A stretch of DNA of 64,000 bases from positions 1-64,000 of the forward strand of contig JANWIF010000095.1 of the NCBI GenBank assembly GCA_025450035.1, in the 5' to 3' direction. Positions 1 to 64,000 of this stretch are shown here, in pieces (the stretch's first letter is position 1; the number at the start of each line of letters is the position of its first letter). Both the position numbers and the translations under genes were made by a program. The notes under the pieces are model-generated. The model was given only the letters and a program-made list of their open reading frames with translations, was not told the origin of the DNA and made no database searches. The DNA comes from Gemmatimonadaceae bacterium (lineage in GTDB: Bacteria; Gemmatimonadota; Gemmatimonadetes; Gemmatimonadales; Gemmatimonadaceae).

Positions 1-153
1 CAGATCGAGCAGCATTCTACGCGCCGTGCCGGCGGCACGGGACTCGGCTTGAGCGTCTCCCGCCGCCTAACGCAACTACTCGGCGGCACGATCACCGAGG
101 AGAGCACGGTTGGCAAGGGCAGAGTGTTTCGCGTGCGGGTTCCGGGCGCGTAG
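1..153 (+). CDS. sensor histidine kinase, C-terminal fragment (GHKL ATPase domain)
   Basis: Frame 1 reads ...RRAGGTGLGLSVSRRLTQLLGGTITEESTVGKGRVFRVRVPGA*; the GTGLGL G2 box is typical of HATPase_c. Truncated by the window edge. Confidence 0.85.
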   Translation, partial: QIEQHSTRRAGGTGLGLSVSRRLTQLLGGTITEESTVGKGRVFRVRVPGA

Positions 154-363
154 GGGGGCGCCGGCATCGCCCGGTGAGTGGCTGTGCCCGCTGCACGCAT
201 TGACAGCCTCCGTCCCCGCAACGAACTTGCAGCGTCCAATACATCCGCGGCGATTTGAAGCGATTGCGGCCGCGTAAAAAATTCCGCTAAAACGCTCACG
301 AGATCTGTGCAAACAGCCCGGGGGCGATGTCCGCTCGCCGGGCTGTGTCGTTCAGGCCGGTGA

Positions 364-392
364 GAGGAGCGGTCCTCCCAGGAGCCTGACGC
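364..392 (+). promoter_or_regulatory. metK leader with two mutually exclusive small hairpins next to the SD
   Basis: GAGGA(364-368)-GCGG-TCCTC(373-377) competes with TCCT(373-376)-CCC-AGGA(380-383), which would cover the AGGAG Shine-Dalgarno upstream of ATG 393. Confidence 0.3.
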
Positions 393-1601
393 ATGACGCC
401 TGCACGCCCCGATGCCTTCGTGTTCACCAGCGAGTCCGTGTCCGAAGGCCACCCCGACAAACTCGCCGACCGCATCAGCGATGCGGTGCTCGACCTTCAC
501 CTGGCCCGCGATCCGCGCTCGCGCGTCGCCTGCGAAGTACTCGTCACCAACAACTTCGTCTGCATCGCCGGCGAAACACGCTGCGCCGCGCCCGTGGATC
601 GCTCCGAGCTCGAACGCCTCGCGCGCCAGGTCATCCTCGACACCGGCTACGACGGCTTCGACGACCGCTTCGGACACGAGACCGCGCGCATCGACGTGCG
701 GCTCCATCCGCAATCGAGCGAGATCCATTGCGCCGTCGATCAGAAGGTCGACGCTGAGCAGCAAGGCGCCGGCGACCAGGGGCTCATGTTCGGCTACGCG
801 ACCAACGAAACGCCGCAGCTCATGCCGGCGGCCATCACGTACGCGCACGGACTGGTGGAAGAGCTTGCCCGCCGCCGTAAGGCCGGCCACGCGGCGTGGA
901 TCCGCCCCGATGCCAAGTCCCAAGTATCCGTTCGCTACCGCGACGGACGCCCAACCGACGTCACGCGGATCGTCGTGTCCACGCAGCACGCACCAACGGT
1001 CGCCCAACCGGCAATCAAGGAGTACGTGATCGAACAGGTCATTCCCGCGATCATTCCCGCGGCTATGCTGCCCACCGGGTGGCGCGACTCGGTGCTGGTG
1101 AACCCGAGCGGTGCGTTCACCGAGGGCGGGCCGGCCACCGACACCGGCCTAACTGGACGTAAGATCATCGTCGACACGTACGGCGGGTCGGCGCGCCACG
1201 GCGGCGGCGCGTTTAGCGGGAAGGATCCGTCCAAGGTGGACCGCTCGGCGGCCTACGCCGCGCGTTGGGTCGCCAAGAACGTCGTCGCATCGGGATTGGC
1301 GGAACGATGCGAAGTGCAGGTGGCGTACGCCATCGGCGTCGCCCAACCGGTGTCGGTGATGGTGGAGACGTTCGGGACGTCGGTGCTGCCGCGCGCCGAC
1401 CTCGAGGCGCGCGTCGCGTCCACGTTCGATCTTCGCCCGTACGCCATCATTCGGGATTTGGATCTACTCCGCCCGATCTACTATCCCACCGCCGCCTACG
1501 GACACTTTGGTCGAGCACCGGGCGCCACGGGTACGTTTGCGTGGGAGGCACCAACCCGCGCCTCCTCACTCGCCGCGCTGGAAACAGCTACCGCCGGTTG
1601 A
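393..1601 (+). CDS. metK: S-adenosylmethionine synthase
   Basis: FTSESVSEGHPDKLADRISDAVLD, GAGDQGLMFGYA and GGGAFSGKDPSKVDRSAAY motifs. Confidence 0.97.
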   Translation: MTPARPDAFVFTSESVSEGHPDKLADRISDAVLDLHLARDPRSRVACEVLVTNNFVCIAGETRCAAPVDRSELERLARQVILDTGYDGFDDRFGHETARIDVRLHPQSSEIHCAVDQKVDAEQQGAGDQGLMFGYATNETPQLMPAAITYAHGLVEELARRRKAGHAAWIRPDAKSQVSVRYRDGRPTDVTRIVVSTQHAPTVAQPAIKEYVIEQVIPAIIPAAMLPTGWRDSVLVNPSGAFTEGGPATDTGLTGRKIIVDTYGGSARHGGGAFSGKDPSKVDRSAAYAARWVAKNVVASGLAERCEVQVAYAIGVAQPVSVMVETFGTSVLPRADLEARVASTFDLRPYAIIRDLDLLRPIYYPTAAYGHFGRAPGATGTFAWEAPTRASSLAALETATAG

Positions 1602-1722
1602 CCCGGCGTTGGTTGGCGGGCTCTGGCGTTTCGCATCGGAGCGATTTAGCATCGGTGCGTCGTGGTATCGTGTCGCGCGCCTTCGCCGGCGACCAGCTGC
1701 CACCTCGCGTGTGAGGCTGTCG

Positions 1723-2649
1723 ATGCGTGTCTTGACTCCTCTCCAGCGCTGCGCGAGTAGCGCTGGATGCCTCGCGGCGCTGCTCGCCTGCAACGGCGCG
1801 CGACCGGACACGCCCCCCCGCCCCCCCCCGACACACCCCGCCAGCATGGCAACCGCGCCGGGACCGGCATGGAGCACGCCGGCCGCGGCGCACGGCACGG
1901 TCGTCCCCCTTCGCGCTCCATCGGATAGTGAAATTCCGGCCGGACCGTTAGGCGAGTCGATACGGCGCGGGCACGCCTTGCTGGCGGCGACGGCGGACAG
2001 CCTCCCCAAGCAGGTGCGGAGCCGCTTGCGCTGCCTGAGTTGCCATCTGGATGACGGGCGGCGCGCGAACGCCTCGCCGCTGGTCGGCGTCTCGGCGCGG
2101 TACCCCACCTACAGCGCCCGCACCGGACGCGCCTATACCATCGAAGACCGCATCAACGATTGTTTTCGCCGCAGCCTGAACGGGCGCGCGCTCCCGGCCG
2201 ATGGATCGGACATGCGTGACGTGGTTGTTTACCTCGCGTGGATCTCGCGCGGCGTACCCATCGGCGCCTCGGTACAAGGGCAGGGCCTGCGCACGCTGAC
2301 CCCGCTCATCGGGGACACCGCGCGCGGCCGCGCGATCTTCACCCAGCAATGCACACGCTGCCACGGCGCTGATGGTTCAGGGACTGTGGTTGCGCCGCCG
2401 CTCTGGGGGTCGCGATCGTTCAACATCGGCGCCGGCATGGCCCGTCTGCGGACGGCCGCCGCGTTCATCCGCGACAACATGCCGTTCGATCGCCCGGGCT
2501 CGTTGAACGATCAACAGGCCTTCGACGCCGCGGCGTTCATTGTGTCGCGCCCACGGCCGGACTTTCCCGGCAAGGAGAACGACTGGCCTAACGGTTGGGC
2601 GCCGCCGGATGTCGCGTACGCTACGCGCGGCGCATCACGTAAAAACTGA
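1723..2649 (+). CDS. diheme c-type cytochrome, TsdA-like (thiosulfate dehydrogenase family)
   Basis: Internal ATG at 1723 gives a signal-peptide-like start MRVLTPLQRCASSAG...; two CxxCH motifs (CLSCH, CTRCH). Confidence 0.75.
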   Translation: MRVLTPLQRCASSAGCLAALLACNGARPDTPPRPPPTHPASMATAPGPAWSTPAAAHGTVVPLRAPSDSEIPAGPLGESIRRGHALLAATADSLPKQVRSRLRCLSCHLDDGRRANASPLVGVSARYPTYSARTGRAYTIEDRINDCFRRSLNGRALPADGSDMRDVVVYLAWISRGVPIGASVQGQGLRTLTPLIGDTARGRAIFTQQCTRCHGADGSGTVVAPPLWGSRSFNIGAGMARLRTAAAFIRDNMPFDRPGSLNDQQAFDAAAFIVSRPRPDFPGKENDWPNGWAPPDVAYATRGASRKN

Positions 2650-2707
2650 CGATCACGCTGGCCGCAGGCTCCGTTCCTGGACGACCCCACACTGGAGGAG
2701 GCACCTC

Positions 2708-3397
2708 ATGACTCGACACGATGCACCCGCAACCCCCCGCCGCGGCTTTCTGGGCACCATCGCCGCCGCGTCGTTGGCGTTAGGCATGGGCGGAACGCTG
2801 GCGGAACGCCTGCACGCCGCGGAACGAAGGGTTACCGACCCCGTGCCGGGATCCCCCGATCTCGAACGTTGGCCCGAGGTGCACGGTAAGCACCGGCAGT
2901 CTTACGACGCCGTAACCTGGAACAACGGCTTCTCGCTCGTCTGGTCGATGATCTTCCTCGACACAAACAACCAGGCCAGCAACGCGCCGGACAGCGACCT
3001 GAGTGCCGTGGTTGTGCTGCGCCACGAAGCGATCCCGCTTGCCTTCACGGATCCCATCTGGGCCAAGTACAAGCTGGGCGACGCGTTCAAGATCAACGAT
3101 CCCAAGACCAAGGCGCCCGCCGAGCGCAACCCGTTCTACCATGCCGGTGAGGGCGAACTCATGTTCCCCGGAATGTCTATCGACAAGCTGCAACAGCGCG
3201 GCGTGATCTTCGGCGTGTGCAGCATCGCCCTCGGCATCATCAGCGGCATGCGCGCCGATGCAATCGGCGTCGACAAGGCGGCGGCGAAAGCCGAATGGAC
3301 CGCGGCGGTGATCCCGGGGATCACGCTGCTCCCGAGCGGCGTCTGGGGCGTGAACCGCGCGCAAGAAAGAGGATGCTCATACTGCTACGCCTCCTGA
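2708..3397 (+). CDS. Tat-signal secreted protein, function unknown
   Basis: ATG 2708 gives MTRHDAPATPRRGFLGTIAAASLALGMGG (twin-arginine signal); C-terminus CSYCYAS. Confidence 0.7.
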   Translation: MTRHDAPATPRRGFLGTIAAASLALGMGGTLAERLHAAERRVTDPVPGSPDLERWPEVHGKHRQSYDAVTWNNGFSLVWSMIFLDTNNQASNAPDSDLSAVVVLRHEAIPLAFTDPIWAKYKLGDAFKINDPKTKAPAERNPFYHAGEGELMFPGMSIDKLQQRGVIFGVCSIALGIISGMRADAIGVDKAAAKAEWTAAVIPGITLLPSGVWGVNRAQERGCSYCYAS

Positions 3398-3542
3398 GCG
3401 TTGGAGAACTACGTTAGTAACGACGCTCGTAGAGAGTGGCGATCAACTCCGACGCATGCCCAAAACGGCGGGTGTGGGCGACGCGAATTGGAGCACGACT
3501 CCACTTTCTACGGGCGTCGTTACTAACGCAGTTCTCCCACGC
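3398..3542. repeat. large inverted repeat (42-nt arms, 61-nt spacer), MITE/REP-like
   Basis: 3398-3439 GCGTTGGAGAACTACGTTAGTAACGACGCTCGTAGAGAGTGG matches the reverse complement of 3501-3542 at 38/42 positions; two of the four mismatches become G-U pairs in RNA. Confidence 0.9.
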
Positions 3543-3637
3543 CCCACTTCGGCTACGTTCCCGCTACGTGCTACGGGCATCGTTCCCCCACTGCCCACGC
3601 TCCGATACTCCCCACTGACCCCTGCTATATTGCCCGC

Positions 3638-4051
3638 ATGCGCGCCGTGTGTATCTCGCGACACAGCTTCCTCGGCGATCACATCTGCTCGATCGCTCGC
3701 AGTGCGGGGATCGAGTGCGAGTCTGTGGTCGGACTGCGCGAAGGCCTGGATGCCTCGCGCACCAACAGTCCTGACGTAGTGATCTGCGATTACGACCTCC
3801 GCGCCGCCGCGCAGCGCAGCGTACGGCAGCGCGATGCCCAGCCGTCCGATGCACTCATCGTCGCCGTGAGTCTCACTCGCCGGCCGCAGGAAGCGCACCT
3901 CATGGAGAGTCGTGCCATCGCGGGATTTCTGTACTTGCCATCGATCGATGCGGCCGACGTCGAGCGCACGGTCCTCAATGCTACCGCGTGCTCGGCGCGC
4001 CGACGTACGCGCGACGTCGAGATACTGCTACGTGTGGTGCGAGACGGCTGA
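3638..4051 (+). CDS. response-regulator receiver-like protein
   Basis: Receiver-like pattern ...SPDVVICDYDL...DALIVAVSL...AGFLYLP... Confidence 0.55.
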   Translation: MRAVCISRHSFLGDHICSIARSAGIECESVVGLREGLDASRTNSPDVVICDYDLRAAAQRSVRQRDAQPSDALIVAVSLTRRPQEAHLMESRAIAGFLYLPSIDAADVERTVLNATACSARRRTRDVEILLRVVRDG

Positions 4052-4058
4052 GCGACAT

Positions 4059-4562
4059 GTGGCCCTCGGCTACGCGTGGTGCGTTGGCGCGTTCGTGCTA
4101 GCCTTGACCGCATGCCCGGGGGGGGGCGAGCGGCATCCGAACGCCGCCGGAGCTCGCGGCGCTGCGGACGTGGCCGCGGCTCCGGCGCCGCTCTCGAGCG
4201 CCGACAGTGCCATGCTTGCGAGCGATGCGTGGTCGGTTCCCGAGGTCATCAAACGCCTGCGCGAGGCTGGGCTCGTAGTGACTGATTCTGGCCAGGAAGC
4301 GCATCGCAGTGAGCTTCATGCGCCCGGCCATCTGCTCCACGTGGGGCGCGGGACCCTGGCGCTATACCTCTATTCGGGGCGAGGCGCCCGCATGCGCGAC
4401 GCGGCGGGACTCGACACCACGCTGCATGGGCTGCCAACGCTCGACACGCCGCACTACATCGAATCCGGAAACCTCATTGCCATTCTTCAGACGCCCGACG
4501 ATGCAACTGTGGAGCGCGTGTCTAACGCGCTCACCGCACGCCACACGCAAGGACCCCCGTGA
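4059..4562 (+). CDS. putative lipoprotein, function unknown
   Basis: GTG start at 4059 gives VALGYAWCVGAFVLALTACPGGG with a lipobox-like LTAC. Confidence 0.55.
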   Translation: MALGYAWCVGAFVLALTACPGGGERHPNAAGARGAADVAAAPAPLSSADSAMLASDAWSVPEVIKRLREAGLVVTDSGQEAHRSELHAPGHLLHVGRGTLALYLYSGRGARMRDAAGLDTTLHGLPTLDTPHYIESGNLIAILQTPDDATVERVSNALTARHTQGPP

Positions 4563-4570
4563 AACAAAGA

Positions 4571-4596
4571 ATGGGCCAGGCTTTCGCCTGGCCCAT
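4571..4596 (-). terminator. intrinsic terminator of the pilin gene
   Basis: Perfect 11-bp stem ATGGGCCAGGC-TTTC-GCCTGGCCCAT; U-rich tctttgtttc follows on the minus strand. Confidence 0.8.
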
Positions 4597-4619
4597 CCGT
4601 GCTTCTTCAGAGAGCGACA

Positions 4620-5006
4620 TTACGGGCAGGTAACCACACCGTCAGCAGCCGTGGTCGTGTCCGTGCCAACGCCGACCTGACAGCTCGCAATGCTCGTCAC
4701 GCGGGGGTTGGTCGCGACTGCATGCCAGCCAGTGCTGCCAGTCCCGGAAACCGTAATCGCAATTGCGTTGCCCGTCGACGGCGTGAAGTTCAGGACCGCG
4801 TTGGTAGCCGAGTAAAAGTTCTTGTCGGAGAAGTACGCCTCTTCCGACGTCGCCAGGTTACGAAGGTCCGACTTCATCGACGCGATGTACGCCTTCTCCT
4901 TCGTGCTCGCGAACTTCGGAATCGCGATCGCCGCGAGGATGCCGATGATGACCACTACGATCAGCAGCTCGATCAGCGTGAAGCCCTTCTTTCCGTTGAG
5001 ACGCAT
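4620..5006 (-). CDS. type IV pilin-like protein
   Basis: Class III signal GKKGFTLIELLIVVVIIGILAAIAIPKF, Cys pair near the C-terminus. Confidence 0.93.
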   Translation of the reverse strand: MRLNGKKGFTLIELLIVVVIIGILAAIAIPKFASTKEKAYIASMKSDLRNLATSEEAYFSDKNFYSATNAVLNFTPSTGNAIAITVSGTGSTGWHAVATNPRVTSIASCQVGVGTDTTTAADGVVTCP

Positions 5007-5082
5007 TAGAGTGATCCTCCGGGATCGGTTGTCGCGAGCAGAGTCGCGATTCAGTGACAGCGTGGGTTCGGCCGGGAGTAGA

Positions 5083-5097
5083 GCAGGGCTGGTGCCA
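5083..5097 (-). promoter_or_regulatory. sigma54 (-24/-12) promoter for the pilin gene
   Basis: Minus strand TGGCACCAGCCCTGC: GG-N10-GC spacing with the TGGCAC consensus, about 75-90 nt upstream of the pilin ATG. Confidence 0.6.
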
Positions 5098-5475
5098 GAT
5101 TGGTTGTTATATGTAAGTTGTTACGCCACATGATCTTACACAGTCAATCGGCCTTCGGTTGCTCCGTTCGGCGGTAGCGATTTGCAACTCGCATGGTGAA
5201 TTGCAACGGATCAGCTACCTACCGCGCCCCGATATTCCTTCGTGCTCTACCTAGCGGCAGACGCCACGTTCCGCGCTGCCCATCCGTGACCGGTACGAGA
5301 CCCTACGAGGAGGGGACGATTTCTGTGTCCCCAAGGTAAAGGGTTCCGGCCGCCCGCTGGGAGCGCCGTATTGCTCGACGCATCGAACTGCTCTGCGATT
5401 TCCCGTCCCGTCTACAGCTTCCGAGTCTCTGCTGCCGAGTCCCGATGACGTCGCACCTCCTATAGATTTACGATC

Positions 5476-8262
5476 ATGAGCACACTGCCGATCATCAATG
5501 CCTTCAACGACGGCTACGTCGCTGGGCTCTACGAGTCCTATCTCCGTGACCCAGCATCCGTCGACGCCTCGTGGCGCCAGTTCTTTACGTTCGCCCAGAG
5601 CATTGGCGGCGGGGCTCCCTCCGCGGCACTCGCGACCAATACTGCGGCCACCGCGGACGCGGCTTTTCTGCGCAAGGTGGCCGGTGCCGCGGCGCTGGTG
5701 CAGGCTATTCGTCAATACGGGCATCTAGATGTCCAGCTTGACCCGCTTGGCTCGCCGCCGTTGAGCGCCGCGGAGCTCAAGCCAGAGTTCCATGGCATCA
5801 CCTCGGCCGATCTCGATGCAATTCCCGGTACGGCGCTCGGCTTTCTCAACGATGCGACCGCAGCCGTGGCGGTCACCCGTCTGCGCGCGATCTATTCGTC
5901 GACCATCGGCTTCGAGTTCGAACACATCGAAGAGGAGGCCGAGCGCGAGTGGTTCCGGCGCGCGATCGAAGGCGGAGAGATGCGCCGCACCCTCACGCTC
6001 GACGAAAAGAAAGCCGTCCTCCGCCGCCTAACCGAAGTCGATGGGCTCGAACGCTTTCTCGGCTTCGCCTATCAGGGCTACAAGCGCTTCTCGATCGAAG
6101 GCACCGACGCGCTGGTGCCAATGCTCGACGCCGCGATCGACGGCGCGGCGCGCGCTGGCGCGCGCGAAGTCGTGATCGGTATGGCGCACCGCGGCCGCAT
6201 CAACGTGCTCACGCGCGTGCTTGACAAGCCAGTGGCCGCGATCTTCGAGGACTTCGAGGGAAAACACGCGAGCGTTAACGCGCCTAACGACACGGGCGAC
6301 GTAAAGTACCACCTGGGGGCGCGCACGGTGCGGGAGCTGCTCGGCGGCGAGTCCGTGCACGTGGTGCTGCTGCCCAATCCGAGCCATCTCGAGATGGTGA
6401 ACCCGGTGGTCGAGGGCGTTGCCCGCGCGCTCCAGCGGAGGCGCGGTGAAACAGGCGAGCCGACCGGAGAGCGCGACGAGGCCAGTGTGTTGCCGGTGCT
6501 CGTCCACGGCGACGCGGCGTTTCCCGGCGAAGGCGTGGTCGCGGAGACGTTCAACCTCTCGCACCTGCGCGGATATCAGACCGGCGGCACGCTGCACATC
6601 ATCTCGAACAACCAGGTGGGGTTCACCACCGACCCGCGCGACGGTCGCTCCACCTACTACGCAAGCGACCTGGCCAAGGGGTTCGAGGTCCCGATCGTTC
6701 ATGTGAATGGCGACGACGCCGAGGCGTGCGTGGTCGCCGTGTGGCTCGCACTGGCCTATCGTGAGCGGTTCGGTAAGGACTTCTTGATCGACCTCGTGGG
6801 CTACCGTCGGTGGGGCCACAACGAGACCGATGAGCCGGCATTTACGCAGCCGCTCCTCTACGCCGCCATCCGGTCGCACCCGTCGCCCCGCTTGGTGTGG
6901 GCGAGTCGGCTGGTGGCCGAGCATCTCGTGTCCGAGGCCGAAGTGAAGGCGCTCGACGACGATGTACAGAGCGCTCTGGATCGCGTGCACACGCAGGTGA
7001 AAGCCGCGCCAGCTCCGGCACAGAACGGCAGCCATCACGACGCCGCGAGCAGCGTGGCGCTTGTGAACACCAGCGTGTCCGCCGACACGCTTCACGTGCT
7101 AAACGAGCAGTTGCTCACGTGGCCCGCCGACTTCAACCCGATGCCCAAGTTGGCCAAGCTGCTCGAGCGCCGTCGCACGGCAATGGGCGATGGCGGGAGC
7201 ATCGACTGGGGCCACGCCGAGGCGCTGGCTTGGGCTTCGCTGCTGGCGCAGGGCGTGTCCGTGCGCATCACCGGGCAGGATTCCGAGCGCGGTACGTTCT
7301 CGCACCGTCAGGCCGTGCTTCACGACTACGAGCGTGGTACGACCTACACGCCGCTGCAACACATTCGTGGTGCCGCGGGGCGATTCGAGATTTATAACTC
7401 GCCGCTCTCCGAAATGGCTGTGCTGGCATTCGACTACGGGTACAGCGTTGCGGCGCCCGACGCGCTCGTGCTCTGGGAGGCGCAGTACGGCGACTTCGCC
7501 AATGTAGCGCAGCCGATCATCGATCAGTTCATTGCGCCGGACCGCGCCAAGTGGGGACAGGACTCGGGTGTCGTCCTGCTCCTGCCGCACGGGTACGAGG
7601 GGGGCGGCCCGGAGCATTCGAGCGCGCGCGTCGAGCGGTTTCTTCAGCTTTCGGCGGAGAATAATCTGCGTGTCGTGTCTCCGACGACGCCTGCGCAGTT
7701 CTTCCATGTGCTGCGCCGCCAAGCGCTCGCATCGGAACGTCGGCCGTTGGTGCTCATGCAACCGAAGAGTCTGTTGCGTCTCCCGCAGGCGGCGTCTCGC
7801 CTTGGCGACTTGACGACGGGTACGTTCCACTCGGTGATCGACGATCGCACTCCCGGGCTCGTGCCGGAGCAGGTGCGCCGCATCGTGTTCTGCACGGGGA
7901 AGCTCTACTACGAATTGGCGGCGCACGGAGCGGAGAGCGCCGTGGCGCTGGTGCGTGTCGAGGAGCTGTACCCGTGGCCGCACGAAGCGATTGCCGCGGT
8001 GCTCGATCGCTACACCGCTGTCGAGGAGGTTGTGTGGGCGCAGGAGGAGCCGAAGAACATGGGTGCGTGGACGTTCGTCGCGCCGCGCCTGCGGGCGGCG
8101 GTCGGGAACACGCTGCCCATTCGGTACATTGGTCGTCCGGAGCGCGCGAGTCCGGCGGAAGGCTACGCCAACGCGCATACTGAGCAGCAGGCGAAGATCG
8201 CCGCCGACGCCATGACAGTGGCGGTTGCCGTCGGGGTGGCGGGAGCCGGCGGGAGTCTGTAG
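5476..8262 (+). CDS. sucA: 2-oxoglutarate dehydrogenase E1 component
   Basis: FNDGYVAGLYESYLRDP N-terminus, GMAHRGRINVL, HGDAAFPGEGVVAET, GYRRWGHNETDEP, LPHGYEGGGPEHSSAR. Confidence 0.96.
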   Translation: MSTLPIINAFNDGYVAGLYESYLRDPASVDASWRQFFTFAQSIGGGAPSAALATNTAATADAAFLRKVAGAAALVQAIRQYGHLDVQLDPLGSPPLSAAELKPEFHGITSADLDAIPGTALGFLNDATAAVAVTRLRAIYSSTIGFEFEHIEEEAEREWFRRAIEGGEMRRTLTLDEKKAVLRRLTEVDGLERFLGFAYQGYKRFSIEGTDALVPMLDAAIDGAARAGAREVVIGMAHRGRINVLTRVLDKPVAAIFEDFEGKHASVNAPNDTGDVKYHLGARTVRELLGGESVHVVLLPNPSHLEMVNPVVEGVARALQRRRGETGEPTGERDEASVLPVLVHGDAAFPGEGVVAETFNLSHLRGYQTGGTLHIISNNQVGFTTDPRDGRSTYYASDLAKGFEVPIVHVNGDDAEACVVAVWLALAYRERFGKDFLIDLVGYRRWGHNETDEPAFTQPLLYAAIRSHPSPRLVWASRLVAEHLVSEAEVKALDDDVQSALDRVHTQVKAAPAPAQNGSHHDAASSVALVNTSVSADTLHVLNEQLLTWPADFNPMPKLAKLLERRRTAMGDGGSIDWGHAEALAWASLLAQGVSVRITGQDSERGTFSHRQAVLHDYERGTTYTPLQHIRGAAGRFEIYNSPLSEMAVLAFDYGYSVAAPDALVLWEAQYGDFANVAQPIIDQFIAPDRAKWGQDSGVVLLLPHGYEGGGPEHSSARVERFLQLSAENNLRVVSPTTPAQFFHVLRRQALASERRPLVLMQPKSLLRLPQAASRLGDLTTGTFHSVIDDRTPGLVPEQVRRIVFCTGKLYYELAAHGAESAVALVRVEELYPWPHEAIAAVLDRYTAVEEVVWAQEEPKNMGAWTFVAPRLRAAVGNTLPIRYIGRPERASPAEGYANAHTEQQAKIAADAMTVAVAVGVAGAGGSL

Positions 8263-8347
8263 CGTCGGCGCCGAGGTGTTCCGGGTACGGCGCCGCGGAG
8301 CGGAGGGCGTCGGCCGCTCCACTCCTTCACCGTGTACCTGTGCCAAG

Positions 8348-10960
8348 ATGAATCTACGCTACGCGCTCGCCGCACTGTCGCTCGCCATCGCCGCTCCGCG
8401 CGTGCTTCCGGCCCAGTCGCGCGGCGCGGCGGCGCTCGGCGAGCTCGTCCAGGGACTTCCGGTGACGGTTCGCGTGCTCGTGATTGGCGCGCATCCGGAT
8501 GACGAGGACACGCGGCTCATCACCTGGCTCGCGCTGGGCCATCACGCCGATGTGGCGTACCTGTCGCTCACGCGCGGCGACGGCGGCCAGAACTTGATCG
8601 GCGACGAGTTAGGCGATGCGTTAGGCGTAATCCGCACCGAAGAACTGCTGGCCGCGCGGCGCATCGATGGCGCGCATCAGTACTTCACCAGGGCATACGA
8701 CTTCGGATTCTCGAAGACCAGCGCCGAATCGTTCGAGCATTGGCCGCACGACTCGGTGCTCGAAGATGTGGTGACCGTCGTCCGGGCGTTCCGGCCGCAG
8801 GTGATCGTGTCCGTGTTTTCGGGCACGCCGCGGGACGGGCACGGGCAGCACCAGGTGGCCGGCATCGTGGCCCGTGAAGCGTACGACGCAGCCATGGACA
8901 CCGTGCGCTTTCCGCGGTCCGCCACGGCCGGGTATGGCGCGTGGACTCCGCTCAAGTTCTATCGCACGCGATCGTATTGGGGGGGCCAGGGCGCGACGCT
9001 CACGTACAACGCCGGCGCGTACGATCCGCTGCTCGGCCAGTCGTACGCCCAGATCGCCGCCGAGAGCCGCTCGCAGCACAAGTCCCAGGGATTCGGCAGA
9101 CTCGGCCAGTTAGGCGCACAGACCGGCTCGGTGCGCCTCGAAAGCTCCCGCGTGCGCACCGCATCCGATCCGAGCAAGGAGCGCTCGATCTTCGAGGGCA
9201 TCGATACCACGTGGCGAAGGCTCGTGCCGCAGGTGTCGCGGCCGGCGGATCGCGCGGCGGTGGAACGGGTGGCCGCGGCCAGCGAGGAAGCGCGCCGCAC
9301 CCTGCGTCTCGCCGATCCAGCCACCGGAGTCCCCGCGCTCGAACGCGCGCGGGCCGCGCTGGCGCAATTGGCCACGGACGCGCGGGCGTCGTCGCGTGCC
9401 GGCGGCGGCGACGTGATGCCGTCGGTGGAGGACGGGCTGCGCCGCGTCACGCGCGCGCTGCTGCTGGCGCGCGGCATCACGGTCGAGGCCATCGCGCCAC
9501 GCGACGCCGTGGCGGTGGGCGATTCGATTCCCGTGGCGGTCACCGTGTACGACCAGGGGTCTTCGCGGGTGTCGGTCGAGTCGCCGGCAACCGCCGCGAT
9601 GTCCCGTGGCGGCAGCCCTGCCGCGGGCTCGGGGCCGTCGCGCGGCGGGACTATCATTCTTCCGGACAGCGCGCACACCGATACCACGTGGGTGCACGGG
9701 GGCTCGATCACCCAGCCGTGGTGGCTCGTCACGCCGCGCCGCGGCGACATGTTCAGCGTGCCCATCGATGGGCGCTCCGATGATGTGCGCGACGCGGGAA
9801 CGCAGGTCCGCGTGGTGCTCGATGGCGGCGCGCTGGTGACCGATGTTCCGGTGGTGCGCCGCTACGCCGACCCCGTGCGTGGCGAGTTGGAGCGGCCCGT
9901 CGCCGTCGTGCCGCCGGTGGCCGTCACGCTCGATCGTACCGTGGAACTGGCACGTGCGAACAGCCCGCTGTCGCGATCGGTGCAGGTGCATCTCGTGTCC
10001 GGCGTGACCACGCCGCGCGATGTGAGCGTGTCGCTCACGCTGCCCGCCGGGTTGCACGCCGATTCGGCGGCGCGCGACGTACACCTGCCGGGATTCGGCG
10101 CGGCGGCGACGGTGACGTTCGATGTTACGGGACAACTGGCGCCCGGGTCGTATCAGGTTGCCGCAGTCGCGCGCAGCGGCGACCAGGCGTTCACGGTGGG
10201 ATACGTGCCTATCGAGTACAGCCATATCCGCCCCCAGAAGCTCTATCGTCCGGCCATCGTAGACCTCCACGTCGTCGATGCGGCGCTGCCGCCGCGGTTG
10301 GACGTCGGCTACGTTCGCGGGGTGGGCGACAATGTCGCGCCGATGCTTCAAGAGTTAGGCGTGCCGATCACGCTGCTCGATCCGGCGCGCCTCGCGACGG
10401 TGGACCTATCGCGGTACAGCGCGATCGTGATCGGCACCCGCGCCTACGAAGCGCACCCGGAGTTGGCCGCCGCCAACGGCCGCCTGCTCGACTGGGTGCG
10501 GAGCGGCGGGACGATGGTAGTGCAGTACGGTCAGGTTGAAATGACCGACCCGGGCCGCTTACCGTATCCAATCGAGCTCACGCGGCCCGCCGCCCGTGTC
10601 ACCGACGAGAAAGCCGTTGTGCGCATCCTGCGCCCCAATGACCCTGTGCTCAACTGGCCTAACCGAATCGGTGCCGCCGACTGGGACGGGTGGGTCCAGG
10701 AACGCGCGCTGTACATGCCGTCCACCATCGATCCGCGCTACATCACGCCGATTGCGATGAACGATCCGGACGAGACATCCAACAACGGCGCGATTCTCGA
10801 GGCGCGATGGGGAGCCGGGATGTACGTGTACACCACGCTGTCGCTGTTCAGGCAGCTTCCGGCGGGCAATCCCGGGGCGTCCCGGCTGTTCCTCAACATG
10901 TTAGGCGTGAACCAAGCACCGCGCGCCGCCGGCACGGACAGCACGCCTAACCCGCGGTGA
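8348..10960 (+). CDS. PIG-L family deacetylase with a C-terminal amidotransferase-like region
   Basis: IGAHPDDED motif, LTRGDGGQN, RDGHGQHQVAG; signal peptide from ATG 8348; Rossmann-like C-terminal region (SAIVIGTRAYEAHPEL). Confidence 0.85.
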   Translation: MNLRYALAALSLAIAAPRVLPAQSRGAAALGELVQGLPVTVRVLVIGAHPDDEDTRLITWLALGHHADVAYLSLTRGDGGQNLIGDELGDALGVIRTEELLAARRIDGAHQYFTRAYDFGFSKTSAESFEHWPHDSVLEDVVTVVRAFRPQVIVSVFSGTPRDGHGQHQVAGIVAREAYDAAMDTVRFPRSATAGYGAWTPLKFYRTRSYWGGQGATLTYNAGAYDPLLGQSYAQIAAESRSQHKSQGFGRLGQLGAQTGSVRLESSRVRTASDPSKERSIFEGIDTTWRRLVPQVSRPADRAAVERVAAASEEARRTLRLADPATGVPALERARAALAQLATDARASSRAGGGDVMPSVEDGLRRVTRALLLARGITVEAIAPRDAVAVGDSIPVAVTVYDQGSSRVSVESPATAAMSRGGSPAAGSGPSRGGTIILPDSAHTDTTWVHGGSITQPWWLVTPRRGDMFSVPIDGRSDDVRDAGTQVRVVLDGGALVTDVPVVRRYADPVRGELERPVAVVPPVAVTLDRTVELARANSPLSRSVQVHLVSGVTTPRDVSVSLTLPAGLHADSAARDVHLPGFGAAATVTFDVTGQLAPGSYQVAAVARSGDQAFTVGYVPIEYSHIRPQKLYRPAIVDLHVVDAALPPRLDVGYVRGVGDNVAPMLQELGVPITLLDPARLATVDLSRYSAIVIGTRAYEAHPELAAANGRLLDWVRSGGTMVVQYGQVEMTDPGRLPYPIELTRPAARVTDEKAVVRILRPNDPVLNWPNRIGAADWDGWVQERALYMPSTIDPRYITPIAMNDPDETSNNGAILEARWGAGMYVYTTLSLFRQLPAGNPGASRLFLNMLGVNQAPRAAGTDSTPNPR

Positions 10961-11997
10961 GGTACACCCGTGCGGCTGGCGTGGCGGCCATTATCGCCCT
11001 GACCGCGGTTGCCGGCTGCCAGCGCGGGCCGCGGCGCACCGTGCTCACCGTCTACTCGCCGCACGGCAACGATCTGTTGTCGTTTTACGAGAAGGGGTTC
11101 GAAGCCGCGCACCCGGACGTCGACGTGCAGTCTGCAGACATGGGGTCGCAGGACATCATTGACCGGCTCCGTGGCGAGAAGGCCAACCCGCAGGCCGATG
11201 TCTGGTTCGGCGCGCCCGAAGAAATTTTTCAACGCGCGGCCCGGGAAGGGTTGCTGGCACCCTATCGCCCAACGTGGGCCGGCGCGGTTCCTGCGGACAG
11301 CCATGATCCCAACGATCTCTGGTATGGCACGTACCTCACCCCCGAGGTCATTGGCTACAACAGCCAGGCGGTCAGCGATTCGGCCGCGCCCAAAGACTGG
11401 AATGACGTGCTCGATCCGAAGTGGAAGGGGAAAGTGCTCATCCGCGACCCCATCGCGTCGGGAAGCATGCGTGCTATTTTCGGCGCGATCATCCTGCGCA
11501 GCATTCGCGAAACAGGCTCGCCCGAACAGGGCTACGAGTGGTTGCGGCGGCTCGACGCGCAAACCAAAGAATACACGCTCAATCCCACCATCCTGTACCA
11601 GAAACTAGGACGACAGGAGGGATTGATCACGCTGTTCGACATGCCCGACCTGGCCATGCTCCGCGACCGATACCACATCCCGGTGAAATACACCATCCCG
11701 CGCAGCGGTACGCCGCTGCTGGTCGACGCGATCGCGCTGGTGAAGGGCAGCAAGCATCCCGAGATCGCTCGACAATACTACGAATTTGTGACGTCGAAGC
11801 GTGCACTCGAGGATGCAGCCGCGCGCTTCTATCGCATCCCCGTGCGCACGGATATTCCTGCCGATTCGCTGCCACAATGGATCCGCGACGCGCTCAGGCA
11901 GATCACGCCGATGCCGGTCGACCGCGCGATGCTCGAGCAGCATCTCGACCAGTGGATGCAGTACTGGGATTCGCACATCCGGAACAGCTCGCGGTGA
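10957..11997 (+). CDS. Fe3+-type ABC transporter substrate-binding lipoprotein
   Basis: GTG start overlapping the upstream TGA; lipobox VAGC; LTVYSPHGNDLLSFYEKGFEAAHPDVDV, ADVWFGAPEEIFQRA. Confidence 0.85.
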   Translation: MRYTRAAGVAAIIALTAVAGCQRGPRRTVLTVYSPHGNDLLSFYEKGFEAAHPDVDVQSADMGSQDIIDRLRGEKANPQADVWFGAPEEIFQRAAREGLLAPYRPTWAGAVPADSHDPNDLWYGTYLTPEVIGYNSQAVSDSAAPKDWNDVLDPKWKGKVLIRDPIASGSMRAIFGAIILRSIRETGSPEQGYEWLRRLDAQTKEYTLNPTILYQKLGRQEGLITLFDMPDLAMLRDRYHIPVKYTIPRSGTPLLVDAIALVKGSKHPEIARQYYEFVTSKRALEDAAARFYRIPVRTDIPADSLPQWIRDALRQITPMPVDRAMLEQHLDQWMQYWDSHIRNSSR

Positions 11998-13046
11998 GCG
12001 ATGGCCGGTTGATCCTCGATCGCCTAACGCGACGTTTCGATGGGACCCGCGCGGCGGTTGACGCGGTATCGCTCCGCATCGCGGCGGGGGAGCTGGTTGC
12101 CCTCGTGGGCGCGAGTGGGTCCGGCAAGACCACCACGCTGCGCATGGTCGCGGGGTACGAGCATCCCGATGATGGGCGGGTGATACTCGATGGTCGCGAC
12201 ATCACCGCCCTCCCGCCACAACGGCGTGACTTCGGCATGGTGTTTCAGCACTACGCGCTCTTCCCGCATCTCACGGTCGGCGAGAATGTGGCGTTCGGCC
12301 TCGAAGCGCGGGGAATTCCCAAACGCGACCGGCGCGCGCGCGCGGCTGGAGCGTTGGCGAGCGTGGGTCTGGCGGGCGCGGCGCCGCGCCGGGTGCAATC
12401 GCTGTCCGGAGGGGAGCAGCAGCGCGTCGCGCTCGCTCGCGCGCTGATCATCGAGCCTCCCGTGCTGCTGCTCGACGAGCCACTCTCGAATCTCGATCCC
12501 ACGTTGCGTCGCAGTACGCGAGAGGATCTCCGAGCCACGCTGCGACGGCTTGGCGTGACGGCGTTGTTCGTCACGCACGACCAGGAAGATGCCTTCGCCG
12601 TCGCGGATCGCGTCGCACTGCTCAAAGGGGGGAAACTCCTTCAGGTGGGAACGTCCGAGCAGTTGTACGATCAGCCGGCGACCCGCGACGTGGCCGAGTT
12701 CATTGGGCGCGCCACGCTGGTGCCTGGTGAGCTGACCGGCGGGCGGGTGACGGTGCGCATCGGGGACGTCGCGCGCGCGCTGAGCGCCGTGCCGGCGCCG
12801 GGCACAGCTGATGGTCGTGTGATGGCGGTACTCCGCCCCGATGGGCTGGCGCTCGCCGACGCGGCTACGCCTAACGTCTGGCCCGGCGTCGTCACCGACC
12901 GCCGGTTTGCCGGCGCGCTGCTCGCCTACCGCGTGCGCGTGAGCGACGACATCGAATTCGAGCTGCACAGCGCCGAGCGCGGCGTGCGCGATGGCGATCG
13001 AGTGTTCGTGGCCGTGACGCGCCAGCCCGTGGCGGTGGTGTCGTGA
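11994..13046 (+). CDS. ABC transporter ATP-binding protein (Fe3+/spermidine type)
   Basis: Walker A GASGSGKTT, signature LSGGEQQRVALARAL, Walker B LLLDEPLSNLD, plus TOBE-like C-terminus; GTGA overlap at 11994. Confidence 0.93.
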   Translation: MSDGRLILDRLTRRFDGTRAAVDAVSLRIAAGELVALVGASGSGKTTTLRMVAGYEHPDDGRVILDGRDITALPPQRRDFGMVFQHYALFPHLTVGENVAFGLEARGIPKRDRRARAAGALASVGLAGAAPRRVQSLSGGEQQRVALARALIIEPPVLLLDEPLSNLDPTLRRSTREDLRATLRRLGVTALFVTHDQEDAFAVADRVALLKGGKLLQVGTSEQLYDQPATRDVAEFIGRATLVPGELTGGRVTVRIGDVARALSAVPAPGTADGRVMAVLRPDGLALADAATPNVWPGVVTDRRFAGALLAYRVRVSDDIEFELHSAERGVRDGDRVFVAVTRQPVAVVS

Positions 13047-14809
13047 CTGGTGGATGGAGGTTGCTGATTGGTGGTTGGAAACGACGCATGCAGCAGGTGC
13101 GTGGCAGGGACGTCGGGGCTGTTGCCAACCACCAGCCGCCAACCACCAGCTCCTACACATGGCTCCTCGCTCTCCCCGTGCTCCTCTTGTTGGTGTGGTC
13201 CGTGGTGTACCCCAATGCTTCCGTGATTGCTGGGAGTTTTGGCGAGGGCCTGCGCTACTGGCGCGAGTTTGTTTCCAGCCCCACGGATCGTGAAGCGTTG
13301 CGTACCACGATCGTCATCGCCGTCGGGTCGGTGATCGCCGCGACTGCTGTGGGCGTGCCGCTGGCGTTCCTGCTCACGCGGTTCGAGTTTCGCGGACGGC
13401 GCGTGTTGAGCGTGGTGGCGACGCTGCCGGCGGCGTTGCCGCCCCTGGTGGGGGTGGTGGCGTTTCTGTTCCTGTATGGGGAGAGCGGCGTCGTGACCCG
13501 CGGCGTGCAGTCGCTGTTCCGCATGGACCACGCGCCATGGACACTCAACGGTGCAGGTGCGATCATCTTCGTGCACGCGTACACGATGTACGTGTACGTC
13601 TTTTTGTTCGTGTCGGCGGGGCTCGAGCGTCTCGATCAATCGCTCGACGAGGCCGCTGCCGGGTTAGGCGCGTCGCGCGCGCGTCGCCTGCGGCGCGTGA
13701 CGCTGCCGCTGCTCACGCCCGCACTTGCCGGTTCGATGCTGCTCGTGTTCATGAGCGCGTTGGGTAGCTTTTCGGCACCCTACATTTTCGGCGGCGGATT
13801 GCGCGTGCTGTCGACGCAGATCATCGCGTCAAAGTTGAATGGGGCGATGGGACTGGCGTATGTGGAAACCACCGTGCTCGCGGTGGGTGCCGTGGCTGCG
13901 CTCCTGCTGCTGCGCTGGTTCGAGCGGCGCCGCACCTACGCCGTATCCTCCAAGGGAACCATCGCGCGCGCGCCATTGCACTCGCCGTTCGCCCGGACAC
14001 TGGCCCCTGTGTTAGGCGTGGCGCTGGTCGTGGTGCTCATCCTTCCGCATGCCATGGTGGTGTTGGTATCGTTCGCCCGCGATGGCACGTGGACCACGCA
14101 GGTGCTGCCGCCCGATTATACGCTCGACAACTTCCGGCGGCTGGCGACGGACAGCGACCTCTGGGTGCCGATCCGCAACAGTGTGTCGATGACCGCCATC
14201 GCCACCGTGCTCGACGTCGTGGTGTGCTTCGTCGCCGCCTACTTGATCGTCTTGCGTCGCTTTCGCGGGAAGTGGCTCCTTGGATTGCTCGTTGCACTGC
14301 CGTGGGCGATCCCCGGTACCGCGATCGCCATCGGACTCGCGTCCACCTTCGACCGCAATTCCCTTGCCGGCGCCCAGCTCCTGCTCGTGGGCACCTTCTG
14401 GATCTTGCCGCTGGCCTACTTCGTGCGCGGCGTGCCGCTCGTGTCGAGCGCAACCGAAGGATCGCTCCGCCAGATGGACCCGTCGCTCGAGGATGCCGCG
14501 CGCGGGCTCGGCGCAAGTTGGTGGCTCACCATCCGCCGCGTCGTCCTTCCTGCCGCCCGACCCGGACTTGTGGCCGGCGCCATGCTGGCGGCGATCACCG
14601 CCGTGGGCGAGTTCGTGGCCAGCATTGTACTGTTCACCCATGCGAACCGTCCGATCTCCGTGGAAATTCTGTCCCAGCTTCGGGATTTCGCCTTCGGCAC
14701 GGCGGCTGCATACAGCGTGCTGTTGATCGTGCTCGTGCTCGCGATCACGCTCCTTGCTCGTTGGGCGGAAGGCCGCTGGTCGCGGACGGAAACGGTCGTC
14801 ATTCAGTGA
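13043..14809 (+). CDS. Fe3+-type ABC transporter permease (double permease domain)
   Basis: Two binding-protein-dependent permease motifs (EAAAGLGASRARRLRRVTLPLL; EDAARGLGASWWLTIRRVVLPAARPGL), many TM segments; GTGA overlap. Confidence 0.9.
   Translation: MTGGWRLLIGGWKRRMQQVRGRDVGAVANHQPPTTSSYTWLLALPVLLLLVWSVVYPNASVIAGSFGEGLRYWREFVSSPTDREALRTTIVIAVGSVIAATAVGVPLAFLLTRFEFRGRRVLSVVATLPAALPPLVGVVAFLFLYGESGVVTRGVQSLFRMDHAPWTLNGAGAIIFVHAYTMYVYVFLFVSAGLERLDQSLDEAAAGLGASRARRLRRVTLPLLTPALAGSMLLVFMSALGSFSAPYIFGGGLRVLSTQIIASKLNGAMGLAYVETTVLAVGAVAALLLLRWFERRRTYAVSSKGTIARAPLHSPFARTLAPVLGVALVVVLILPHAMVVLVSFARDGTWTTQVLPPDYTLDNFRRLATDSDLWVPIRNSVSMTAIATVLDVVVCFVAAYLIVLRRFRGKWLLGLLVALPWAIPGTAIAIGLASTFDRNSLAGAQLLLVGTFWILPLAYFVRGVPLVSSATEGSLRQMDPSLEDAARGLGASWWLTIRRVVLPAARPGLVAGAMLAAITAVGEFVASIVLFTHANRPISVEILSQLRDFAFGTAAAYSVLLIVLVLAITLLARWAEGRWSRTETVVIQ
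13047..13149. repeat. palindromic element A inside the permease 5' coding region
   Basis: ctggtgg...ggtggttgg (13047-13078) opposed to ccaaccaccagccgccaaccaccag (13125-13149). Confidence 0.65.
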
Positions 14810-16095
14810 GCACGACCCCGGATACACGCCCGCGAGTGGTGATCATCGGTGGCGGGTTCGGCGGCCTGTACGCCGCGCGCGCTCTCTCGCGCGCGGACGC
14901 GAGTATCACCGTGCTCGACCGGACCAATCACCATCTCTTCCAACCGCTCCTGTATCAGGTGGCGACCGCAGCGCTCGCGCCCACCGACATCACGTCGCCC
15001 ATTCGTTCGCTCTTGAGCGGGCAGGCGAACACCGCGGTGTTTCTCGAGAACGTGGATCGCGTGGATCTCGCGCGCCGTGTCGTGGTGACCGAGCACGACT
15101 CGCGAGAGGTGCCGTACGACTATCTGATCCTCGCCACCGGCACCAATCATTCGTACTTCGGGCATGAAGAGTGGGGGCAATTGGCACCTGGCCTCAAAAG
15201 CATTGCCGATGCCCGGGAGATCCGGCGGCGATTCCTCCTCGCCTTCGAGAACGCGGAGAAGAGCAACGACGAGCAAGCACGCGATGAGTGGTTGACGTTC
15301 GTCATCGTGGGCGGCGGCCCAACCGGCGTCGAGTTGGCCGGGATGATTCCCGAGGTGACACACAATGCCATGCGGCGCGACTTTCGCCGAATCGACACGC
15401 GCCGCACGCGCGTGATCCTGCTCGAGGGCGGGCCGCGGGTATTGCCGAGTTTCCCCGACGACCTCTCCGCGAAGGCGGCGCGCGATCTCACGAAGCTCGG
15501 TGTGCAGGTTCGCGCGAACGCGCGCGTTACCAACATCACCCAGAACGCGGTCTTCCTTGGCGACGAACGCATCCCCACGCGATCGGTGTTCTGGGCTGCC
15601 GGCAATGCGGCGTCACCGCTCGCGCGGACGCTCGGTGTGCCACTCGACGCCGTGGGACGCGTGCTCGTCCAACCCGATCTCTCGGTGCCCGGTCACCCCG
15701 AGGTCTTCGTGGTGGGCGATCTGGCGGTGGTGCTGCAAGCGAACGGTGCGTTAGTCCCAGGTGTCGCGCCCGCTGCCATGCAGGAAGGCCGCTCGGCGGC
15801 GCGCAACATCCTGGCGCGGATCAAAGGCCAGCCCGCTCGTCCGTTCAAGTATCTCGACAAGGGCAACCTGGCCACGATTGGCCGCCATAAGGCCGTGGCC
15901 GACTTCGGCCGCTTCCATGTTACGGGCTACATCGCATGGTGGTTCTGGCTGTTCGTCCACATCCTGTACCTGGCCGGCTTTCGCAATCGTCTCAGCGTGC
16001 TCATCGAGTGGGCGTACGCGTACTTCACGTACGGCCGCGGCGCACGGCTCATCGCGCAGGACGAGAGCGGCGTGCAGGACCCTACTCAGCGATGA
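14806..16095 (+). CDS. ndh: type II NADH dehydrogenase (NDH-2), NAD(P)/FAD-dependent oxidoreductase
   Basis: VVIIGGGFGGLYAARAL, FQPLLYQVATAAL, IVGGGPTGVELAG, VFVVGDLA; GTGA overlap at 14806. Confidence 0.9.
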   Translation: MSTTPDTRPRVVIIGGGFGGLYAARALSRADASITVLDRTNHHLFQPLLYQVATAALAPTDITSPIRSLLSGQANTAVFLENVDRVDLARRVVVTEHDSREVPYDYLILATGTNHSYFGHEEWGQLAPGLKSIADAREIRRRFLLAFENAEKSNDEQARDEWLTFVIVGGGPTGVELAGMIPEVTHNAMRRDFRRIDTRRTRVILLEGGPRVLPSFPDDLSAKAARDLTKLGVQVRANARVTNITQNAVFLGDERIPTRSVFWAAGNAASPLARTLGVPLDAVGRVLVQPDLSVPGHPEVFVVGDLAVVLQANGALVPGVAPAAMQEGRSAARNILARIKGQPARPFKYLDKGNLATIGRHKAVADFGRFHVTGYIAWWFWLFVHILYLAGFRNRLSVLIEWAYAYFTYGRGARLIAQDESGVQDPTQR

Positions 16096-17398
16096 CGGGT
16101 GTCACCTTCGCTGCTTCTTTAACGGCCGCTATGGGCGTGGGGTGTTCTCCGGTGTCTCGCGTGAAGCGATCCAGGTTGCCGCTGATGATGATCGTGCTGG
16201 CCACCAGCGCCGCCGACAGCCAGAAGGGTGCTCCCTCTCCGAAGTGATCGGACAACGCGCCAGCGGCGAGCGGATACAGCACGCGCGCGAGTCCACCGTA
16301 GGTCTGCTGGACGCCGAGGTACAGGCCGCGATCATCGTCACTCACGACGCGCGACAACGTCGCCGTGACGCACGGAAAATTGAGCGATGCCCCGAGCGGG
16401 ATCAGCGTGAGGGCCAGCGCGATCGTGAGGTAGACCAGGTGCGGCCATCGCACGGGCCCGGTGAACGGGATCACGGCCAGGCCCAACGCGAGCAATGCCG
16501 CGCCGAACCGGGACGTACGCATTTCGCCTAACTTGTCGACGGCGCGTCCCAGGACCAGCAGGCGAAACACAATGCTCATCGCCCCCATGTACGAATAGAA
16601 GGGACCGATCGATTCTGTCGTGATGCCGAAATTCCTGCCCAGATAGAGCACGATGAGCGCGTTGACGCCGTAGTATGCGCCGATGGCGATCGAGTACATC
16701 CAGATCAATCGCGATGGCGGATCCCCCAGGTGCCGCCACGACGATACCTGCGCCACGGCGCTCATCGTCGTACGTCCGTGCTTTCGCCGCGCCCGATCGG
16801 TCGCCGACATCACGCGCGATTCGGTTAGGAATCGGGCCGCGAAGATGACATTGAGTACGCACAGCACAGCGGCGATCAGCCCTGGCGCATGCCCTCCGAA
16901 CCGCGTCGAGTAGGAGCCGAGTGCCGGACCAAGGACGACACCGGCGTTGGTCGCAGCAGACAGCCAGCCCAATCCCTTCGCCCGATTCCGTGGCTCGACA
17001 CTGTCGGTCACATACGCCTGGATGACCGCCGTCGTACCTCCGCCCGCTCCTTGCACAGCGCGTGACAGCAGAAGCAGCCAGTACGAATCGGCGTACGCGA
17101 ATACGACGTATGCGATCGCCGATGCGCCGAGCCCGATCAGAAGCGCGGGCTTGCGGCCGTAACGATCCGACACCCGGCCCCACAATGGCGCGCTCACCAG
17201 CTGCATCGCCGAGAACGCCGACACCAACACCATCACCATGAAATCGCTGGCCCCGAACTTCTGCGCGTAGAACGGCAGCAACGGGATGATGATGAGCGCC
17301 CCCACCATGTCGATGAAGGCCGTTGCCATCAGGACGCCGAGCTTGCCCGGCTCGCCTGAGCGCATGTGTTGGATTCGGGAGCTGAAGGTGCCAGGCAC
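16082..17398 (-). CDS. MFS transporter (tetracycline-resistance/DHA1-like)
   Basis: ATAFIDMVGALIIIPLLPFYAQKFGASDFMVMVL, GRVSDRYGRKPALLIG motif A, 12 TM pattern. Confidence 0.88.
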   Translation of the reverse strand: MPGTFSSRIQHMRSGEPGKLGVLMATAFIDMVGALIIIPLLPFYAQKFGASDFMVMVLVSAFSAMQLVSAPLWGRVSDRYGRKPALLIGLGASAIAYVVFAYADSYWLLLLSRAVQGAGGGTTAVIQAYVTDSVEPRNRAKGLGWLSAATNAGVVLGPALGSYSTRFGGHAPGLIAAVLCVLNVIFAARFLTESRVMSATDRARRKHGRTTMSAVAQVSSWRHLGDPPSRLIWMYSIAIGAYYGVNALIVLYLGRNFGITTESIGPFYSYMGAMSIVFRLLVLGRAVDKLGEMRTSRFGAALLALGLAVIPFTGPVRWPHLVYLTIALALTLIPLGASLNFPCVTATLSRVVSDDDRGLYLGVQQTYGGLARVLYPLAAGALSDHFGEGAPFWLSAALVASTIIISGNLDRFTRDTGEHPTPIAAVKEAAKVTPVIAE

Positions 17399-17469
17399 GC
17401 GTAGAATCTAAGTCATGGGGCGAGCATCGGATGGCGCACACCGGCGGCCGTTCAGGGTGGACGGACCCG

Positions 17470-18351
17470 TCAGTCGGACTTGCCCAGAGCCGCCGGCGGT
17501 GTCGACTTACCGACCATACCTGCCAGCGCCACGATCGTGAGCACGTAGGGAATCATCTGCACAAACTGGGACGGAATCGCCTGCGTTCCCTGGAGCTGAA
17601 TCTGGAGCGTCTCGGCCGCCGCGAAAAGCAGGCACGCCAAGCCGCCACGCACCGGATCCCAGTTGCCAAAAATCATCGCCGCGAGCGCGATGTATCCGCG
17701 TCCAGCGCTCATGTTGTCCGTGAACTGATGCTGGTCGAGCGCCAGGTACGTTCCCCCCAATGCGGCGAGCACGCCCGAAAGCGCAACCGCGACGTAGCGG
17801 ACGCGGGCCACGTGCACGCCAACGGATTCGGCCGCTTGCGGGAACTCCCCCACGGCCCGTACGCGCAGCCCGAAGGGAGTCCGGTAGATTGCCCACGCCA
17901 CCGCCGGCACAGCAAACAGGCCCAACGCTATCAGCGGATCAGGCAGCATACCAGCCAGCATTCCCTCGCCGCGCACCACAGTGCTGAATCCAGGTACTCG
18001 CGGTGAGTTGGACGAACTTCCGAATGCCAGGTGCAAAAAGAATCGCGTGACGCCGATGGCCAGCAGATTGATCGCCACGCCGGACACGACCTGGTCGGCG
18101 CGATAGCGGATCGTGACCACGCCGTGCAACAGACCGAAGACGAGGCCGCCGCCCATGCCGCAGGCGACTCCGACCCACGAATTGCCACCGTAATAGCTCC
18201 CCAACGCCGCGCAGAACGCGCCGGTGAGCATGAATCCTTCGAGGGTGAGGCTGATGATCCCCGACCGCTCGGCGAGTGTCCCTCCCGCCGCGGCAAACAG
18301 GTAGGGAACGGCGATGCGGATGGTCTGGGCGGCGAACGCGAAGATGCTCAT
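17470..18351 (-). CDS. BMP-type (nucleoside/sugar) ABC transporter permease
   Basis: From Met at 18351: MSIFAFAAQTIRIAVPYLFAAAGGTLAERSGIISLTLEGFMLTGAFCA... Confidence 0.88.
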   Translation of the reverse strand: MSIFAFAAQTIRIAVPYLFAAAGGTLAERSGIISLTLEGFMLTGAFCAALGSYYGGNSWVGVACGMGGGLVFGLLHGVVTIRYRADQVVSGVAINLLAIGVTRFFLHLAFGSSSNSPRVPGFSTVVRGEGMLAGMLPDPLIALGLFAVPAVAWAIYRTPFGLRVRAVGEFPQAAESVGVHVARVRYVAVALSGVLAALGGTYLALDQHQFTDNMSAGRGYIALAAMIFGNWDPVRGGLACLLFAAAETLQIQLQGTQAIPSQFVQMIPYVLTIVALAGMVGKSTPPAALGKSD

Positions 18352-19433
18352 GCAGTCGCGATCCGTTTGCGCCGGCGCAGCACGCGGCGTACTTCCGGCG
18401 CCGACGCGGCCACGGCGAGAATCACGACGCCTTGCAGTACATCGACCATCGTCTTCGGCACTAGCGCGTTGATCGCCAAGCCCCCTTGCGACAGTGTGGC
18501 GAAGAACAGCGAGGCGAGCCCGACGCCTAACGGCGTATTGCGCCCAACGAGGGCCACGGCAATGCCTAGAAATCCCGCTCCGGTGGCGAAGCCATCCTCG
18601 TAATAGTGCTTGTACCCCAGGACGAAGTTGATTCCGCCTAACCCGGCGAGGGCGGCCGAGATGGTCATGGCCCGTACCCAGACGGCGCCGACGTTCACGC
18701 CGCCGTACTCCGCGGCATCCGGCTGCAGCCCGACGGCGCGTAGGTCGTACCCCGCGCGGGTGCGAAAGAAATACCACCAGGCGGCGGCCGCCGCGATCAA
18801 CGCGATGAGCAGCGACAGGTTCGCTGCCGATCCATGGAACGCAGGAATCAGATCGCCGAATCGCGGCAACGCGCCGGCCCGGATCGCGCGGGTGTGGAGC
18901 GTTTCTGGAACGCGCAGCGCTCCTCCGTCCGCCGACGAGATCGCCCAATTGAGCAGCGCCAGGATGATGAAATTCAGCATGATCGTCGTGATCACTTCGT
19001 GCGCGCCGAATCGGGCCCGCAGCACGCCCGGCACCCATCCCGTGATGCCGCCGGCGATCACCGCGGCCGCGGTGCACACGAGGATGCCAAGCGGTGCCGG
19101 CGTCGATGCCGGCAACGCCAGACCCGCCAGCGCCGCAGCGAAGCCCCCCGCTGCCAGCTGCCCCTCACCCCCGATGTTGAATAGCCCGGCGCGCAATCCC
19201 ACGGACACGCACAGCCCGGTGCAGATCAGCGTCGTCGTCTTGTACAGCACCTGTCCGAACCCGTACGCGTTGCCCCACGTGCCGCGGAGCAGGAGTGCAT
19301 ACACCTCCACCGGCGATTGCCCAACGCTGAGGATCAACACGTCCCCCGCCACCAGCGCCACCAGAAGCGCGACCACAGGCGGTAACAGCGTGTCGGCGAC
19401 GCGCTCGCGTAGCGCATCCATCCCGCCCCTCAT
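18348..19433 (-). CDS. BMP-type ABC transporter permease
   Basis: VGLRAGLFNIGGEGQLAAGGFAAALAG; start at the ATGA overlap with the ATPase gene. Confidence 0.88.
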   Translation of the reverse strand: MRGGMDALRERVADTLLPPVVALLVALVAGDVLILSVGQSPVEVYALLLRGTWGNAYGFGQVLYKTTTLICTGLCVSVGLRAGLFNIGGEGQLAAGGFAAALAGLALPASTPAPLGILVCTAAAVIAGGITGWVPGVLRARFGAHEVITTIMLNFIILALLNWAISSADGGALRVPETLHTRAIRAGALPRFGDLIPAFHGSAANLSLLIALIAAAAAWWYFFRTRAGYDLRAVGLQPDAAEYGGVNVGAVWVRAMTISAALAGLGGINFVLGYKHYYEDGFATGAGFLGIAVALVGRNTPLGVGLASLFFATLSQGGLAINALVPKTMVDVLQGVVILAVAASAPEVRRVLRRRKRIATA

Positions 19434-21055
19434 GCCGCGCCCGCCGCCGGAGGAGCCGCGCCCGTCATCCACAGGCCCAACACGTCCATGGTGGCCGCGT
19501 CGCGCGACAGGAGCGCGACCAGCCGGCCGCCGGACATCACGCCGACGCGGTCGGCGAGTGCCAAAACTTCGCTCAGCTCCGCCGACACGAGGAGAATCGC
19601 TTTGCCCGCGTCACGAGATGCGCGCAGCTGCGCGTGAATGAATTCGATCGCGCCCACATCAACACCGCGCGTAGGCTGCGCGGCGAGCAAGACCGTGAAC
19701 TCGCCGCCCATTTCGCGCGCGACGACGATCTTCTGCTGGTTTCCCCCGGAGAGGGCACGCGCCGGAAGCGAGGGGTCAGTCGGACGGATGTCGAACTGCT
19801 CGATGCGCGCCCTAGCGTTCTGCGCAATGCGCGCCCGGTCGAGCCCCAGGTGCGAGACGAATGCATGCTGGCGTCCCAGGATCAGGTTGTCGGCAACAGA
19901 ATAGTCCAGCACCAACCCGCGCCGGTGCCGGTCCTCGGGCACGTGCGCCAGGCCTAGCGATGCACGGTCGCGCACCGGCAGCGTCGTGATGTCGCGCCCG
20001 CCGAGCAGGATCCTGCCGGCACGCGCCGCCCGGAGACCCGCGATCGCCTCCACGAGCTCCGTCTGTCCATTCCCTTCCACACCGGCGATGCCGACAATTT
20101 CACCCCCGGCCACGGTGAACGATACGCCGTGCACGCGTCGTTCGTGATGCGCGCCAGCGACTTCGAGGTCGACTACCGTTAGGCGCGGCGCTGCACTCCG
20201 AACCGAAGCTTCGGGACCATGGACTCGGCCGGCGCCGCTCGATGGATGCCCCACCGTGAGTAGAACGTCCCTCCCCACCATCGCTCGCGCGATGTCGGCT
20301 GGTGTCGCGGTCGGCGTGTCCATGCGCGCCACCGTCTGCCCGTGCCGCATGACCGTGATGCGATCCGAGATCTCGATCACTTCGTCGAGTTTGTGCGTGA
20401 TCAGGATGATCGTTCCGCCGCCATCGCGTAGTGCGCGCAGCACGCGCCACAATTCCTGCACCTCGGGCGGCGACAGGACTGCCGTGGGCTCATCGAGGAT
20501 GAGAATCTGCGCGCCGCGAAACAGTGCCTTGAGGATCTCGACCCGCTGCGCCTCACCCACGCTCAGATCGCCAACGCGGCGCCGCGCGTCTATCGAGAAT
20601 CCGTAGCGTGTCGCCACCTCGGTCACGTCACGCTGTGCGCGCGCCACGTCCATGGCCATCCCGCGGCGCGGTTCTCGACCTAACACGACATTATCGGCGA
20701 TGGTCAGCGTCGGCACGAGCATGAAATGCTGGTGCACCATCCCCACGCCCGCGCGAATCGCATCGCTGGTCGACCAGCCCGTGACCGTGGTGCCATCCAC
20801 GCGCACGGTTCCCGCATCCGGCGCGAGGAGCCCGCTCAGAATGTGCATGAGGGTCGACTTCCCCGCACCATTCTCGCCAACCAGCGCGTGAATTTCTCCC
20901 GCAGCGACCTCCAGCGATGCGCCACGATTGGCTTGCACCGCGCCAAACCGCTTCTCGATGCCGTACATCGACACGACTGCAGACGGACTCGGGGACTGGC
21001 CATGCGCGTCCGCCGAGTCCCCGGTTCCGACTCCCGACCCCCTCTCTGCGTTCAT
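19430..21055 (-). CDS. BMP-type ABC transporter ATP-binding protein (two NBDs)
   Basis: Walker A GENGAGKSTLMHILSGL, LSVGEAQRVEILKALF, second domain LSGGNQQKIVVAREM. Confidence 0.93.
   Translation of the reverse strand: MNAERGSGVGTGDSADAHGQSPSPSAVVSMYGIEKRFGAVQANRGASLEVAAGEIHALVGENGAGKSTLMHILSGLLAPDAGTVRVDGTTVTGWSTSDAIRAGVGMVHQHFMLVPTLTIADNVVLGREPRRGMAMDVARAQRDVTEVATRYGFSIDARRRVGDLSVGEAQRVEILKALFRGAQILILDEPTAVLSPPEVQELWRVLRALRDGGGTIILITHKLDEVIEISDRITVMRHGQTVARMDTPTATPADIARAMVGRDVLLTVGHPSSGAGRVHGPEASVRSAAPRLTVVDLEVAGAHHERRVHGVSFTVAGGEIVGIAGVEGNGQTELVEAIAGLRAARAGRILLGGRDITTLPVRDRASLGLAHVPEDRHRRGLVLDYSVADNLILGRQHAFVSHLGLDRARIAQNARARIEQFDIRPTDPSLPARALSGGNQQKIVVAREMGGEFTVLLAAQPTRGVDVGAIEFIHAQLRASRDAGKAILLVSAELSEVLALADRVGVMSGGRLVALLSRDAATMDVLGLWMTGAAPPAAGAA
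20985..21036. repeat. palindromic element B (GGGACT/AGTCCC type) at the 5' end of the ATPase gene
   Basis: cggactcggggactggc opposed to gccgagtccccggttccgactcccg. Confidence 0.5.
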
Positions 21056-22089
21056 CGACTCACCGGCACGATGATCTTGCCCGCCGTGATCTCGCTCGCG
21101 AGCGTGTTGAGGCGCGCGTGCACACTATCGGGAATCATGGCGCGGTTGTTCGCGTCGTAGACGTATCCGATGCCACCTTCGGCCAGGCCGTATTCGTACA
21201 CGCCGCCGCGAAACGTTCCGGTGCGCACGCGGTCGATCTGATCGAACACCACCTGGTCCACGCGCTTTATCATGGATGTGAGCACGTGGCCCGGCGCCTC
21301 GGCGAACTGATCGGCGTCCACGCCGATAGCCAGCTTCCCCGTTTGACGCGCGGCCTCGAACACGCCGAGTCCGGTCGAGCCCGACGCGTGGAAAATCACG
21401 TTCACACCGGATTGATACTGACTCAGCGCCAGCTCTTTGCCGCGTCCGGGATTCCGAAAGGCATCCGGCGTTACACCCGCGTATTGCGCGATCACGGTGC
21501 AATCGGGACAGACGTACTTCACGCCGGCGCGGTATCCCGCTTCGAACTTGTGGATGAGCGGAATGTCCATTCCACCCACGAAGCCTAACTTCTTCGAGTG
21601 CCCAACCATCGCCGCCAGCGCGCCAACGAGGAACGAGCCTTGCTCTTCCCGGAACTTGAGTGCCGCGAGATTCGGCGGGGGCTGTACGATGTTGCCCCTG
21701 TCGTCGGTCTGCAACGAATAGTCGACGCCGGCGAATCGAACGTGTGGATATTCCTTTGCCGTCTCGGTGAGATCGTCTGTGAAAATGAACCCGACGCCAA
21801 TCACGAGATCCATCTTTTCGGCGGCGAGGAGGCGAAGGCCTGCCTCACGGTCCGAGCCTTCACCCGGCTCGATGAAGTGCACGTGCACACCGAACGCCTT
21901 CGCCGCGCGCTCGGCGCCGCGATAGGCGCCGTCGTTGAACGATTTATCGCCGCGGCCGCCGACGTCGAATACGACGCCGACGTTCAGGCCGGTCCCGAGC
22001 GCTGTCGCGCCGGCGCCCGCGGGGTGCACGAACAAGAGTCCGAGATGCGCGACGAGGAGGAGCACGATGACAACGAAGAGCTTGCGCAT
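21052..22089 (-). CDS. BMP family ABC transporter substrate-binding protein
   Basis: LNVGVVFDVGGRGDKSFNDGAYRGAERAAKAFG, ATG at 22089 with a signal peptide. Confidence 0.9.
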   Translation of the reverse strand: MRKLFVVIVLLLVAHLGLLFVHPAGAGATALGTGLNVGVVFDVGGRGDKSFNDGAYRGAERAAKAFGVHVHFIEPGEGSDREAGLRLLAAEKMDLVIGVGFIFTDDLTETAKEYPHVRFAGVDYSLQTDDRGNIVQPPPNLAALKFREEQGSFLVGALAAMVGHSKKLGFVGGMDIPLIHKFEAGYRAGVKYVCPDCTVIAQYAGVTPDAFRNPGRGKELALSQYQSGVNVIFHASGSTGLGVFEAARQTGKLAIGVDADQFAEAPGHVLTSMIKRVDQVVFDQIDRVRTGTFRGGVYEYGLAEGGIGYVYDANNRAMIPDSVHARLNTLASEITAGKIIVPVSR

Positions 22090-22155
22090 TCGGGCGAAAC
22101 TTGCGGCTCGTGGCACTGGGCGGCAAGATGAAGAACCGTTGCTCGAGGCAACCTG

Positions 22156-23499
22156 ATGGGTGATCTGCTCGCCGCCCGCTCGCAGATGGCGGTGTCGCTC
22201 GGCTTTCACATTCTGTTCGCCGTCGTCGGCATTGCCATGCCGGTCTTGATGGTCATTGCCGAGGCGCGGTGGCGACGCACCGGGGACTCGATGTACCTCG
22301 AACTCGCCAAGCGCTGGGCGAAGGGCACGGCCATCCTGTTCGCCGTCGGCGCCGTATCCGGCACGGTCTTGAGTTTCGAGCTCGGCTTGCTGTGGCCCGG
22401 CTTCATGCGCTTCGCCGGCGCGATCATTGGCATGCCGTTTTCGCTCGAGGGGTTCGCCTTCTTCACCGAGGCGATCTTTCTAGGTGTGTATCTGTATGGA
22501 TGGTCGCGCATTTCGGGGCGTGCGCACCTCGTGGCCGGTGTGTTCGTCGCCGTGAGCGGAGCCGCGTCGGCGCTCTTCGTCGTCATCGCCAACGCCTGGA
22601 TGAACTCGCCCGCTGGGTTTCACATGGCGAACGGCGTGCCGGTGAACATCGACCCCATCGCGGCGATGCTCACGCCGGCTGCATTTCCTCAGGTGCTGCA
22701 CATGCTGTTGGCGTCGTATGCAGCGACGGGTTTTGCGGTCGCCGGAATTCACGCCATTATGCTCTTACGCGAGCCGCAGAACGTGTTTCATCAACGCGCC
22801 CTGGCGATCGCGTTGATCGTCGGTGTGCCGGCGGCGATCCTCCAGCCGATCTCCGGCGACGTCAGCGGCCGATACGTGGCGCGTTGGCAGCCCACCAAGC
22901 TCGCGGCAATGGAAGGACAGTTCCGCACCGAGGCCGGCGCGCCGCTTCGTATAGGCGGCATTCCCGATGTCGATGCCCAACGCACGCGATACGCGATCGA
23001 AATTCCGTACGGCCTGTCGTTGATGGCGTTTCACGACCCCCACGCTGTAGTGCGAGGACTCGAGGCGTTCCCGCGCGACCAATGGCCGCCGGTGCCCATT
23101 GTGCACGTCGCATTTCAAGTCATGACCGGATTGGGGACGCTGCTGGCGCTCGTGGCGGTGTGGGTGGCGATCACTGCATGGCGGCGACGCGATGTCGCGT
23201 CTCACCGTAGCCTCCTGCGCGCGATTGCCGTGGCGTCACCGGTGGGATTCATCTGCATCGAAGCAGGGTGGGTGGTGACGGAAGTCGGGCGGCAGCCGTG
23301 GGTGATTTACGGGGTGATGCGCACTGCGGACGCCGTCACGCCGATGCCCGGCCTCATCGTGCCGTTTCTCGTCATCAGCGCTCTTTATTGTTTTTTAGGC
23401 GTGATCGTCGTGTGGCTTCTTTATGATCTGGTCATGCGCAGCCCGACGATGCGCGGAGGAGAGGGCCCGCCGCCCACTTCTATCACGAGCGCCGGCTGA
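22156..23499 (+). CDS. cydA: cytochrome bd ubiquinol oxidase subunit I
   Basis: RSQMAVSLGFHILFAVVGIAMP, GLLWPGFMRFAG, EGFAFFTEAIFLGVYLYGW. Confidence 0.93.
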   Translation: MGDLLAARSQMAVSLGFHILFAVVGIAMPVLMVIAEARWRRTGDSMYLELAKRWAKGTAILFAVGAVSGTVLSFELGLLWPGFMRFAGAIIGMPFSLEGFAFFTEAIFLGVYLYGWSRISGRAHLVAGVFVAVSGAASALFVVIANAWMNSPAGFHMANGVPVNIDPIAAMLTPAAFPQVLHMLLASYAATGFAVAGIHAIMLLREPQNVFHQRALAIALIVGVPAAILQPISGDVSGRYVARWQPTKLAAMEGQFRTEAGAPLRIGGIPDVDAQRTRYAIEIPYGLSLMAFHDPHAVVRGLEAFPRDQWPPVPIVHVAFQVMTGLGTLLALVAVWVAITAWRRRDVASHRSLLRAIAVASPVGFICIEAGWVVTEVGRQPWVIYGVMRTADAVTPMPGLIVPFLVISALYCFLGVIVVWLLYDLVMRSPTMRGGEGPPPTSITSAG

Positions 23500-24593
23500 T
23501 GCCGGCGTCGCCCGCGCTCTCGCTCTCGGTCGCGCTCATTGCGCTTGTTGCGCTCGATGCCTACGTGCTGCTCGCCGGCGCGGATTTTGGCGGTGGCGTG
23601 TGGGATCTGTTCGCCACCGGCCCCCGGCGCGATGCGCAGCGCGCGCTCGTCTCCGAAGCCATCGGGCCAATCTGGGAAGCGAACCATGTGTGGCTCATCC
23701 TTGTGGTAGTGCTGCTCTTCACGTGCTTCCCGCCGGCGTTCTCGGGGCTGGCCATCGCGCTGCACATCCCGCTCACATTGATGCTCATCGGGATCGTGCT
23801 CCGCGGCTCGGCGTTCGCGTTTCGCAACTACGGCACCGCCGCCGACGCGCCGCAGCGGCGGTGGGGTCGCGTGTTTGCCATCGCGAGTGTGCTGACGCCA
23901 TTCGTCCTCGGGATGTGCATCGGCGCGATTGCGTCGGGGCGAGTCGGCCTCGCACTGCAGCGCGTGGGGCAGGGGGCGGGGGGGCGCGGTGCGGTGAACG
24001 CACGGGAATCGTTCTGGGCGCTGTTCGTTGCGCCATGGCTCACGCCGTTCACGATCCTCGTTGGTCTCATGACTATCGCGTTGTTTGCCTTTCTCGCAGC
24101 GGTCTATCTCACCGTAGAAGCGCGCGACAGCGAGCTGCGCGAGGACTTTCGCATGCGGGCGCTCGCTGCCGCACTAGCGGTGTTCGTGACCGCGTTCGGA
24201 GCCCTGTTACTCTCGCCTTCGCTTGCTCCGCGAATGAGTGAGGGGCTGATCGCGTCGCGTTGGGCGCTTCCACTGCATCTGCTCACCGGCGTCGCTGCCA
24301 TCGGTGCCATTGGCGCGCTGTGGACCAGGCGTTGGCACCTCGCTCGTATTTCCGCGGCAGCACAAGTCTCGTTCATCTTGTTCGGTTGGGCGGCCGCGCA
24401 GGCGCCGTACATCGTTCCGCCCAACCTTACGTTGCAGAACACCGCGGCGCCACGGCGCACCCTCGTACTCTTTCTTGTCGTGCTGCTGGCGGGGGCGATC
24501 GTTCTGCTGCCGTCGCTCGCCTACCTGTTCCGCGTCTTCAAGAGCAGCGAAGCCCTGCGTGCCGGACCTGGTGACGGACTCGGGCCCCATTAG
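23499..24593 (+). CDS. cydB: cytochrome bd ubiquinol oxidase subunit II
   Basis: LDAYVLLAGADFGGGVWDLFATGPRR, AIGPIWEANHVWLILVVVLLFTCFPPAF. Confidence 0.93.
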   Translation: MPASPALSLSVALIALVALDAYVLLAGADFGGGVWDLFATGPRRDAQRALVSEAIGPIWEANHVWLILVVVLLFTCFPPAFSGLAIALHIPLTLMLIGIVLRGSAFAFRNYGTAADAPQRRWGRVFAIASVLTPFVLGMCIGAIASGRVGLALQRVGQGAGGRGAVNARESFWALFVAPWLTPFTILVGLMTIALFAFLAAVYLTVEARDSELREDFRMRALAAALAVFVTAFGALLLSPSLAPRMSEGLIASRWALPLHLLTGVAAIGAIGALWTRRWHLARISAAAQVSFILFGWAAAQAPYIVPPNLTLQNTAAPRRTLVLFLVVLLAGAIVLLPSLAYLFRVFKSSEALRAGPGDGLGPH

Positions 24594-24610
24594 CGCACCG
24601 TGTCACGGGT

Positions 24611-24697
24611 TCCGCTTCAACATGCCGTGGTCCCTCGCCGCGCCGATTGGCACCGGCCCGACAGCACCGCCGGAGCGGATGCCGACTCGCACACGGC
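24611..24697 (+). repeat. dispersed intergenic repeat, copy 1
   Basis: tccgcttcaacatgccgtggtccctcgccg matches 59319-59349 region at 26/30, with further patchy similarity downstream. Confidence 0.55.
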
Positions 24698-24830
24698 AAC
24701 GAATACCGAACAAACTCCGGTATGCCGTAGGACGCGCGATTAACATCGTCAAGCGTGCCTCGTCAATCTCAGATGGAGCGGCTCAGCATCTCGCGAGCCG
24801 CCGTTCCCGTCGCACAATGCTGACTTTTTA

Positions 24831-25184
24831 GTGATGCGCCCGGGGCGCATAAGGATGGCTGAGATGCTCGAGCGAATGATGCACGGCATAGGGACGGTTG
24901 CCGTCACCGCCGCACTGTTGATGGGACTGGGATGCGCGTCTGCACCACGGGGCGAGCGCGTCTATGTGCGCGACCGTCCGCCCGTCGAACGGGTGGAAGT
25001 GATCGGCGTCGCTCCGGGGGCTGGCTACGCCTGGGTAGCAGGGCGCTGGCGCTGGGACCAGCGCCAATACGTCTGGGTGCCGGGACGCTGGGTTGCCCCA
25101 GAACGTGGTTACCGCGCGTGGCAGCCCGGCCACTGGGTGCAGGATCGTGCCGGCTGGTATTGGGTCGAAGGTCGCTGGCGCTAA
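24831..25184 (+). CDS. YXWGXW-type repeat lipoprotein
   Basis: LGCAS lipobox and W-rich repeats GYAWVAGRWRWDQRQYVWVPGRWVAPERGYRAWQPGHWVQDRAGWYWVEGRWR. Confidence 0.7.
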   Translation: MMRPGRIRMAEMLERMMHGIGTVAVTAALLMGLGCASAPRGERVYVRDRPPVERVEVIGVAPGAGYAWVAGRWRWDQRQYVWVPGRWVAPERGYRAWQPGHWVQDRAGWYWVEGRWR

Positions 25185-25216
25185 GCAGTACTTTACACGG
25201 CGAGCGTGACACGCAA

Positions 25217-25248
25217 CGCCCGCGCCGCCCTTCGAGGTGGCGCGGGCG
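25217..25248 (+). terminator. intrinsic hairpin after the YXWGXW gene
   Basis: Perfect 10-bp stem CGCCCGCGCC ... GGCGCGGGCG; no clear U-tract. Confidence 0.5.
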
Positions 25249-25307
25249 AGCCGCATCAAGGCTCGACTTGCGAGCGCCCAATTATGATGTGGGCATTTGC
25301 CTTACTT

Positions 25308-25347
25308 GGGCGTCAGGGATTCGCCCCCCAAGGATTCCCTGACGCCC
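25308..25347. repeat. strong inverted repeat / hairpin
   Basis: GGGCGTCAGGGATTC opposed to GGATTCCCTGACGCCC (14/15 match), 9-nt loop. Confidence 0.65.
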
Positions 25348-25400
25348 TACAGCATCCCGGCTCGAATGCGCCTACCTTCTGACTGGTCAAGTCTCGGGTT

Positions 25401-26510
25401 GTGAGACCGCAAGCGGAGCCTGCCATGACGGTGATGCGCCATCTCGAGCTGCAATCTCCGAGCGGCGCCGAGTCGGCCGCGGGGGCGCCACGCGCCATTC
25501 CGCGCTGGCTGCGTGCGGTGTTCGCGGTGCCGCTCATGGTGAAGATTCTTGGCGCAGGCGCGATCATCGTTATCATCGCGCTTTCCATAGCGCTCACGAT
25601 GCCGGGATTGCGCCACTCTGGGAAAGTGCTGGTAGTCATCCTGGCACTCGCGCTCGGAGCCACATTAGTCGTGAATCTGTTTCTCGTTGCTATCGCGCTG
25701 CGGCCAATGCGCGACCTCGAGGTCACAGCCGATCGTGTCTGGCACGGCGACCTGGCTGCCCGTGTCCCGTCATCGCTGCTCGCCGACCGGGACATGGCCC
25801 GGGTGGGTAGTACGATCAACTTGCTGCTCGACGGGTTGGTGTCGGATCGCGCACGCATGCGACGGCTCGCGTCCCAGGTGATTAACGTCCAGGATCAGGA
25901 GCGGGCGCGCATCGCGCGCGAGTTGCATGACTCGGCGGCGCAGTCATTGACTGCGTTAGTCTTGCAGCTCTCGGCGGCGGTGCGCGACTGCACGGACGAG
26001 GTATTGGCCGCGCGCCTCGAAGACATGCGCCGGTTGACGGTGAGTGTGCTGGAAGAGGTGCGTACGCTGTCGCATTCGCTGCATCCGCAGGTGCTCGACG
26101 ATCTTGGACTTCCTGCGGCGCTCGAGTGGCTGGCGCGACATGCGAGCCAGAGCGCGGGGATTCCCGTGACGGTCGACGCCCCGCGCGATGTGCAATCAAT
26201 TCCGCCGATTGCCGCCGCGGCGCTGTACCGTATAGCGCAGGAGGCACTGGGCAACGCGATGCGTCACGCTGCGGCGAAGTCGGTGATGGTCCGCCTGCGA
26301 CGCGACCACAACGTCGCAACGCTCGAGGTTCGCGACGATGGCCGCGGCTTCGACGTGCGTGATGCGGAAGAACGCCGGCCAGGAATGGGCTTGTTTTCGA
26401 TGCAGGAGCGCATGGCGCTGGTCGATGGCCACTGGCAGGTCATCAGCGCGCCCGGCGCCGGCACCCATGTGATCGCAACTGTTCCACTTGTCCCGCAGGA
26501 GACCCTATGA
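25401..26510 (+). CDS. sensor histidine kinase (HisKA_3, NarX/DegS-like)
   Basis: HAMP-like region, QDQERARIARELHDSAAQSLTALVLQL, ATPase motifs NAMRHA, DDGRGFD, GMGLFSMQERM. Confidence 0.92.
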   Translation: MRPQAEPAMTVMRHLELQSPSGAESAAGAPRAIPRWLRAVFAVPLMVKILGAGAIIVIIALSIALTMPGLRHSGKVLVVILALALGATLVVNLFLVAIALRPMRDLEVTADRVWHGDLAARVPSSLLADRDMARVGSTINLLLDGLVSDRARMRRLASQVINVQDQERARIARELHDSAAQSLTALVLQLSAAVRDCTDEVLAARLEDMRRLTVSVLEEVRTLSHSLHPQVLDDLGLPAALEWLARHASQSAGIPVTVDAPRDVQSIPPIAAAALYRIAQEALGNAMRHAAAKSVMVRLRRDHNVATLEVRDDGRGFDVRDAEERRPGMGLFSMQERMALVDGHWQVISAPGAGTHVIATVPLVPQETL

Positions 26511-27184
26511 CGTCCGATCTGATTCGCGTGGTGCTGGCCGATGACCATGCCGTGGTGCGTGCCGGCCTTAAAGCCGTCCTCGGAGCCGCCCGCGACATCG
26601 ATGTCGTGGGTGAGGCAGCCAACGGCAAGGAGGCTATCGCGCTGGTGGAACGTCTCCACCCCGACGTCGTGGTGATGGATCTGACCATGGGCGAGATGGA
26701 TGGCATGGCTGCCACCAAGGCCCTCGCGGTCACGGAAAATGCCCCGCGCGTGCTGGTGCTGACGATGCACGCCGAGGAAGAATATCTCGTGCCCCTGCTC
26801 GAAGCCGGCGCGTCGGGCTATCTCGTGAAGAGCGTCGCCGACCGCGAGCTCGTGGACGCAGTGCGCACCGTGGCCCATGGCGAGTTGTACGTGCGCCCTG
26901 CCGCGGCGCGGGTGCTTGCGCGGGGTCTCCGAAAGAAGGACGAATATGCAGACGATCGTGCGCGTTTCGAGAAGCTGACCGATCGCGAGCGGGACGTGCT
27001 GCGTCTCATCGCGGCCGGGTACACGGCCCCGGAGATCGGCGAAAAGTTGTTCATTAGTCCGAAGACCGTGGATACCTACAAGCAGCGCATCAACGAGAAG
27101 CTCGGTCTGCAGCACCGCGCGGACTATGTGCGGCTCGCGCTCAAGCTCGGGCTGTTGACCGTCGACGAGGAAGTTCCGCGTTAG
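26507..27184 (+). CDS. NarL/LuxR-family response regulator
   Basis: Receiver DDHAVVRAGLKAVL...DVVVMDLTM; HTH LTDREREVLRLIAAGYT-like, EKLFISPKTVDTYKQRINEKL. Confidence 0.94.
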   Translation: MTSDLIRVVLADDHAVVRAGLKAVLGAARDIDVVGEAANGKEAIALVERLHPDVVVMDLTMGEMDGMAATKALAVTENAPRVLVLTMHAEEEYLVPLLEAGASGYLVKSVADRELVDAVRTVAHGELYVRPAAARVLARGLRKKDEYADDRARFEKLTDRERDVLRLIAAGYTAPEIGEKLFISPKTVDTYKQRINEKLGLQHRADYVRLALKLGLLTVDEEVPR

Positions 27185-27197
27185 GCGTTGGCATCCC

Positions 27198-27356
27198 ATG
27201 CCCATGCCTAACGTGCCGCGGCCCGGGGCGGCTGGGCGTCCGGCGCCCGAAACCCCACCCTGTGACATCTGCGGGTCCGCGGATACCGCATGGACGCAGT
27301 GCAAGCTCGTATGCCGGAGCTGTCACACCATCCTCATGACCTGCGGCGACCTGTAG
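27198..27356 (+). CDS. small zinc-ribbon-like protein (52 aa)
   Basis: Not in the ORF track (<60 aa): MPMPNVPRPGAAGRPAPETPPCDICGSADTAWTQCKLVCRSCHTILMTCGDL*, starting 14 bp after the regulator stop; CxxC pairs. Confidence 0.7.
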   Translation: MPMPNVPRPGAAGRPAPETPPCDICGSADTAWTQCKLVCRSCHTILMTCGDL

Positions 27357-27368
27357 GCCGCGGCCCGC

Positions 27369-29420
<2,052 letters not shown>

Positions 29421-29590
29421 CGAGGCCTACGGGTGAATGATGGACAGGGATGCACTGGCCCATCGCGAGTCGATCGCGGCCGAGGTCCGTGCCGACTCGC
29501 AATCCCTGTCATCCCGCTTGGCGGGCCGTATAATCCCCTCATGACTCGCAATGTACTCGCCGTTACCCGCCTCGATCGCGGCGTCCTCCC

Positions 29591-30907
29591 GTGCGCCGTG
29601 CCGCGCCTCCCAAAACCACTGCGCCCACTCGGCACGTGACCGCACCGCCGTCACCGGAGAGCGGCGCCGGCTCCCGCGGGCGCGGCGTCCTCGTCGCGCT
29701 GCTGCTCACGGTGCTCGTGCTCGCGGCGTGGCCGCTTGCGCTTTCTCCGCTCATCGACCTCGAGACGTCGGGGCCGGCGGCCGGCGCGCATCTCTCGTTG
29801 GGCTTTGGATTTCTTGTCCTCGCGCCCGTTTGCGACGTGCTCGATGCGCTCACCCTCCTCGGCGTCGCGCAGAACCTCGCGCTCATACTCGGTCTCATCG
29901 CGCTGTACGCCGTGTGGCGGGTGCTGCGCGGGTGCCGGCACGGGGCACGCGCGGGTCGTGAACTTCGCCTCTCGCTGCGAGCGTTGGGCGGCCTCGTGGC
30001 GATATACGGCATCGGTATTCTCGCGCCACGCCCTATGGCCAAGCTCGTGCTCGATGATCCCGACGCGGTGGCCGTGGACGTGCACAGCCATACGAGCTTT
30101 TCGCACGATGGGCGCCCCGGCTTCACGCCGCGGGCGAACCGCGCCTGGCACCGCGCGGCGGGGTTCGATGTCGCGTACATCACCGATCACAAGAGCTACG
30201 ATGGAGCAGCCGAAGGCATGCGCTCCAATCCGGCCCATGCGGGCGATGGTCTCGTCACGCTCAGCGGCATCGAGTTCATAGAGCACGGTGTGCACGTTCT
30301 CGCGCTTGGCGCGACCGAGCGGACCGACGTGTGGCTTCACGTCGATCCGCGGCGCGTGCCGCCGTCGCACCTTCCGCCTAACTTTCGCGAGTCGTTGCTT
30401 ATCCAGACGATTCCCGATGACCTCTCCCGCCTTCCCGCGCCCGACGGCGAGGGCCGCCACGGCGTGCTCGGCATCGAGCTGTCCGACGGCGCGCCGCGCG
30501 GCATTCAGCAGGGGCAGCGCGATCACGGCCGCATCGCCCGCATTGCCGACAGTTTGAACCTCGCCGTCGTGGCCGGCTCCAACAACCACGGATGGGGCCG
30601 AACCGCCATCGCGTGGAGCGTGCTGCGCATTCCCGGATGGCGTGCCCTGACGCCTGATTCGTTAGGCATCGTAATCGAAAACCGCATCCGTGGCGAACGC
30701 CGGCACGCCGTGCGCATCGTGGCGCGCCGGTCGCCAGACCCGGGACGGTCGCTCGCGCTGCTCGCGGATACGCTCCCCGCCGTCGCATGGAATATGTTGC
30801 TCACGATGTCGCCGCTCGAACGGGGCTCGTGGATCGCTTGGGCGTGGATCATCGCGCTCGCGTCCACTCGTCTCAACCGCCGCCGCGCGCGCGCCGGCAC
30901 CACATGA
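29591..30907 (+). CDS. membrane-anchored PHP-domain-like phosphoesterase
   Basis: N-terminal TM segments followed by DVHSHTSFSHDG ... AYITDHKSYDGAAEG. Confidence 0.65.
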   Translation: MRRAAPPKTTAPTRHVTAPPSPESGAGSRGRGVLVALLLTVLVLAAWPLALSPLIDLETSGPAAGAHLSLGFGFLVLAPVCDVLDALTLLGVAQNLALILGLIALYAVWRVLRGCRHGARAGRELRLSLRALGGLVAIYGIGILAPRPMAKLVLDDPDAVAVDVHSHTSFSHDGRPGFTPRANRAWHRAAGFDVAYITDHKSYDGAAEGMRSNPAHAGDGLVTLSGIEFIEHGVHVLALGATERTDVWLHVDPRRVPPSHLPPNFRESLLIQTIPDDLSRLPAPDGEGRHGVLGIELSDGAPRGIQQGQRDHGRIARIADSLNLAVVAGSNNHGWGRTAIAWSVLRIPGWRALTPDSLGIVIENRIRGERRHAVRIVARRSPDPGRSLALLADTLPAVAWNMLLTMSPLERGSWIAWAWIIALASTRLNRRRARAGTT

Positions 30908-32445
30908 CCGAAGTGCCCTCGCACCGCAACCGGGCCGTCCTGGGCGCGATCGCCGTGATCACGCTCGCGGCCGTCGCCCGCGCGGTGTTCGCCACGATCA
31001 TCACGTTGCCGCCCGACGAGACGTACTACTGGGAATGGTCGCGCCACCTCGCCGCAGGATACTTCGACCACCCGCCCGCCATCGCCCTGTTCATACACGC
31101 GGGCACCATCATGCTCGGCGTCACGCCACTCGGCGTCCGCATCACGAGCGTGCTGGCTGGTTGGGGTGCGGCGCTCTGCCTCGTCTTCCTCGCTCGCCGG
31201 TTAGGCGGTGACCGCGCCGCCCTGGTTGCGGCGATCGCGATGTCTTGCATGCCGCTGGCGGCGGCAGGGTTGATTCTCGCAACGCCCGATGCGCCGCTGC
31301 TCTGCGCCGTGGCGCTCACGCTGCTGGCGATGGATCACGCGCTCGCGGCGCCGCCGGGCGGCTGGCGATCGTGTGCGTGGTGGCTCGCGGCCGGTGCCGC
31401 GCTCGGCCTGGCTCTCATTTCGAAGTACAATGCCGTCTTGCTCCCACTCGCCGCATTGATCGCACTCGCCGGCGCGCCGTCTCTCCGCCGCCAGCTTCGT
31501 ACGCCAGGTCCCTACGCCGCAGCGGTGTTGGCACTCCTCATCTTCACGCCCGTCGTCCTCTGGAACGCCCACAACGGTTGGGCATCGTTCAGGTTCCAAC
31601 TCGCGCACGGGTTAGGCGATGGACACGGGTCCCACCTGTCGCGTGAAGCGTCGCTCATTGGCGGACAATTGGCGCTGGTGTCACCGATCCTGTTCATCAT
31701 GTTGGCCGTTACGGTGGTGCAGGCCGTGCGCGCGCGCGATCCGCGCCGGGTAATGCTCGCGTCGGTCGCAGCCACGATCTTCGTGTTTTTCTGCGTGAGT
31801 GCGTGGCGGCGCCCCGCGGAAGCGAATTGGCAGGCCCCCGCCTACATCCCCGCCATCGCTCTTCTCGCCGCCCGCCCTGCGTCGCGCACGTGGCGCCGTT
31901 GGCTCATCGCCGCGTGCGCGCTTGGTGCGCTGATGATCCTCGTGATGTACATCCAGGCCGTCGTCCCGGTGCTGCCCCTCAGCGCCAACGATGATCCCAC
32001 CGCGCGTGGTACCGGTTGGGATTCGCTCGCTGTGGCGGTGCAGCGCGTGGCCGCGGATGAGTCCGCGCGCTCCGGTGCGCACACCTGGCTCGGCGGCGAC
32101 CGCTATCAGGAAGCCTCGGAGATCGGCTTTCACCTGCCCTCGCACCCGGAAAGCTTCGCCCTCAACATCAGCGGGCGTCCTAACCAATACGATTTCTGGC
32201 CGAGCTTCCCCGACCGCGCACGCCCAGGCGACGGTCTTGTGTTGGCGCTCGAGGTTCAGTCCGCTGACACGCTCGATGCGGTGATCCGACAACTGCTCCC
32301 CTACTTCGCCAGCGCTCGCTACGTGGGAGTGGTCGAGCTTCGCCGCGGCACTGAGGTGCGGACTACCCGGCGCGTTTGGGCGCTCCGCGGATGGCGTGGA
32401 ACCTGGCCCCGCGGGCGTCAGGTTTATGATGCACCCGAGCCGTGA
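30904..32445 (+). CDS. GT39-family (ArnT/PMT-like) glycosyltransferase
   Basis: LPPDETYYWEWSRHLAAGYFDHPPAIALFI, multi-TM; ATGA overlap with the PHP gene. Confidence 0.87.
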   Translation: MTEVPSHRNRAVLGAIAVITLAAVARAVFATIITLPPDETYYWEWSRHLAAGYFDHPPAIALFIHAGTIMLGVTPLGVRITSVLAGWGAALCLVFLARRLGGDRAALVAAIAMSCMPLAAAGLILATPDAPLLCAVALTLLAMDHALAAPPGGWRSCAWWLAAGAALGLALISKYNAVLLPLAALIALAGAPSLRRQLRTPGPYAAAVLALLIFTPVVLWNAHNGWASFRFQLAHGLGDGHGSHLSREASLIGGQLALVSPILFIMLAVTVVQAVRARDPRRVMLASVAATIFVFFCVSAWRRPAEANWQAPAYIPAIALLAARPASRTWRRWLIAACALGALMILVMYIQAVVPVLPLSANDDPTARGTGWDSLAVAVQRVAADESARSGAHTWLGGDRYQEASEIGFHLPSHPESFALNISGRPNQYDFWPSFPDRARPGDGLVLALEVQSADTLDAVIRQLLPYFASARYVGVVELRRGTEVRTTRRVWALRGWRGTWPRGRQVYDAPEP

Positions 32446-32563
32446 CGGGGAAATTCCTCACCGCACCGAGTTGATCAGACTTGCCATCGGCGGCGACGCG
32501 CCCGAATGTTCGCGTATGTCTGGCGATCCAGCCTGTTGGCTCCACGAGCACGATGACTTCTCC

Positions 32564-33955
32564 ATGACTTCTGCCCTCGCTCCCGACCTCGCCGCCCATC
32601 TCGCAGCGAACGACCAACGCATTCACGAGGAACTGTTCGAATTCTTGCGCATTCCCAGCGTGAGCGCACGCTCGGAGCACAGACCCGACATGGAACGCGC
32701 CGCGAAATGGTTGGCGACCAAGATGCGGGTTGCGGGGCTGGCGACGGAGATCCTGCCCACCGGTGGCCATCCGGCGGTACTCGGCGAATGGCGTGGTGCC
32801 GTACCGGGTGCACCGACCGTACTCGTCTACGGTCACTACGACGTGCAGCCCGCTGAGCCGCTCGACCTGTGGACGTCGCCGCCCTTCGAGCCCGTGCTGC
32901 GCGACGGCAAGATCTTCGCCCGCGGCTCCGTAGATGACAAAGGTCAGCTCTTTCTACACGTCAAGGCTATCGAAGCGCACCTCGCCACGCGTGGAAAACT
33001 CCCCGTCAACATGATCGTGCTCGCCGAGGGAGAGGAGGAGGTGGGTAGCGACAACTTGGCGCCATTTATCGAGCGACATCGCGAGCGCCTGCGCTGCGAC
33101 TACTGTGTGATCTCCGACTCCTCGATGTTCGCGCCGGGACTCCCGTCAATCCTGTCGTCTTTGCGCGGACTCGCGTATTTCGAAATTGAGGTTCAGGGAC
33201 CCTCGGGTGACTTGCATTCGGGATCCTACGGTGGCGCAGTGGTGAATCCCGCGACCGCACTCGCTCGCATCGTCGCCACCTTTCACGATGAACACTGGCA
33301 CGTCGCGATCCCCGGTTTTTACGATCTGGTTCGAGAATGGGAGCCGCGCGTGCTGCGGGAGATGCGTGCGCTGCCGTTCGACGAGGAACACTTCCGCGAG
33401 GAGGTCGGGGCCCCCGTACTCGATGGTGAGGCTGGCCGCTCGACGCTCGAGCGTGTGTGGACGCGCCCCACCTGCGAGGTGAACGGCCTGTTGAGCGGCT
33501 ACACTGGCGAGGGAGCGAAGACCGTCCTCCCTGCGAAAGCGATGGCCAAGGTCAGCTGTCGCCTCGTGCCCGACCAGACGCCCGACGCGATCCGGAAGGT
33601 TCTCACCGCCCACGTTCAGCGCGTCGCGCCCAAGGGAGTCACCATCAACGTGCGTGTGCTCCACGGAGGGCCTCCGTGGCGCGCCGAGTTAGGCGGACCG
33701 CTGTTCGACGCCGCGCGGCGCGCGCTCACTGCCGCCTTTGGTCGCGAGCCCGTTATCACGGGTGAAGGCGGCTCGATTCCCGTAGTCGGCGATTTCGAGC
33801 GAATCCTTGGCGTGCCCGTACTCCTGATCGGCTTCGGGCTCCCCGGCGAAAACGCCCATGCGCCTAACGAGTGGCTAAGCGACGAGAATTTCGTGAAGGG
33901 GATGAGCGCGGTCGCCTCGTTGTGGGACGAGCTCGCCGGTCACCGGTCCCTATAA
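32564..33955 (+). CDS. M20 family metallopeptidase (dipeptidase)
   Basis: FEFLRIPSVSA, VLVYGHYDVQPAEPLDLWTSPPFEP, GSVDDKGQLFLHVKA, EGEEEVGSDNL. Confidence 0.93.
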   Translation: MTSALAPDLAAHLAANDQRIHEELFEFLRIPSVSARSEHRPDMERAAKWLATKMRVAGLATEILPTGGHPAVLGEWRGAVPGAPTVLVYGHYDVQPAEPLDLWTSPPFEPVLRDGKIFARGSVDDKGQLFLHVKAIEAHLATRGKLPVNMIVLAEGEEEVGSDNLAPFIERHRERLRCDYCVISDSSMFAPGLPSILSSLRGLAYFEIEVQGPSGDLHSGSYGGAVVNPATALARIVATFHDEHWHVAIPGFYDLVREWEPRVLREMRALPFDEEHFREEVGAPVLDGEAGRSTLERVWTRPTCEVNGLLSGYTGEGAKTVLPAKAMAKVSCRLVPDQTPDAIRKVLTAHVQRVAPKGVTINVRVLHGGPPWRAELGGPLFDAARRALTAAFGREPVITGEGGSIPVVGDFERILGVPVLLIGFGLPGENAHAPNEWLSDENFVKGMSAVASLWDELAGHRSL

Positions 33956-35506
33956 CCCCGCCAACAGCGCGTCGTTGTTAGGCGTCGCCCCGATACGCTT
34001 GATCAACCACTCCATGCCCGATTGCGGCGGCATCTGCTGCAGTCCGCGACGCAGCGTGAACACGGCGTCGAGCTGCTCCGGCTTGAACAGCTTGTCTTCG
34101 CGGCGCGTGCCACTAGTGGCGAGGTCGATAGCGGGGTAGATGCGCTTCTCGGCCAGCCCCCGGTCGAGCTTGATCTCGCAATTGCCCGTCCCCTTGAATT
34201 CCTCGAAGATCACGTCGTCCATGCGCGATCCGGTTTCCACGAGCGCGGTGGCGATGATGGTGAGTGAACCGCCGCCGTGCTGCGGCGCCACGGAGCGCGC
34301 CGATCCGAAAAACGCCTTTGGTTTGGCCATAGCGGTCGCATCGAGTCCGCCGCTAAGCGTCCGGCCCGTGCCGCGCTCCACCGTATTGTGTGCGCGCGCC
34401 AGTCGCGTCAGCGAATCGAGCACGATCACCACGTCCTTGCCACTTTCCACAAGGCGCCGCGACCGCTCCAGCACCATGTCGGCTACGTCTACGTGCCGCT
34501 CCGCGGGCTGATCGAAGCTCGACGCCACCACTTCGCCGCGTCCCCACGAGATCATCTCGCTGACTTCTTCGGGGCGCTCGTCTACCAACAGCACCAGCAA
34601 CACGGCCTCGGGATGATTGATCGCGATTCCCTCGGTGATCGCCTGCAACAGCATGGTCTTGCCAGCACGTGCGGGCGCCACGATGAGCGCCCGCTGCCCG
34701 TAACCAATCGGCGCGATGAGATCGATGGCGCGCCGCGTCAGCTCCGGTCCACCTTTCGCCGAGCGGTTGGTTTCCAGAACGAGCTTTCGTTCGGGATAGG
34801 AGGCGATGAGCGAGCTAAAATCCGGGCGCCGTGTGGCGCTGGTTGGATCGTCGCCGTTCACATGCTGAACTTCCACCACGGTCACTCGACCGCGCTGATC
34901 GTGGCCGGTGGTGGCTTCGATCAGATCGCCGCGTCGCAACGCGAACTGACGAACCACCAGCGGCGGAACGAACGGATCTCCTGGTGTGGGGAGATAGCTA
35001 TCATCGGCCCGCCTCACAAAACCGCCTTCGCGCGCGGAATCGAACCAGCCCGTAACCGTGCCGTCAGGCACAATGGCGACGGGCGGTCCACCGTTGTGGT
35101 GATCGGGGCGCGGCGCTCCGCGTCCGCGTCCGCGCCGCCCACGGCGCCCGTTGTTCGGGAATCGGTTGTCTCGCTGACCGGGCGCATGCTGGCCGCCACT
35201 CGTTGGGCCGCCACTTGGTGCGCCGCCACTTGGTGCGCCGCCACTCGGCGGCGTGCTGGCAGACCCTGCGGGCGCAGGCGAATCCTGCCGTATCACCGGT
35301 TGGTTGGGCGAAGGTTCAGCGCCCTGGTCGGCGCCAAGGACAGCGTCCCGGGCGATTCCCTGGTCGACGGATGCCGGCCCCTCGCCTCCGTTAGGAAGCG
35401 CGGCATCATCGCGATACGGACTGGGATCGGGCTGTGTGTCCAGGGGCGCGCGGTTCTGCGGACGCGGACCGCGACCGCGCCGTGTCGGGCGTCGACGATC
35501 GTTCAT
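33950..35506 (-). CDS. rho: transcription termination factor Rho with a long low-complexity N-terminal region
   Basis: APARAGKTMLLQAITEGI, LLVLLVDERPEEVSEM, VIVLDSLTRLARAHN, GGSLTIIATALVETGSRMDDVIFEEFKGTGNCE; start at 35506. Confidence 0.96.
   Translation of the reverse strand: MNDRRRPTRRGRGPRPQNRAPLDTQPDPSPYRDDAALPNGGEGPASVDQGIARDAVLGADQGAEPSPNQPVIRQDSPAPAGSASTPPSGGAPSGGAPSGGPTSGGQHAPGQRDNRFPNNGRRGRRGRGRGAPRPDHHNGGPPVAIVPDGTVTGWFDSAREGGFVRRADDSYLPTPGDPFVPPLVVRQFALRRGDLIEATTGHDQRGRVTVVEVQHVNGDDPTSATRRPDFSSLIASYPERKLVLETNRSAKGGPELTRRAIDLIAPIGYGQRALIVAPARAGKTMLLQAITEGIAINHPEAVLLVLLVDERPEEVSEMISWGRGEVVASSFDQPAERHVDVADMVLERSRRLVESGKDVVIVLDSLTRLARAHNTVERGTGRTLSGGLDATAMAKPKAFFGSARSVAPQHGGGSLTIIATALVETGSRMDDVIFEEFKGTGNCEIKLDRGLAEKRIYPAIDLATSGTRREDKLFKPEQLDAVFTLRRGLQQMPPQSGMEWLIKRIGATPNNDALLAGL
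35205..35255. repeat. 15-bp tandem repeat encoding SGGAP units in Rho
   Basis: gccgccacttggtgc-type units give PPSGGAPSGGAPSGGPTSGG. Confidence 0.7.
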
Positions 35507-35964
35507 GCACCAATGTGTGTCATGGGGTGAATACTTTGCGCTTGGGGCAGCTCCACAGTCGTGGGACTCCCGGTGCGCCGTAACTACGTCTATCTCAGAA
35601 TGCGCTTCGCGCTCGTTGGCGTGGTGCGATTCTGACGGTTGTATGGAGCTCGTTCCACCTGCGAGTCCGAATTGGTACCACGGTCGGCGCGCTCGAGCGC
35701 GATACACGACGTGGTGAATCGACCTTCCCGCGAGCTTTGGACGCGCGCTCCCGCTGCGTCCGGGCATCGCAGCCGCAGTTTCGTTCGACGCCGAAGGGCG
35801 GAAGAACGCTATGCCGCGGGGACTCTGTCATGCGCTGTGGCGCCCGGGGCTCGGCCCCAAGCCACCTCGATTATCACTTCGTAACGGCGAACGCGCAACC
35901 TTTGCGCCGAAACGGCCGCCGGAGGTCCGCGTCTCTCACTGCCTCCGGGAAAGGCTGTTCGCCA

Positions 35965-36234
35965 TCAACGAACCAGTCGCTCCTCGACCACTTCGTCCAG
36001 GGTGCGTACCGTTCCGATTACGCGCCGAATCAACTCGATGATCCGCTCAAGAGCCACGAGATGCTGAGCATCCAGCGTCGGCTCCATGGCGAGCAGTTGC
36101 GACTCCGCGAGGAGAGCAGCGAGCGGGTTGTTTAGCTGGTGCTGAACGAGCGCAGTTAGCTTCTGGAGGTCGGTCTGCGGCGGGATGTCTGGTCTCTCCG
36201 ATGCCGTAGACGACTTCTTGGCAGGCTCAGTCAC
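35965..36234 (-). CDS. stand-alone HisKA/DHp-like protein (89 aa, no ATPase domain)
   Basis: LTALVQHQLNNPLAALLAESQLLAMEPTLDAQHLVALERIIELIRRVIGTVRTLDE resembles a kinase H-box helix pair; ORF stops at 36234/35965. Confidence 0.6.
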   Translation of the reverse strand: MTEPAKKSSTASERPDIPPQTDLQKLTALVQHQLNNPLAALLAESQLLAMEPTLDAQHLVALERIIELIRRVIGTVRTLDEVVEERLVR

Positions 36235-36276
36235 GGGCTGACACCACCTCTCGCCATTCGATATGTTAATCTAATC

Positions 36277-36873
36277 ATGATCGCGTCACCAATCGACCCC
36301 GCTGCCGCAATCGCCGGCGCTGTCCAAGACTACAAGGAAAGCAGCGACATCGGGAGCCTCCTGCAGCGACTGGACGCAATCTGCTCGGCGTGCCCAGATG
36401 CCGATACCCTTGCTGCGGCCGTTGAGCCGTTTCGGGAGATCCCCGAGGTGGCCGGCCCGATCTACGAGCGCGTGGTAGCGGCCCGCCCCGACGACGCTAG
36501 AGCTCTGGTCATCCTCGCCAACGCCTATTGGCTTGCTGGACGCGGACCGGACCCAGTGGGCGAACTAGCCACGCGGGCCATTGCCGCAGACCCGAACAAC
36601 CGTGGAGCCTGGCACCTTTGGGCCCTGAGCGAACCGACCCTTCGCGACCGCGTAGGTCGCTGGCGCCAGGTGGTGGAGAGATTCCCCACGGATGAGTTGG
36701 CCCAAGCCAACCTGGCTGACAACGCCGCGAGCCTCGCCTCTACGGAGCGCGACCGCGAAGCCTTGCAAATCGCACTACGAACCTACAAGTCGCTTCTCCG
36801 AGAAGCAAAACACCCAGAGCAACGTGTGGCACTCGAGCACGCCGTCTCCACCTTAGAGCGGTGGAGTCTCTGA
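36277..36873 (+). CDS. TPR-like helical protein
   Basis: Helical repeats ...PIYERVVAARPDDARALVILANAYWLAGRG..., divergent from the DHp protein. Confidence 0.6.
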   Translation: MIASPIDPAAAIAGAVQDYKESSDIGSLLQRLDAICSACPDADTLAAAVEPFREIPEVAGPIYERVVAARPDDARALVILANAYWLAGRGPDPVGELATRAIAADPNNRGAWHLWALSEPTLRDRVGRWRQVVERFPTDELAQANLADNAASLASTERDREALQIALRTYKSLLREAKHPEQRVALEHAVSTLERWSL

Positions 36874-36955
36874 CCGCCTTCACCCGACTCGCACGACGAC
36901 AGGATTGCTGCTCCTCCGGCCCTCCGGCCATGGCTCCTTACCCTGTAAAAGCGAA

Positions 36956-36988
36956 GCGGGGCCATCCGCACTTGTCGGTTGGCCCCGC
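36956..36988 (-). terminator. intrinsic terminator of the cold-shock gene
   Basis: Perfect GCGGGGCCA ... TGGCCCCGC stem, then ttcgctttta on the minus strand. Confidence 0.7.
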
Positions 36989-37008
36989 AACGTTTCGGCA
37001 GACTGAAA

Positions 37009-37221
37009 TTACGAACCGAGCTTGGTGACGTTCTGAGCAGCCGGTCCCTTGGCACCCTGAACAATGTCGAACTCGACGCGCTCGCCCTCGCTCAGCGTCT
37101 TGAAGCCGCTTCCTTGGATGGCCGAGTGGTGAACGAAGCAATCTTTCTGCCCGTTCTCCGGGGTGATGAAACCAAAACCTTTGCTGTCATTGAACCACTT
37201 GACCGTGCCGGTGGTACGCAT
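37009..37221 (-). CDS. cold-shock protein (CspA family)
   Basis: [36 protein letters not shown]. Confidence 0.95.
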
Positions 37222-37351
37222 ACGAATCTCCTGACGTGTCGGTGGAGTCCGGATGCATCCGTACCACCCGACGATGTGACCCGCGGACTCCCGCCGCCGC
37301 GGTAGGCGTGCCTGAGCACTCGCTCCGGCAGAATCTACTCTTTTCAAAAGC

Positions 37352-37382
37352 AAAAAGGACCCGGCTGTTAGCCAGGTCCCTT
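37352..37382 (-). terminator. intrinsic terminator of the receiver/AraC transcription unit
   Basis: GGACCcGGCT-gtt-AGCCaGGTCC stem followed on the minus strand by tttttgctttt. Confidence 0.75.
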
Positions 37383-37461
37383 TACGTGTTCGCTGGTTTC
37401 TAACTGGACCATAATGTAGCCCAACCTGGTCCGGGAGTCAATGTTGGGCCGGGGGCTTGGG

Positions 37462-37860
37462 TCACGCGGACTCCTCGCGAACATGCCTGGTAAGCTGCGA
37501 TACCACGCCCAGTAGCTCGTCCAGGTCGAACGGCTTCAGTAACACGAGCGACCCACAGGCATCGAGCAGTTCCTGCGCATGTTCGCTGGCGTCGCCGGTG
37601 GTGAAGACGGTCCGGTTCCGCAGGTGCGGTTGGAGCGACGACGCCAGTTCGAACAGCACGTCGCCGCGCATGTCTGGAATGCGCAAGTCGGAGATGAGGC
37701 AATCGAAGTGCTCCGAGCGCACGAGCCTCGCTGCCACCTCACCCGATACGACGGCCCGCACATCGTAGCCACTGCGGGTAAGCGCGATAGACAGGGCCCG
37801 GCAGATCGACGGTTCGTCGTCCACGACCAGCACGCGTGCCCTTTCGTTGTAGATCATCAT
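37462..37860 (-). CDS. single-domain response regulator (receiver only)
   Basis: ARVLVVDDEPSICRALSIALTRSGYDVRAV...DCLISDLRIPDMRG...LLKPFDLDELL. Confidence 0.9.
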   Translation of the reverse strand: MMIYNERARVLVVDDEPSICRALSIALTRSGYDVRAVVSGEVAARLVRSEHFDCLISDLRIPDMRGDVLFELASSLQPHLRNRTVFTTGDASEHAQELLDACGSLVLLKPFDLDELLGVVSQLTRHVREESA

Positions 37861-38645
37861 ACGTGACTTTCTCCCTGGCGGCTCAAATGTGCCGTCAACT
37901 CCCGTATCAACTGCTCGGGTTCACCGCGCTCGCGTAACTTCGTCGGCGTGAGTCCCGTCGCCGCGCGCACCTGGCGGGCGAACACTCGGGCGCTTCCGTA
38001 ACCCAACTTTTTCGTTATGTCATCCAGCAAATAGCCCGGATCGCGCATGTAGTGCACCGCCCGTGTCAGCCGGGCTCCCAGTATCAGCATTCTCGCCGAG
38101 GCCAATCCAAGGCGATCCAACGAACGGTCAAGATTTCGACGCGTCATTCCCGCGGCACGCGCGAGATCTTCGACATTCCGAAACATGTGCGGCGCATCAA
38201 ACAACTTTGCGATGGCTCGTCGCAGCATTGGCGGAGCCGCATCGAGGTGGGACGCCAATCCCTGCAACGCGATATCACTCAGCTGCTGTGCCGGCAACCG
38301 CTCCAACAACTCCCGAACACGCCGCGGTTCATCATCGAACCCGCGCAAAATCAGATGGCGGATCCCGAGATTCGCTAACTCGACGGTTGCTCGCAGTACT
38401 TCCGGCGTAAGCAGCGTGTACACCACCACCGGCAACGTCGGATAGTGCGCGATCAGTCGTCGAACTTCATCGGTCTCAATCGTGCCCTCGGCACGCGGAT
38501 CCAAAACCACCGCGTCGATCGGGCGCAATCGAACAGCCTCCACGAGCTCGCTCCAGTCGTGAACGACGGTTAGAGCATGCTCACTTTCGAGAGCAACTCG
38601 GAGACGAGAGGCGAGTGGGGCAGGCAGGCGTGCGAGAACTTCCAA
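37857..38645 (-). CDS. AraC-family regulator with receiver-like N-terminal domain
   Basis: C-terminal AraC HTH (VEDLARAAGMTRRNLDRSLDRLG ... DITKKLGYGSARVFARQVRAATGLTPTKLRE); in-frame TTG at 38645 is an alternative to the ATG at 38696, which would overlap the operator. Confidence 0.75.
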   Translation of the reverse strand: MEVLARLPAPLASRLRVALESEHALTVVHDWSELVEAVRLRPIDAVVLDPRAEGTIETDEVRRLIAHYPTLPVVVYTLLTPEVLRATVELANLGIRHLILRGFDDEPRRVRELLERLPAQQLSDIALQGLASHLDAAPPMLRRAIAKLFDAPHMFRNVEDLARAAGMTRRNLDRSLDRLGLASARMLILGARLTRAVHYMRDPGYLLDDITKKLGYGSARVFARQVRAATGLTPTKLRERGEPEQLIRELTAHLSRQGESHV

Positions 38646-38658
38646 GTTGGCGCCACTT

Positions 38659-38689
38659 TGTCCTAAAAGTGCACATCGCTGTCCTAAAA
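38659..38689 (+). promoter_or_regulatory. putative operator: TGTCCTAAAA-N11-TGTCCTAAAA
   Basis: TGTCCTAAAA at 38659-38668 and 38680-38689, same orientation, 21-bp period; identical architecture at 40297-40327. Confidence 0.75.
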
Positions 38690-38770
38690 TGTGCATTTAC
38701 CACAGGACGCGCCAACATACCTTGCGTGACGATCGTGACACCACATCACATTCCGTCCGCGAGGTTCCCA

Positions 38771-38896
38771 ATGGTCCGCCGTCGCCTAGCCGTTCTCGTT
38801 CTCGCTATCGCCTCGTATGCCCTAGCCGCCTGTGCCTCCCCCACCGCGCCCAGTCAAGTTTGCGGCGTCAATGCGGGCAGCGGCATTTGCAAGTAG
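38771..38896 (+). CDS. 41-aa lipobox/secreted peptide
   Basis: MVRRRLAVLVLAIASYALAACASPTAPSQVCGVNAGSGICK*; GAGG 6 nt upstream of ATG; lipobox LAAC; terminator follows. Confidence 0.65.
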   Translation: MVRRRLAVLVLAIASYALAACASPTAPSQVCGVNAGSGICK

Positions 38897-38920
38897 CACG
38901 GGCTACCTGGTGATCCGGAT

Positions 38921-38948
38921 GAGGCCGCGAGCTGCAACTCGCGGCCTC
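38921..38948 (+). terminator. intrinsic terminator between the peptide and TPR genes
   Basis: Perfect 11-bp stem GAGGCCGCGAG-ctgcaa-CTCGCGGCCTC followed by gttctttgtc. Confidence 0.75.
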
Positions 38949-38956
38949 GTTCTTTG

Positions 38957-40216
38957 TCATCCAGCCAAGCCCGCCAAAGTCCGCATGTCGTGAATCGCGC
39001 CAGCAACTTCTGCGACTCGCGGCGAAAGCTCGATGCTCTGCTTCTCGCCGGCCTGCGTGCTCACGACCGCACCACCTTCCCTCATTTCCGACAGACTCTG
39101 CTCCGCCTTGATCAACACCTCGTTGATCTCGTGCCGCGATGCCATGTCCAGCGCTCGCTCGAGTGACGCCTTCGCCTGCTCGACCCTACCAAAGATCCGG
39201 TAGCCCTGGCCAACGTAGTAGAGGTAGAAGGCCATGAGGGTCGCGGGCAGGTTCGCCTCCAACAGCTCGCGGCGATACTGCTCGAACACCGGCTCCCTTC
39301 GATCACGCGACGCGATTTCCATCAAGTTGATCGTGGCCACCCAGCGCGTGTATTGCTCCTGCGCCGTCGCAGCCAACATCAAGTTTGCGTCTCGCGCCGC
39401 GCTCAGTAGACCCAGGTCCACGAATGCCACGGCCAAGTCAGCGAGAACGCGGTCACGTGCCATCTGATCGCTAAACGTACTGAGCGCTTCGTATGCCAGA
39501 GACACGGCTTTGTCCACGTCCCCACGTTGCCGTGCGACCGCACCCCGGTCCTGCAGTGCGAACGCACGCAGCTCGGTCAAGCGGCTCTCATCCGCGCTCT
39601 CGATAACGGCGTCGAGAATCTTCTCCGCTGCCGGCAGATTACCGCGCGCCATCAACACGTTCGCTTCAGCGATGCGCGCCTTGAGCACGTTCATCACGTC
39701 GCCCGTGAACGCCGCCACCTCTGCCGCGGTCGCATACGCTCCACGCGCGTCGCTCCACTCTGCCAGCATGCGTAGGCACGCGCCGAGCTGCATGTTTGCC
39801 GAGATCACGACGTCCGCATCGGCCACCGGCTCGGCGTTCCTGACCACCGTGCGGTAAACGTCGACTGCAAGCGCCCACTCGGCGTCAAACTGCAACGCCC
39901 GCGCGTACGCCATCAGTCGAGGCGCGACCAGTGCCACGCGTCCATGTCGGGCCAACTGCATCGAGTCCACCAGACTCGTCAGCAGCGCCCGTAGGCTGCT
40001 TCCCGCATCGATTGCCGAGATAGACTCACGCACGCATCGCAGCGTCCACGAATCCGACGACACCGCACTCGCCCCGTCCATTACCCAGTCGTCGAACAGC
40101 CGCAGAGTTACCAACCCAGCACTCATCGTCCGCCACTCGGCGCACGTCTCGTTCTCGCACTGGGCCAGCGCCTCGAAAAACGCGTAGTGGGGGAGCTTCA
40201 CGTTGGAGCGTCCCAT
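38957..40216 (-). CDS. stand-alone TPR-repeat protein (419 aa)
   Basis: ATG at 40216 preceded by GGAGGCAGTAC; helical repeats (ALAVDVYRTVVRNAEP, LPAAEKILDAVIE, VDKAVSLAYEALSTF, VEQAKASLERALDMA). Confidence 0.8.
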   Translation of the reverse strand: MGRSNVKLPHYAFFEALAQCENETCAEWRTMSAGLVTLRLFDDWVMDGASAVSSDSWTLRCVRESISAIDAGSSLRALLTSLVDSMQLARHGRVALVAPRLMAYARALQFDAEWALAVDVYRTVVRNAEPVADADVVISANMQLGACLRMLAEWSDARGAYATAAEVAAFTGDVMNVLKARIAEANVLMARGNLPAAEKILDAVIESADESRLTELRAFALQDRGAVARQRGDVDKAVSLAYEALSTFSDQMARDRVLADLAVAFVDLGLLSAARDANLMLAATAQEQYTRWVATINLMEIASRDRREPVFEQYRRELLEANLPATLMAFYLYYVGQGYRIFGRVEQAKASLERALDMASRHEINEVLIKAEQSLSEMREGGAVVSTQAGEKQSIELSPRVAEVAGAIHDMRTLAGLAG

Positions 40217-40296
40217 GTACTGCCTCCGAATGTGTCGGTCGTTCTGCCAAGAATGACGCCCAACTTGCTTTCGAGTATCGGTCCGTGCAAGCACAG

Positions 40297-40327
40297 TTTT
40301 AGGACAACAAGGGGTCATTTTAGGACA
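40297..40327 (-). promoter_or_regulatory. putative operator: TGTCCTAAAA-N11-TGTCCTAAAA upstream of the TPR gene
   Basis: TTTTAGGACA at 40297-40306 and 40318-40327 (plus strand), 21-bp period; proximal site lies 80 nt from the ATG (81 nt for the peptide gene). Confidence 0.75.
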
Positions 40328-40384
40328 AAGTTCGCGAGACGCTCGCTAGCTGGCCCCTCGAGGCGTCCGATTCGTGACACTGTC

Positions 40385-40425
40385 AAAAAACACGGCAGCC
40401 CGCCTCATTTTGTGGGACGGGCTGC
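40385..40425 (-). terminator. intrinsic terminator of the deacetylase gene
   Basis: GCAGCCCG ... CGGGCTGC stem with a TTTTTT run on the minus strand. Confidence 0.75.
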
Positions 40426-40455
40426 TGATTAGAGAGCGAAACAATTTTTCTGAGG

Positions 40456-41463
40456 TCACTGACGGACCGACGTGCTTCTCGCGGGCGGCGACAGAGAGCT
40501 GCCGACGTCGCCTCGAACACTTGGTGCGCGACCGGCGACGTACCGGCTGCCACTCCTGTCCAATTGATCGAGTAAACGTTCGAGCGCGTCGCCAAAGATC
40601 TCCACCCTCGGCAAGTGCAATGGGTCGAACTTCGGGTCAAACGGACTGCGAGACGGCCCGCCAGACACTTCGAGAATCGCGTCGAATCGGTACCGAATCA
40701 CGCGCCCGGAGCTGGGATCGCGCCACGAGCCAGCCCGCGCCAGCTCTCTATTGCGTGGCCAGATCCCTAACGGAAGCGCGAAGGTGCGCACGCGATATCC
40801 GGGTACTGCGGAATCGATGGCCAGCGCGCCTCTCGCGATTTGCTCCTGTACCGTCTCATCGGAATACTTGGCCAGGTTCGCGTGCCAGAGCGTGTGGTCG
40901 CAGAGCTCAAATCCCTGATCGGCCAAAAAGCGCACCTTGCGAAACCGCCAGATGGTTTGTTGGCCGTCGATACCGTGCTCCCCGAAGAACGCGTGCCCAG
41001 CCGCCGCTCCAGGCAGCATACAGAACGTCGCTTTGTTCGCCCAATCGGGGTGCGCACGATGGAATTCGAGCCAGATGCCAATGGCACTGTTCGAGTCCAC
41101 GACGAGCTTTCCGTCGCGCTCCACGAAACTGAACTGTGAGGGAGAGGCATCGTCGAACGTGAATACAACAGGTGACATGCCAGGAGGCAGGTTGATCCTT
41201 CGATCCACCAGCTCGGCAACCGTGATCGGGCGGTAGCCCCTCTCATAGAGGAGCTCGAGTTGCTTGCGGAAATGATCGCGGGCCACCGTCCAGCGCGCAT
41301 CGGCGTCGCCGATCACATGATACTCGATGATCGGAATGCGGCCGAGTTCGTTGGAGGGTCGTGTGCCGTGCCGCGCCGGGTGGTGACGCGCGATTACGGG
41401 GCCTCCGCCGAGTGCGGTCACTACGACGAACGCGATCTGAAACACGGGATGCATGGGAGACAC
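40456..41463 (-). CDS. polysaccharide deacetylase family protein
   Basis: PIIEYHVIG, VFTFDDASPSQFSF, FELCDHTLWHANL. Confidence 0.85.
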   Translation of the reverse strand: MSPMHPVFQIAFVVVTALGGGPVIARHHPARHGTRPSNELGRIPIIEYHVIGDADARWTVARDHFRKQLELLYERGYRPITVAELVDRRINLPPGMSPVVFTFDDASPSQFSFVERDGKLVVDSNSAIGIWLEFHRAHPDWANKATFCMLPGAAAGHAFFGEHGIDGQQTIWRFRKVRFLADQGFELCDHTLWHANLAKYSDETVQEQIARGALAIDSAVPGYRVRTFALPLGIWPRNRELARAGSWRDPSSGRVIRYRFDAILEVSGGPSRSPFDPKFDPLHLPRVEIFGDALERLLDQLDRSGSRYVAGRAPSVRGDVGSSLSPPARSTSVRQ

Positions 41464-41604
41464 GAATTGTGTTGGCGCGCGAAGGATAGCCGCCGCCGTC
41501 TCGGTTGTGTAGCCCCAGCGAGGCGTCGGCAGGAAACCGCTGCTTCAGCTTGACGTAGTGAAGTATGAACACAGAACCATGCCACACTCGTCGGTGCTGC
41601 ATCT

Positions 41605-43731
41605 ATGAAGATCGAGTCCTATGTGAAGCAACGATGGCAGTTCTTCCTCTCGAACTGGCGGGTGAGGCGGTCAGAGGAGAATCGACACTGGCTCCGGCGG
41701 CACCGCCTCGCGTGCGCCTTTCTCACAGTCGCGACGGTCGCAATCGCTTTTGGCGATACGTGGCTTTACACGTGTGGATTCGAGGGATGCCCGTCACCGG
41801 AGGTGATACAGGCATACCAGCCTCCAGAAGGGAGCCGCGTGCTGGATCGCACCGGCCGCTTGATCGCTCGTCTCGAGTATGTGCGCCGAGTGAACGTGCC
41901 GCTCTCGCGCGTGCCGCCTTTCGTCCGCGACGCATTCATTGCAACCGAGGATCGCCGGTTCTACCACCATAACGGCCTCGATTGGCGCGCCGTGCTGCGG
42001 GCCACTGCGCGGAACGTGACGGCGTTCGGCGTGCGCGAGGGGTTCAGCACTATCACGATGCAGGTGGCACGTAACAGCTTCGGGCACGGTCACTTGGGTG
42101 AGCGCACGCTGAGCAGGAAGCTCCTGGATCTCCGCGTCGCGCGGTTGTTGGAGCGGAACTTGAGCAAGGATGAGATTCTCGCGTTGTACCTGAACGTGAT
42201 TTACTTGGGTAACGGCACGTACGGCGTGGAAGCAGCGAGTCGCGATCTCTTTGGCAAACCGGTGTCACGCCTCACGCTGGCGCAGGGTGCGATGCTTGCG
42301 GCCCTTCCCAAGGGGCCGTCGGTCTACACGCCGCGTCACGATCCGGAGAGGGCGCGAGAACGGCGCGATCTGGTGCTTTCGCTGATGGCGCGCGAGGGAT
42401 ACATCAGCCGCGCGCGCGCGGCGGCAGCGTCGCGTGACCCAGTGGACGTTGAGGTCGACGACTGGCGGCCAACGACCACCACCTCCTGGGTGATCGGCGC
42501 GGCACGTGCACTCATGGATTCGGCACTTGGGCCGCACGCCGATCAGGATGGCGACGTCACGATTTACACGACCATCGACATACGCGCGCAGAACGCTGCT
42601 GAGCGGGCCGTGCGCGATCAGGCCGCAGCGATCGATCGCGAGGTGCGCTACGGCAGCGAATCCGCTAATGAGCAAGTTGAGGGTGCGTTGGTGGCACTCG
42701 ATCCGCGCACGGGCGACATCCGCGCCATGGTGGGCGGCCGGCGGTACGAACCGGGCGCGTTTAACCGCGCCGTCGCCGCGCGCCGGCAGCCGGGCTCCGC
42801 GTTCAAGCCGTTCGTGTACGCCGCGGCGTTAGGCGCCGGGTACACGCCGGCATCGCTCGTGGACGATGAGCCGGTGGAAGTGCAGCAGGAAGGGCGGGTG
42901 TGGACCCCGGCTAACTTCGGCAACGAATACAGCGGCCGCATCACCATGCGTCACGCCATCGAACGATCGTCGAATGTGGCGGCGGTCCGTTTCGGGCATT
43001 CGGTGGGCGAACGCCGCATCGTATCGCTCGCGCATGCGAGCGGCATCACCAGTCCACTCGCGCCGCTGCCGTCGATCTCGCTCGGCGCGCTGGAGGTGAC
43101 GCCACTCGAGTTGGTGGCGGCGTACGCGCCGTTCGCGAACGGCGGAGACCGTATCACGCCGCGCCTCGTGCGCCGTATCGTCGGAACCGGCGGAAAGGAG
43201 TTGTGGTCGAGCACTCCAGCGCCGCCGGTTCCTGCCGTCGATTCGCGGGATGTGTTCCAGCTCACGTCGATGCTCCGATCCGTCGTGGATCAGGGGACGG
43301 GACACGAGGTGCGCATGCTCGGCGCACGCGGGCCGATTGCGGGGAAGACCGGAACCACGAATAACGGCGCCGATGTCTGGTTTGTAGGCTATACGCCGTC
43401 GTTAGTCGCGGGCGTGTGGTTCGGCTTTGACACGCCGCGTACGCTCGGAACCGACGCGACTGGTGGGAGGCTGGCAGCGCCTGCGTGGGCCGAATTCTAC
43501 GACCGAGGATGGCCGCAGGGAGCGCGTGACACAGCGTGGTTGCCGCCAGCTGGACTCGTGTCGCGCGTCATCGATGCCGACAACGGACTGCTCGCAACGT
43601 CCTGGTGTCCGGAGACACAGGTCGAATGGTTCAAGGCCGGTACCGAGCCCACGATGTTCTGCCCGGACCACGTCGGCCCCTCGTTCGGTGCCCGCATCAT
43701 CGGTGCGATCAGGCAGATCTTTCACTTCTGA
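41605..43731 (+). CDS. penicillin-binding protein 1A (transglycosylase/transpeptidase)
   Basis: FIATEDRRFYHHNGLDWRAVLRA, RKLLDLRVARLLERNLSKDEILALYLNVIYLG, RRQPGSAFKPFVYAAAL, RSSNVAAVR, GKTGTTNNGADVWFVGYTP. Confidence 0.96.
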   Translation: MKIESYVKQRWQFFLSNWRVRRSEENRHWLRRHRLACAFLTVATVAIAFGDTWLYTCGFEGCPSPEVIQAYQPPEGSRVLDRTGRLIARLEYVRRVNVPLSRVPPFVRDAFIATEDRRFYHHNGLDWRAVLRATARNVTAFGVREGFSTITMQVARNSFGHGHLGERTLSRKLLDLRVARLLERNLSKDEILALYLNVIYLGNGTYGVEAASRDLFGKPVSRLTLAQGAMLAALPKGPSVYTPRHDPERARERRDLVLSLMAREGYISRARAAAASRDPVDVEVDDWRPTTTTSWVIGAARALMDSALGPHADQDGDVTIYTTIDIRAQNAAERAVRDQAAAIDREVRYGSESANEQVEGALVALDPRTGDIRAMVGGRRYEPGAFNRAVAARRQPGSAFKPFVYAAALGAGYTPASLVDDEPVEVQQEGRVWTPANFGNEYSGRITMRHAIERSSNVAAVRFGHSVGERRIVSLAHASGITSPLAPLPSISLGALEVTPLELVAAYAPFANGGDRITPRLVRRIVGTGGKELWSSTPAPPVPAVDSRDVFQLTSMLRSVVDQGTGHEVRMLGARGPIAGKTGTTNNGADVWFVGYTPSLVAGVWFGFDTPRTLGTDATGGRLAAPAWAEFYDRGWPQGARDTAWLPPAGLVSRVIDADNGLLATSWCPETQVEWFKAGTEPTMFCPDHVGPSFGARIIGAIRQIFHF

Positions 43732-43757
43732 GGCTGCCGCGGGTTGCCATACCGTCC

Positions 43758-45044
43758 CTATAACAGCGAGAGACGATCTTCCGTACGCGCCTCGAAGCCC
43801 GGGAACACTTTGTCGGTGCCCACCGCACCGAGTTGTGTCATCACGATCTCATTGAATACGCTGCGAAAATCCGTCGTGAGCGCGAGGTCTCGTCCCTCGT
43901 AAAGCTGCTCGGGCGCAAGGCCGGGCCACCGCCCGTGCACTTTGTGTCCGCGCACGTGTCCGCCGATCACGAACATCGCGCCGGCGTGCCCGTGATCGGT
44001 GCCGCCGTTTCCATTTTGCTTGGCCATGCGCCCGAATTCGGACATCGTGAGTATCACGACGTCATCCATTCGGTCACCCAGGTCGATGACGAGGGCGGCG
44101 ATCGCTTGCGAGAATTCTCCCAGCCGTGAAGCGAGCGGGCCACTTACGCTCCCTTCGTTTACATGGGTGTCCCAACCACCGATGTCCGCGAACGCGATTT
44201 CCAAACCCACGTCGGCTTTGATGAGCTGCGCGATCTGGAGCAGGCTGCGCCCGAACGGGGATCTGGGGTATTCCGCGCCATTCTCTGGCGCGTAGCGCTG
44301 CGGATTTGCGGATTGGAGCATCTTCACGGCTTCGAAGGTCTCCGTGCCGGCGCCGTGAATGAGGTCTGCGTTCCCAGTGCGGTAGAGCGCCTCGAGTCGC
44401 TGAACGTCGGTCCCTGTGGCGCGGATGCTAAAATCAGCGAGACTGGCCATAGCGACTGTTGGAGCGGGCCCTTCGAGAATTCGTGGTGTTTGCTGGGATA
44501 AAGCAACGGCCTCGAACGGCGACCGTTGAGCGTCGCATTGTGTGCAGGTGCCCTTCACAGCCAGATACCGATTGAGCCAACCATCGCTCGTGGACCGCAC
44601 GTCGGGGGTACCCGTTTCCATGAAGTCCTGGGCATCAAAGTGTGATCGGGTGGCGCTCGGACTTCCGACAGCGACGATGGGCGCGAGGAGGCCGTGATCC
44701 CACAGATTCTTGAACGGCGCGAGCGAGGGATGCAGACCAAAGAAGCCATCGAGTTCGATGGCGCCTGGGGCGCCGCCTCGGACTCCGGCCGGACCTGCTG
44801 TAAGGATCGACGGCGCGGGGATGGCTATGTTTGGACGGAGCCGATAGTACTCGGTCTCACCGTGGGGCACGACCACGTTGAGGGCATCCGCGGCGCCGCG
44901 CTGGAAGAGGCAGATGAGCACTTTGTCCTTGAGTGCAGCGCGAGAGAGCCCCTGCGCGTACACGGCGCGCTTGAGGAACGACGGGCTCAGACCCATGGTC
45001 ACGAGCGCCAGGGCGCCCGACTTCATGAATACTCGTCTCCGCAT
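43758..45044 (-). CDS. DUF1501 domain-containing protein
   Basis: MRRRVFMKSGALALVTMGLSPSFLKRAVYA..., LICLFQRGAADALNVVVPHGE, DHGHAGAMFVIGGHVRGHKVHGRWPGL. Confidence 0.88.
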   Translation of the reverse strand: MRRRVFMKSGALALVTMGLSPSFLKRAVYAQGLSRAALKDKVLICLFQRGAADALNVVVPHGETEYYRLRPNIAIPAPSILTAGPAGVRGGAPGAIELDGFFGLHPSLAPFKNLWDHGLLAPIVAVGSPSATRSHFDAQDFMETGTPDVRSTSDGWLNRYLAVKGTCTQCDAQRSPFEAVALSQQTPRILEGPAPTVAMASLADFSIRATGTDVQRLEALYRTGNADLIHGAGTETFEAVKMLQSANPQRYAPENGAEYPRSPFGRSLLQIAQLIKADVGLEIAFADIGGWDTHVNEGSVSGPLASRLGEFSQAIAALVIDLGDRMDDVVILTMSEFGRMAKQNGNGGTDHGHAGAMFVIGGHVRGHKVHGRWPGLAPEQLYEGRDLALTTDFRSVFNEIVMTQLGAVGTDKVFPGFEARTEDRLSLL

Positions 45045-45063
45045 GGTGTTGTCTCCTGAGGGC

Positions 45064-46743
45064 TTATCGCCTCTGAAATTCTGGGGCGCCAAGAGCGAGG
45101 CCCACAAGCTGCTCGAGCCCGGGCACGGTCATCGGCGCACCTGCGGCGGAATCCGGGGCGTCGCGCAGCAACGGATTTACTCCGGACTGGAGCAAAAGTC
45201 GTGAGTCGGGCGATGCTTCGCCTCCCAGAATCGCATTGATCACACCATCCACTTGGGCATCGCGCGACAGCGTGTCGAGACCTTGACGATGTTCCCACGA
45301 CGACAACGACACCCCGGGGACGCGGCCTGCAGCGAGCAGGAGGCCGAAGTTGATCCGGCTAAGGATTGACCCGGTATTGATCCACGCGTCGCCCGTTTCG
45401 GGATAGCCATTTGGGTCGCGATGCATATAGAGCGGCTCGCCGAGTCGAGCGACGATCTGCGCCGTGCGAGCCGTGGAATCGGGGTTCGCACACACGGCAC
45501 GCAACGCGCTCACTACGAGCTCGAACGGCGACTTGACCTTCACCTTGTAGGCCGCGCGCGAGAAGAACTCAGGTGACGTGAAAATCGTGCGGAGTGTTTC
45601 GCGAATGTCGCCGTCGGTGCGGGCAAACGTTGCCGCGGCGCGATCCACGAGCGCCGGCGGGGGTGAATCGCTCACGAATCGGCGCGCGAGTTTGGTCGCG
45701 ATGAAGTGCGCGGTGGCGGGACTCCTGGCGATGATGTCGAGCACATCCTCCCCGTCCTGGATACCGCGGCCGGCGTGCAGCGAGTGGCCGAGGAATACTT
45801 TTTCGCCGGCATCGTGCATGGCCGGCCGGAATACGAAACTGCCTAACTGCCGCGGCTTGTCGATGGTCCAGCCGGTGAACGCGCGGGCGGCGGCGATCAC
45901 GTCGGCTTGCGTATATCCGCCATCCACGCCTAACGTGTGAAGCTCGAGCAGTTCCCGACCATAGTTTTCATTCAGCCCGAGGCGGCGGGGCGCCGGTGCG
46001 AGCCGGTACGCGGACGCGCGCCGCGCCCGCATGGCGGTCGCCGTATTGAAAGCGGGCCGGCCGGCCTCCACGGTGCTCTCCCAGTTGTCGAGGTAGAAGA
46101 GCATCGCCGGACTCTTCGCCACGGTGCCGAGCAGATCGCGGAATCGGCCGAGCGCGTTTGGGCGAATCGCATCGCGCTCGAAGGATGCGAGCATGTAGCG
46201 CTCTGGAACGCCCTTGCCGGCGAAGATGTTGAAGTGGTTGTCCCAGAAATCGACCATGACTTCTTGAAGCTGGCGGTCACTGTTCACCGCGCGTGCAACT
46301 TTCGCGATTTGAAGCTCGAGCACGACGCGTTGCGCGCGGCTGCGGATCCGACGCAAGTCGAGTGAGTCACGATCGTGTTTGGGTTGCGGGGGCGGATAGT
46401 CTCGGATGAGGTCGGCGGAGCTCATGGCGAGCGTCGGAAACTCCGTGAGCACTCGCTCATCAGCGCGGTCATCGATCCGTGCCGGATCGAGTTGCGTGGC
46501 GATCCACCGGTCCACACCGACCGTGCGGACTTGTTCAACGTCACCCGGCCGGGCGCCGAATGTCAGGCGGGCGAGGGCTTGGCGGATCTGTTGATCGGCG
46601 GTTTGCTCGCGGATCGCGACATCTTCCGCCGATGGGAGAACCTGTGCGGGCGCCGCCGTGGCGGCCGGCATGGCGGTGCGCGACGCGTTGGACGAGCAAG
46701 CGGCCAGCGCGAGCGCGGCGAGTAACAGGCGTGGAGTGCGCAT
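45064..46743 (-). CDS. DUF1800 domain-containing lipoprotein
   Basis: MRTPRLLLAALALAACSS; ALARLTFGARPGDVEQV, MVDFWDNHFNIFAGKG, NYGRELLELHTLGVDGGYTQADV. Confidence 0.9.
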   Translation of the reverse strand: MRTPRLLLAALALAACSSNASRTAMPAATAAPAQVLPSAEDVAIREQTADQQIRQALARLTFGARPGDVEQVRTVGVDRWIATQLDPARIDDRADERVLTEFPTLAMSSADLIRDYPPPQPKHDRDSLDLRRIRSRAQRVVLELQIAKVARAVNSDRQLQEVMVDFWDNHFNIFAGKGVPERYMLASFERDAIRPNALGRFRDLLGTVAKSPAMLFYLDNWESTVEAGRPAFNTATAMRARRASAYRLAPAPRRLGLNENYGRELLELHTLGVDGGYTQADVIAAARAFTGWTIDKPRQLGSFVFRPAMHDAGEKVFLGHSLHAGRGIQDGEDVLDIIARSPATAHFIATKLARRFVSDSPPPALVDRAAATFARTDGDIRETLRTIFTSPEFFSRAAYKVKVKSPFELVVSALRAVCANPDSTARTAQIVARLGEPLYMHRDPNGYPETGDAWINTGSILSRINFGLLLAAGRVPGVSLSSWEHRQGLDTLSRDAQVDGVINAILGGEASPDSRLLLQSGVNPLLRDAPDSAAGAPMTVPGLEQLVGLALGAPEFQRR

Positions 46744-46840
46744 ACCGTTTGATGGACGAGGCATGGGCGGCCGACGTTAACGTGTGGCACGACGTGCTCT
46801 GCAACCCACCGCCTCGAGTGGCTGCGTTAACTTTCCGGCA

Positions 46841-48802
46841 ATGCCGTCTTCAGCCCGTCTTCGTCCACCTGATCTGACCGCGCATCCCACCTGGCGGCAG
46901 CGCATCGTGGCGTTGCGCTACGTCCCGCCCCTGCTGCGCATGGTATGGAACACTCATCGTGGCTTCACCACTACGATGGCGCTGCTGCGGATCGCGCGGG
47001 CATTCATTCCTGTCTCCACGCTCTGGATCGGCAAACTGATCATCGATGCGGTGATCGCCCTGCGCCGCGACCCCTCGCATCTGCCCATGCTCTGGCGGTT
47101 GGTTGCGATCGAGGTGGCGATCGTCGTCGCTGGCGAAGTTCTGGCTCGCGCGTCGGCATTGATCGAGAGCTTGCTGGGAGATCTGTTCTCGAATCACACC
47201 AGTGTGCGACTGATGGAGCATGCTGCCACGCTCGACCTGCAGCAGTTCGAGGATCCGGCGTTCTATGACCAACTGGAGCGCGCGCGACGGCAGACGGTGG
47301 GTCGCATCGGGCTCTTGTCGGAACTGCTGACTATGTCGCAGGACATGCTGACGTTGGCGTCGTTGGGGACGGCACTCCTGGTCTTCAATCCGTGGCTCTT
47401 GCTACTACTCGTCGCGGCGGTGCTGCCGTCGTTCCTTGGCGAGACGCACTACGCGTCGCTCGAGTACTCGCTGCTCTATCGCTGGACGCCGGAGCGGCGC
47501 CAGCTCGATTATCTGCGCTATCTCGCGGCGAGCGATAAGAACGCCAAGGAAGTGCAGATGTTCGGGCTCGCAGAGTGGCTCACTGATCGCTACCGCACCT
47601 TGGCGGACCGGTTCTACGAGGAGAACAAGCGGCTCTCGATCCGGAAAGGAATCGTCAGCACGGCGCTCTCCGTTGTCGGCATGCTGGGCTACTATGGTGC
47701 GTACGTCATCATTCTTCTCCGCGCCGTAGCCGGTGTCATCTCGATCGGTACCCTCACTTTCCTAGCGGCATCGTTCGCCCGCAGTCGAGACATCATCCAG
47801 CGAGTGCTGATCACGGCGAGCGATATCTACGAACAGAGTCTGTACCTGAAGGACATGTTTGATTTCTTCGACATGCGGCCGACGATTGCATCGCGTCCTG
47901 GAGCGTGCCCGGTGCCTGAGCGCATTCAGGATGGCTTTCTATTCGAGGATGTGGGATTCCAGTACCCGGATAGCGATCGGTGGGCAGTTCGGCACGTCAC
48001 TTTTCAACTTCGACCTGGCGAACGGATCGCGTTCGTGGGCGAGAATGGCGCTGGCAAGACCACGGTAACGAAGTTGTTGACTCGGCTGTACGATCCGACG
48101 GAAGGGAGGATCTTGTTGGACGGGGTGGATCTTCGCGACTACGACCTGGCGTCTGTTCGGCGCGCCATCGGCGTCATCTTTCAGGACTTCGTACGCTTCG
48201 ATATGCGGTTCGACGAGAACATCGGCGTTGGGCATATCGACCAAGTGCGTGACTATTTGAAGCGGGCGGGGGAGGACGACGTACTCATCGAGGCAGTGCC
48301 GCCGGAGTGGTCGTTTGAGAGCAGTCCGGCAACCGTGAACAAACCCACCTCGAATAGCAATCACGACGAGCCGGTGCCGGAAGTGTTGACGGCGGCCGCG
48401 GATCAATCACTGGCGTCTCTACTGCTTCCGCGTTTTCCAGCCGGCTATCGGCAAATGCTCGGACGTCGGTTCGAGGGGGGCGTGGATCTGTCGGGCGGAG
48501 AGTGGCAGAAGGTCGCGCTGGCGCGAGCCTACATGCGTGACGCGCAGGTGCTCATTCTCGACGAGCCGACCGCTGCGCTCGATGCACGGGCGGAGTACGA
48601 GGTGTTTCTACGATTCTCCGAGCTTGTTGCGGGTCGCATGGCCGTGCTCATTTCGCACCGTTTTTCCACCGTTCGGATGGCCGACCGCATCATTGTGTTC
48701 CAGCATGGCGAGGTGGTGGAAGACGGCTCGCATGGTGAGTTGCTGGCGAAGGCCGGGTTGTATGCGGAGTTGTTTCGGCTGCAGGCGAAAGGGTATCAGT
48801 GA
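46841..48802 (+). CDS. ABC transporter, fused permease/ATPase (exporter type)
   Basis: Walker A GENGAGKTTVTKLLTRLYDPTEG, VDLSGGEWQKVALARAYMR, LILDEPTAALDA. Confidence 0.94.
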   Translation: MPSSARLRPPDLTAHPTWRQRIVALRYVPPLLRMVWNTHRGFTTTMALLRIARAFIPVSTLWIGKLIIDAVIALRRDPSHLPMLWRLVAIEVAIVVAGEVLARASALIESLLGDLFSNHTSVRLMEHAATLDLQQFEDPAFYDQLERARRQTVGRIGLLSELLTMSQDMLTLASLGTALLVFNPWLLLLLVAAVLPSFLGETHYASLEYSLLYRWTPERRQLDYLRYLAASDKNAKEVQMFGLAEWLTDRYRTLADRFYEENKRLSIRKGIVSTALSVVGMLGYYGAYVIILLRAVAGVISIGTLTFLAASFARSRDIIQRVLITASDIYEQSLYLKDMFDFFDMRPTIASRPGACPVPERIQDGFLFEDVGFQYPDSDRWAVRHVTFQLRPGERIAFVGENGAGKTTVTKLLTRLYDPTEGRILLDGVDLRDYDLASVRRAIGVIFQDFVRFDMRFDENIGVGHIDQVRDYLKRAGEDDVLIEAVPPEWSFESSPATVNKPTSNSNHDEPVPEVLTAAADQSLASLLLPRFPAGYRQMLGRRFEGGVDLSGGEWQKVALARAYMRDAQVLILDEPTAALDARAEYEVFLRFSELVAGRMAVLISHRFSTVRMADRIIVFQHGEVVEDGSHGELLAKAGLYAELFRLQAKGYQ

Positions 48803-48833
48803 GCGAACGAAGGGAAGAGGGAAGGGACGGGGA

Positions 48834-49409
48834 CTACGTGGATTGGCGAGTAGAGGCACTGGGCTGTGGTGCCGGCGCCGTGTTGTCGTGGCTGCATCGT
48901 TCGATGAGGGCGGCCACTTCGGCGAGAGTGGTGCGGGCATGGTCGTGCGCGTACCAGGATCGAATTTCGTGGTATCGCTCCTTGCTCGGCATCTGCATGC
49001 CGACGCGCATTACCCAGCTCTGAAGTTCAGTTGGGCGCGGCCCCCACCAGCCGCACTCATTGAACTGATTGTCGAGGACCATCACGGCTGGGATGGAGCG
49101 CGAGCCGTTCGTGAGATGCGTGTCCATGAGGTCGGGGTTTTCGTCGCGGGCGAGCAATCGCACGTCGAGTTTCGAGGTCAGCTCGACGAGGCGCATGATC
49201 GGCGGCACGATGTTGACCGCGTCACCGCACCAATCTTCGACCAGAATGAGCAGGTGGTGCTGCGCCGACAGCGCATTCACGCGCTCGACGATCTCGGCCG
49301 GAATGTGTGCGAGCCGGTAAATGCCGCGCCACAGCTCCTGGTTTTTCTTGGCCCCGGCGACGAACTGCTCGAAAGTTGGTGCGGCTAGGTACCGCTCAAG
49401 AAGCTCCAT
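48834..49409 (-). CDS. thioredoxin family protein (WCGDA motif)
   Basis: HHLLILVEDWCGDAVNIVPPIMRLVEL ... SRSIPAVMVLD. Confidence 0.85.
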   Translation of the reverse strand: MELLERYLAAPTFEQFVAGAKKNQELWRGIYRLAHIPAEIVERVNALSAQHHLLILVEDWCGDAVNIVPPIMRLVELTSKLDVRLLARDENPDLMDTHLTNGSRSIPAVMVLDNQFNECGWWGPRPTELQSWVMRVGMQMPSKERYHEIRSWYAHDHARTTLAEVAALIERCSHDNTAPAPQPSASTRQST

Positions 49410-49420
49410 CGGGGGCCGGA

Positions 49421-50143
49421 TTACCCCTGTTGGGCGGCGGGTGATTCGTCGTCCTTGAGCACGTATCCGCTGCCGCGCACGGTGTGGATGAGGGGATGAT
49501 CTCGGTCCTCCTCGAGCTTTTTACGCAAGTAATTGATGTATACGTCCACCACGTTGGTGAGCGGGTCCACTTGCTGCTTCCACACGTGCTCGCTGATCAT
49601 CTGGCGCGACACCACGCGACCCGCATTGCGCATGAGGTACTCGAGCAGCGCGTATTCCTTCTGGGTCAGCTCGATCTCTTTGCCGGCACGCTCGACGCGG
49701 CGCGAGATCGGGTCGAGTGCGAGATCGCGGACGCGCATCACGGCGCTCGCGGCGGTGAGCACCGACCGGCGCAACAAGGCCTTTACGCGCGCGAGCAGCT
49801 CGGCGAATTCAAACGGCTTGGGGAGATAGTCATCGGCGCCAGCGTCCAAACCGCTCACTTTGTCAGAGAGCGAGTTGCGAGCCGTGAGCATCAGCATCGG
49901 CGCGCGGAACCCTCTCGCGCGAAGCTCGCGCGCAACCTCCACGCCGTTCTTGTGCGGTAGTCCGATGTCGAGGATCACCAGATCGGGAGCGTGATCCAGT
50001 GCTTCCAATATGCCTGCCTCCCCGTCCTGTGCGCTTCGCACGTCGAAGCCTTCACCACCGAGGATCCGCTGCAGAACTGACAGCAGGTCGCGGTCGTCTT
50101 CGACTACCAAGACGGATGGAATGCCATTCGCGTGCTCGGCCAT
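49421..50143 (-). CDS. OmpR-family response regulator
   Basis: VEDDRDLLSVL...LVILDIGLPHKNG...LPKPFEFAELLARVKALLRR; winged-helix VVDVYINYLRKKLEEDRDHPLIHTVRGSGYVL. Confidence 0.95.
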   Translation of the reverse strand: MAEHANGIPSVLVVEDDRDLLSVLQRILGGEGFDVRSAQDGEAGILEALDHAPDLVILDIGLPHKNGVEVARELRARGFRAPMLMLTARNSLSDKVSGLDAGADDYLPKPFEFAELLARVKALLRRSVLTAASAVMRVRDLALDPISRRVERAGKEIELTQKEYALLEYLMRNAGRVVSRQMISEHVWKQQVDPLTNVVDVYINYLRKKLEEDRDHPLIHTVRGSGYVLKDDESPAAQQG

Positions 50144-50224
50144 AGGACTTACATATAGCGTCGTGTCACTCCAAAACCAAGAAGTCCCCCTTGAACCAGG
50201 TGATGAGCGTGTCTTTCTTTCGCC

Positions 50225-50683
50225 GTGCTTCGCGACCGTGTGCAGCAAGGTGTGTGGACGGGAGTCGTCGCTGCTGCGGCGACTGCTGGCGCGTTAATCG
50301 GACTCGGTCATGCGCACCGCGCTTGGCTGCGGCCGGTGAACGCCATCGCTTATGGGTCGTTCGGGACACGCGCACTTCTGCTCGACGGCTTCGACCCTGC
50401 CATCACGGTGGTAGCGTTGGTGATCCATCTCACAGCGATCGTAGTCTGGTCGATTGTGTTCATGCTCATCGCGGGTCGTCTGCGCGGCGGACGACTCGTC
50501 GCAGCGGCCGTTGGGTTCACGGCAATCGTGTACGCTATCGATCAGCGACTGTTGCCGCCGGCGTTTGCTCCGGGATTCGAGCGCATGTTCTCGACTGCTG
50601 AAACACTCGTCGTGTACGCGACGTTCGCTCTCGCGTTGGCGGCGGGTGCTCGACTCGGCGCGGAGGTGATTCGTGAGGCGTAA
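50225..50683 (+). CDS. small membrane protein, function unknown
   Basis: Four hydrophobic segments in 152 aa. Confidence 0.6.
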   Translation: MLRDRVQQGVWTGVVAAAATAGALIGLGHAHRAWLRPVNAIAYGSFGTRALLLDGFDPAITVVALVIHLTAIVVWSIVFMLIAGRLRGGRLVAAAVGFTAIVYAIDQRLLPPAFAPGFERMFSTAETLVVYATFALALAAGARLGAEVIREA

Positions 50684-50927
50684 CGCGGCATCCGTCGCGA
50701 ACCGCAACACCGGTGTCGCTCGATTGAAACAGGGTACGCGTGACGTTCGTTACTGCGCTGTACGTTATTCGAGCGGAACTTTCGTGCGCGCACGACGTTG
50801 GGTGATTATCGAGGGCGGGTGTGGCGTGCGGCCCCGCTCTTGCTTCAAGGCTTTACCGAGTGGTCGACTGGCGGGTGCATCGGTGCGTGTGCGCATCCAC
50901 CTGGCGTCTCACCCTCACGGAGGGACG

Positions 50928-51467
50928 ATGGACTTCCTCGTAATGCTAGAGGAATGCTCTGACTCGACGCCTGTGTTGGCGCGAGTTGACTCTGTTCCGG
51001 CGCAGATGTCTCCAGAGCGTCGGGAACGTGACGTCGTGACATTGTACGGCGTCCCGCGGACGGAGTCGCTGGCACTGGCGATCGCGGCGGCGATGGAAAG
51101 CCGTCGAACGGCGGACGACGGCTCAGCGGCATTCCGCCACCTCGGGGTGTGGCCCGAGCGTGGGGCTGTTGGCGATACGGCTTGGCGCGATGAGACAACC
51201 GGCGAGCTCATGACGCGCGACCTGAACATTCCACTCGAGGTGTTGCGAAGTGTCTCGCATCTGGTTCTCGCTCAGTGCGGGGCGGCGCTGCAACGGCTCG
51301 TCGCTGGACTCTCGATGCCTGACTGGCCCGAGGGCGCCTGGCGGGCAATCAGCATCACGCTCGACCCGGTGACGGAGCCGGCGAGGGGTGCACTGGGCCG
51401 GTTGGATGGACTGCTCGATGTATTCCGAGAAGCGGATGGACTGACCTACGAATACGAGGGCGACTAA
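50928..51467 (+). CDS. hypothetical protein
   Basis: Internal ATG at 50928 (GGAGGGACGATG context): MDFLVMLEECSDSTPVLARVDSV...; terminator downstream. Confidence 0.55.
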   Translation: MDFLVMLEECSDSTPVLARVDSVPAQMSPERRERDVVTLYGVPRTESLALAIAAAMESRRTADDGSAAFRHLGVWPERGAVGDTAWRDETTGELMTRDLNIPLEVLRSVSHLVLAQCGAALQRLVAGLSMPDWPEGAWRAISITLDPVTEPARGALGRLDGLLDVFREADGLTYEYEGD

Positions 51468-51506
51468 CGCACTTCTCACGTCAGACTAATGGCCGCCGCG
51501 CGCGGC

Positions 51507-51535
51507 CGGGGTCGTCCTTCGGGGCGACCCCGTTT
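51507..51535 (+). terminator. intrinsic terminator
   Basis: CGGGGTCG ... CGACCCCG stem followed by TTTTGTTT. Confidence 0.85.
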
Positions 51536-51628
51536 TGTTTGCGGTCGTTATCCACTGGCGACGGGAATCGGACCGATTCTCTTGACGCAAACCTCGCGGC
51601 GTCGCAGGGTAGTGGCGGGAGGTGAACC

Positions 51629-51895
51629 ATGGCGGGTTCTATGGATGGAGGTCGTCGACAAGTTCGCCGGTCGTCTGGAGTCGAACGCCTCTTCGCGGAC
51701 GAGGCCGGCAGGCTATGGAGCGCCGGTCGCACCTTCACGCCGCAGGGGGGCGAGGCGGTGTTGTTCAGCTGCATCGGTGACGCCCGTGAATCGCCGCGCG
51801 CTATCGCAGCTCCATCGGAATTTCGACTGGTCGAAGCCACCATTGCCGAGCTGCGCACGCTCCTGGATCGGGCACCGCGCATCGGCGTTCTATAA
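51629..51895 (+). CDS. hypothetical protein (88 aa)
   Basis: MAGSMDGGRRQVRRSSGVERLFADEAGRLWSAGRTFTPQGGEAVLFSCIGD...; plausible stand-alone ORF. Confidence 0.4.
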   Translation: MAGSMDGGRRQVRRSSGVERLFADEAGRLWSAGRTFTPQGGEAVLFSCIGDARESPRAIAAPSEFRLVEATIAELRTLLDRAPRIGVL

Positions 51896-52047
51896 CCGCG
51901 CCGGCTCCCTTGCTCCACCCCCTCACCCGGGGCTAGGATAGCGCAGATGGCATGATCGCCGCCGGGCCAATCCCGGTGCCACCAACACGGGCCACTCCCG
52001 GCGTCGCCGACGCGGAGGAGGAGGCCGTCGTAGCGGAGGAGCCCACT

Positions 52048-54153
52048 ATGCGGGAGTACATCAGCGCGGAGATCCGCAATGTGGCCGTCGTCGGACATGG
52101 TGCGAGCGGGAAGACCACCCTGGTCGACGCGCTCGCTTTTGTTTCCGGAGCGAGCAAGCGGCACGGAGCGGTTCGCGACGGCACGGCGCTCACCGACTTT
52201 GCTCCCGAGGAGATCGAACGCAAGTTCTCGATCAATCTTGGATGCGCGTGCGCCGAATGGATGGATGCCAAAATCAACCTGATCGACGCGCCCGGCTATC
52301 TGGACTTCTATGGAGACGCACTTGCAGCGCTCGCGGCGGCCGACGGCGCACTGGTAGTAGTCAGCGCGACCGCGGGTGTGGAAGTTGGCACGGAGAAGAT
52401 GTTTCGCCAGGCGGTCGCGCGAAAGGATCCAGTGCTGTTCGTGGTCTCGATGTTGGACAAGGACAACGCGAGCTTCGACCGCGCGTACCAATCGATCAAG
52501 ACTCGATTGACAAGCAAGGTGATTCCGGTCGAAATCCCAGTTGGTGAGGGCAGCGCGTTCCACGCGATTATCAACCTATTTTCGCGGAAAGCGCATCTGT
52601 ATAGGAAGGGAACGAAGGCAGGAGAATACGACGAGGTGGATGTTCCGACGGAGAATCAGGCGCAGTTTGACCGCTACTACCAGGAGCTGATCGAGAGCAT
52701 CGCCGCCACGGATGACTCGATGCTCGAGCGCTACCTCGAAGGTCAGGAGATCACGCGCGACGAGGCCATCGCGGCGATGAAAGAAGGCATGAAGCGCGGC
52801 GACCTCTTTCCGCTCTTCTGCGTATCGGGCGAGCTGACGTACGGTACGCGCGCGCTCCTCACGAAGATCGTGGAGCTCATGCCGTCCGCCTATGACATGG
52901 AGGAGCTCCACGCGTTCACAGGCGCGGTGGGCGATCACACGGTGGAGATTCACGCGCGGGATGATCAGCCCTTCAGCGCGGTGGTCTTCAAGACGATGAC
53001 CGAGCCACACGTGGGTGACGTGTCGTTCTTCCGCACGTTCTCGGGTCTGGTGACGAACGGGCAGGAGGTCTACAACGCCACGCGCAACATCGCTGAGAAG
53101 CTCGGGCATCTAAGCGTGTCACAGGGGAAAGATCGAACGGAAGTGCCGCGCCTTCACGCGGGGGACATCGGATGCGTGGCCAAGCTCAAGAACACACACA
53201 CCAATGACACGCTTTCGACCAGGGACTATCCCGTTCGGCTTCCGGACATCCGCCTTCCTGAACCGTTAGTCACATTCGCTGTGCACGCGGCCGCGCGAGG
53301 GGACGAAGAGAAGGTGCAGCAGGGTTTGCACCGCCTCCACGACGAGGATCCTACGTTCGGCACACACTACGATCCTGAGACCCACGAGACGCTTGTGACC
53401 GGAATGGGCGAGAGGCACCTGGAGGTGTCACTGGCCAAGCTGAAGCGGAAATTCGGAGTGACCGCCGAACTCACCAAGCCAAGGATCGCCTATCGCGAGA
53501 CGATCAAGGCGCGAGGTGAAGGACAGGGACGCCATAAGAAGCAGACGGGCGGGCGTGGGCAGTTTGGTGATTGCTGGGTGCGGATGGTTCCTCTGCCGCG
53601 AGGAGAGGGGTACGTGTTCGAGGACCAGATTGTGGGTGGCGCTATACCCTCGAAGTTCGTGCCGGCCGTGGACAAAGGGATACAGGAAGCCGCGGCTCGC
53701 GGGGTGTTGGCGGGGCATCCGATGGTCGACTTCAAGGTAGAGTGTTTCGACGGCTCGTATCACTCGGTGGACTCGAACGAGATGTCATTCAAGATGGCGG
53801 GTATCTTGGCGTTTCGCGCCGTGGCATCCAAGTGCAGGCCGGTGCTGCTCGAGCCACACGAGGAGGTGGAAGTTCGAACGCCGGACGATTTCCTGGGTGA
53901 TGTGATGGGGGACATCTCGTCACGCCGGGGGCAGATCCTTGGCTCGCAGCCTTCGTCCGATGGTTCCGGGACAGTGGTGCGGGCGGTTGTGCCGCGTGCC
54001 GAGATGCACCTGTATGCGACGCATCTCAACTCACTCACGCACGGATATGCGACCTTCACGACTCGCTTCCGTGGGTACGAGGAGGTCCCGGCCGAGGCAG
54101 CTCAGCGCATCGTCGCCGAATCCGCGAAACCCGAAGAGCTGGTGGAAGCGTAG
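52048..54153 (+). CDS. elongation factor G paralog (EF-G-2-like)
   Basis: MREYISAEIRNVAVVGHGASGKTTLVDAL, INLIDAPGYLDF, GMGERHLEVSLAKLKRKFGV, GRGQFGDCWV; good SD upstream of ATG 52048. Confidence 0.88.
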   Translation: MREYISAEIRNVAVVGHGASGKTTLVDALAFVSGASKRHGAVRDGTALTDFAPEEIERKFSINLGCACAEWMDAKINLIDAPGYLDFYGDALAALAAADGALVVVSATAGVEVGTEKMFRQAVARKDPVLFVVSMLDKDNASFDRAYQSIKTRLTSKVIPVEIPVGEGSAFHAIINLFSRKAHLYRKGTKAGEYDEVDVPTENQAQFDRYYQELIESIAATDDSMLERYLEGQEITRDEAIAAMKEGMKRGDLFPLFCVSGELTYGTRALLTKIVELMPSAYDMEELHAFTGAVGDHTVEIHARDDQPFSAVVFKTMTEPHVGDVSFFRTFSGLVTNGQEVYNATRNIAEKLGHLSVSQGKDRTEVPRLHAGDIGCVAKLKNTHTNDTLSTRDYPVRLPDIRLPEPLVTFAVHAAARGDEEKVQQGLHRLHDEDPTFGTHYDPETHETLVTGMGERHLEVSLAKLKRKFGVTAELTKPRIAYRETIKARGEGQGRHKKQTGGRGQFGDCWVRMVPLPRGEGYVFEDQIVGGAIPSKFVPAVDKGIQEAAARGVLAGHPMVDFKVECFDGSYHSVDSNEMSFKMAGILAFRAVASKCRPVLLEPHEEVEVRTPDDFLGDVMGDISSRRGQILGSQPSSDGSGTVVRAVVPRAEMHLYATHLNSLTHGYATFTTRFRGYEEVPAEAAQRIVAESAKPEELVEA

Positions 54154-54175
54154 GGTGAGCGTTGGGCGAAAAACA

Positions 54176-54233
54176 ACACCGCCATCGATCGTGGTGCCAC
54201 GGAACGTGCAGCACGCCTGATCGATAGCGGTGT
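54176..54233. repeat. compound inverted repeat after the EF-G paralog
   Basis: ACACCGCCATCGATC (54176-54190) opposed to GATCGATAGCGGTGT (54219-54233), 14/15; loop contains two smaller palindromes. Confidence 0.7.
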
Positions 54234-54274
54234 CGTTGCAACCCGTTTGGTGTCGCGCGCGGCGCCGCGCGGCG

Positions 54275-55444
54275 TTACTCGTTCGCCGATTTCCTGCGCC
54301 GTGCGGCGTGCTTCCGGCGCGGCGTCTTGCCGATCTCGATCGGCACGATGTCCGGTGAATCGAACTCCCCGCAGGCGGCCGCGGGAACGGGGATGTGCGG
54401 CTGCTTGTAGACGAAGCGCTGTCCCTCATAGTTCCGGAACACGACTTCGTCATCGTTGATCTCTTCCACGTACTCGGGAAGGAGCGGCACTTTCCCACCG
54501 CCTCCGGGCGAGTCGATCACGAAGTGCGGCACCGCGAGTCCGGAGGTCCACCCGCGGAGCGCCTTCACGATCTCCAATCCTTTCTGCACCGTGGTGCGGA
54601 AGTGTTCACCGCCGGCGACCTGATCGGCCATGTAGATGTAGTACGGTCGCACGCGCGCCATGAGCAGCTTCTGCATCAACTCCTTCATCACAAGCGGATC
54701 ATCATTGACGCCGCGCAGCAGCACCGTCTGGCAGCCGAGGGGAATACCGGCGTCGGCCAGTCGTCCGAGTGCTTCGACGACCTTTGGTGTGAGTTCGCGC
54801 GGATGATTGAAGTGCGTGTTCATGTACACCGGATGGTACTTCTTCACCATCTCGCAGAACTCTGGAGTGATGCGCTCGGGCAGATGCGATGTGATGCGGC
54901 TGCCGATGCGGATGATCTCGACGTGCGGAATGGCTCGCAGGTTCTCGAACAGGTACTCGAGCCTGCGATCGGACAGCATCATGGGATCGCCGCCGCTCAT
55001 GATGATGTCGCGAATTTCTGGATGTTCTCGGATGTAGGCGAAGGCCGAGTCGTACTGGTTGAGCGGGATTTTTTCCGGATCGCCCACCTTACGGCGCCTG
55101 GTGCAGAAGCGACAGTACGACGCGCACACAGGGCTCACGAGAAACAGGACACGATCGGGATACCGGTGTGTGATGTTCGGTACCGGCGAGTCGGCATCTT
55201 CATCGAGCGAGTCGATGATGCCGTCTTGAATGTCGAGCTCCTGCACCGTTGGAACGTACTGGTTCCACATGGGGTCGCCGACGGCAGTGATCTGCTCGAG
55301 CGCGCTGGGCGTGATCCTCATCTGGAAGTTGTCGAACGCTGGCTTCAGCCCCTCGACATCGATGACATCGCGGCCGAATTTTTCAGCCAGCTGATCCAAG
55401 GTGGCTATGCTTTCTTCTCTAAGAATTCTTTGCCACTCACTCAT
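54275..55444 (-). CDS. KamA-family radical SAM protein (lysine 2,3-aminomutase-like)
   Basis: CASYCRFCTRRRKVG radical SAM motif, DIIMSGGDPMMLSDRRLEYLFENLRAIPHVEIIRIGSR, HFNHPRELT. Confidence 0.93.
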   Translation of the reverse strand: MSEWQRILREESIATLDQLAEKFGRDVIDVEGLKPAFDNFQMRITPSALEQITAVGDPMWNQYVPTVQELDIQDGIIDSLDEDADSPVPNITHRYPDRVLFLVSPVCASYCRFCTRRRKVGDPEKIPLNQYDSAFAYIREHPEIRDIIMSGGDPMMLSDRRLEYLFENLRAIPHVEIIRIGSRITSHLPERITPEFCEMVKKYHPVYMNTHFNHPRELTPKVVEALGRLADAGIPLGCQTVLLRGVNDDPLVMKELMQKLLMARVRPYYIYMADQVAGGEHFRTTVQKGLEIVKALRGWTSGLAVPHFVIDSPGGGGKVPLLPEYVEEINDDEVVFRNYEGQRFVYKQPHIPVPAAACGEFDSPDIVPIEIGKTPRRKHAARRRKSANE

Positions 55445-55724
55445 GGTGACTGGGCTCCCCGCCGTGATGGCGAGCGTATGGAAATCCTGAAGTCATGTGA
55501 TCCGTCAGGCGACGCGGATCATTGGGTCGAAAGTTCGAGGTTGAGGGTGCGAACGTGCGGTTCGGGAAGCCTTCGATCGACCTCTGAGAGGAGGGGGGCG
55601 CCGCGAGGATGGAAGGGCGCAGGATCGACGGGCGATCGGCGCCGGACAATGTGCGAACGCGGAAGGGAACTGAGCGACTCGGATTCCGGGGTGAAGGCGC
55701 CGAGGAAAGAGTCGCGAGGACACG

Positions 55725-55783
55725 GGGACTCGTTACCCAGGACCTGGCGTGAGTCATCAGCCCGGTCCGGAGCAACGAGTCCC
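55725..55783. repeat. palindromic element D (GGGACTCG family)
   Basis: Perfect GGGACTCGTT (55725-55734) / AACGAGTCCC (55774-55783) with an inner GGACC/GGTCC pair. Confidence 0.65.
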
Positions 55784-55808
55784 ACGTACCTCGAGGAAGG
55801 TCCACGCG

Positions 55809-56870
55809 CTAACGCTCGCCGACCGCGAGGAGCTGCAATGCGGCGGGGTCGCCGTCGTCGGCGATACCCGACAGCTGTCTAGCGAGCGCCCACCGTTCGT
55901 CGACCGAGGTGTCGTGCCGGTCGAGTGCTTCGTCGCAGACCGTGAGAATGAGCGCGGCGAAATCCACTCCCGCAGCGTTGGCCATGCGAGCGAGCCCAGC
56001 GTCTGGCGCGATGTCTGGGTTGGCATTCACTTCGAGAATCCACGGGCGTCCTGCGCTGTCGATGCGCAGATCCACGCGTCCGTAGCCCGTGCCGCCGACC
56101 AGTCGCCACGCGGCGAGCGCGAGTTGCTTGATCTCCTCGGTCAGCATCTCGGTCAAGTCGGCCGGGCACACGGGAACTGTTCCGAGGTCCTCGTCGCTGC
56201 CGGCGATCCACTTGGAGCGGTACGAGACGATGCGCCACATCTTCTTAGGCAGACCGTCGAACATGATCTCGGCGACGGGTAGTGCGCTGTTGGCCACAAT
56301 ACCGACGTTCACTTCGCGACCGTCGATGTAGCGTTGGACGAGAATCTCGTTCCACCGCTCGTGCATCGCGGCCACGCGCGAGGCGAGTGCGCGCGTGGTG
56401 CGCACAACCGACCGCTGTTCGACGCCGATGGACGCGTCCTCGGCGGACGGTTTGCAAATCGCGGGGAACCCGACCGTGGGGAGCGGCGCGCCGCGGCGGA
56501 TCATGCCGAAGGGAGGCACGGGCAGTCCGGCGCGCTCGAGGAAGGAGTTGACCACGTGCTTCCGCAGGCAGAGCGCGGCGGTCCACGATGAACTGCCCGT
56601 GAAGGGGACGCCGAGCACTTCCAGCGCCGAGATCACCGACGGTTCGAGTGCGGCAACGCCGTCGAGTCCCTCGCACATGTTAAACACGAGGTCGTACTTG
56701 CCGCGTCGCATGCGTTCGACCCATCGACCATCGGGTTGCGCGGCGATGCGCGTGATCTGATGTCGTGCGCCCAGCAACACCGTCTCGATTGCTTCCAGCG
56801 TCTCGAGAATGGAGAGGTCTGCCGCTTTGCCGAGCGCGGACGGTCCATCGAATAACAACGCGATTTTCAT
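55809..56870 (-). CDS. ATP-grasp protein, D-Ala-D-Ala ligase-like
   Basis: KIALLFDGPSALGK, DLVFNMCEGLDG, GVPFTGSSSWTAALCLRKHVVNSFL, GRVDLRIDSAGRPWILEVNANPDI. Confidence 0.87.
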   Translation of the reverse strand: MKIALLFDGPSALGKAADLSILETLEAIETVLLGARHQITRIAAQPDGRWVERMRRGKYDLVFNMCEGLDGVAALEPSVISALEVLGVPFTGSSSWTAALCLRKHVVNSFLERAGLPVPPFGMIRRGAPLPTVGFPAICKPSAEDASIGVEQRSVVRTTRALASRVAAMHERWNEILVQRYIDGREVNVGIVANSALPVAEIMFDGLPKKMWRIVSYRSKWIAGSDEDLGTVPVCPADLTEMLTEEIKQLALAAWRLVGGTGYGRVDLRIDSAGRPWILEVNANPDIAPDAGLARMANAAGVDFAALILTVCDEALDRHDTSVDERWALARQLSGIADDGDPAALQLLAVGER

Positions 56871-56982
56871 GCGCACCTCCAACTCGTGGTAGGCATCAAA
56901 CGCGGTGACGGCAGCGAGCCGAGCGCGCCGCGTCCGCGTGACGCGTGTCGCCGGCCTTTGCCTCGTAGTCGTGCACGCGTTG

Positions 56983-58203
56983 TCAGCCCGACGCGACCGC
57001 ACGGGCGGCGCCAGAGTGGCGCCGACGTCCGGCATTGCTTGGCAGGGAGACGCCCTGCCGTTCCGCGGCATGCCTCACGCACGCTTGAATGAGCCTGTCG
57101 TAGCTCAATCCGGCCGCGCGGGCCGCCTTGGGAAAGCACGAGTTGTCCGCCGGATCGGGGAGGATCCCGGGAAGGGGATTCACTTCCACGACGTTGGGCA
57201 CGTCTGTCGCGTCGAGTCGCACGTCAATTCGCGACCAGTCACGACAGCCGAGCACGCGGTAGGCGTCGAGCGCGACCTGTTCGATCGAGCGTCGCAACGC
57301 CTCGTCAATCCGCGCGGGGCACTCAAAGATCTCCAACGGTTGCTCCGGCTGATCCCAGAGCCATTTCGCTTCGAACCCATATACCGGCAATGCGCCATGA
57401 GGTAGCACGTCGAACTTCATCCCGACGATTGGCAACACGCACGCGTCATACCCGTTGCCCAACACTGCGCAGGTGAATTCCGCTCCCGGGAGATATTGCT
57501 CGACCAACACAGGTTGCTGATAGCGCTCGAGCAAGTATCTCACCTGCTCGTCCATCTCGGTGGCGTTTCGGCAGTAGTTCCGCTCGGTGATGCCTTTGGA
57601 TGACCCCTCGTGAATCGGTTTCACAAAGACAGGGAACGCGGGACTCGGCGCGTGAGACTCGGTACTTGGCACTCGGCGCGTCGAGTCCCGCACAACGTGA
57701 AACGGGGCGGTTGGGACGCCGTGATACGCCAGGCACTCCTTAGTGCGCGCTTTGTCCAAGCACATCGACAACGTGAGCGGATCGGATCCCGTGTACGGAA
57801 TACCGTAGAACTCGCAGATCGCTGGGACGTGCGCCTCGCGGCTTACGCCACGAAGACCTTCCGCCATGTTGAACACGATGTCGGGGCGTTCAGCGCGCAG
57901 GCGCTCCGGAAAGTCCGCGCTCGCCTCCAACCGAATCACGTCTCCGAAGTGGGAAAGGGCTCGCTCAACAGCCTCGATTGTTCCCGCGCTATCCCACTCG
58001 GCGAACTCATCATCTTTTTCTGTTGCGCGCGCCGCGTCCGAGGGCGGTTCGATCGCTCCAGCGATCCGTGCTGACGCAATGCCCCGGCGCCGCTGGCCTC
58101 GGCGTTTACTGGGAGGCTCCTCTTCCGGGCGCGGCTCTTCATCTCCGGGCCGCGCCTCGTCCTCGTCCGGCTTTTGGTTGTAGGCGAATCCGATTCGCGT
58201 CAT
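56983..58203 (-). CDS. ATP-grasp protein, D-Ala-D-Ala ligase-like, with two insertions
   Basis: RIGFAYNQKP, DIVFNMAEGLRG, GIPYTGSDPLTLSMCLDKARTKECLA, VFVKPIHEGSSKGI, RIDVRLDATDVPNVVEVNPLPGI. Confidence 0.88.
   Translation of the reverse strand: MTRIGFAYNQKPDEDEARPGDEEPRPEEEPPSKRRGQRRRGIASARIAGAIEPPSDAARATEKDDEFAEWDSAGTIEAVERALSHFGDVIRLEASADFPERLRAERPDIVFNMAEGLRGVSREAHVPAICEFYGIPYTGSDPLTLSMCLDKARTKECLAYHGVPTAPFHVVRDSTRRVPSTESHAPSPAFPVFVKPIHEGSSKGITERNYCRNATEMDEQVRYLLERYQQPVLVEQYLPGAEFTCAVLGNGYDACVLPIVGMKFDVLPHGALPVYGFEAKWLWDQPEQPLEIFECPARIDEALRRSIEQVALDAYRVLGCRDWSRIDVRLDATDVPNVVEVNPLPGILPDPADNSCFPKAARAAGLSYDRLIQACVRHAAERQGVSLPSNAGRRRHSGAARAVASG
57639..57690. repeat. palindromic element C inside an ATP-grasp gene
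   Basis: Perfect CGGGACTCG (57639-57647) / CGAGTCCCG (57682-57690), with internal ACTCGG units at about 14-nt spacing. Confidence 0.65.
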
Positions 58204-58388
58204 CTCACTCTCGTCGCCGGGAGACACAGCATCGACGTTTGGTTGCCGATCTCGACTCACCATCGCGAACTCTCTTGCCACGTCGATGCATTACAGCTCC
58301 GCATCCGGCGTGCGCGCAAAATAAGAACCACGAAAACATCGCGCAATGCATTTGCGCGAATGTTCTTCAACTCGTGGCCCGCAGCGCC

Positions 58389-59144
58389 TCACACCTTGTG
58401 GTACATCACGCGCGCCGCCTCGGCTCGGTCGGCGGCGGTATAGAGCTCGAAATCGGAAAAGAGTGCCGGCGCCTCGATGACCAACGACCGCAGCACCGCC
58501 ACTGCCAGCCGGCGAATTTCCAACTCAGCGCCCTCGCTCGCCCGGAGTTCGAGCATCGTCCGCCAAGCGCGAGCGTTGCCCGTCGCCACAATCTTGGTTT
58601 CCGTCGAGTTGGGAAGAACGCCTCTCGCCGCCTCGCGCGCCATTTTCCGTCGGTGAACCTTGTCTGCCACCCAGGCGTATCGGCCCATCAGCTGCTCCAC
58701 GAGCGACACGTAGCTCCGCTGCGCCCCCTCCATCTGCTCGCGCCATGCGGTCTCGAGCATCGTGTCGCCGATGATCGCGGGCGGCACAACGAAGCTTGCC
58801 TCTGACTCGTCCACGTACCGCTGTGACAGCTGTGAGTACGCAAATCCGGCGCGGTGGCGAACCAGCTCGTGCGTCAGCGAGCGACTCACTCCCTCGAAGA
58901 GCAATGACCAGTTTGCATGCTCCAGTACGCTGCCGTGTCCCTGCTTCTTGATGTTCTCGAGGTAGTCGCGCGTCGAGCGGCCCGCCGGATTGCGCTGGCT
59001 CATATAGCAGAGACGTCCCGCGAACTCCGCTAGCCGCTCGCCATCAGTGGAGTCGCCGATCCACTGGACACCAAGATGCGGAGGTTCGCTGAACGCAGGG
59101 CGCGCGAGAACGGATACGGTAGGCGCGTGAATGTAGGCGGGCAT
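58389..59144 (-). CDS. thyX: FAD-dependent thymidylate synthase
   Basis: QGHGSVLEHANWSLLFEGVSRSLTHELVRHRAGFAYSQLSQRYV (ThyX RHR motif). Confidence 0.94.
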   Translation of the reverse strand: MPAYIHAPTVSVLARPAFSEPPHLGVQWIGDSTDGERLAEFAGRLCYMSQRNPAGRSTRDYLENIKKQGHGSVLEHANWSLLFEGVSRSLTHELVRHRAGFAYSQLSQRYVDESEASFVVPPAIIGDTMLETAWREQMEGAQRSYVSLVEQLMGRYAWVADKVHRRKMAREAARGVLPNSTETKIVATGNARAWRTMLELRASEGAELEIRRLAVAVLRSLVIEAPALFSDFELYTAADRAEAARVMYHKV

Positions 59145-59318
59145 GGATGGGTCGGGCCGAGAGACGCGGTTCGGTGAGTGATTGGCGGTGGAATACTAGC
59201 GGTTTGGGTGTCATCGGGACCAGTGGACCAGCGTTGCTGGTGTTGATAGCACGAAGTACTATTTCGCGTGTCCATCGGCATTGCCCGCCGCCCGGAGCGA
59301 TCCGTCGTCATCCGCTGT

Positions 59319-59406
59319 ATCCGGTTCAACATGGCGTGGTCACTTGCCGTGTGACGCCGTGCTACGCCCGACGGCCACGATCGCGCACGACTCACTCAGG
59401 ACACGG
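59319..59406 (+). repeat. dispersed intergenic repeat, copy 2
   Basis: tccggttcaacatggcgtggtcacttgccg, 26/30 match to 24611-24640. Confidence 0.55.
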
Positions 59407-59408
59407 CG

Positions 59409-61049
59409 CTACGAGGACGACCTGGGTCCCTGGTCCTTCATCCCGATGAGATCGAGACGCGACTCCGCGTACAGTCGTTCACGCTCGACGCGATCGAGCG
59501 CGGCGCGAGCAGCGTTTGGCAGTGGAGGGAGCGCAGGATCGTACTTGATGAGACCGAGCGCTTGCTGTCCGTCGAGCGGGACCTTCACCCCGGGGTTCAG
59601 CAATCCGTACGGATCGAAGGCGCGTTTCACCAGCGCAAATTGCGCGATGGTCTCGGCGGACCACACGCGTGAGAGCAGCGGCGTGCGCAACCGGCCGTCG
59701 CCGTGCTCACCGGTCAGCGTCCCGCCCAGCGACGCGGTGAGCGTCACCACATCCTCGAGTAAGCACGCAACCCGCGCGCGCCAATCGCTGAGGCGCACGT
59801 CGATGAGCGGGTTGACGTGAACGTGGGCATCCCCCGCATGTCCGAAGATCACGCCGCGTACGCCAGCGGTGTCGAGCGCCCGCCGCACACCGTGCACAAA
59901 GTCGTCCATGTGCTCCGGAGGCACCGCGCTATCCTCGATGAACTGCATCGACTTGAGCTCGGGGTCGAGGCGTGAGAGAATCGGACTTGCTGCGTGGCGG
60001 AGTGACCAGAGTGCGCGCTCGGTAGTCGCATCGAGCGCAAGTCGCACCGACGACGCGCCTGCCTCGACGAACGCGTTCTCGAGTGCGTGCGCGTGCGATC
60101 GAGCGTCGGCCGAATCGTCGCCTTCAACTTCCGCGAGCAACACGGCTTCGGTCCGCGTGCTCGTTGCGATGCCGCTGCCTTCGCGGGCGACGTCGAGAAA
60201 GGTGCGATCGAGCAACTCACAGGCGCTCGCCTCGGCGGCCCTCGCGTGGGCGGCGCCAGTAACGGCGCCTTCGAGAGTCGGAAATTCGGCGAGCAGACTA
60301 CTTGTCGCGCCCGGCAGCGGCGCGAGGGTCAACTCTATGCCTACGAACAGCGCTAGTGTTCCTTCGCTTCCCACGAGCAGATCGACCAGCTCGCCGCTGT
60401 GCGCGTACTCGGCGATCGCATAACCCGACGACTCTTTGCGCACGCCGGTGTGCGAACCGGCACTCGAATTCCACTCGGGCCTCGATGCGTGCGCTTGTTC
60501 GACGAAGCGCGTCACGGCCGGAATGTGGAGCGGTGGCGGCTCGCCTCGTCGCACCACGGCGCGGGTGCCGTCGGGGAACACGCAATCGAGCGCCGACACC
60601 CAGCGGCGCATCGAACCGTAGCGCAGCGTGTGCGCGCCGGCGGCATTCGTCGCCGCCATTCCGCCTACGGTGCAGAAGGCGCCGCTCGATGGATCCACGG
60701 GGAGACGAAGTCCATGTGGGCGTGCAGCCTCGTTCACCAAGTCCCGTATCGCGCCGGGCCCCACAACAACACTTCGCCGTGCGGAATCCACCCGCCCGAT
60801 ATCGCGCAGCCGGCTCACATCGACAATCACGCCATCGCCAACCGCGCCACCCGCCATCCCGCTCCCCGACCCTCGCGCCACAAGGGGCGTCGACGTTTCC
60901 GCCGCCCAACGCACGAGTGCGACGACGTCGTCCACGGAGCGTGGAGCAGCCACGGCCCTCGGCACCGCGCGTGCGATCCCGGCTCCCTCGCTGTAGGCGG
61001 CGCGGGCGAGAAGATCGAGATGAAAGACAGGCGGAGGTGTCATACCCAC
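59409..61049 (-). CDS. FAD-binding oxidoreductase (GlcD / D-lactate dehydrogenase-like)
   Basis: PLVARGSGSGMAGGAVGDGVIVDVSRL, VDPSSGAFCTVGGMAATNAAGAHTLRYGSM, GTLTGEHGDGRLR. Confidence 0.92.
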   Translation of the reverse strand: MGMTPPPVFHLDLLARAAYSEGAGIARAVPRAVAAPRSVDDVVALVRWAAETSTPLVARGSGSGMAGGAVGDGVIVDVSRLRDIGRVDSARRSVVVGPGAIRDLVNEAARPHGLRLPVDPSSGAFCTVGGMAATNAAGAHTLRYGSMRRWVSALDCVFPDGTRAVVRRGEPPPLHIPAVTRFVEQAHASRPEWNSSAGSHTGVRKESSGYAIAEYAHSGELVDLLVGSEGTLALFVGIELTLAPLPGATSSLLAEFPTLEGAVTGAAHARAAEASACELLDRTFLDVAREGSGIATSTRTEAVLLAEVEGDDSADARSHAHALENAFVEAGASSVRLALDATTERALWSLRHAASPILSRLDPELKSMQFIEDSAVPPEHMDDFVHGVRRALDTAGVRGVIFGHAGDAHVHVNPLIDVRLSDWRARVACLLEDVVTLTASLGGTLTGEHGDGRLRTPLLSRVWSAETIAQFALVKRAFDPYGLLNPGVKVPLDGQQALGLIKYDPALPPLPNAARAALDRVERERLYAESRLDLIGMKDQGPRSSS

Positions 61050-61060
61050 TGCAGTTGACC

Positions 61061-61954
61061 CTAGAGCCCCAATTCGTTCACTCGCGGTGGATCGACGCTG
61101 TAATCGTAGAAGCCCTTCCCCGATTTGCGGCCGTACATGCCGGCGAGCACCATCCGCTTGAGCAGCGGCGGCGGCGCGTAGCGCTTTTCACGGTACTCGT
61201 CGAACATGATGTCGGCGATCTTGTACGTCGTGTCGAGGCCGACGAAGTCGAGGAGCGTGAACGGACCCATCGGATAGCCCGTACCGAGCATCATGCCCTT
61301 GTCGATGTCCTCCACGCTGGCCACGCCGTGCTCGAGGGCATTGATCGCGTCGATCAGGTAGGGCACGAGGAGCAGATTTACAACGAATCCCGAGTTGTCC
61401 TTGGCGGCAATCGGTTCTTTGCCCAGCTGTCGAGCGAACGCGAACGCGGCATCGAAGGTGACGTCGCTGGTGGTGACGGTGCGCACCACTTCCACCAGCT
61501 TCATGATCGGCACGGGATTGAAGAAGTGCAATCCGACCATGCGATCCGGTCGCGCGGTGGCCGCCGCCATGGCAGCAATGGTCAGGCTCGACGTGTTCGA
61601 CGCGAAGATCGTGTGCGCGGGACAAAGTCCGTCGAGCTCCTTCCACATGGCGTTCTTGATCTCGATGTCCTCTACGACGGCCTCGATCACAAGATCGCAA
61701 TCGGCGAGATCGCGGAGATTCGTCGTGAACGCGAGTCGCGACATGGCTATGTCGCGATCGGCCGCGGTCACTCTCCCTTTGCTCTTCTCTATGGCGCGCG
61801 CGAAGCTTTTCTCGATGCTGCCTTTGCCCCGTTGGCAGAGCGCATCGGAAACCTCTCGCACTTTCGTCGTGAGGCCGCTTTGCGCGCAGACCTGGGCGAT
61901 TCCCGATCCCATGAGTCCGGCACCGAGCACGCCGACCGTCTTGATGGTGGTCAT
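61061..61954 (-). CDS. 3-hydroxybutyryl-CoA / 3-hydroxyacyl-CoA dehydrogenase
   Basis: VGVLGAGLMGSGIAQVCAQSG, FASNTSSLTIAAMAA, GLHFFNPVPIMKLVEVV, YPMGPFTLLDFVGLDT. Confidence 0.95.
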   Translation of the reverse strand: MTTIKTVGVLGAGLMGSGIAQVCAQSGLTTKVREVSDALCQRGKGSIEKSFARAIEKSKGRVTAADRDIAMSRLAFTTNLRDLADCDLVIEAVVEDIEIKNAMWKELDGLCPAHTIFASNTSSLTIAAMAAATARPDRMVGLHFFNPVPIMKLVEVVRTVTTSDVTFDAAFAFARQLGKEPIAAKDNSGFVVNLLLVPYLIDAINALEHGVASVEDIDKGMMLGTGYPMGPFTLLDFVGLDTTYKIADIMFDEYREKRYAPPPLLKRMVLAGMYGRKSGKGFYDYSVDPPRVNELGL

Positions 61955-62015
61955 AAGTACGTTCGATTGGGGTGAAAGTCAGCTGCGTTGGGCAGCGCGC
62001 GCGGGGTGCGCTGGC

Positions 62016-62816
62016 TCAACGCAGCACGTCCAAGGCCGACAGCAGCCCTTGACGCGGGCTGTCGCCGCGTTCGAGCCGGTCGAGCAGCTGCTCGAGGGCG
62101 AGTTGTGCGCGAGCGACAACGGGCGCGTGGCTCCGCGCTACAAAATAGCCGCCGATCACGGCAACAACGGCCGGCACCACAGCCACGGGAACGAAGAAGC
62201 CCAGAGTGATCAGCGCCCCGGTGCCCAGCACACCGCCGCCTGCCAGCGCCGCACCGGACGCGGCTCGTTCGACTCGCACGTTGGCAAGATCGGCGTCCAA
62301 CCGCACCAGCACGCGTTCAGCGTCAACGGGTACCGCGGTGGCCGAGACCTCGCGCGTTGGGCGAAGGTAGTAGCCGTGCCCTCCCACGTTGAGGACGCGA
62401 CGCATCTCGCTGAACAGGCCGGAGCGCGGTTCCCACAGCACGCGGTCGGTGAGCCGCCGCTTCAGCTGCATTCCGTGCTCTCGCTCCATCCATACGTCCA
62501 GTTGGTCCAGTGTCGATGGGACTGTTCCGCGAATGGTTCGTGACGCGTGTACGTGTGCTGGACCAAGCAGCGTGGCGGCGAGGCCGCGCTCGGGTGGCAC
62601 CTGCGCGCGACTGCGTTCCTCGGCGAGGGCCTGTCGCAGGTGCTGCGGCGACAGACCAACTTCGCGCGCGACGTCGAGGAGCTGCCCTTCATTGATCGCC
62701 ACATCGGAAGGATCCGCGTCGCCTGACTGCAACTCTACCGCGCGTGCGAGAACACGCTCCATGGCCGCATGGTTCAGCGGCTGCGCCCGCGTTGGAAGCT
62801 CGCCCTCGTCAACCAT
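62016..62816 (-). CDS. hypothetical protein with C-terminal TM hairpin
   Basis: Long ORF with coherent composition; hydrophobic pair ALITLGFFVPVAVVPAVVAVIGGYFVA. Confidence 0.65.
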   Translation of the reverse strand: MVDEGELPTRAQPLNHAAMERVLARAVELQSGDADPSDVAINEGQLLDVAREVGLSPQHLRQALAEERSRAQVPPERGLAATLLGPAHVHASRTIRGTVPSTLDQLDVWMEREHGMQLKRRLTDRVLWEPRSGLFSEMRRVLNVGGHGYYLRPTREVSATAVPVDAERVLVRLDADLANVRVERAASGAALAGGGVLGTGALITLGFFVPVAVVPAVVAVIGGYFVARSHAPVVARAQLALEQLLDRLERGDSPRQGLLSALDVLR

Positions 62817-62822
62817 GCGCGC

Positions 62823-63989
62823 TCAGTTACTGGTTGCCTTGTTGATCTCGTTCACGAGCTGGGTCGCGATCACTGGTCGCAACGGAAATGCACGTTCAAT
62901 GGCAGCTGTCTCTTCACCGGCCGTGAACGAGATATGAGCGGTATTCAAGTAGTAGCGTGCGTATCCGGTCGCCAATTCAGGCGCCACTTTCTGAAGCAGG
63001 AGCAACCCACCGCGAACAGCGGCCGGGCTGGTGTACCGGTCGGCGACACCGTTGCGCTTCTCTGCGGGCGTCACGTTGTCGTCTACCGCCTTGTTCGAAA
63101 TGGTCGAAACGACCTCATGCGCCAGGACGTATATGGCGTCTACCGCGCGGCTCACGCTGTCGGGGAAGCTGATCGCGATGGTTGGCCCGTGACTCGGCTC
63201 GCCGAGGGTGCGGCCTTCGCCGTCTAACGGAATAGAGAGCAGAATTTCGCCGCGCGACTGCCCTGACTTGGTGAGAAATCCATGGAACTTGGCGAAGTAG
63301 GTCTGTACCCAAAGCGTGTCCACTGCGGCGGCAATCGCGGCACGATCCTTCTGCTGCGATCTCCAGTAGCTCGCGTAGTAGGTGCTGTCTTCGCTCTGCA
63401 GTGCCCTGGTGAACATGCGCAGCCACTCACGAGCGGCGGGCGTTGAATATGAGGCGCTGATGATGGCGTAGACGGATCGCTGGTCAAGGTCGATCGTCCG
63501 TCGATTCATCCCATCGTTAGGGATACTGCTGGTCTTCAGAAAGGACTCGAGCGATTTCTGCATCGCATCCCACGAGCGGAAGTAGAGGCCGAGGAACTGG
63601 CCACCCACCAGTTGCGTGTTGCCGCTCAGCATCGCGCGCAACGAGTCGCGATGCGCATCGAGCTGCGTGGTGATGTTCCCGCGCTTTTTGAACGCAACGA
63701 TCGAATCGCGGTAGCCCGGCTTGAAGTAGGGCACGAGTGTCGTGTCGTCCTGGAGCATCGCGTAGCCGTGGAGCCAGAAATCGACCTGATACCGGGTGCT
63801 GATACTCCACGTCAGGTCGGGACGCACCGCCAAGGGTTCGGCGGTGTTCTGGCTACCTCCGAGCCCGCCGCCGGAGGCTGAAGCGCAGGACGCTGCCACC
63901 AAGATGAGCAGAATGGCGGGAATGGCGCGAACGGAACGGGGAATCCGATATGAGGTCACGTAAGAGTCCGGAACGAGGAGGCACGGCAC
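62823..63989 (-). CDS. secreted/lipoprotein, function unknown
   Basis: N-terminal IPAILLILVAASCASASGG lipobox-like signal; coherent globular sequence. Confidence 0.65.
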   Translation of the reverse strand: MPCLLVPDSYVTSYRIPRSVRAIPAILLILVAASCASASGGGLGGSQNTAEPLAVRPDLTWSISTRYQVDFWLHGYAMLQDDTTLVPYFKPGYRDSIVAFKKRGNITTQLDAHRDSLRAMLSGNTQLVGGQFLGLYFRSWDAMQKSLESFLKTSSIPNDGMNRRTIDLDQRSVYAIISASYSTPAAREWLRMFTRALQSEDSTYYASYWRSQQKDRAAIAAAVDTLWVQTYFAKFHGFLTKSGQSRGEILLSIPLDGEGRTLGEPSHGPTIAISFPDSVSRAVDAIYVLAHEVVSTISNKAVDDNVTPAEKRNGVADRYTSPAAVRGGLLLLQKVAPELATGYARYYLNTAHISFTAGEETAAIERAFPLRPVIATQLVNEINKATSN

Positions 63990-64000
63990 GCCACGGCGTG

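Follow-up and report, generated by a model that had tools for sequence, protein, structure and literature searches.

A conserved lipobox peptide gene in a three-gene cassette of Gemmatimonadota and its possible role as precursor of a secreted signal

Enterococcal sex pheromones of the cAD1 type, which are sensed by PrgX/TraA, combine a lipoprotein-precursor pheromone with a TPR-type receptor. Peptide signals read by cytosolic TPR receptors, collectively the RRNPPA systems, have been described from Firmicutes, and there almost exclusively from Bacilli; their propeptides may contain as many as six identical copies, and signal peptidase II is used by a minority of them (PMC9765709). Among the best-known members, the Rap proteins act on the receiver-fold partners Spo0F and ComA (PMC3601965). 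Our search of open-licence papers found none on peptide signalling in Gemmatimonadota or on the cassette described here.

The locus studied here lies within a 64,000-nt stretch of a Gemmatimonadaceae genome (contig JANWIF010000095.1; "the window"). Its anatomy resembles that of Rap-Phr in Bacillus: a TPR receptor without a DNA-binding domain, receiver-fold partners (ComA and Spo0F there, proposed ones here), an adjacent precursor of ~40 aa (putatively exported here) with the variable unit at its C terminus, and paralogous pairs, several to a genome, that differ in their tails; multi-copy precursors are known as well (PMC9765709). In contrast to Rap-Phr, the cassette belongs to a diderm phylum, the peptide gene is convergent with the TPR gene instead of following it in line, the precursor is always a lipobox peptide with a GSG-rich, often Cys-paired tail, an own AraC-type regulator and 21-bp operators are present, and a Rap N-terminal domain is not detectable. 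NprR-NprX and PlcR-PapR of the RRNPPA systems share with the cassette heptapeptide-size units, multi-copy precursors (PMC9765709) and a TPR receptor, and NprR is among the Foldseek matches of our TPR model. Those receptors have their own HTH, however, whereas the cassette encodes the DNA-binding part separately. The enterococcal pheromones differ in that the signal derives from the signal peptide, whereas here conservation and repeats are found in the C-terminal tail.

A short conserved gene missed by gene callers

The initial annotation of the window had described a 41-residue lipobox peptide with a C-x8-C tail, its own Shine-Dalgarno sequence, an operator upstream and a strong terminator downstream. 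The following features correspond to this description:

38761..38764, plus strand: GAGG Shine-Dalgarno core, 6 nt 5′ of the ATG
38771..38896, plus strand: gene of the 41-aa lipobox peptide (precursor), based on translation, homologues, synteny, pN/pS and strand control
38771-38830: signal
38831-38833: proposed lipid-accepting Cys21
38834-38860: linker ASPTAPSQV
38861-38863: Cys31
38864-38887: loop GVNAGSGI
38888-38890: Cys40, followed by Lys41 and the stop codon
38917..38952, plus strand: intrinsic terminator between the convergent genes, 3′ of the peptide gene

The frame translates to MVRRRLAVLVLAIASYALAACASPTAPSQVCGVNAGSGICK, followed by a stop, and has a basic n-region, a hydrophobic core and a lipobox of the type [LVIA][AST][AG]C; the cysteines at residues 31 and 40 enclose the eight residues GVNAGSGI. 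GAGG or GGAG occurs at the equivalent place in most homologues. The terminator consists of a 15-pair hairpin (folding z = -4.6) with a T-rich tail.

Searching 60 related genomes, we found same-genus homologues of the whole peptide with 73-84% identity, full length or up to the contig end, and weaker homologues spread over the family. Each good homologue is a tiny ORF with ATG, Shine-Dalgarno sequence, lipobox and stop, and homologues range from the genus and family to a second family of the order and further families of the class. The lipobox Cys (C21) and the Ala before it (A20) are near-invariant among 22 aligned peptides. As to the conservation of the frame and the substitution pattern, by which the initial annotation had proposed to judge the gene, the frame is kept in relatives and changes are mainly synonymous, with pN/pS = 0.31 over 23 peptide pairs and signal and tail behaving alike. 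In the four closest orthologues, they are mostly third-position and synonymous, and the operator is nearly unaltered.

A chance ORF or a non-coding element between terminator and operator would, as a very short frame, escape gene callers as well. This explanation is hardly conceivable given the pN/pS value, the presence of a Shine-Dalgarno sequence and the outcome of a fixed-pattern search, in which 66 of 72 TPR-regulator loci had the peptide on the expected strand and none had it on the opposite strand, with no match in shuffled sequence; we rejected it on the strand and shuffle controls and the substitution pattern. Comparative sequence evidence confirms the 41-residue peptide as the product of a real, overlooked gene that is conserved across the class within Gemmatimonadota. 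The family was overlooked because it is too short for gene callers, and the peptide has no family match in Pfam or NCBIfam.

The genomes are mostly metagenome-assembled, and the one containing the window is 81% complete. The closest orthologue whose tail is sequenced (L021) lacks a stop codon, and its frame continues through the hairpin; it lies less than 300 bases from a contig end.

The cassette, its proteins and its operators

The gene order is fixed: TPR gene, convergent peptide gene in the middle and divergent AraC-type regulator gene. The window contains these genes and neighbours:

37462..37860, minus strand: receiver-only response regulator (Response_reg, 2.1e-18), its start overlapping the stop of the regulator gene
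37857..38647, minus strand: regulator with receiver-like N-domain and AraC-type HTH (HTH_18; AlphaFold2; Foldseek)
38957..40216, minus strand: TPR protein of 419 aa, the proposed cytosolic peptide receptor (TPR_12 match; AlphaFold2; Foldseek)
40456-41463: gene of a polysaccharide deacetylase, 5′ of the TPR gene

A profile search gave 79 distinct TPR loci for which flanks were available; 69 of them have the peptide and 72 the regulator (for the peptide count, three loci were reassigned and L059 was added to the automatic picks). The look for similar peptides beside TPR genes, suggested by the initial annotation, was strongly positive, and the peptide gene is the middle member of a three-gene cassette. 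The TPR family was present in 65 of 148 genomes of the family, 88 of 201 of the order and 92 of 298 of the phylum, and the cassette exists also in the sister family and in other families of the class. Among distant TPR members, a peptide adjoins at 20/20 loci of a first set, one of them stop-interrupted, and at 15/20 loci of a second set, three of these peptides being longer (86-96 aa). At least three such cassettes, which differ in their tails (GVNAGSGI, GVTIGPH and QITIGPH), are present in the genome of the window. All 19 loci from one scan of named genomes with a narrow TPR profile carried the titles Gemmatimonadota, Gemmatimonadetes or Gemmatimonadaceae. A mobile-element origin was considered and rejected, as no TPR relative was found among plasmid or phage records.

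Some loci deviate from this arrangement. In a TPR clade of genus g30 (L144, L145, L146 and L147), the regulator gene is codirectional with the TPR gene and follows it after ~50-70 nt; the interval contains no peptide, which counts against a reading of the peptide as signal. Neither peptide nor regulator was found alongside the TPR genes of another subclade (L028, there the second TPR gene, L066, L138 and L140), possibly receptors without a signal of their own. In L181, an in-frame stop interrupts the precursor just ahead of its repeat units; this is a decayed or misassembled copy.

The TPR protein (~420 aa) has no HTH and no signal peptide. Domain searches returned generic TPR models only, with no match to Rap, PlcR or other RRNPPA Pfam domains, and sequence searches gave weak generic matches including RapJ (2.7e-5). 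AlphaFold2 predicted an all-helical TPR superhelix (pLDDT 91.3). In Foldseek, eukaryotic LGN and designed TPRs ranked first, followed by NprR, Rap of pLS20, RapH and Rap of phi3T with TM ~0.5, so that the modelled likeness to Rap and NprR is not specific. Compared to the RRNPPA systems, the cassette has the predicted TPR superhelix and the gene for a small, putatively exported precursor beside the receptor gene, and in distant relatives also a short C-terminal unit, sometimes in several copies, which would mature from the precursor. RRNPPA family HMMs, the N-terminal HTH and the Rap 3-helix bundle were not found in the TPR protein. Because these sequence-level family features are missing and the structural match is not specific, we do not assign the cassette to RRNPPA. 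The TPR open frame of the class-level relatives L179, L181, L186 and L187 is longer (~600 aa); in L181, L186 and L187, the TPR part is preceded by ~200 additional N-terminal residues, possibly a sensory domain.

The start of the regulator was set at TTG 38647 by alignment with homologues; the longest ORF begins at 38696, within the operator. HTH_18 was matched with 4.3e-13 (49.8 bits vs a cut-off of 33.6). In the AlphaFold2 model (pLDDT 88.6), the N-domain consists of five alternating strands and helices, and the best Foldseek matches were full-length response regulators, FixJ first; a receiver fold is predicted on this basis. The phospho-acceptor position Asp65 is kept and invariant. HTH_18 and the predicted receiver fold are shared with AraC-family and response-regulator factors, from which the window's receiver-like domain differs in having neither the acidic pair nor the conserved Lys.

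A receiver-only gene follows directly behind the regulator in 28 of 62 cassettes, the window included. Directly upstream of the TPR gene, 18 of 74 loci encode an OppA-type solute-binding protein of family 5 (SBP_bac_5, E 4e-54 to 2e-67 for complete proteins); these fall into two separated clades of the TPR tree and include two other cassettes of the same genome, which also encodes an OppC-type permease (OppC_N). In the window cassette, it is the polysaccharide deacetylase gene and not OppA that adjoins the TPR gene, and this counts against a signalling role. Such deacetylase genes occupy the equivalent place in many cassettes of the family.

The upstream operator named by the initial annotation was recovered as a pair of direct repeats, TGTCCTAAAA at 38659 and 38680, and has a counterpart before the TPR gene:

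38659..38689, plus strand: operator TGTCCTAAAA - N11 - TGTCCTAAAA, 21 bp period, between regulator and peptide genes
38696-38701, plus strand: proposed -35 box TTTACC (inferred promoter)
38718..38723, plus strand: proposed -10 box TACCTT (inferred promoter)
40297..40327, minus strand: operator pair, second copy, 5′ of the TPR gene

With the inverted copies at 40297 and 40318, the window has four matches to TGTCCTAAAA vs 0.51 expected, and the operator at 38659-38689 is identical or has one base changed in four same-genus orthologues. A genome-wide search allowing up to 3 mismatches recovered the pair at the two cassette sites only, one ahead of the peptide and one ahead of the TPR gene; no regulon outside the cassette was found. 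Direct repeats of 10 bp (up to 1 mismatch) with a 21-bp period lie upstream of the peptide in 36 of 71 loci, as compared to 0-5 loci for each other period between 12 and 40. Their sequences vary between cassettes (TGTCCTAAAA, TGGCACAAAA, TGATAGGAAA and others), as would be the case if every regulator recognised a site of its own. In 30 of 56 loci, a -10-like TAnnnT box follows the second repeat at a distance of 28-29 nt, and the repeat thus comes to lie next to the -35 region. The same spacing of 21 bp and position next to the -35 region is known from the direct repeats of AraC I1-I2. These tandem half-sites, two helical turns apart, constitute a putative AraC-type operator.

Cysteine pairs and repeat units in the peptide tail

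The tails have a common layout: a near-constant [S/D]xTAP, a linker of variable length and a C-terminal motif, commonly [VI]xxGSG or similar. Among 64 peptides of the family, 39 have two tail cysteines, 25 none and 0 a single one, a pattern compatible with a disulfide loop.

Several distant members end in tandem heptapeptides, (HTLGSGN)x6, (HNPDSGN)x3, (HGPDAGS)x4, (HTPDSGS)x2 and (DYVNPLG)x4, the first of these at L179. Between adjacent copies, we counted 40 synonymous vs about 1 nonsynonymous change; copies that differ almost only synonymously indicate selection for a single amino-acid sequence in each copy. The sister family has one copy of the unit between two cysteines and a second one at the end, and the copies are alike within a precursor and different between precursors (NWQGSGT..NWQGSGT, SIQGSGT..SIQGSGT, SGHQGSGT..SGHQGSGT). 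The window peptide has a single unit. On these sequence patterns, we read the 7-8 residue unit, GVNAGSGI in the window, as the candidate active part. The (DYVNPLG)x4 peptide, whose copies have synonymous differences only, is encoded in L049 (G010:C36:10546-10647) beside a relative of the regulator and a protein weakly matching the TPR profile.

Repeated core units and Cys pairs also occur in RiPP or bacteriocin-like precursors. The repeated GSG tail could then be a modified, released core with TPR protein and regulator as accessories, and two resemblances far below cut-off point the same way, that of a repeat-rich relative to the RiPP TigB (E 0.002) and that of the TPR protein to HaaT (E 0.0015). 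We consider this very improbable, since about 30 neighbourhoods revealed no constant modifying enzyme, immunity gene or dedicated exporter, and the conserved lipobox signal is unusual for RiPP leaders. Only slightly less improbable is an ordinary small structural lipoprotein, merely co-regulated with the TPR gene and devoid of a signalling role: such lipoproteins are common, and a weak, sub-cut-off resemblance to YgdI/YgdR is seen in the signal region only, but the repeat units, the conservation of the C-terminal tail motif behind a linker of variable length and a three-gene order fixed over many genera speak against it.

The positions of contig ends suggest that the tail may be hypervariable within a species, but identity between species drops just mildly toward the C terminus, and the tails of orthologues are conserved. 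The ends are concentrated inside the TPR gene, 9 of 14 distinct ones falling at profile positions 160-219 of 373, where ~2.3 would be expected if they were uniform (L148, L149, L150, L023, L026, L040, L151 and partial matches among family genomes). In two genomes, another contig ends within the peptide tail. Strain-level variation of the receptor half and the tail may underlie this cluster, or an assembly effect.

A proposed signalling cassette

We propose that the peptide probably serves as precursor for a small secreted signal within a self-contained cassette, sensed by the TPR protein in analogy to Rap-Phr. This reading is preferred because it is the simplest account that uses all parts. 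It starts from the conserved gene, its cassette and operators, the units under amino-acid selection, the paired cysteines and the predicted TPR and receiver folds; export, lipidation, disulfide formation, release, uptake, TPR binding and the direction and target of regulation we infer as follows. The response-regulator-like AraC protein would bind the 21-bp-spaced repeats and drive both the TPR gene and the promoter of the peptide gene. The precursor of 41 aa would be exported via its lipoprotein signal and anchored by Cys21, and its C-terminal unit would be cut free, here the loop C-GVNAGSGI-C and in relatives a single or tandem 7-mer ending in GSG, DSG or similar. An Opp-type transporter could then re-import the released unit for binding by the cytosolic TPR protein. 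The latter would control a receiver-fold partner, either the AraC-type regulator itself or the product of the receiver-only gene that follows, modelled on Rap, which acts on ComA or Spo0F until Phr binds.

Further points count against a signal. A lipidated tail would stay at the membrane, and its release would need a protease; the paired tail cysteines would be reduced in the cytosol; and the operator is confined to the cassette. The main rival explanation takes up these properties. The peptide would be a tiny outer-membrane lipoprotein that is never released, and the TPR protein would bind its unexported precursor in the cytosol, so that the cassette senses lipoprotein export or the state of the envelope and feeds back on its own expression. 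This would suit paired cysteines forming a periplasmic disulfide, the limitation of the operator to the cassette and the near-invariant lipobox Cys, although most known pheromone precursors are not lipoproteins (92% SPI; PMC9765709). Such an envelope monitor leaves unexplained, however, why exact tandem heptapeptides are kept by synonymous change, why paralogues have specific tails and why OppA genes adjoin some cassettes, and we regard it as unlikely.

The initial annotation had proposed no function; the present analysis adds the cassette, its tandem heptapeptides and the interpretation as a signal. On the whole, it appears fairly probable that peptide signalling exists class-wide in a diderm phylum, with lipobox precursors, single or tandem heptapeptides, a stand-alone TPR receptor, a response-regulator/AraC switch and several private channels per genome, either as an independent invention or as a deep relative of the Gram-positive Rap-Phr systems. 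If this is true, Gemmatimonadota, common in soil but poorly cultivated, possess a peptide language of their own with multiple channels, encoded by a whole gene family that gene callers have missed owing to its short length, and its signals would be short linear units, open to chemical synthesis directly from the sequence.
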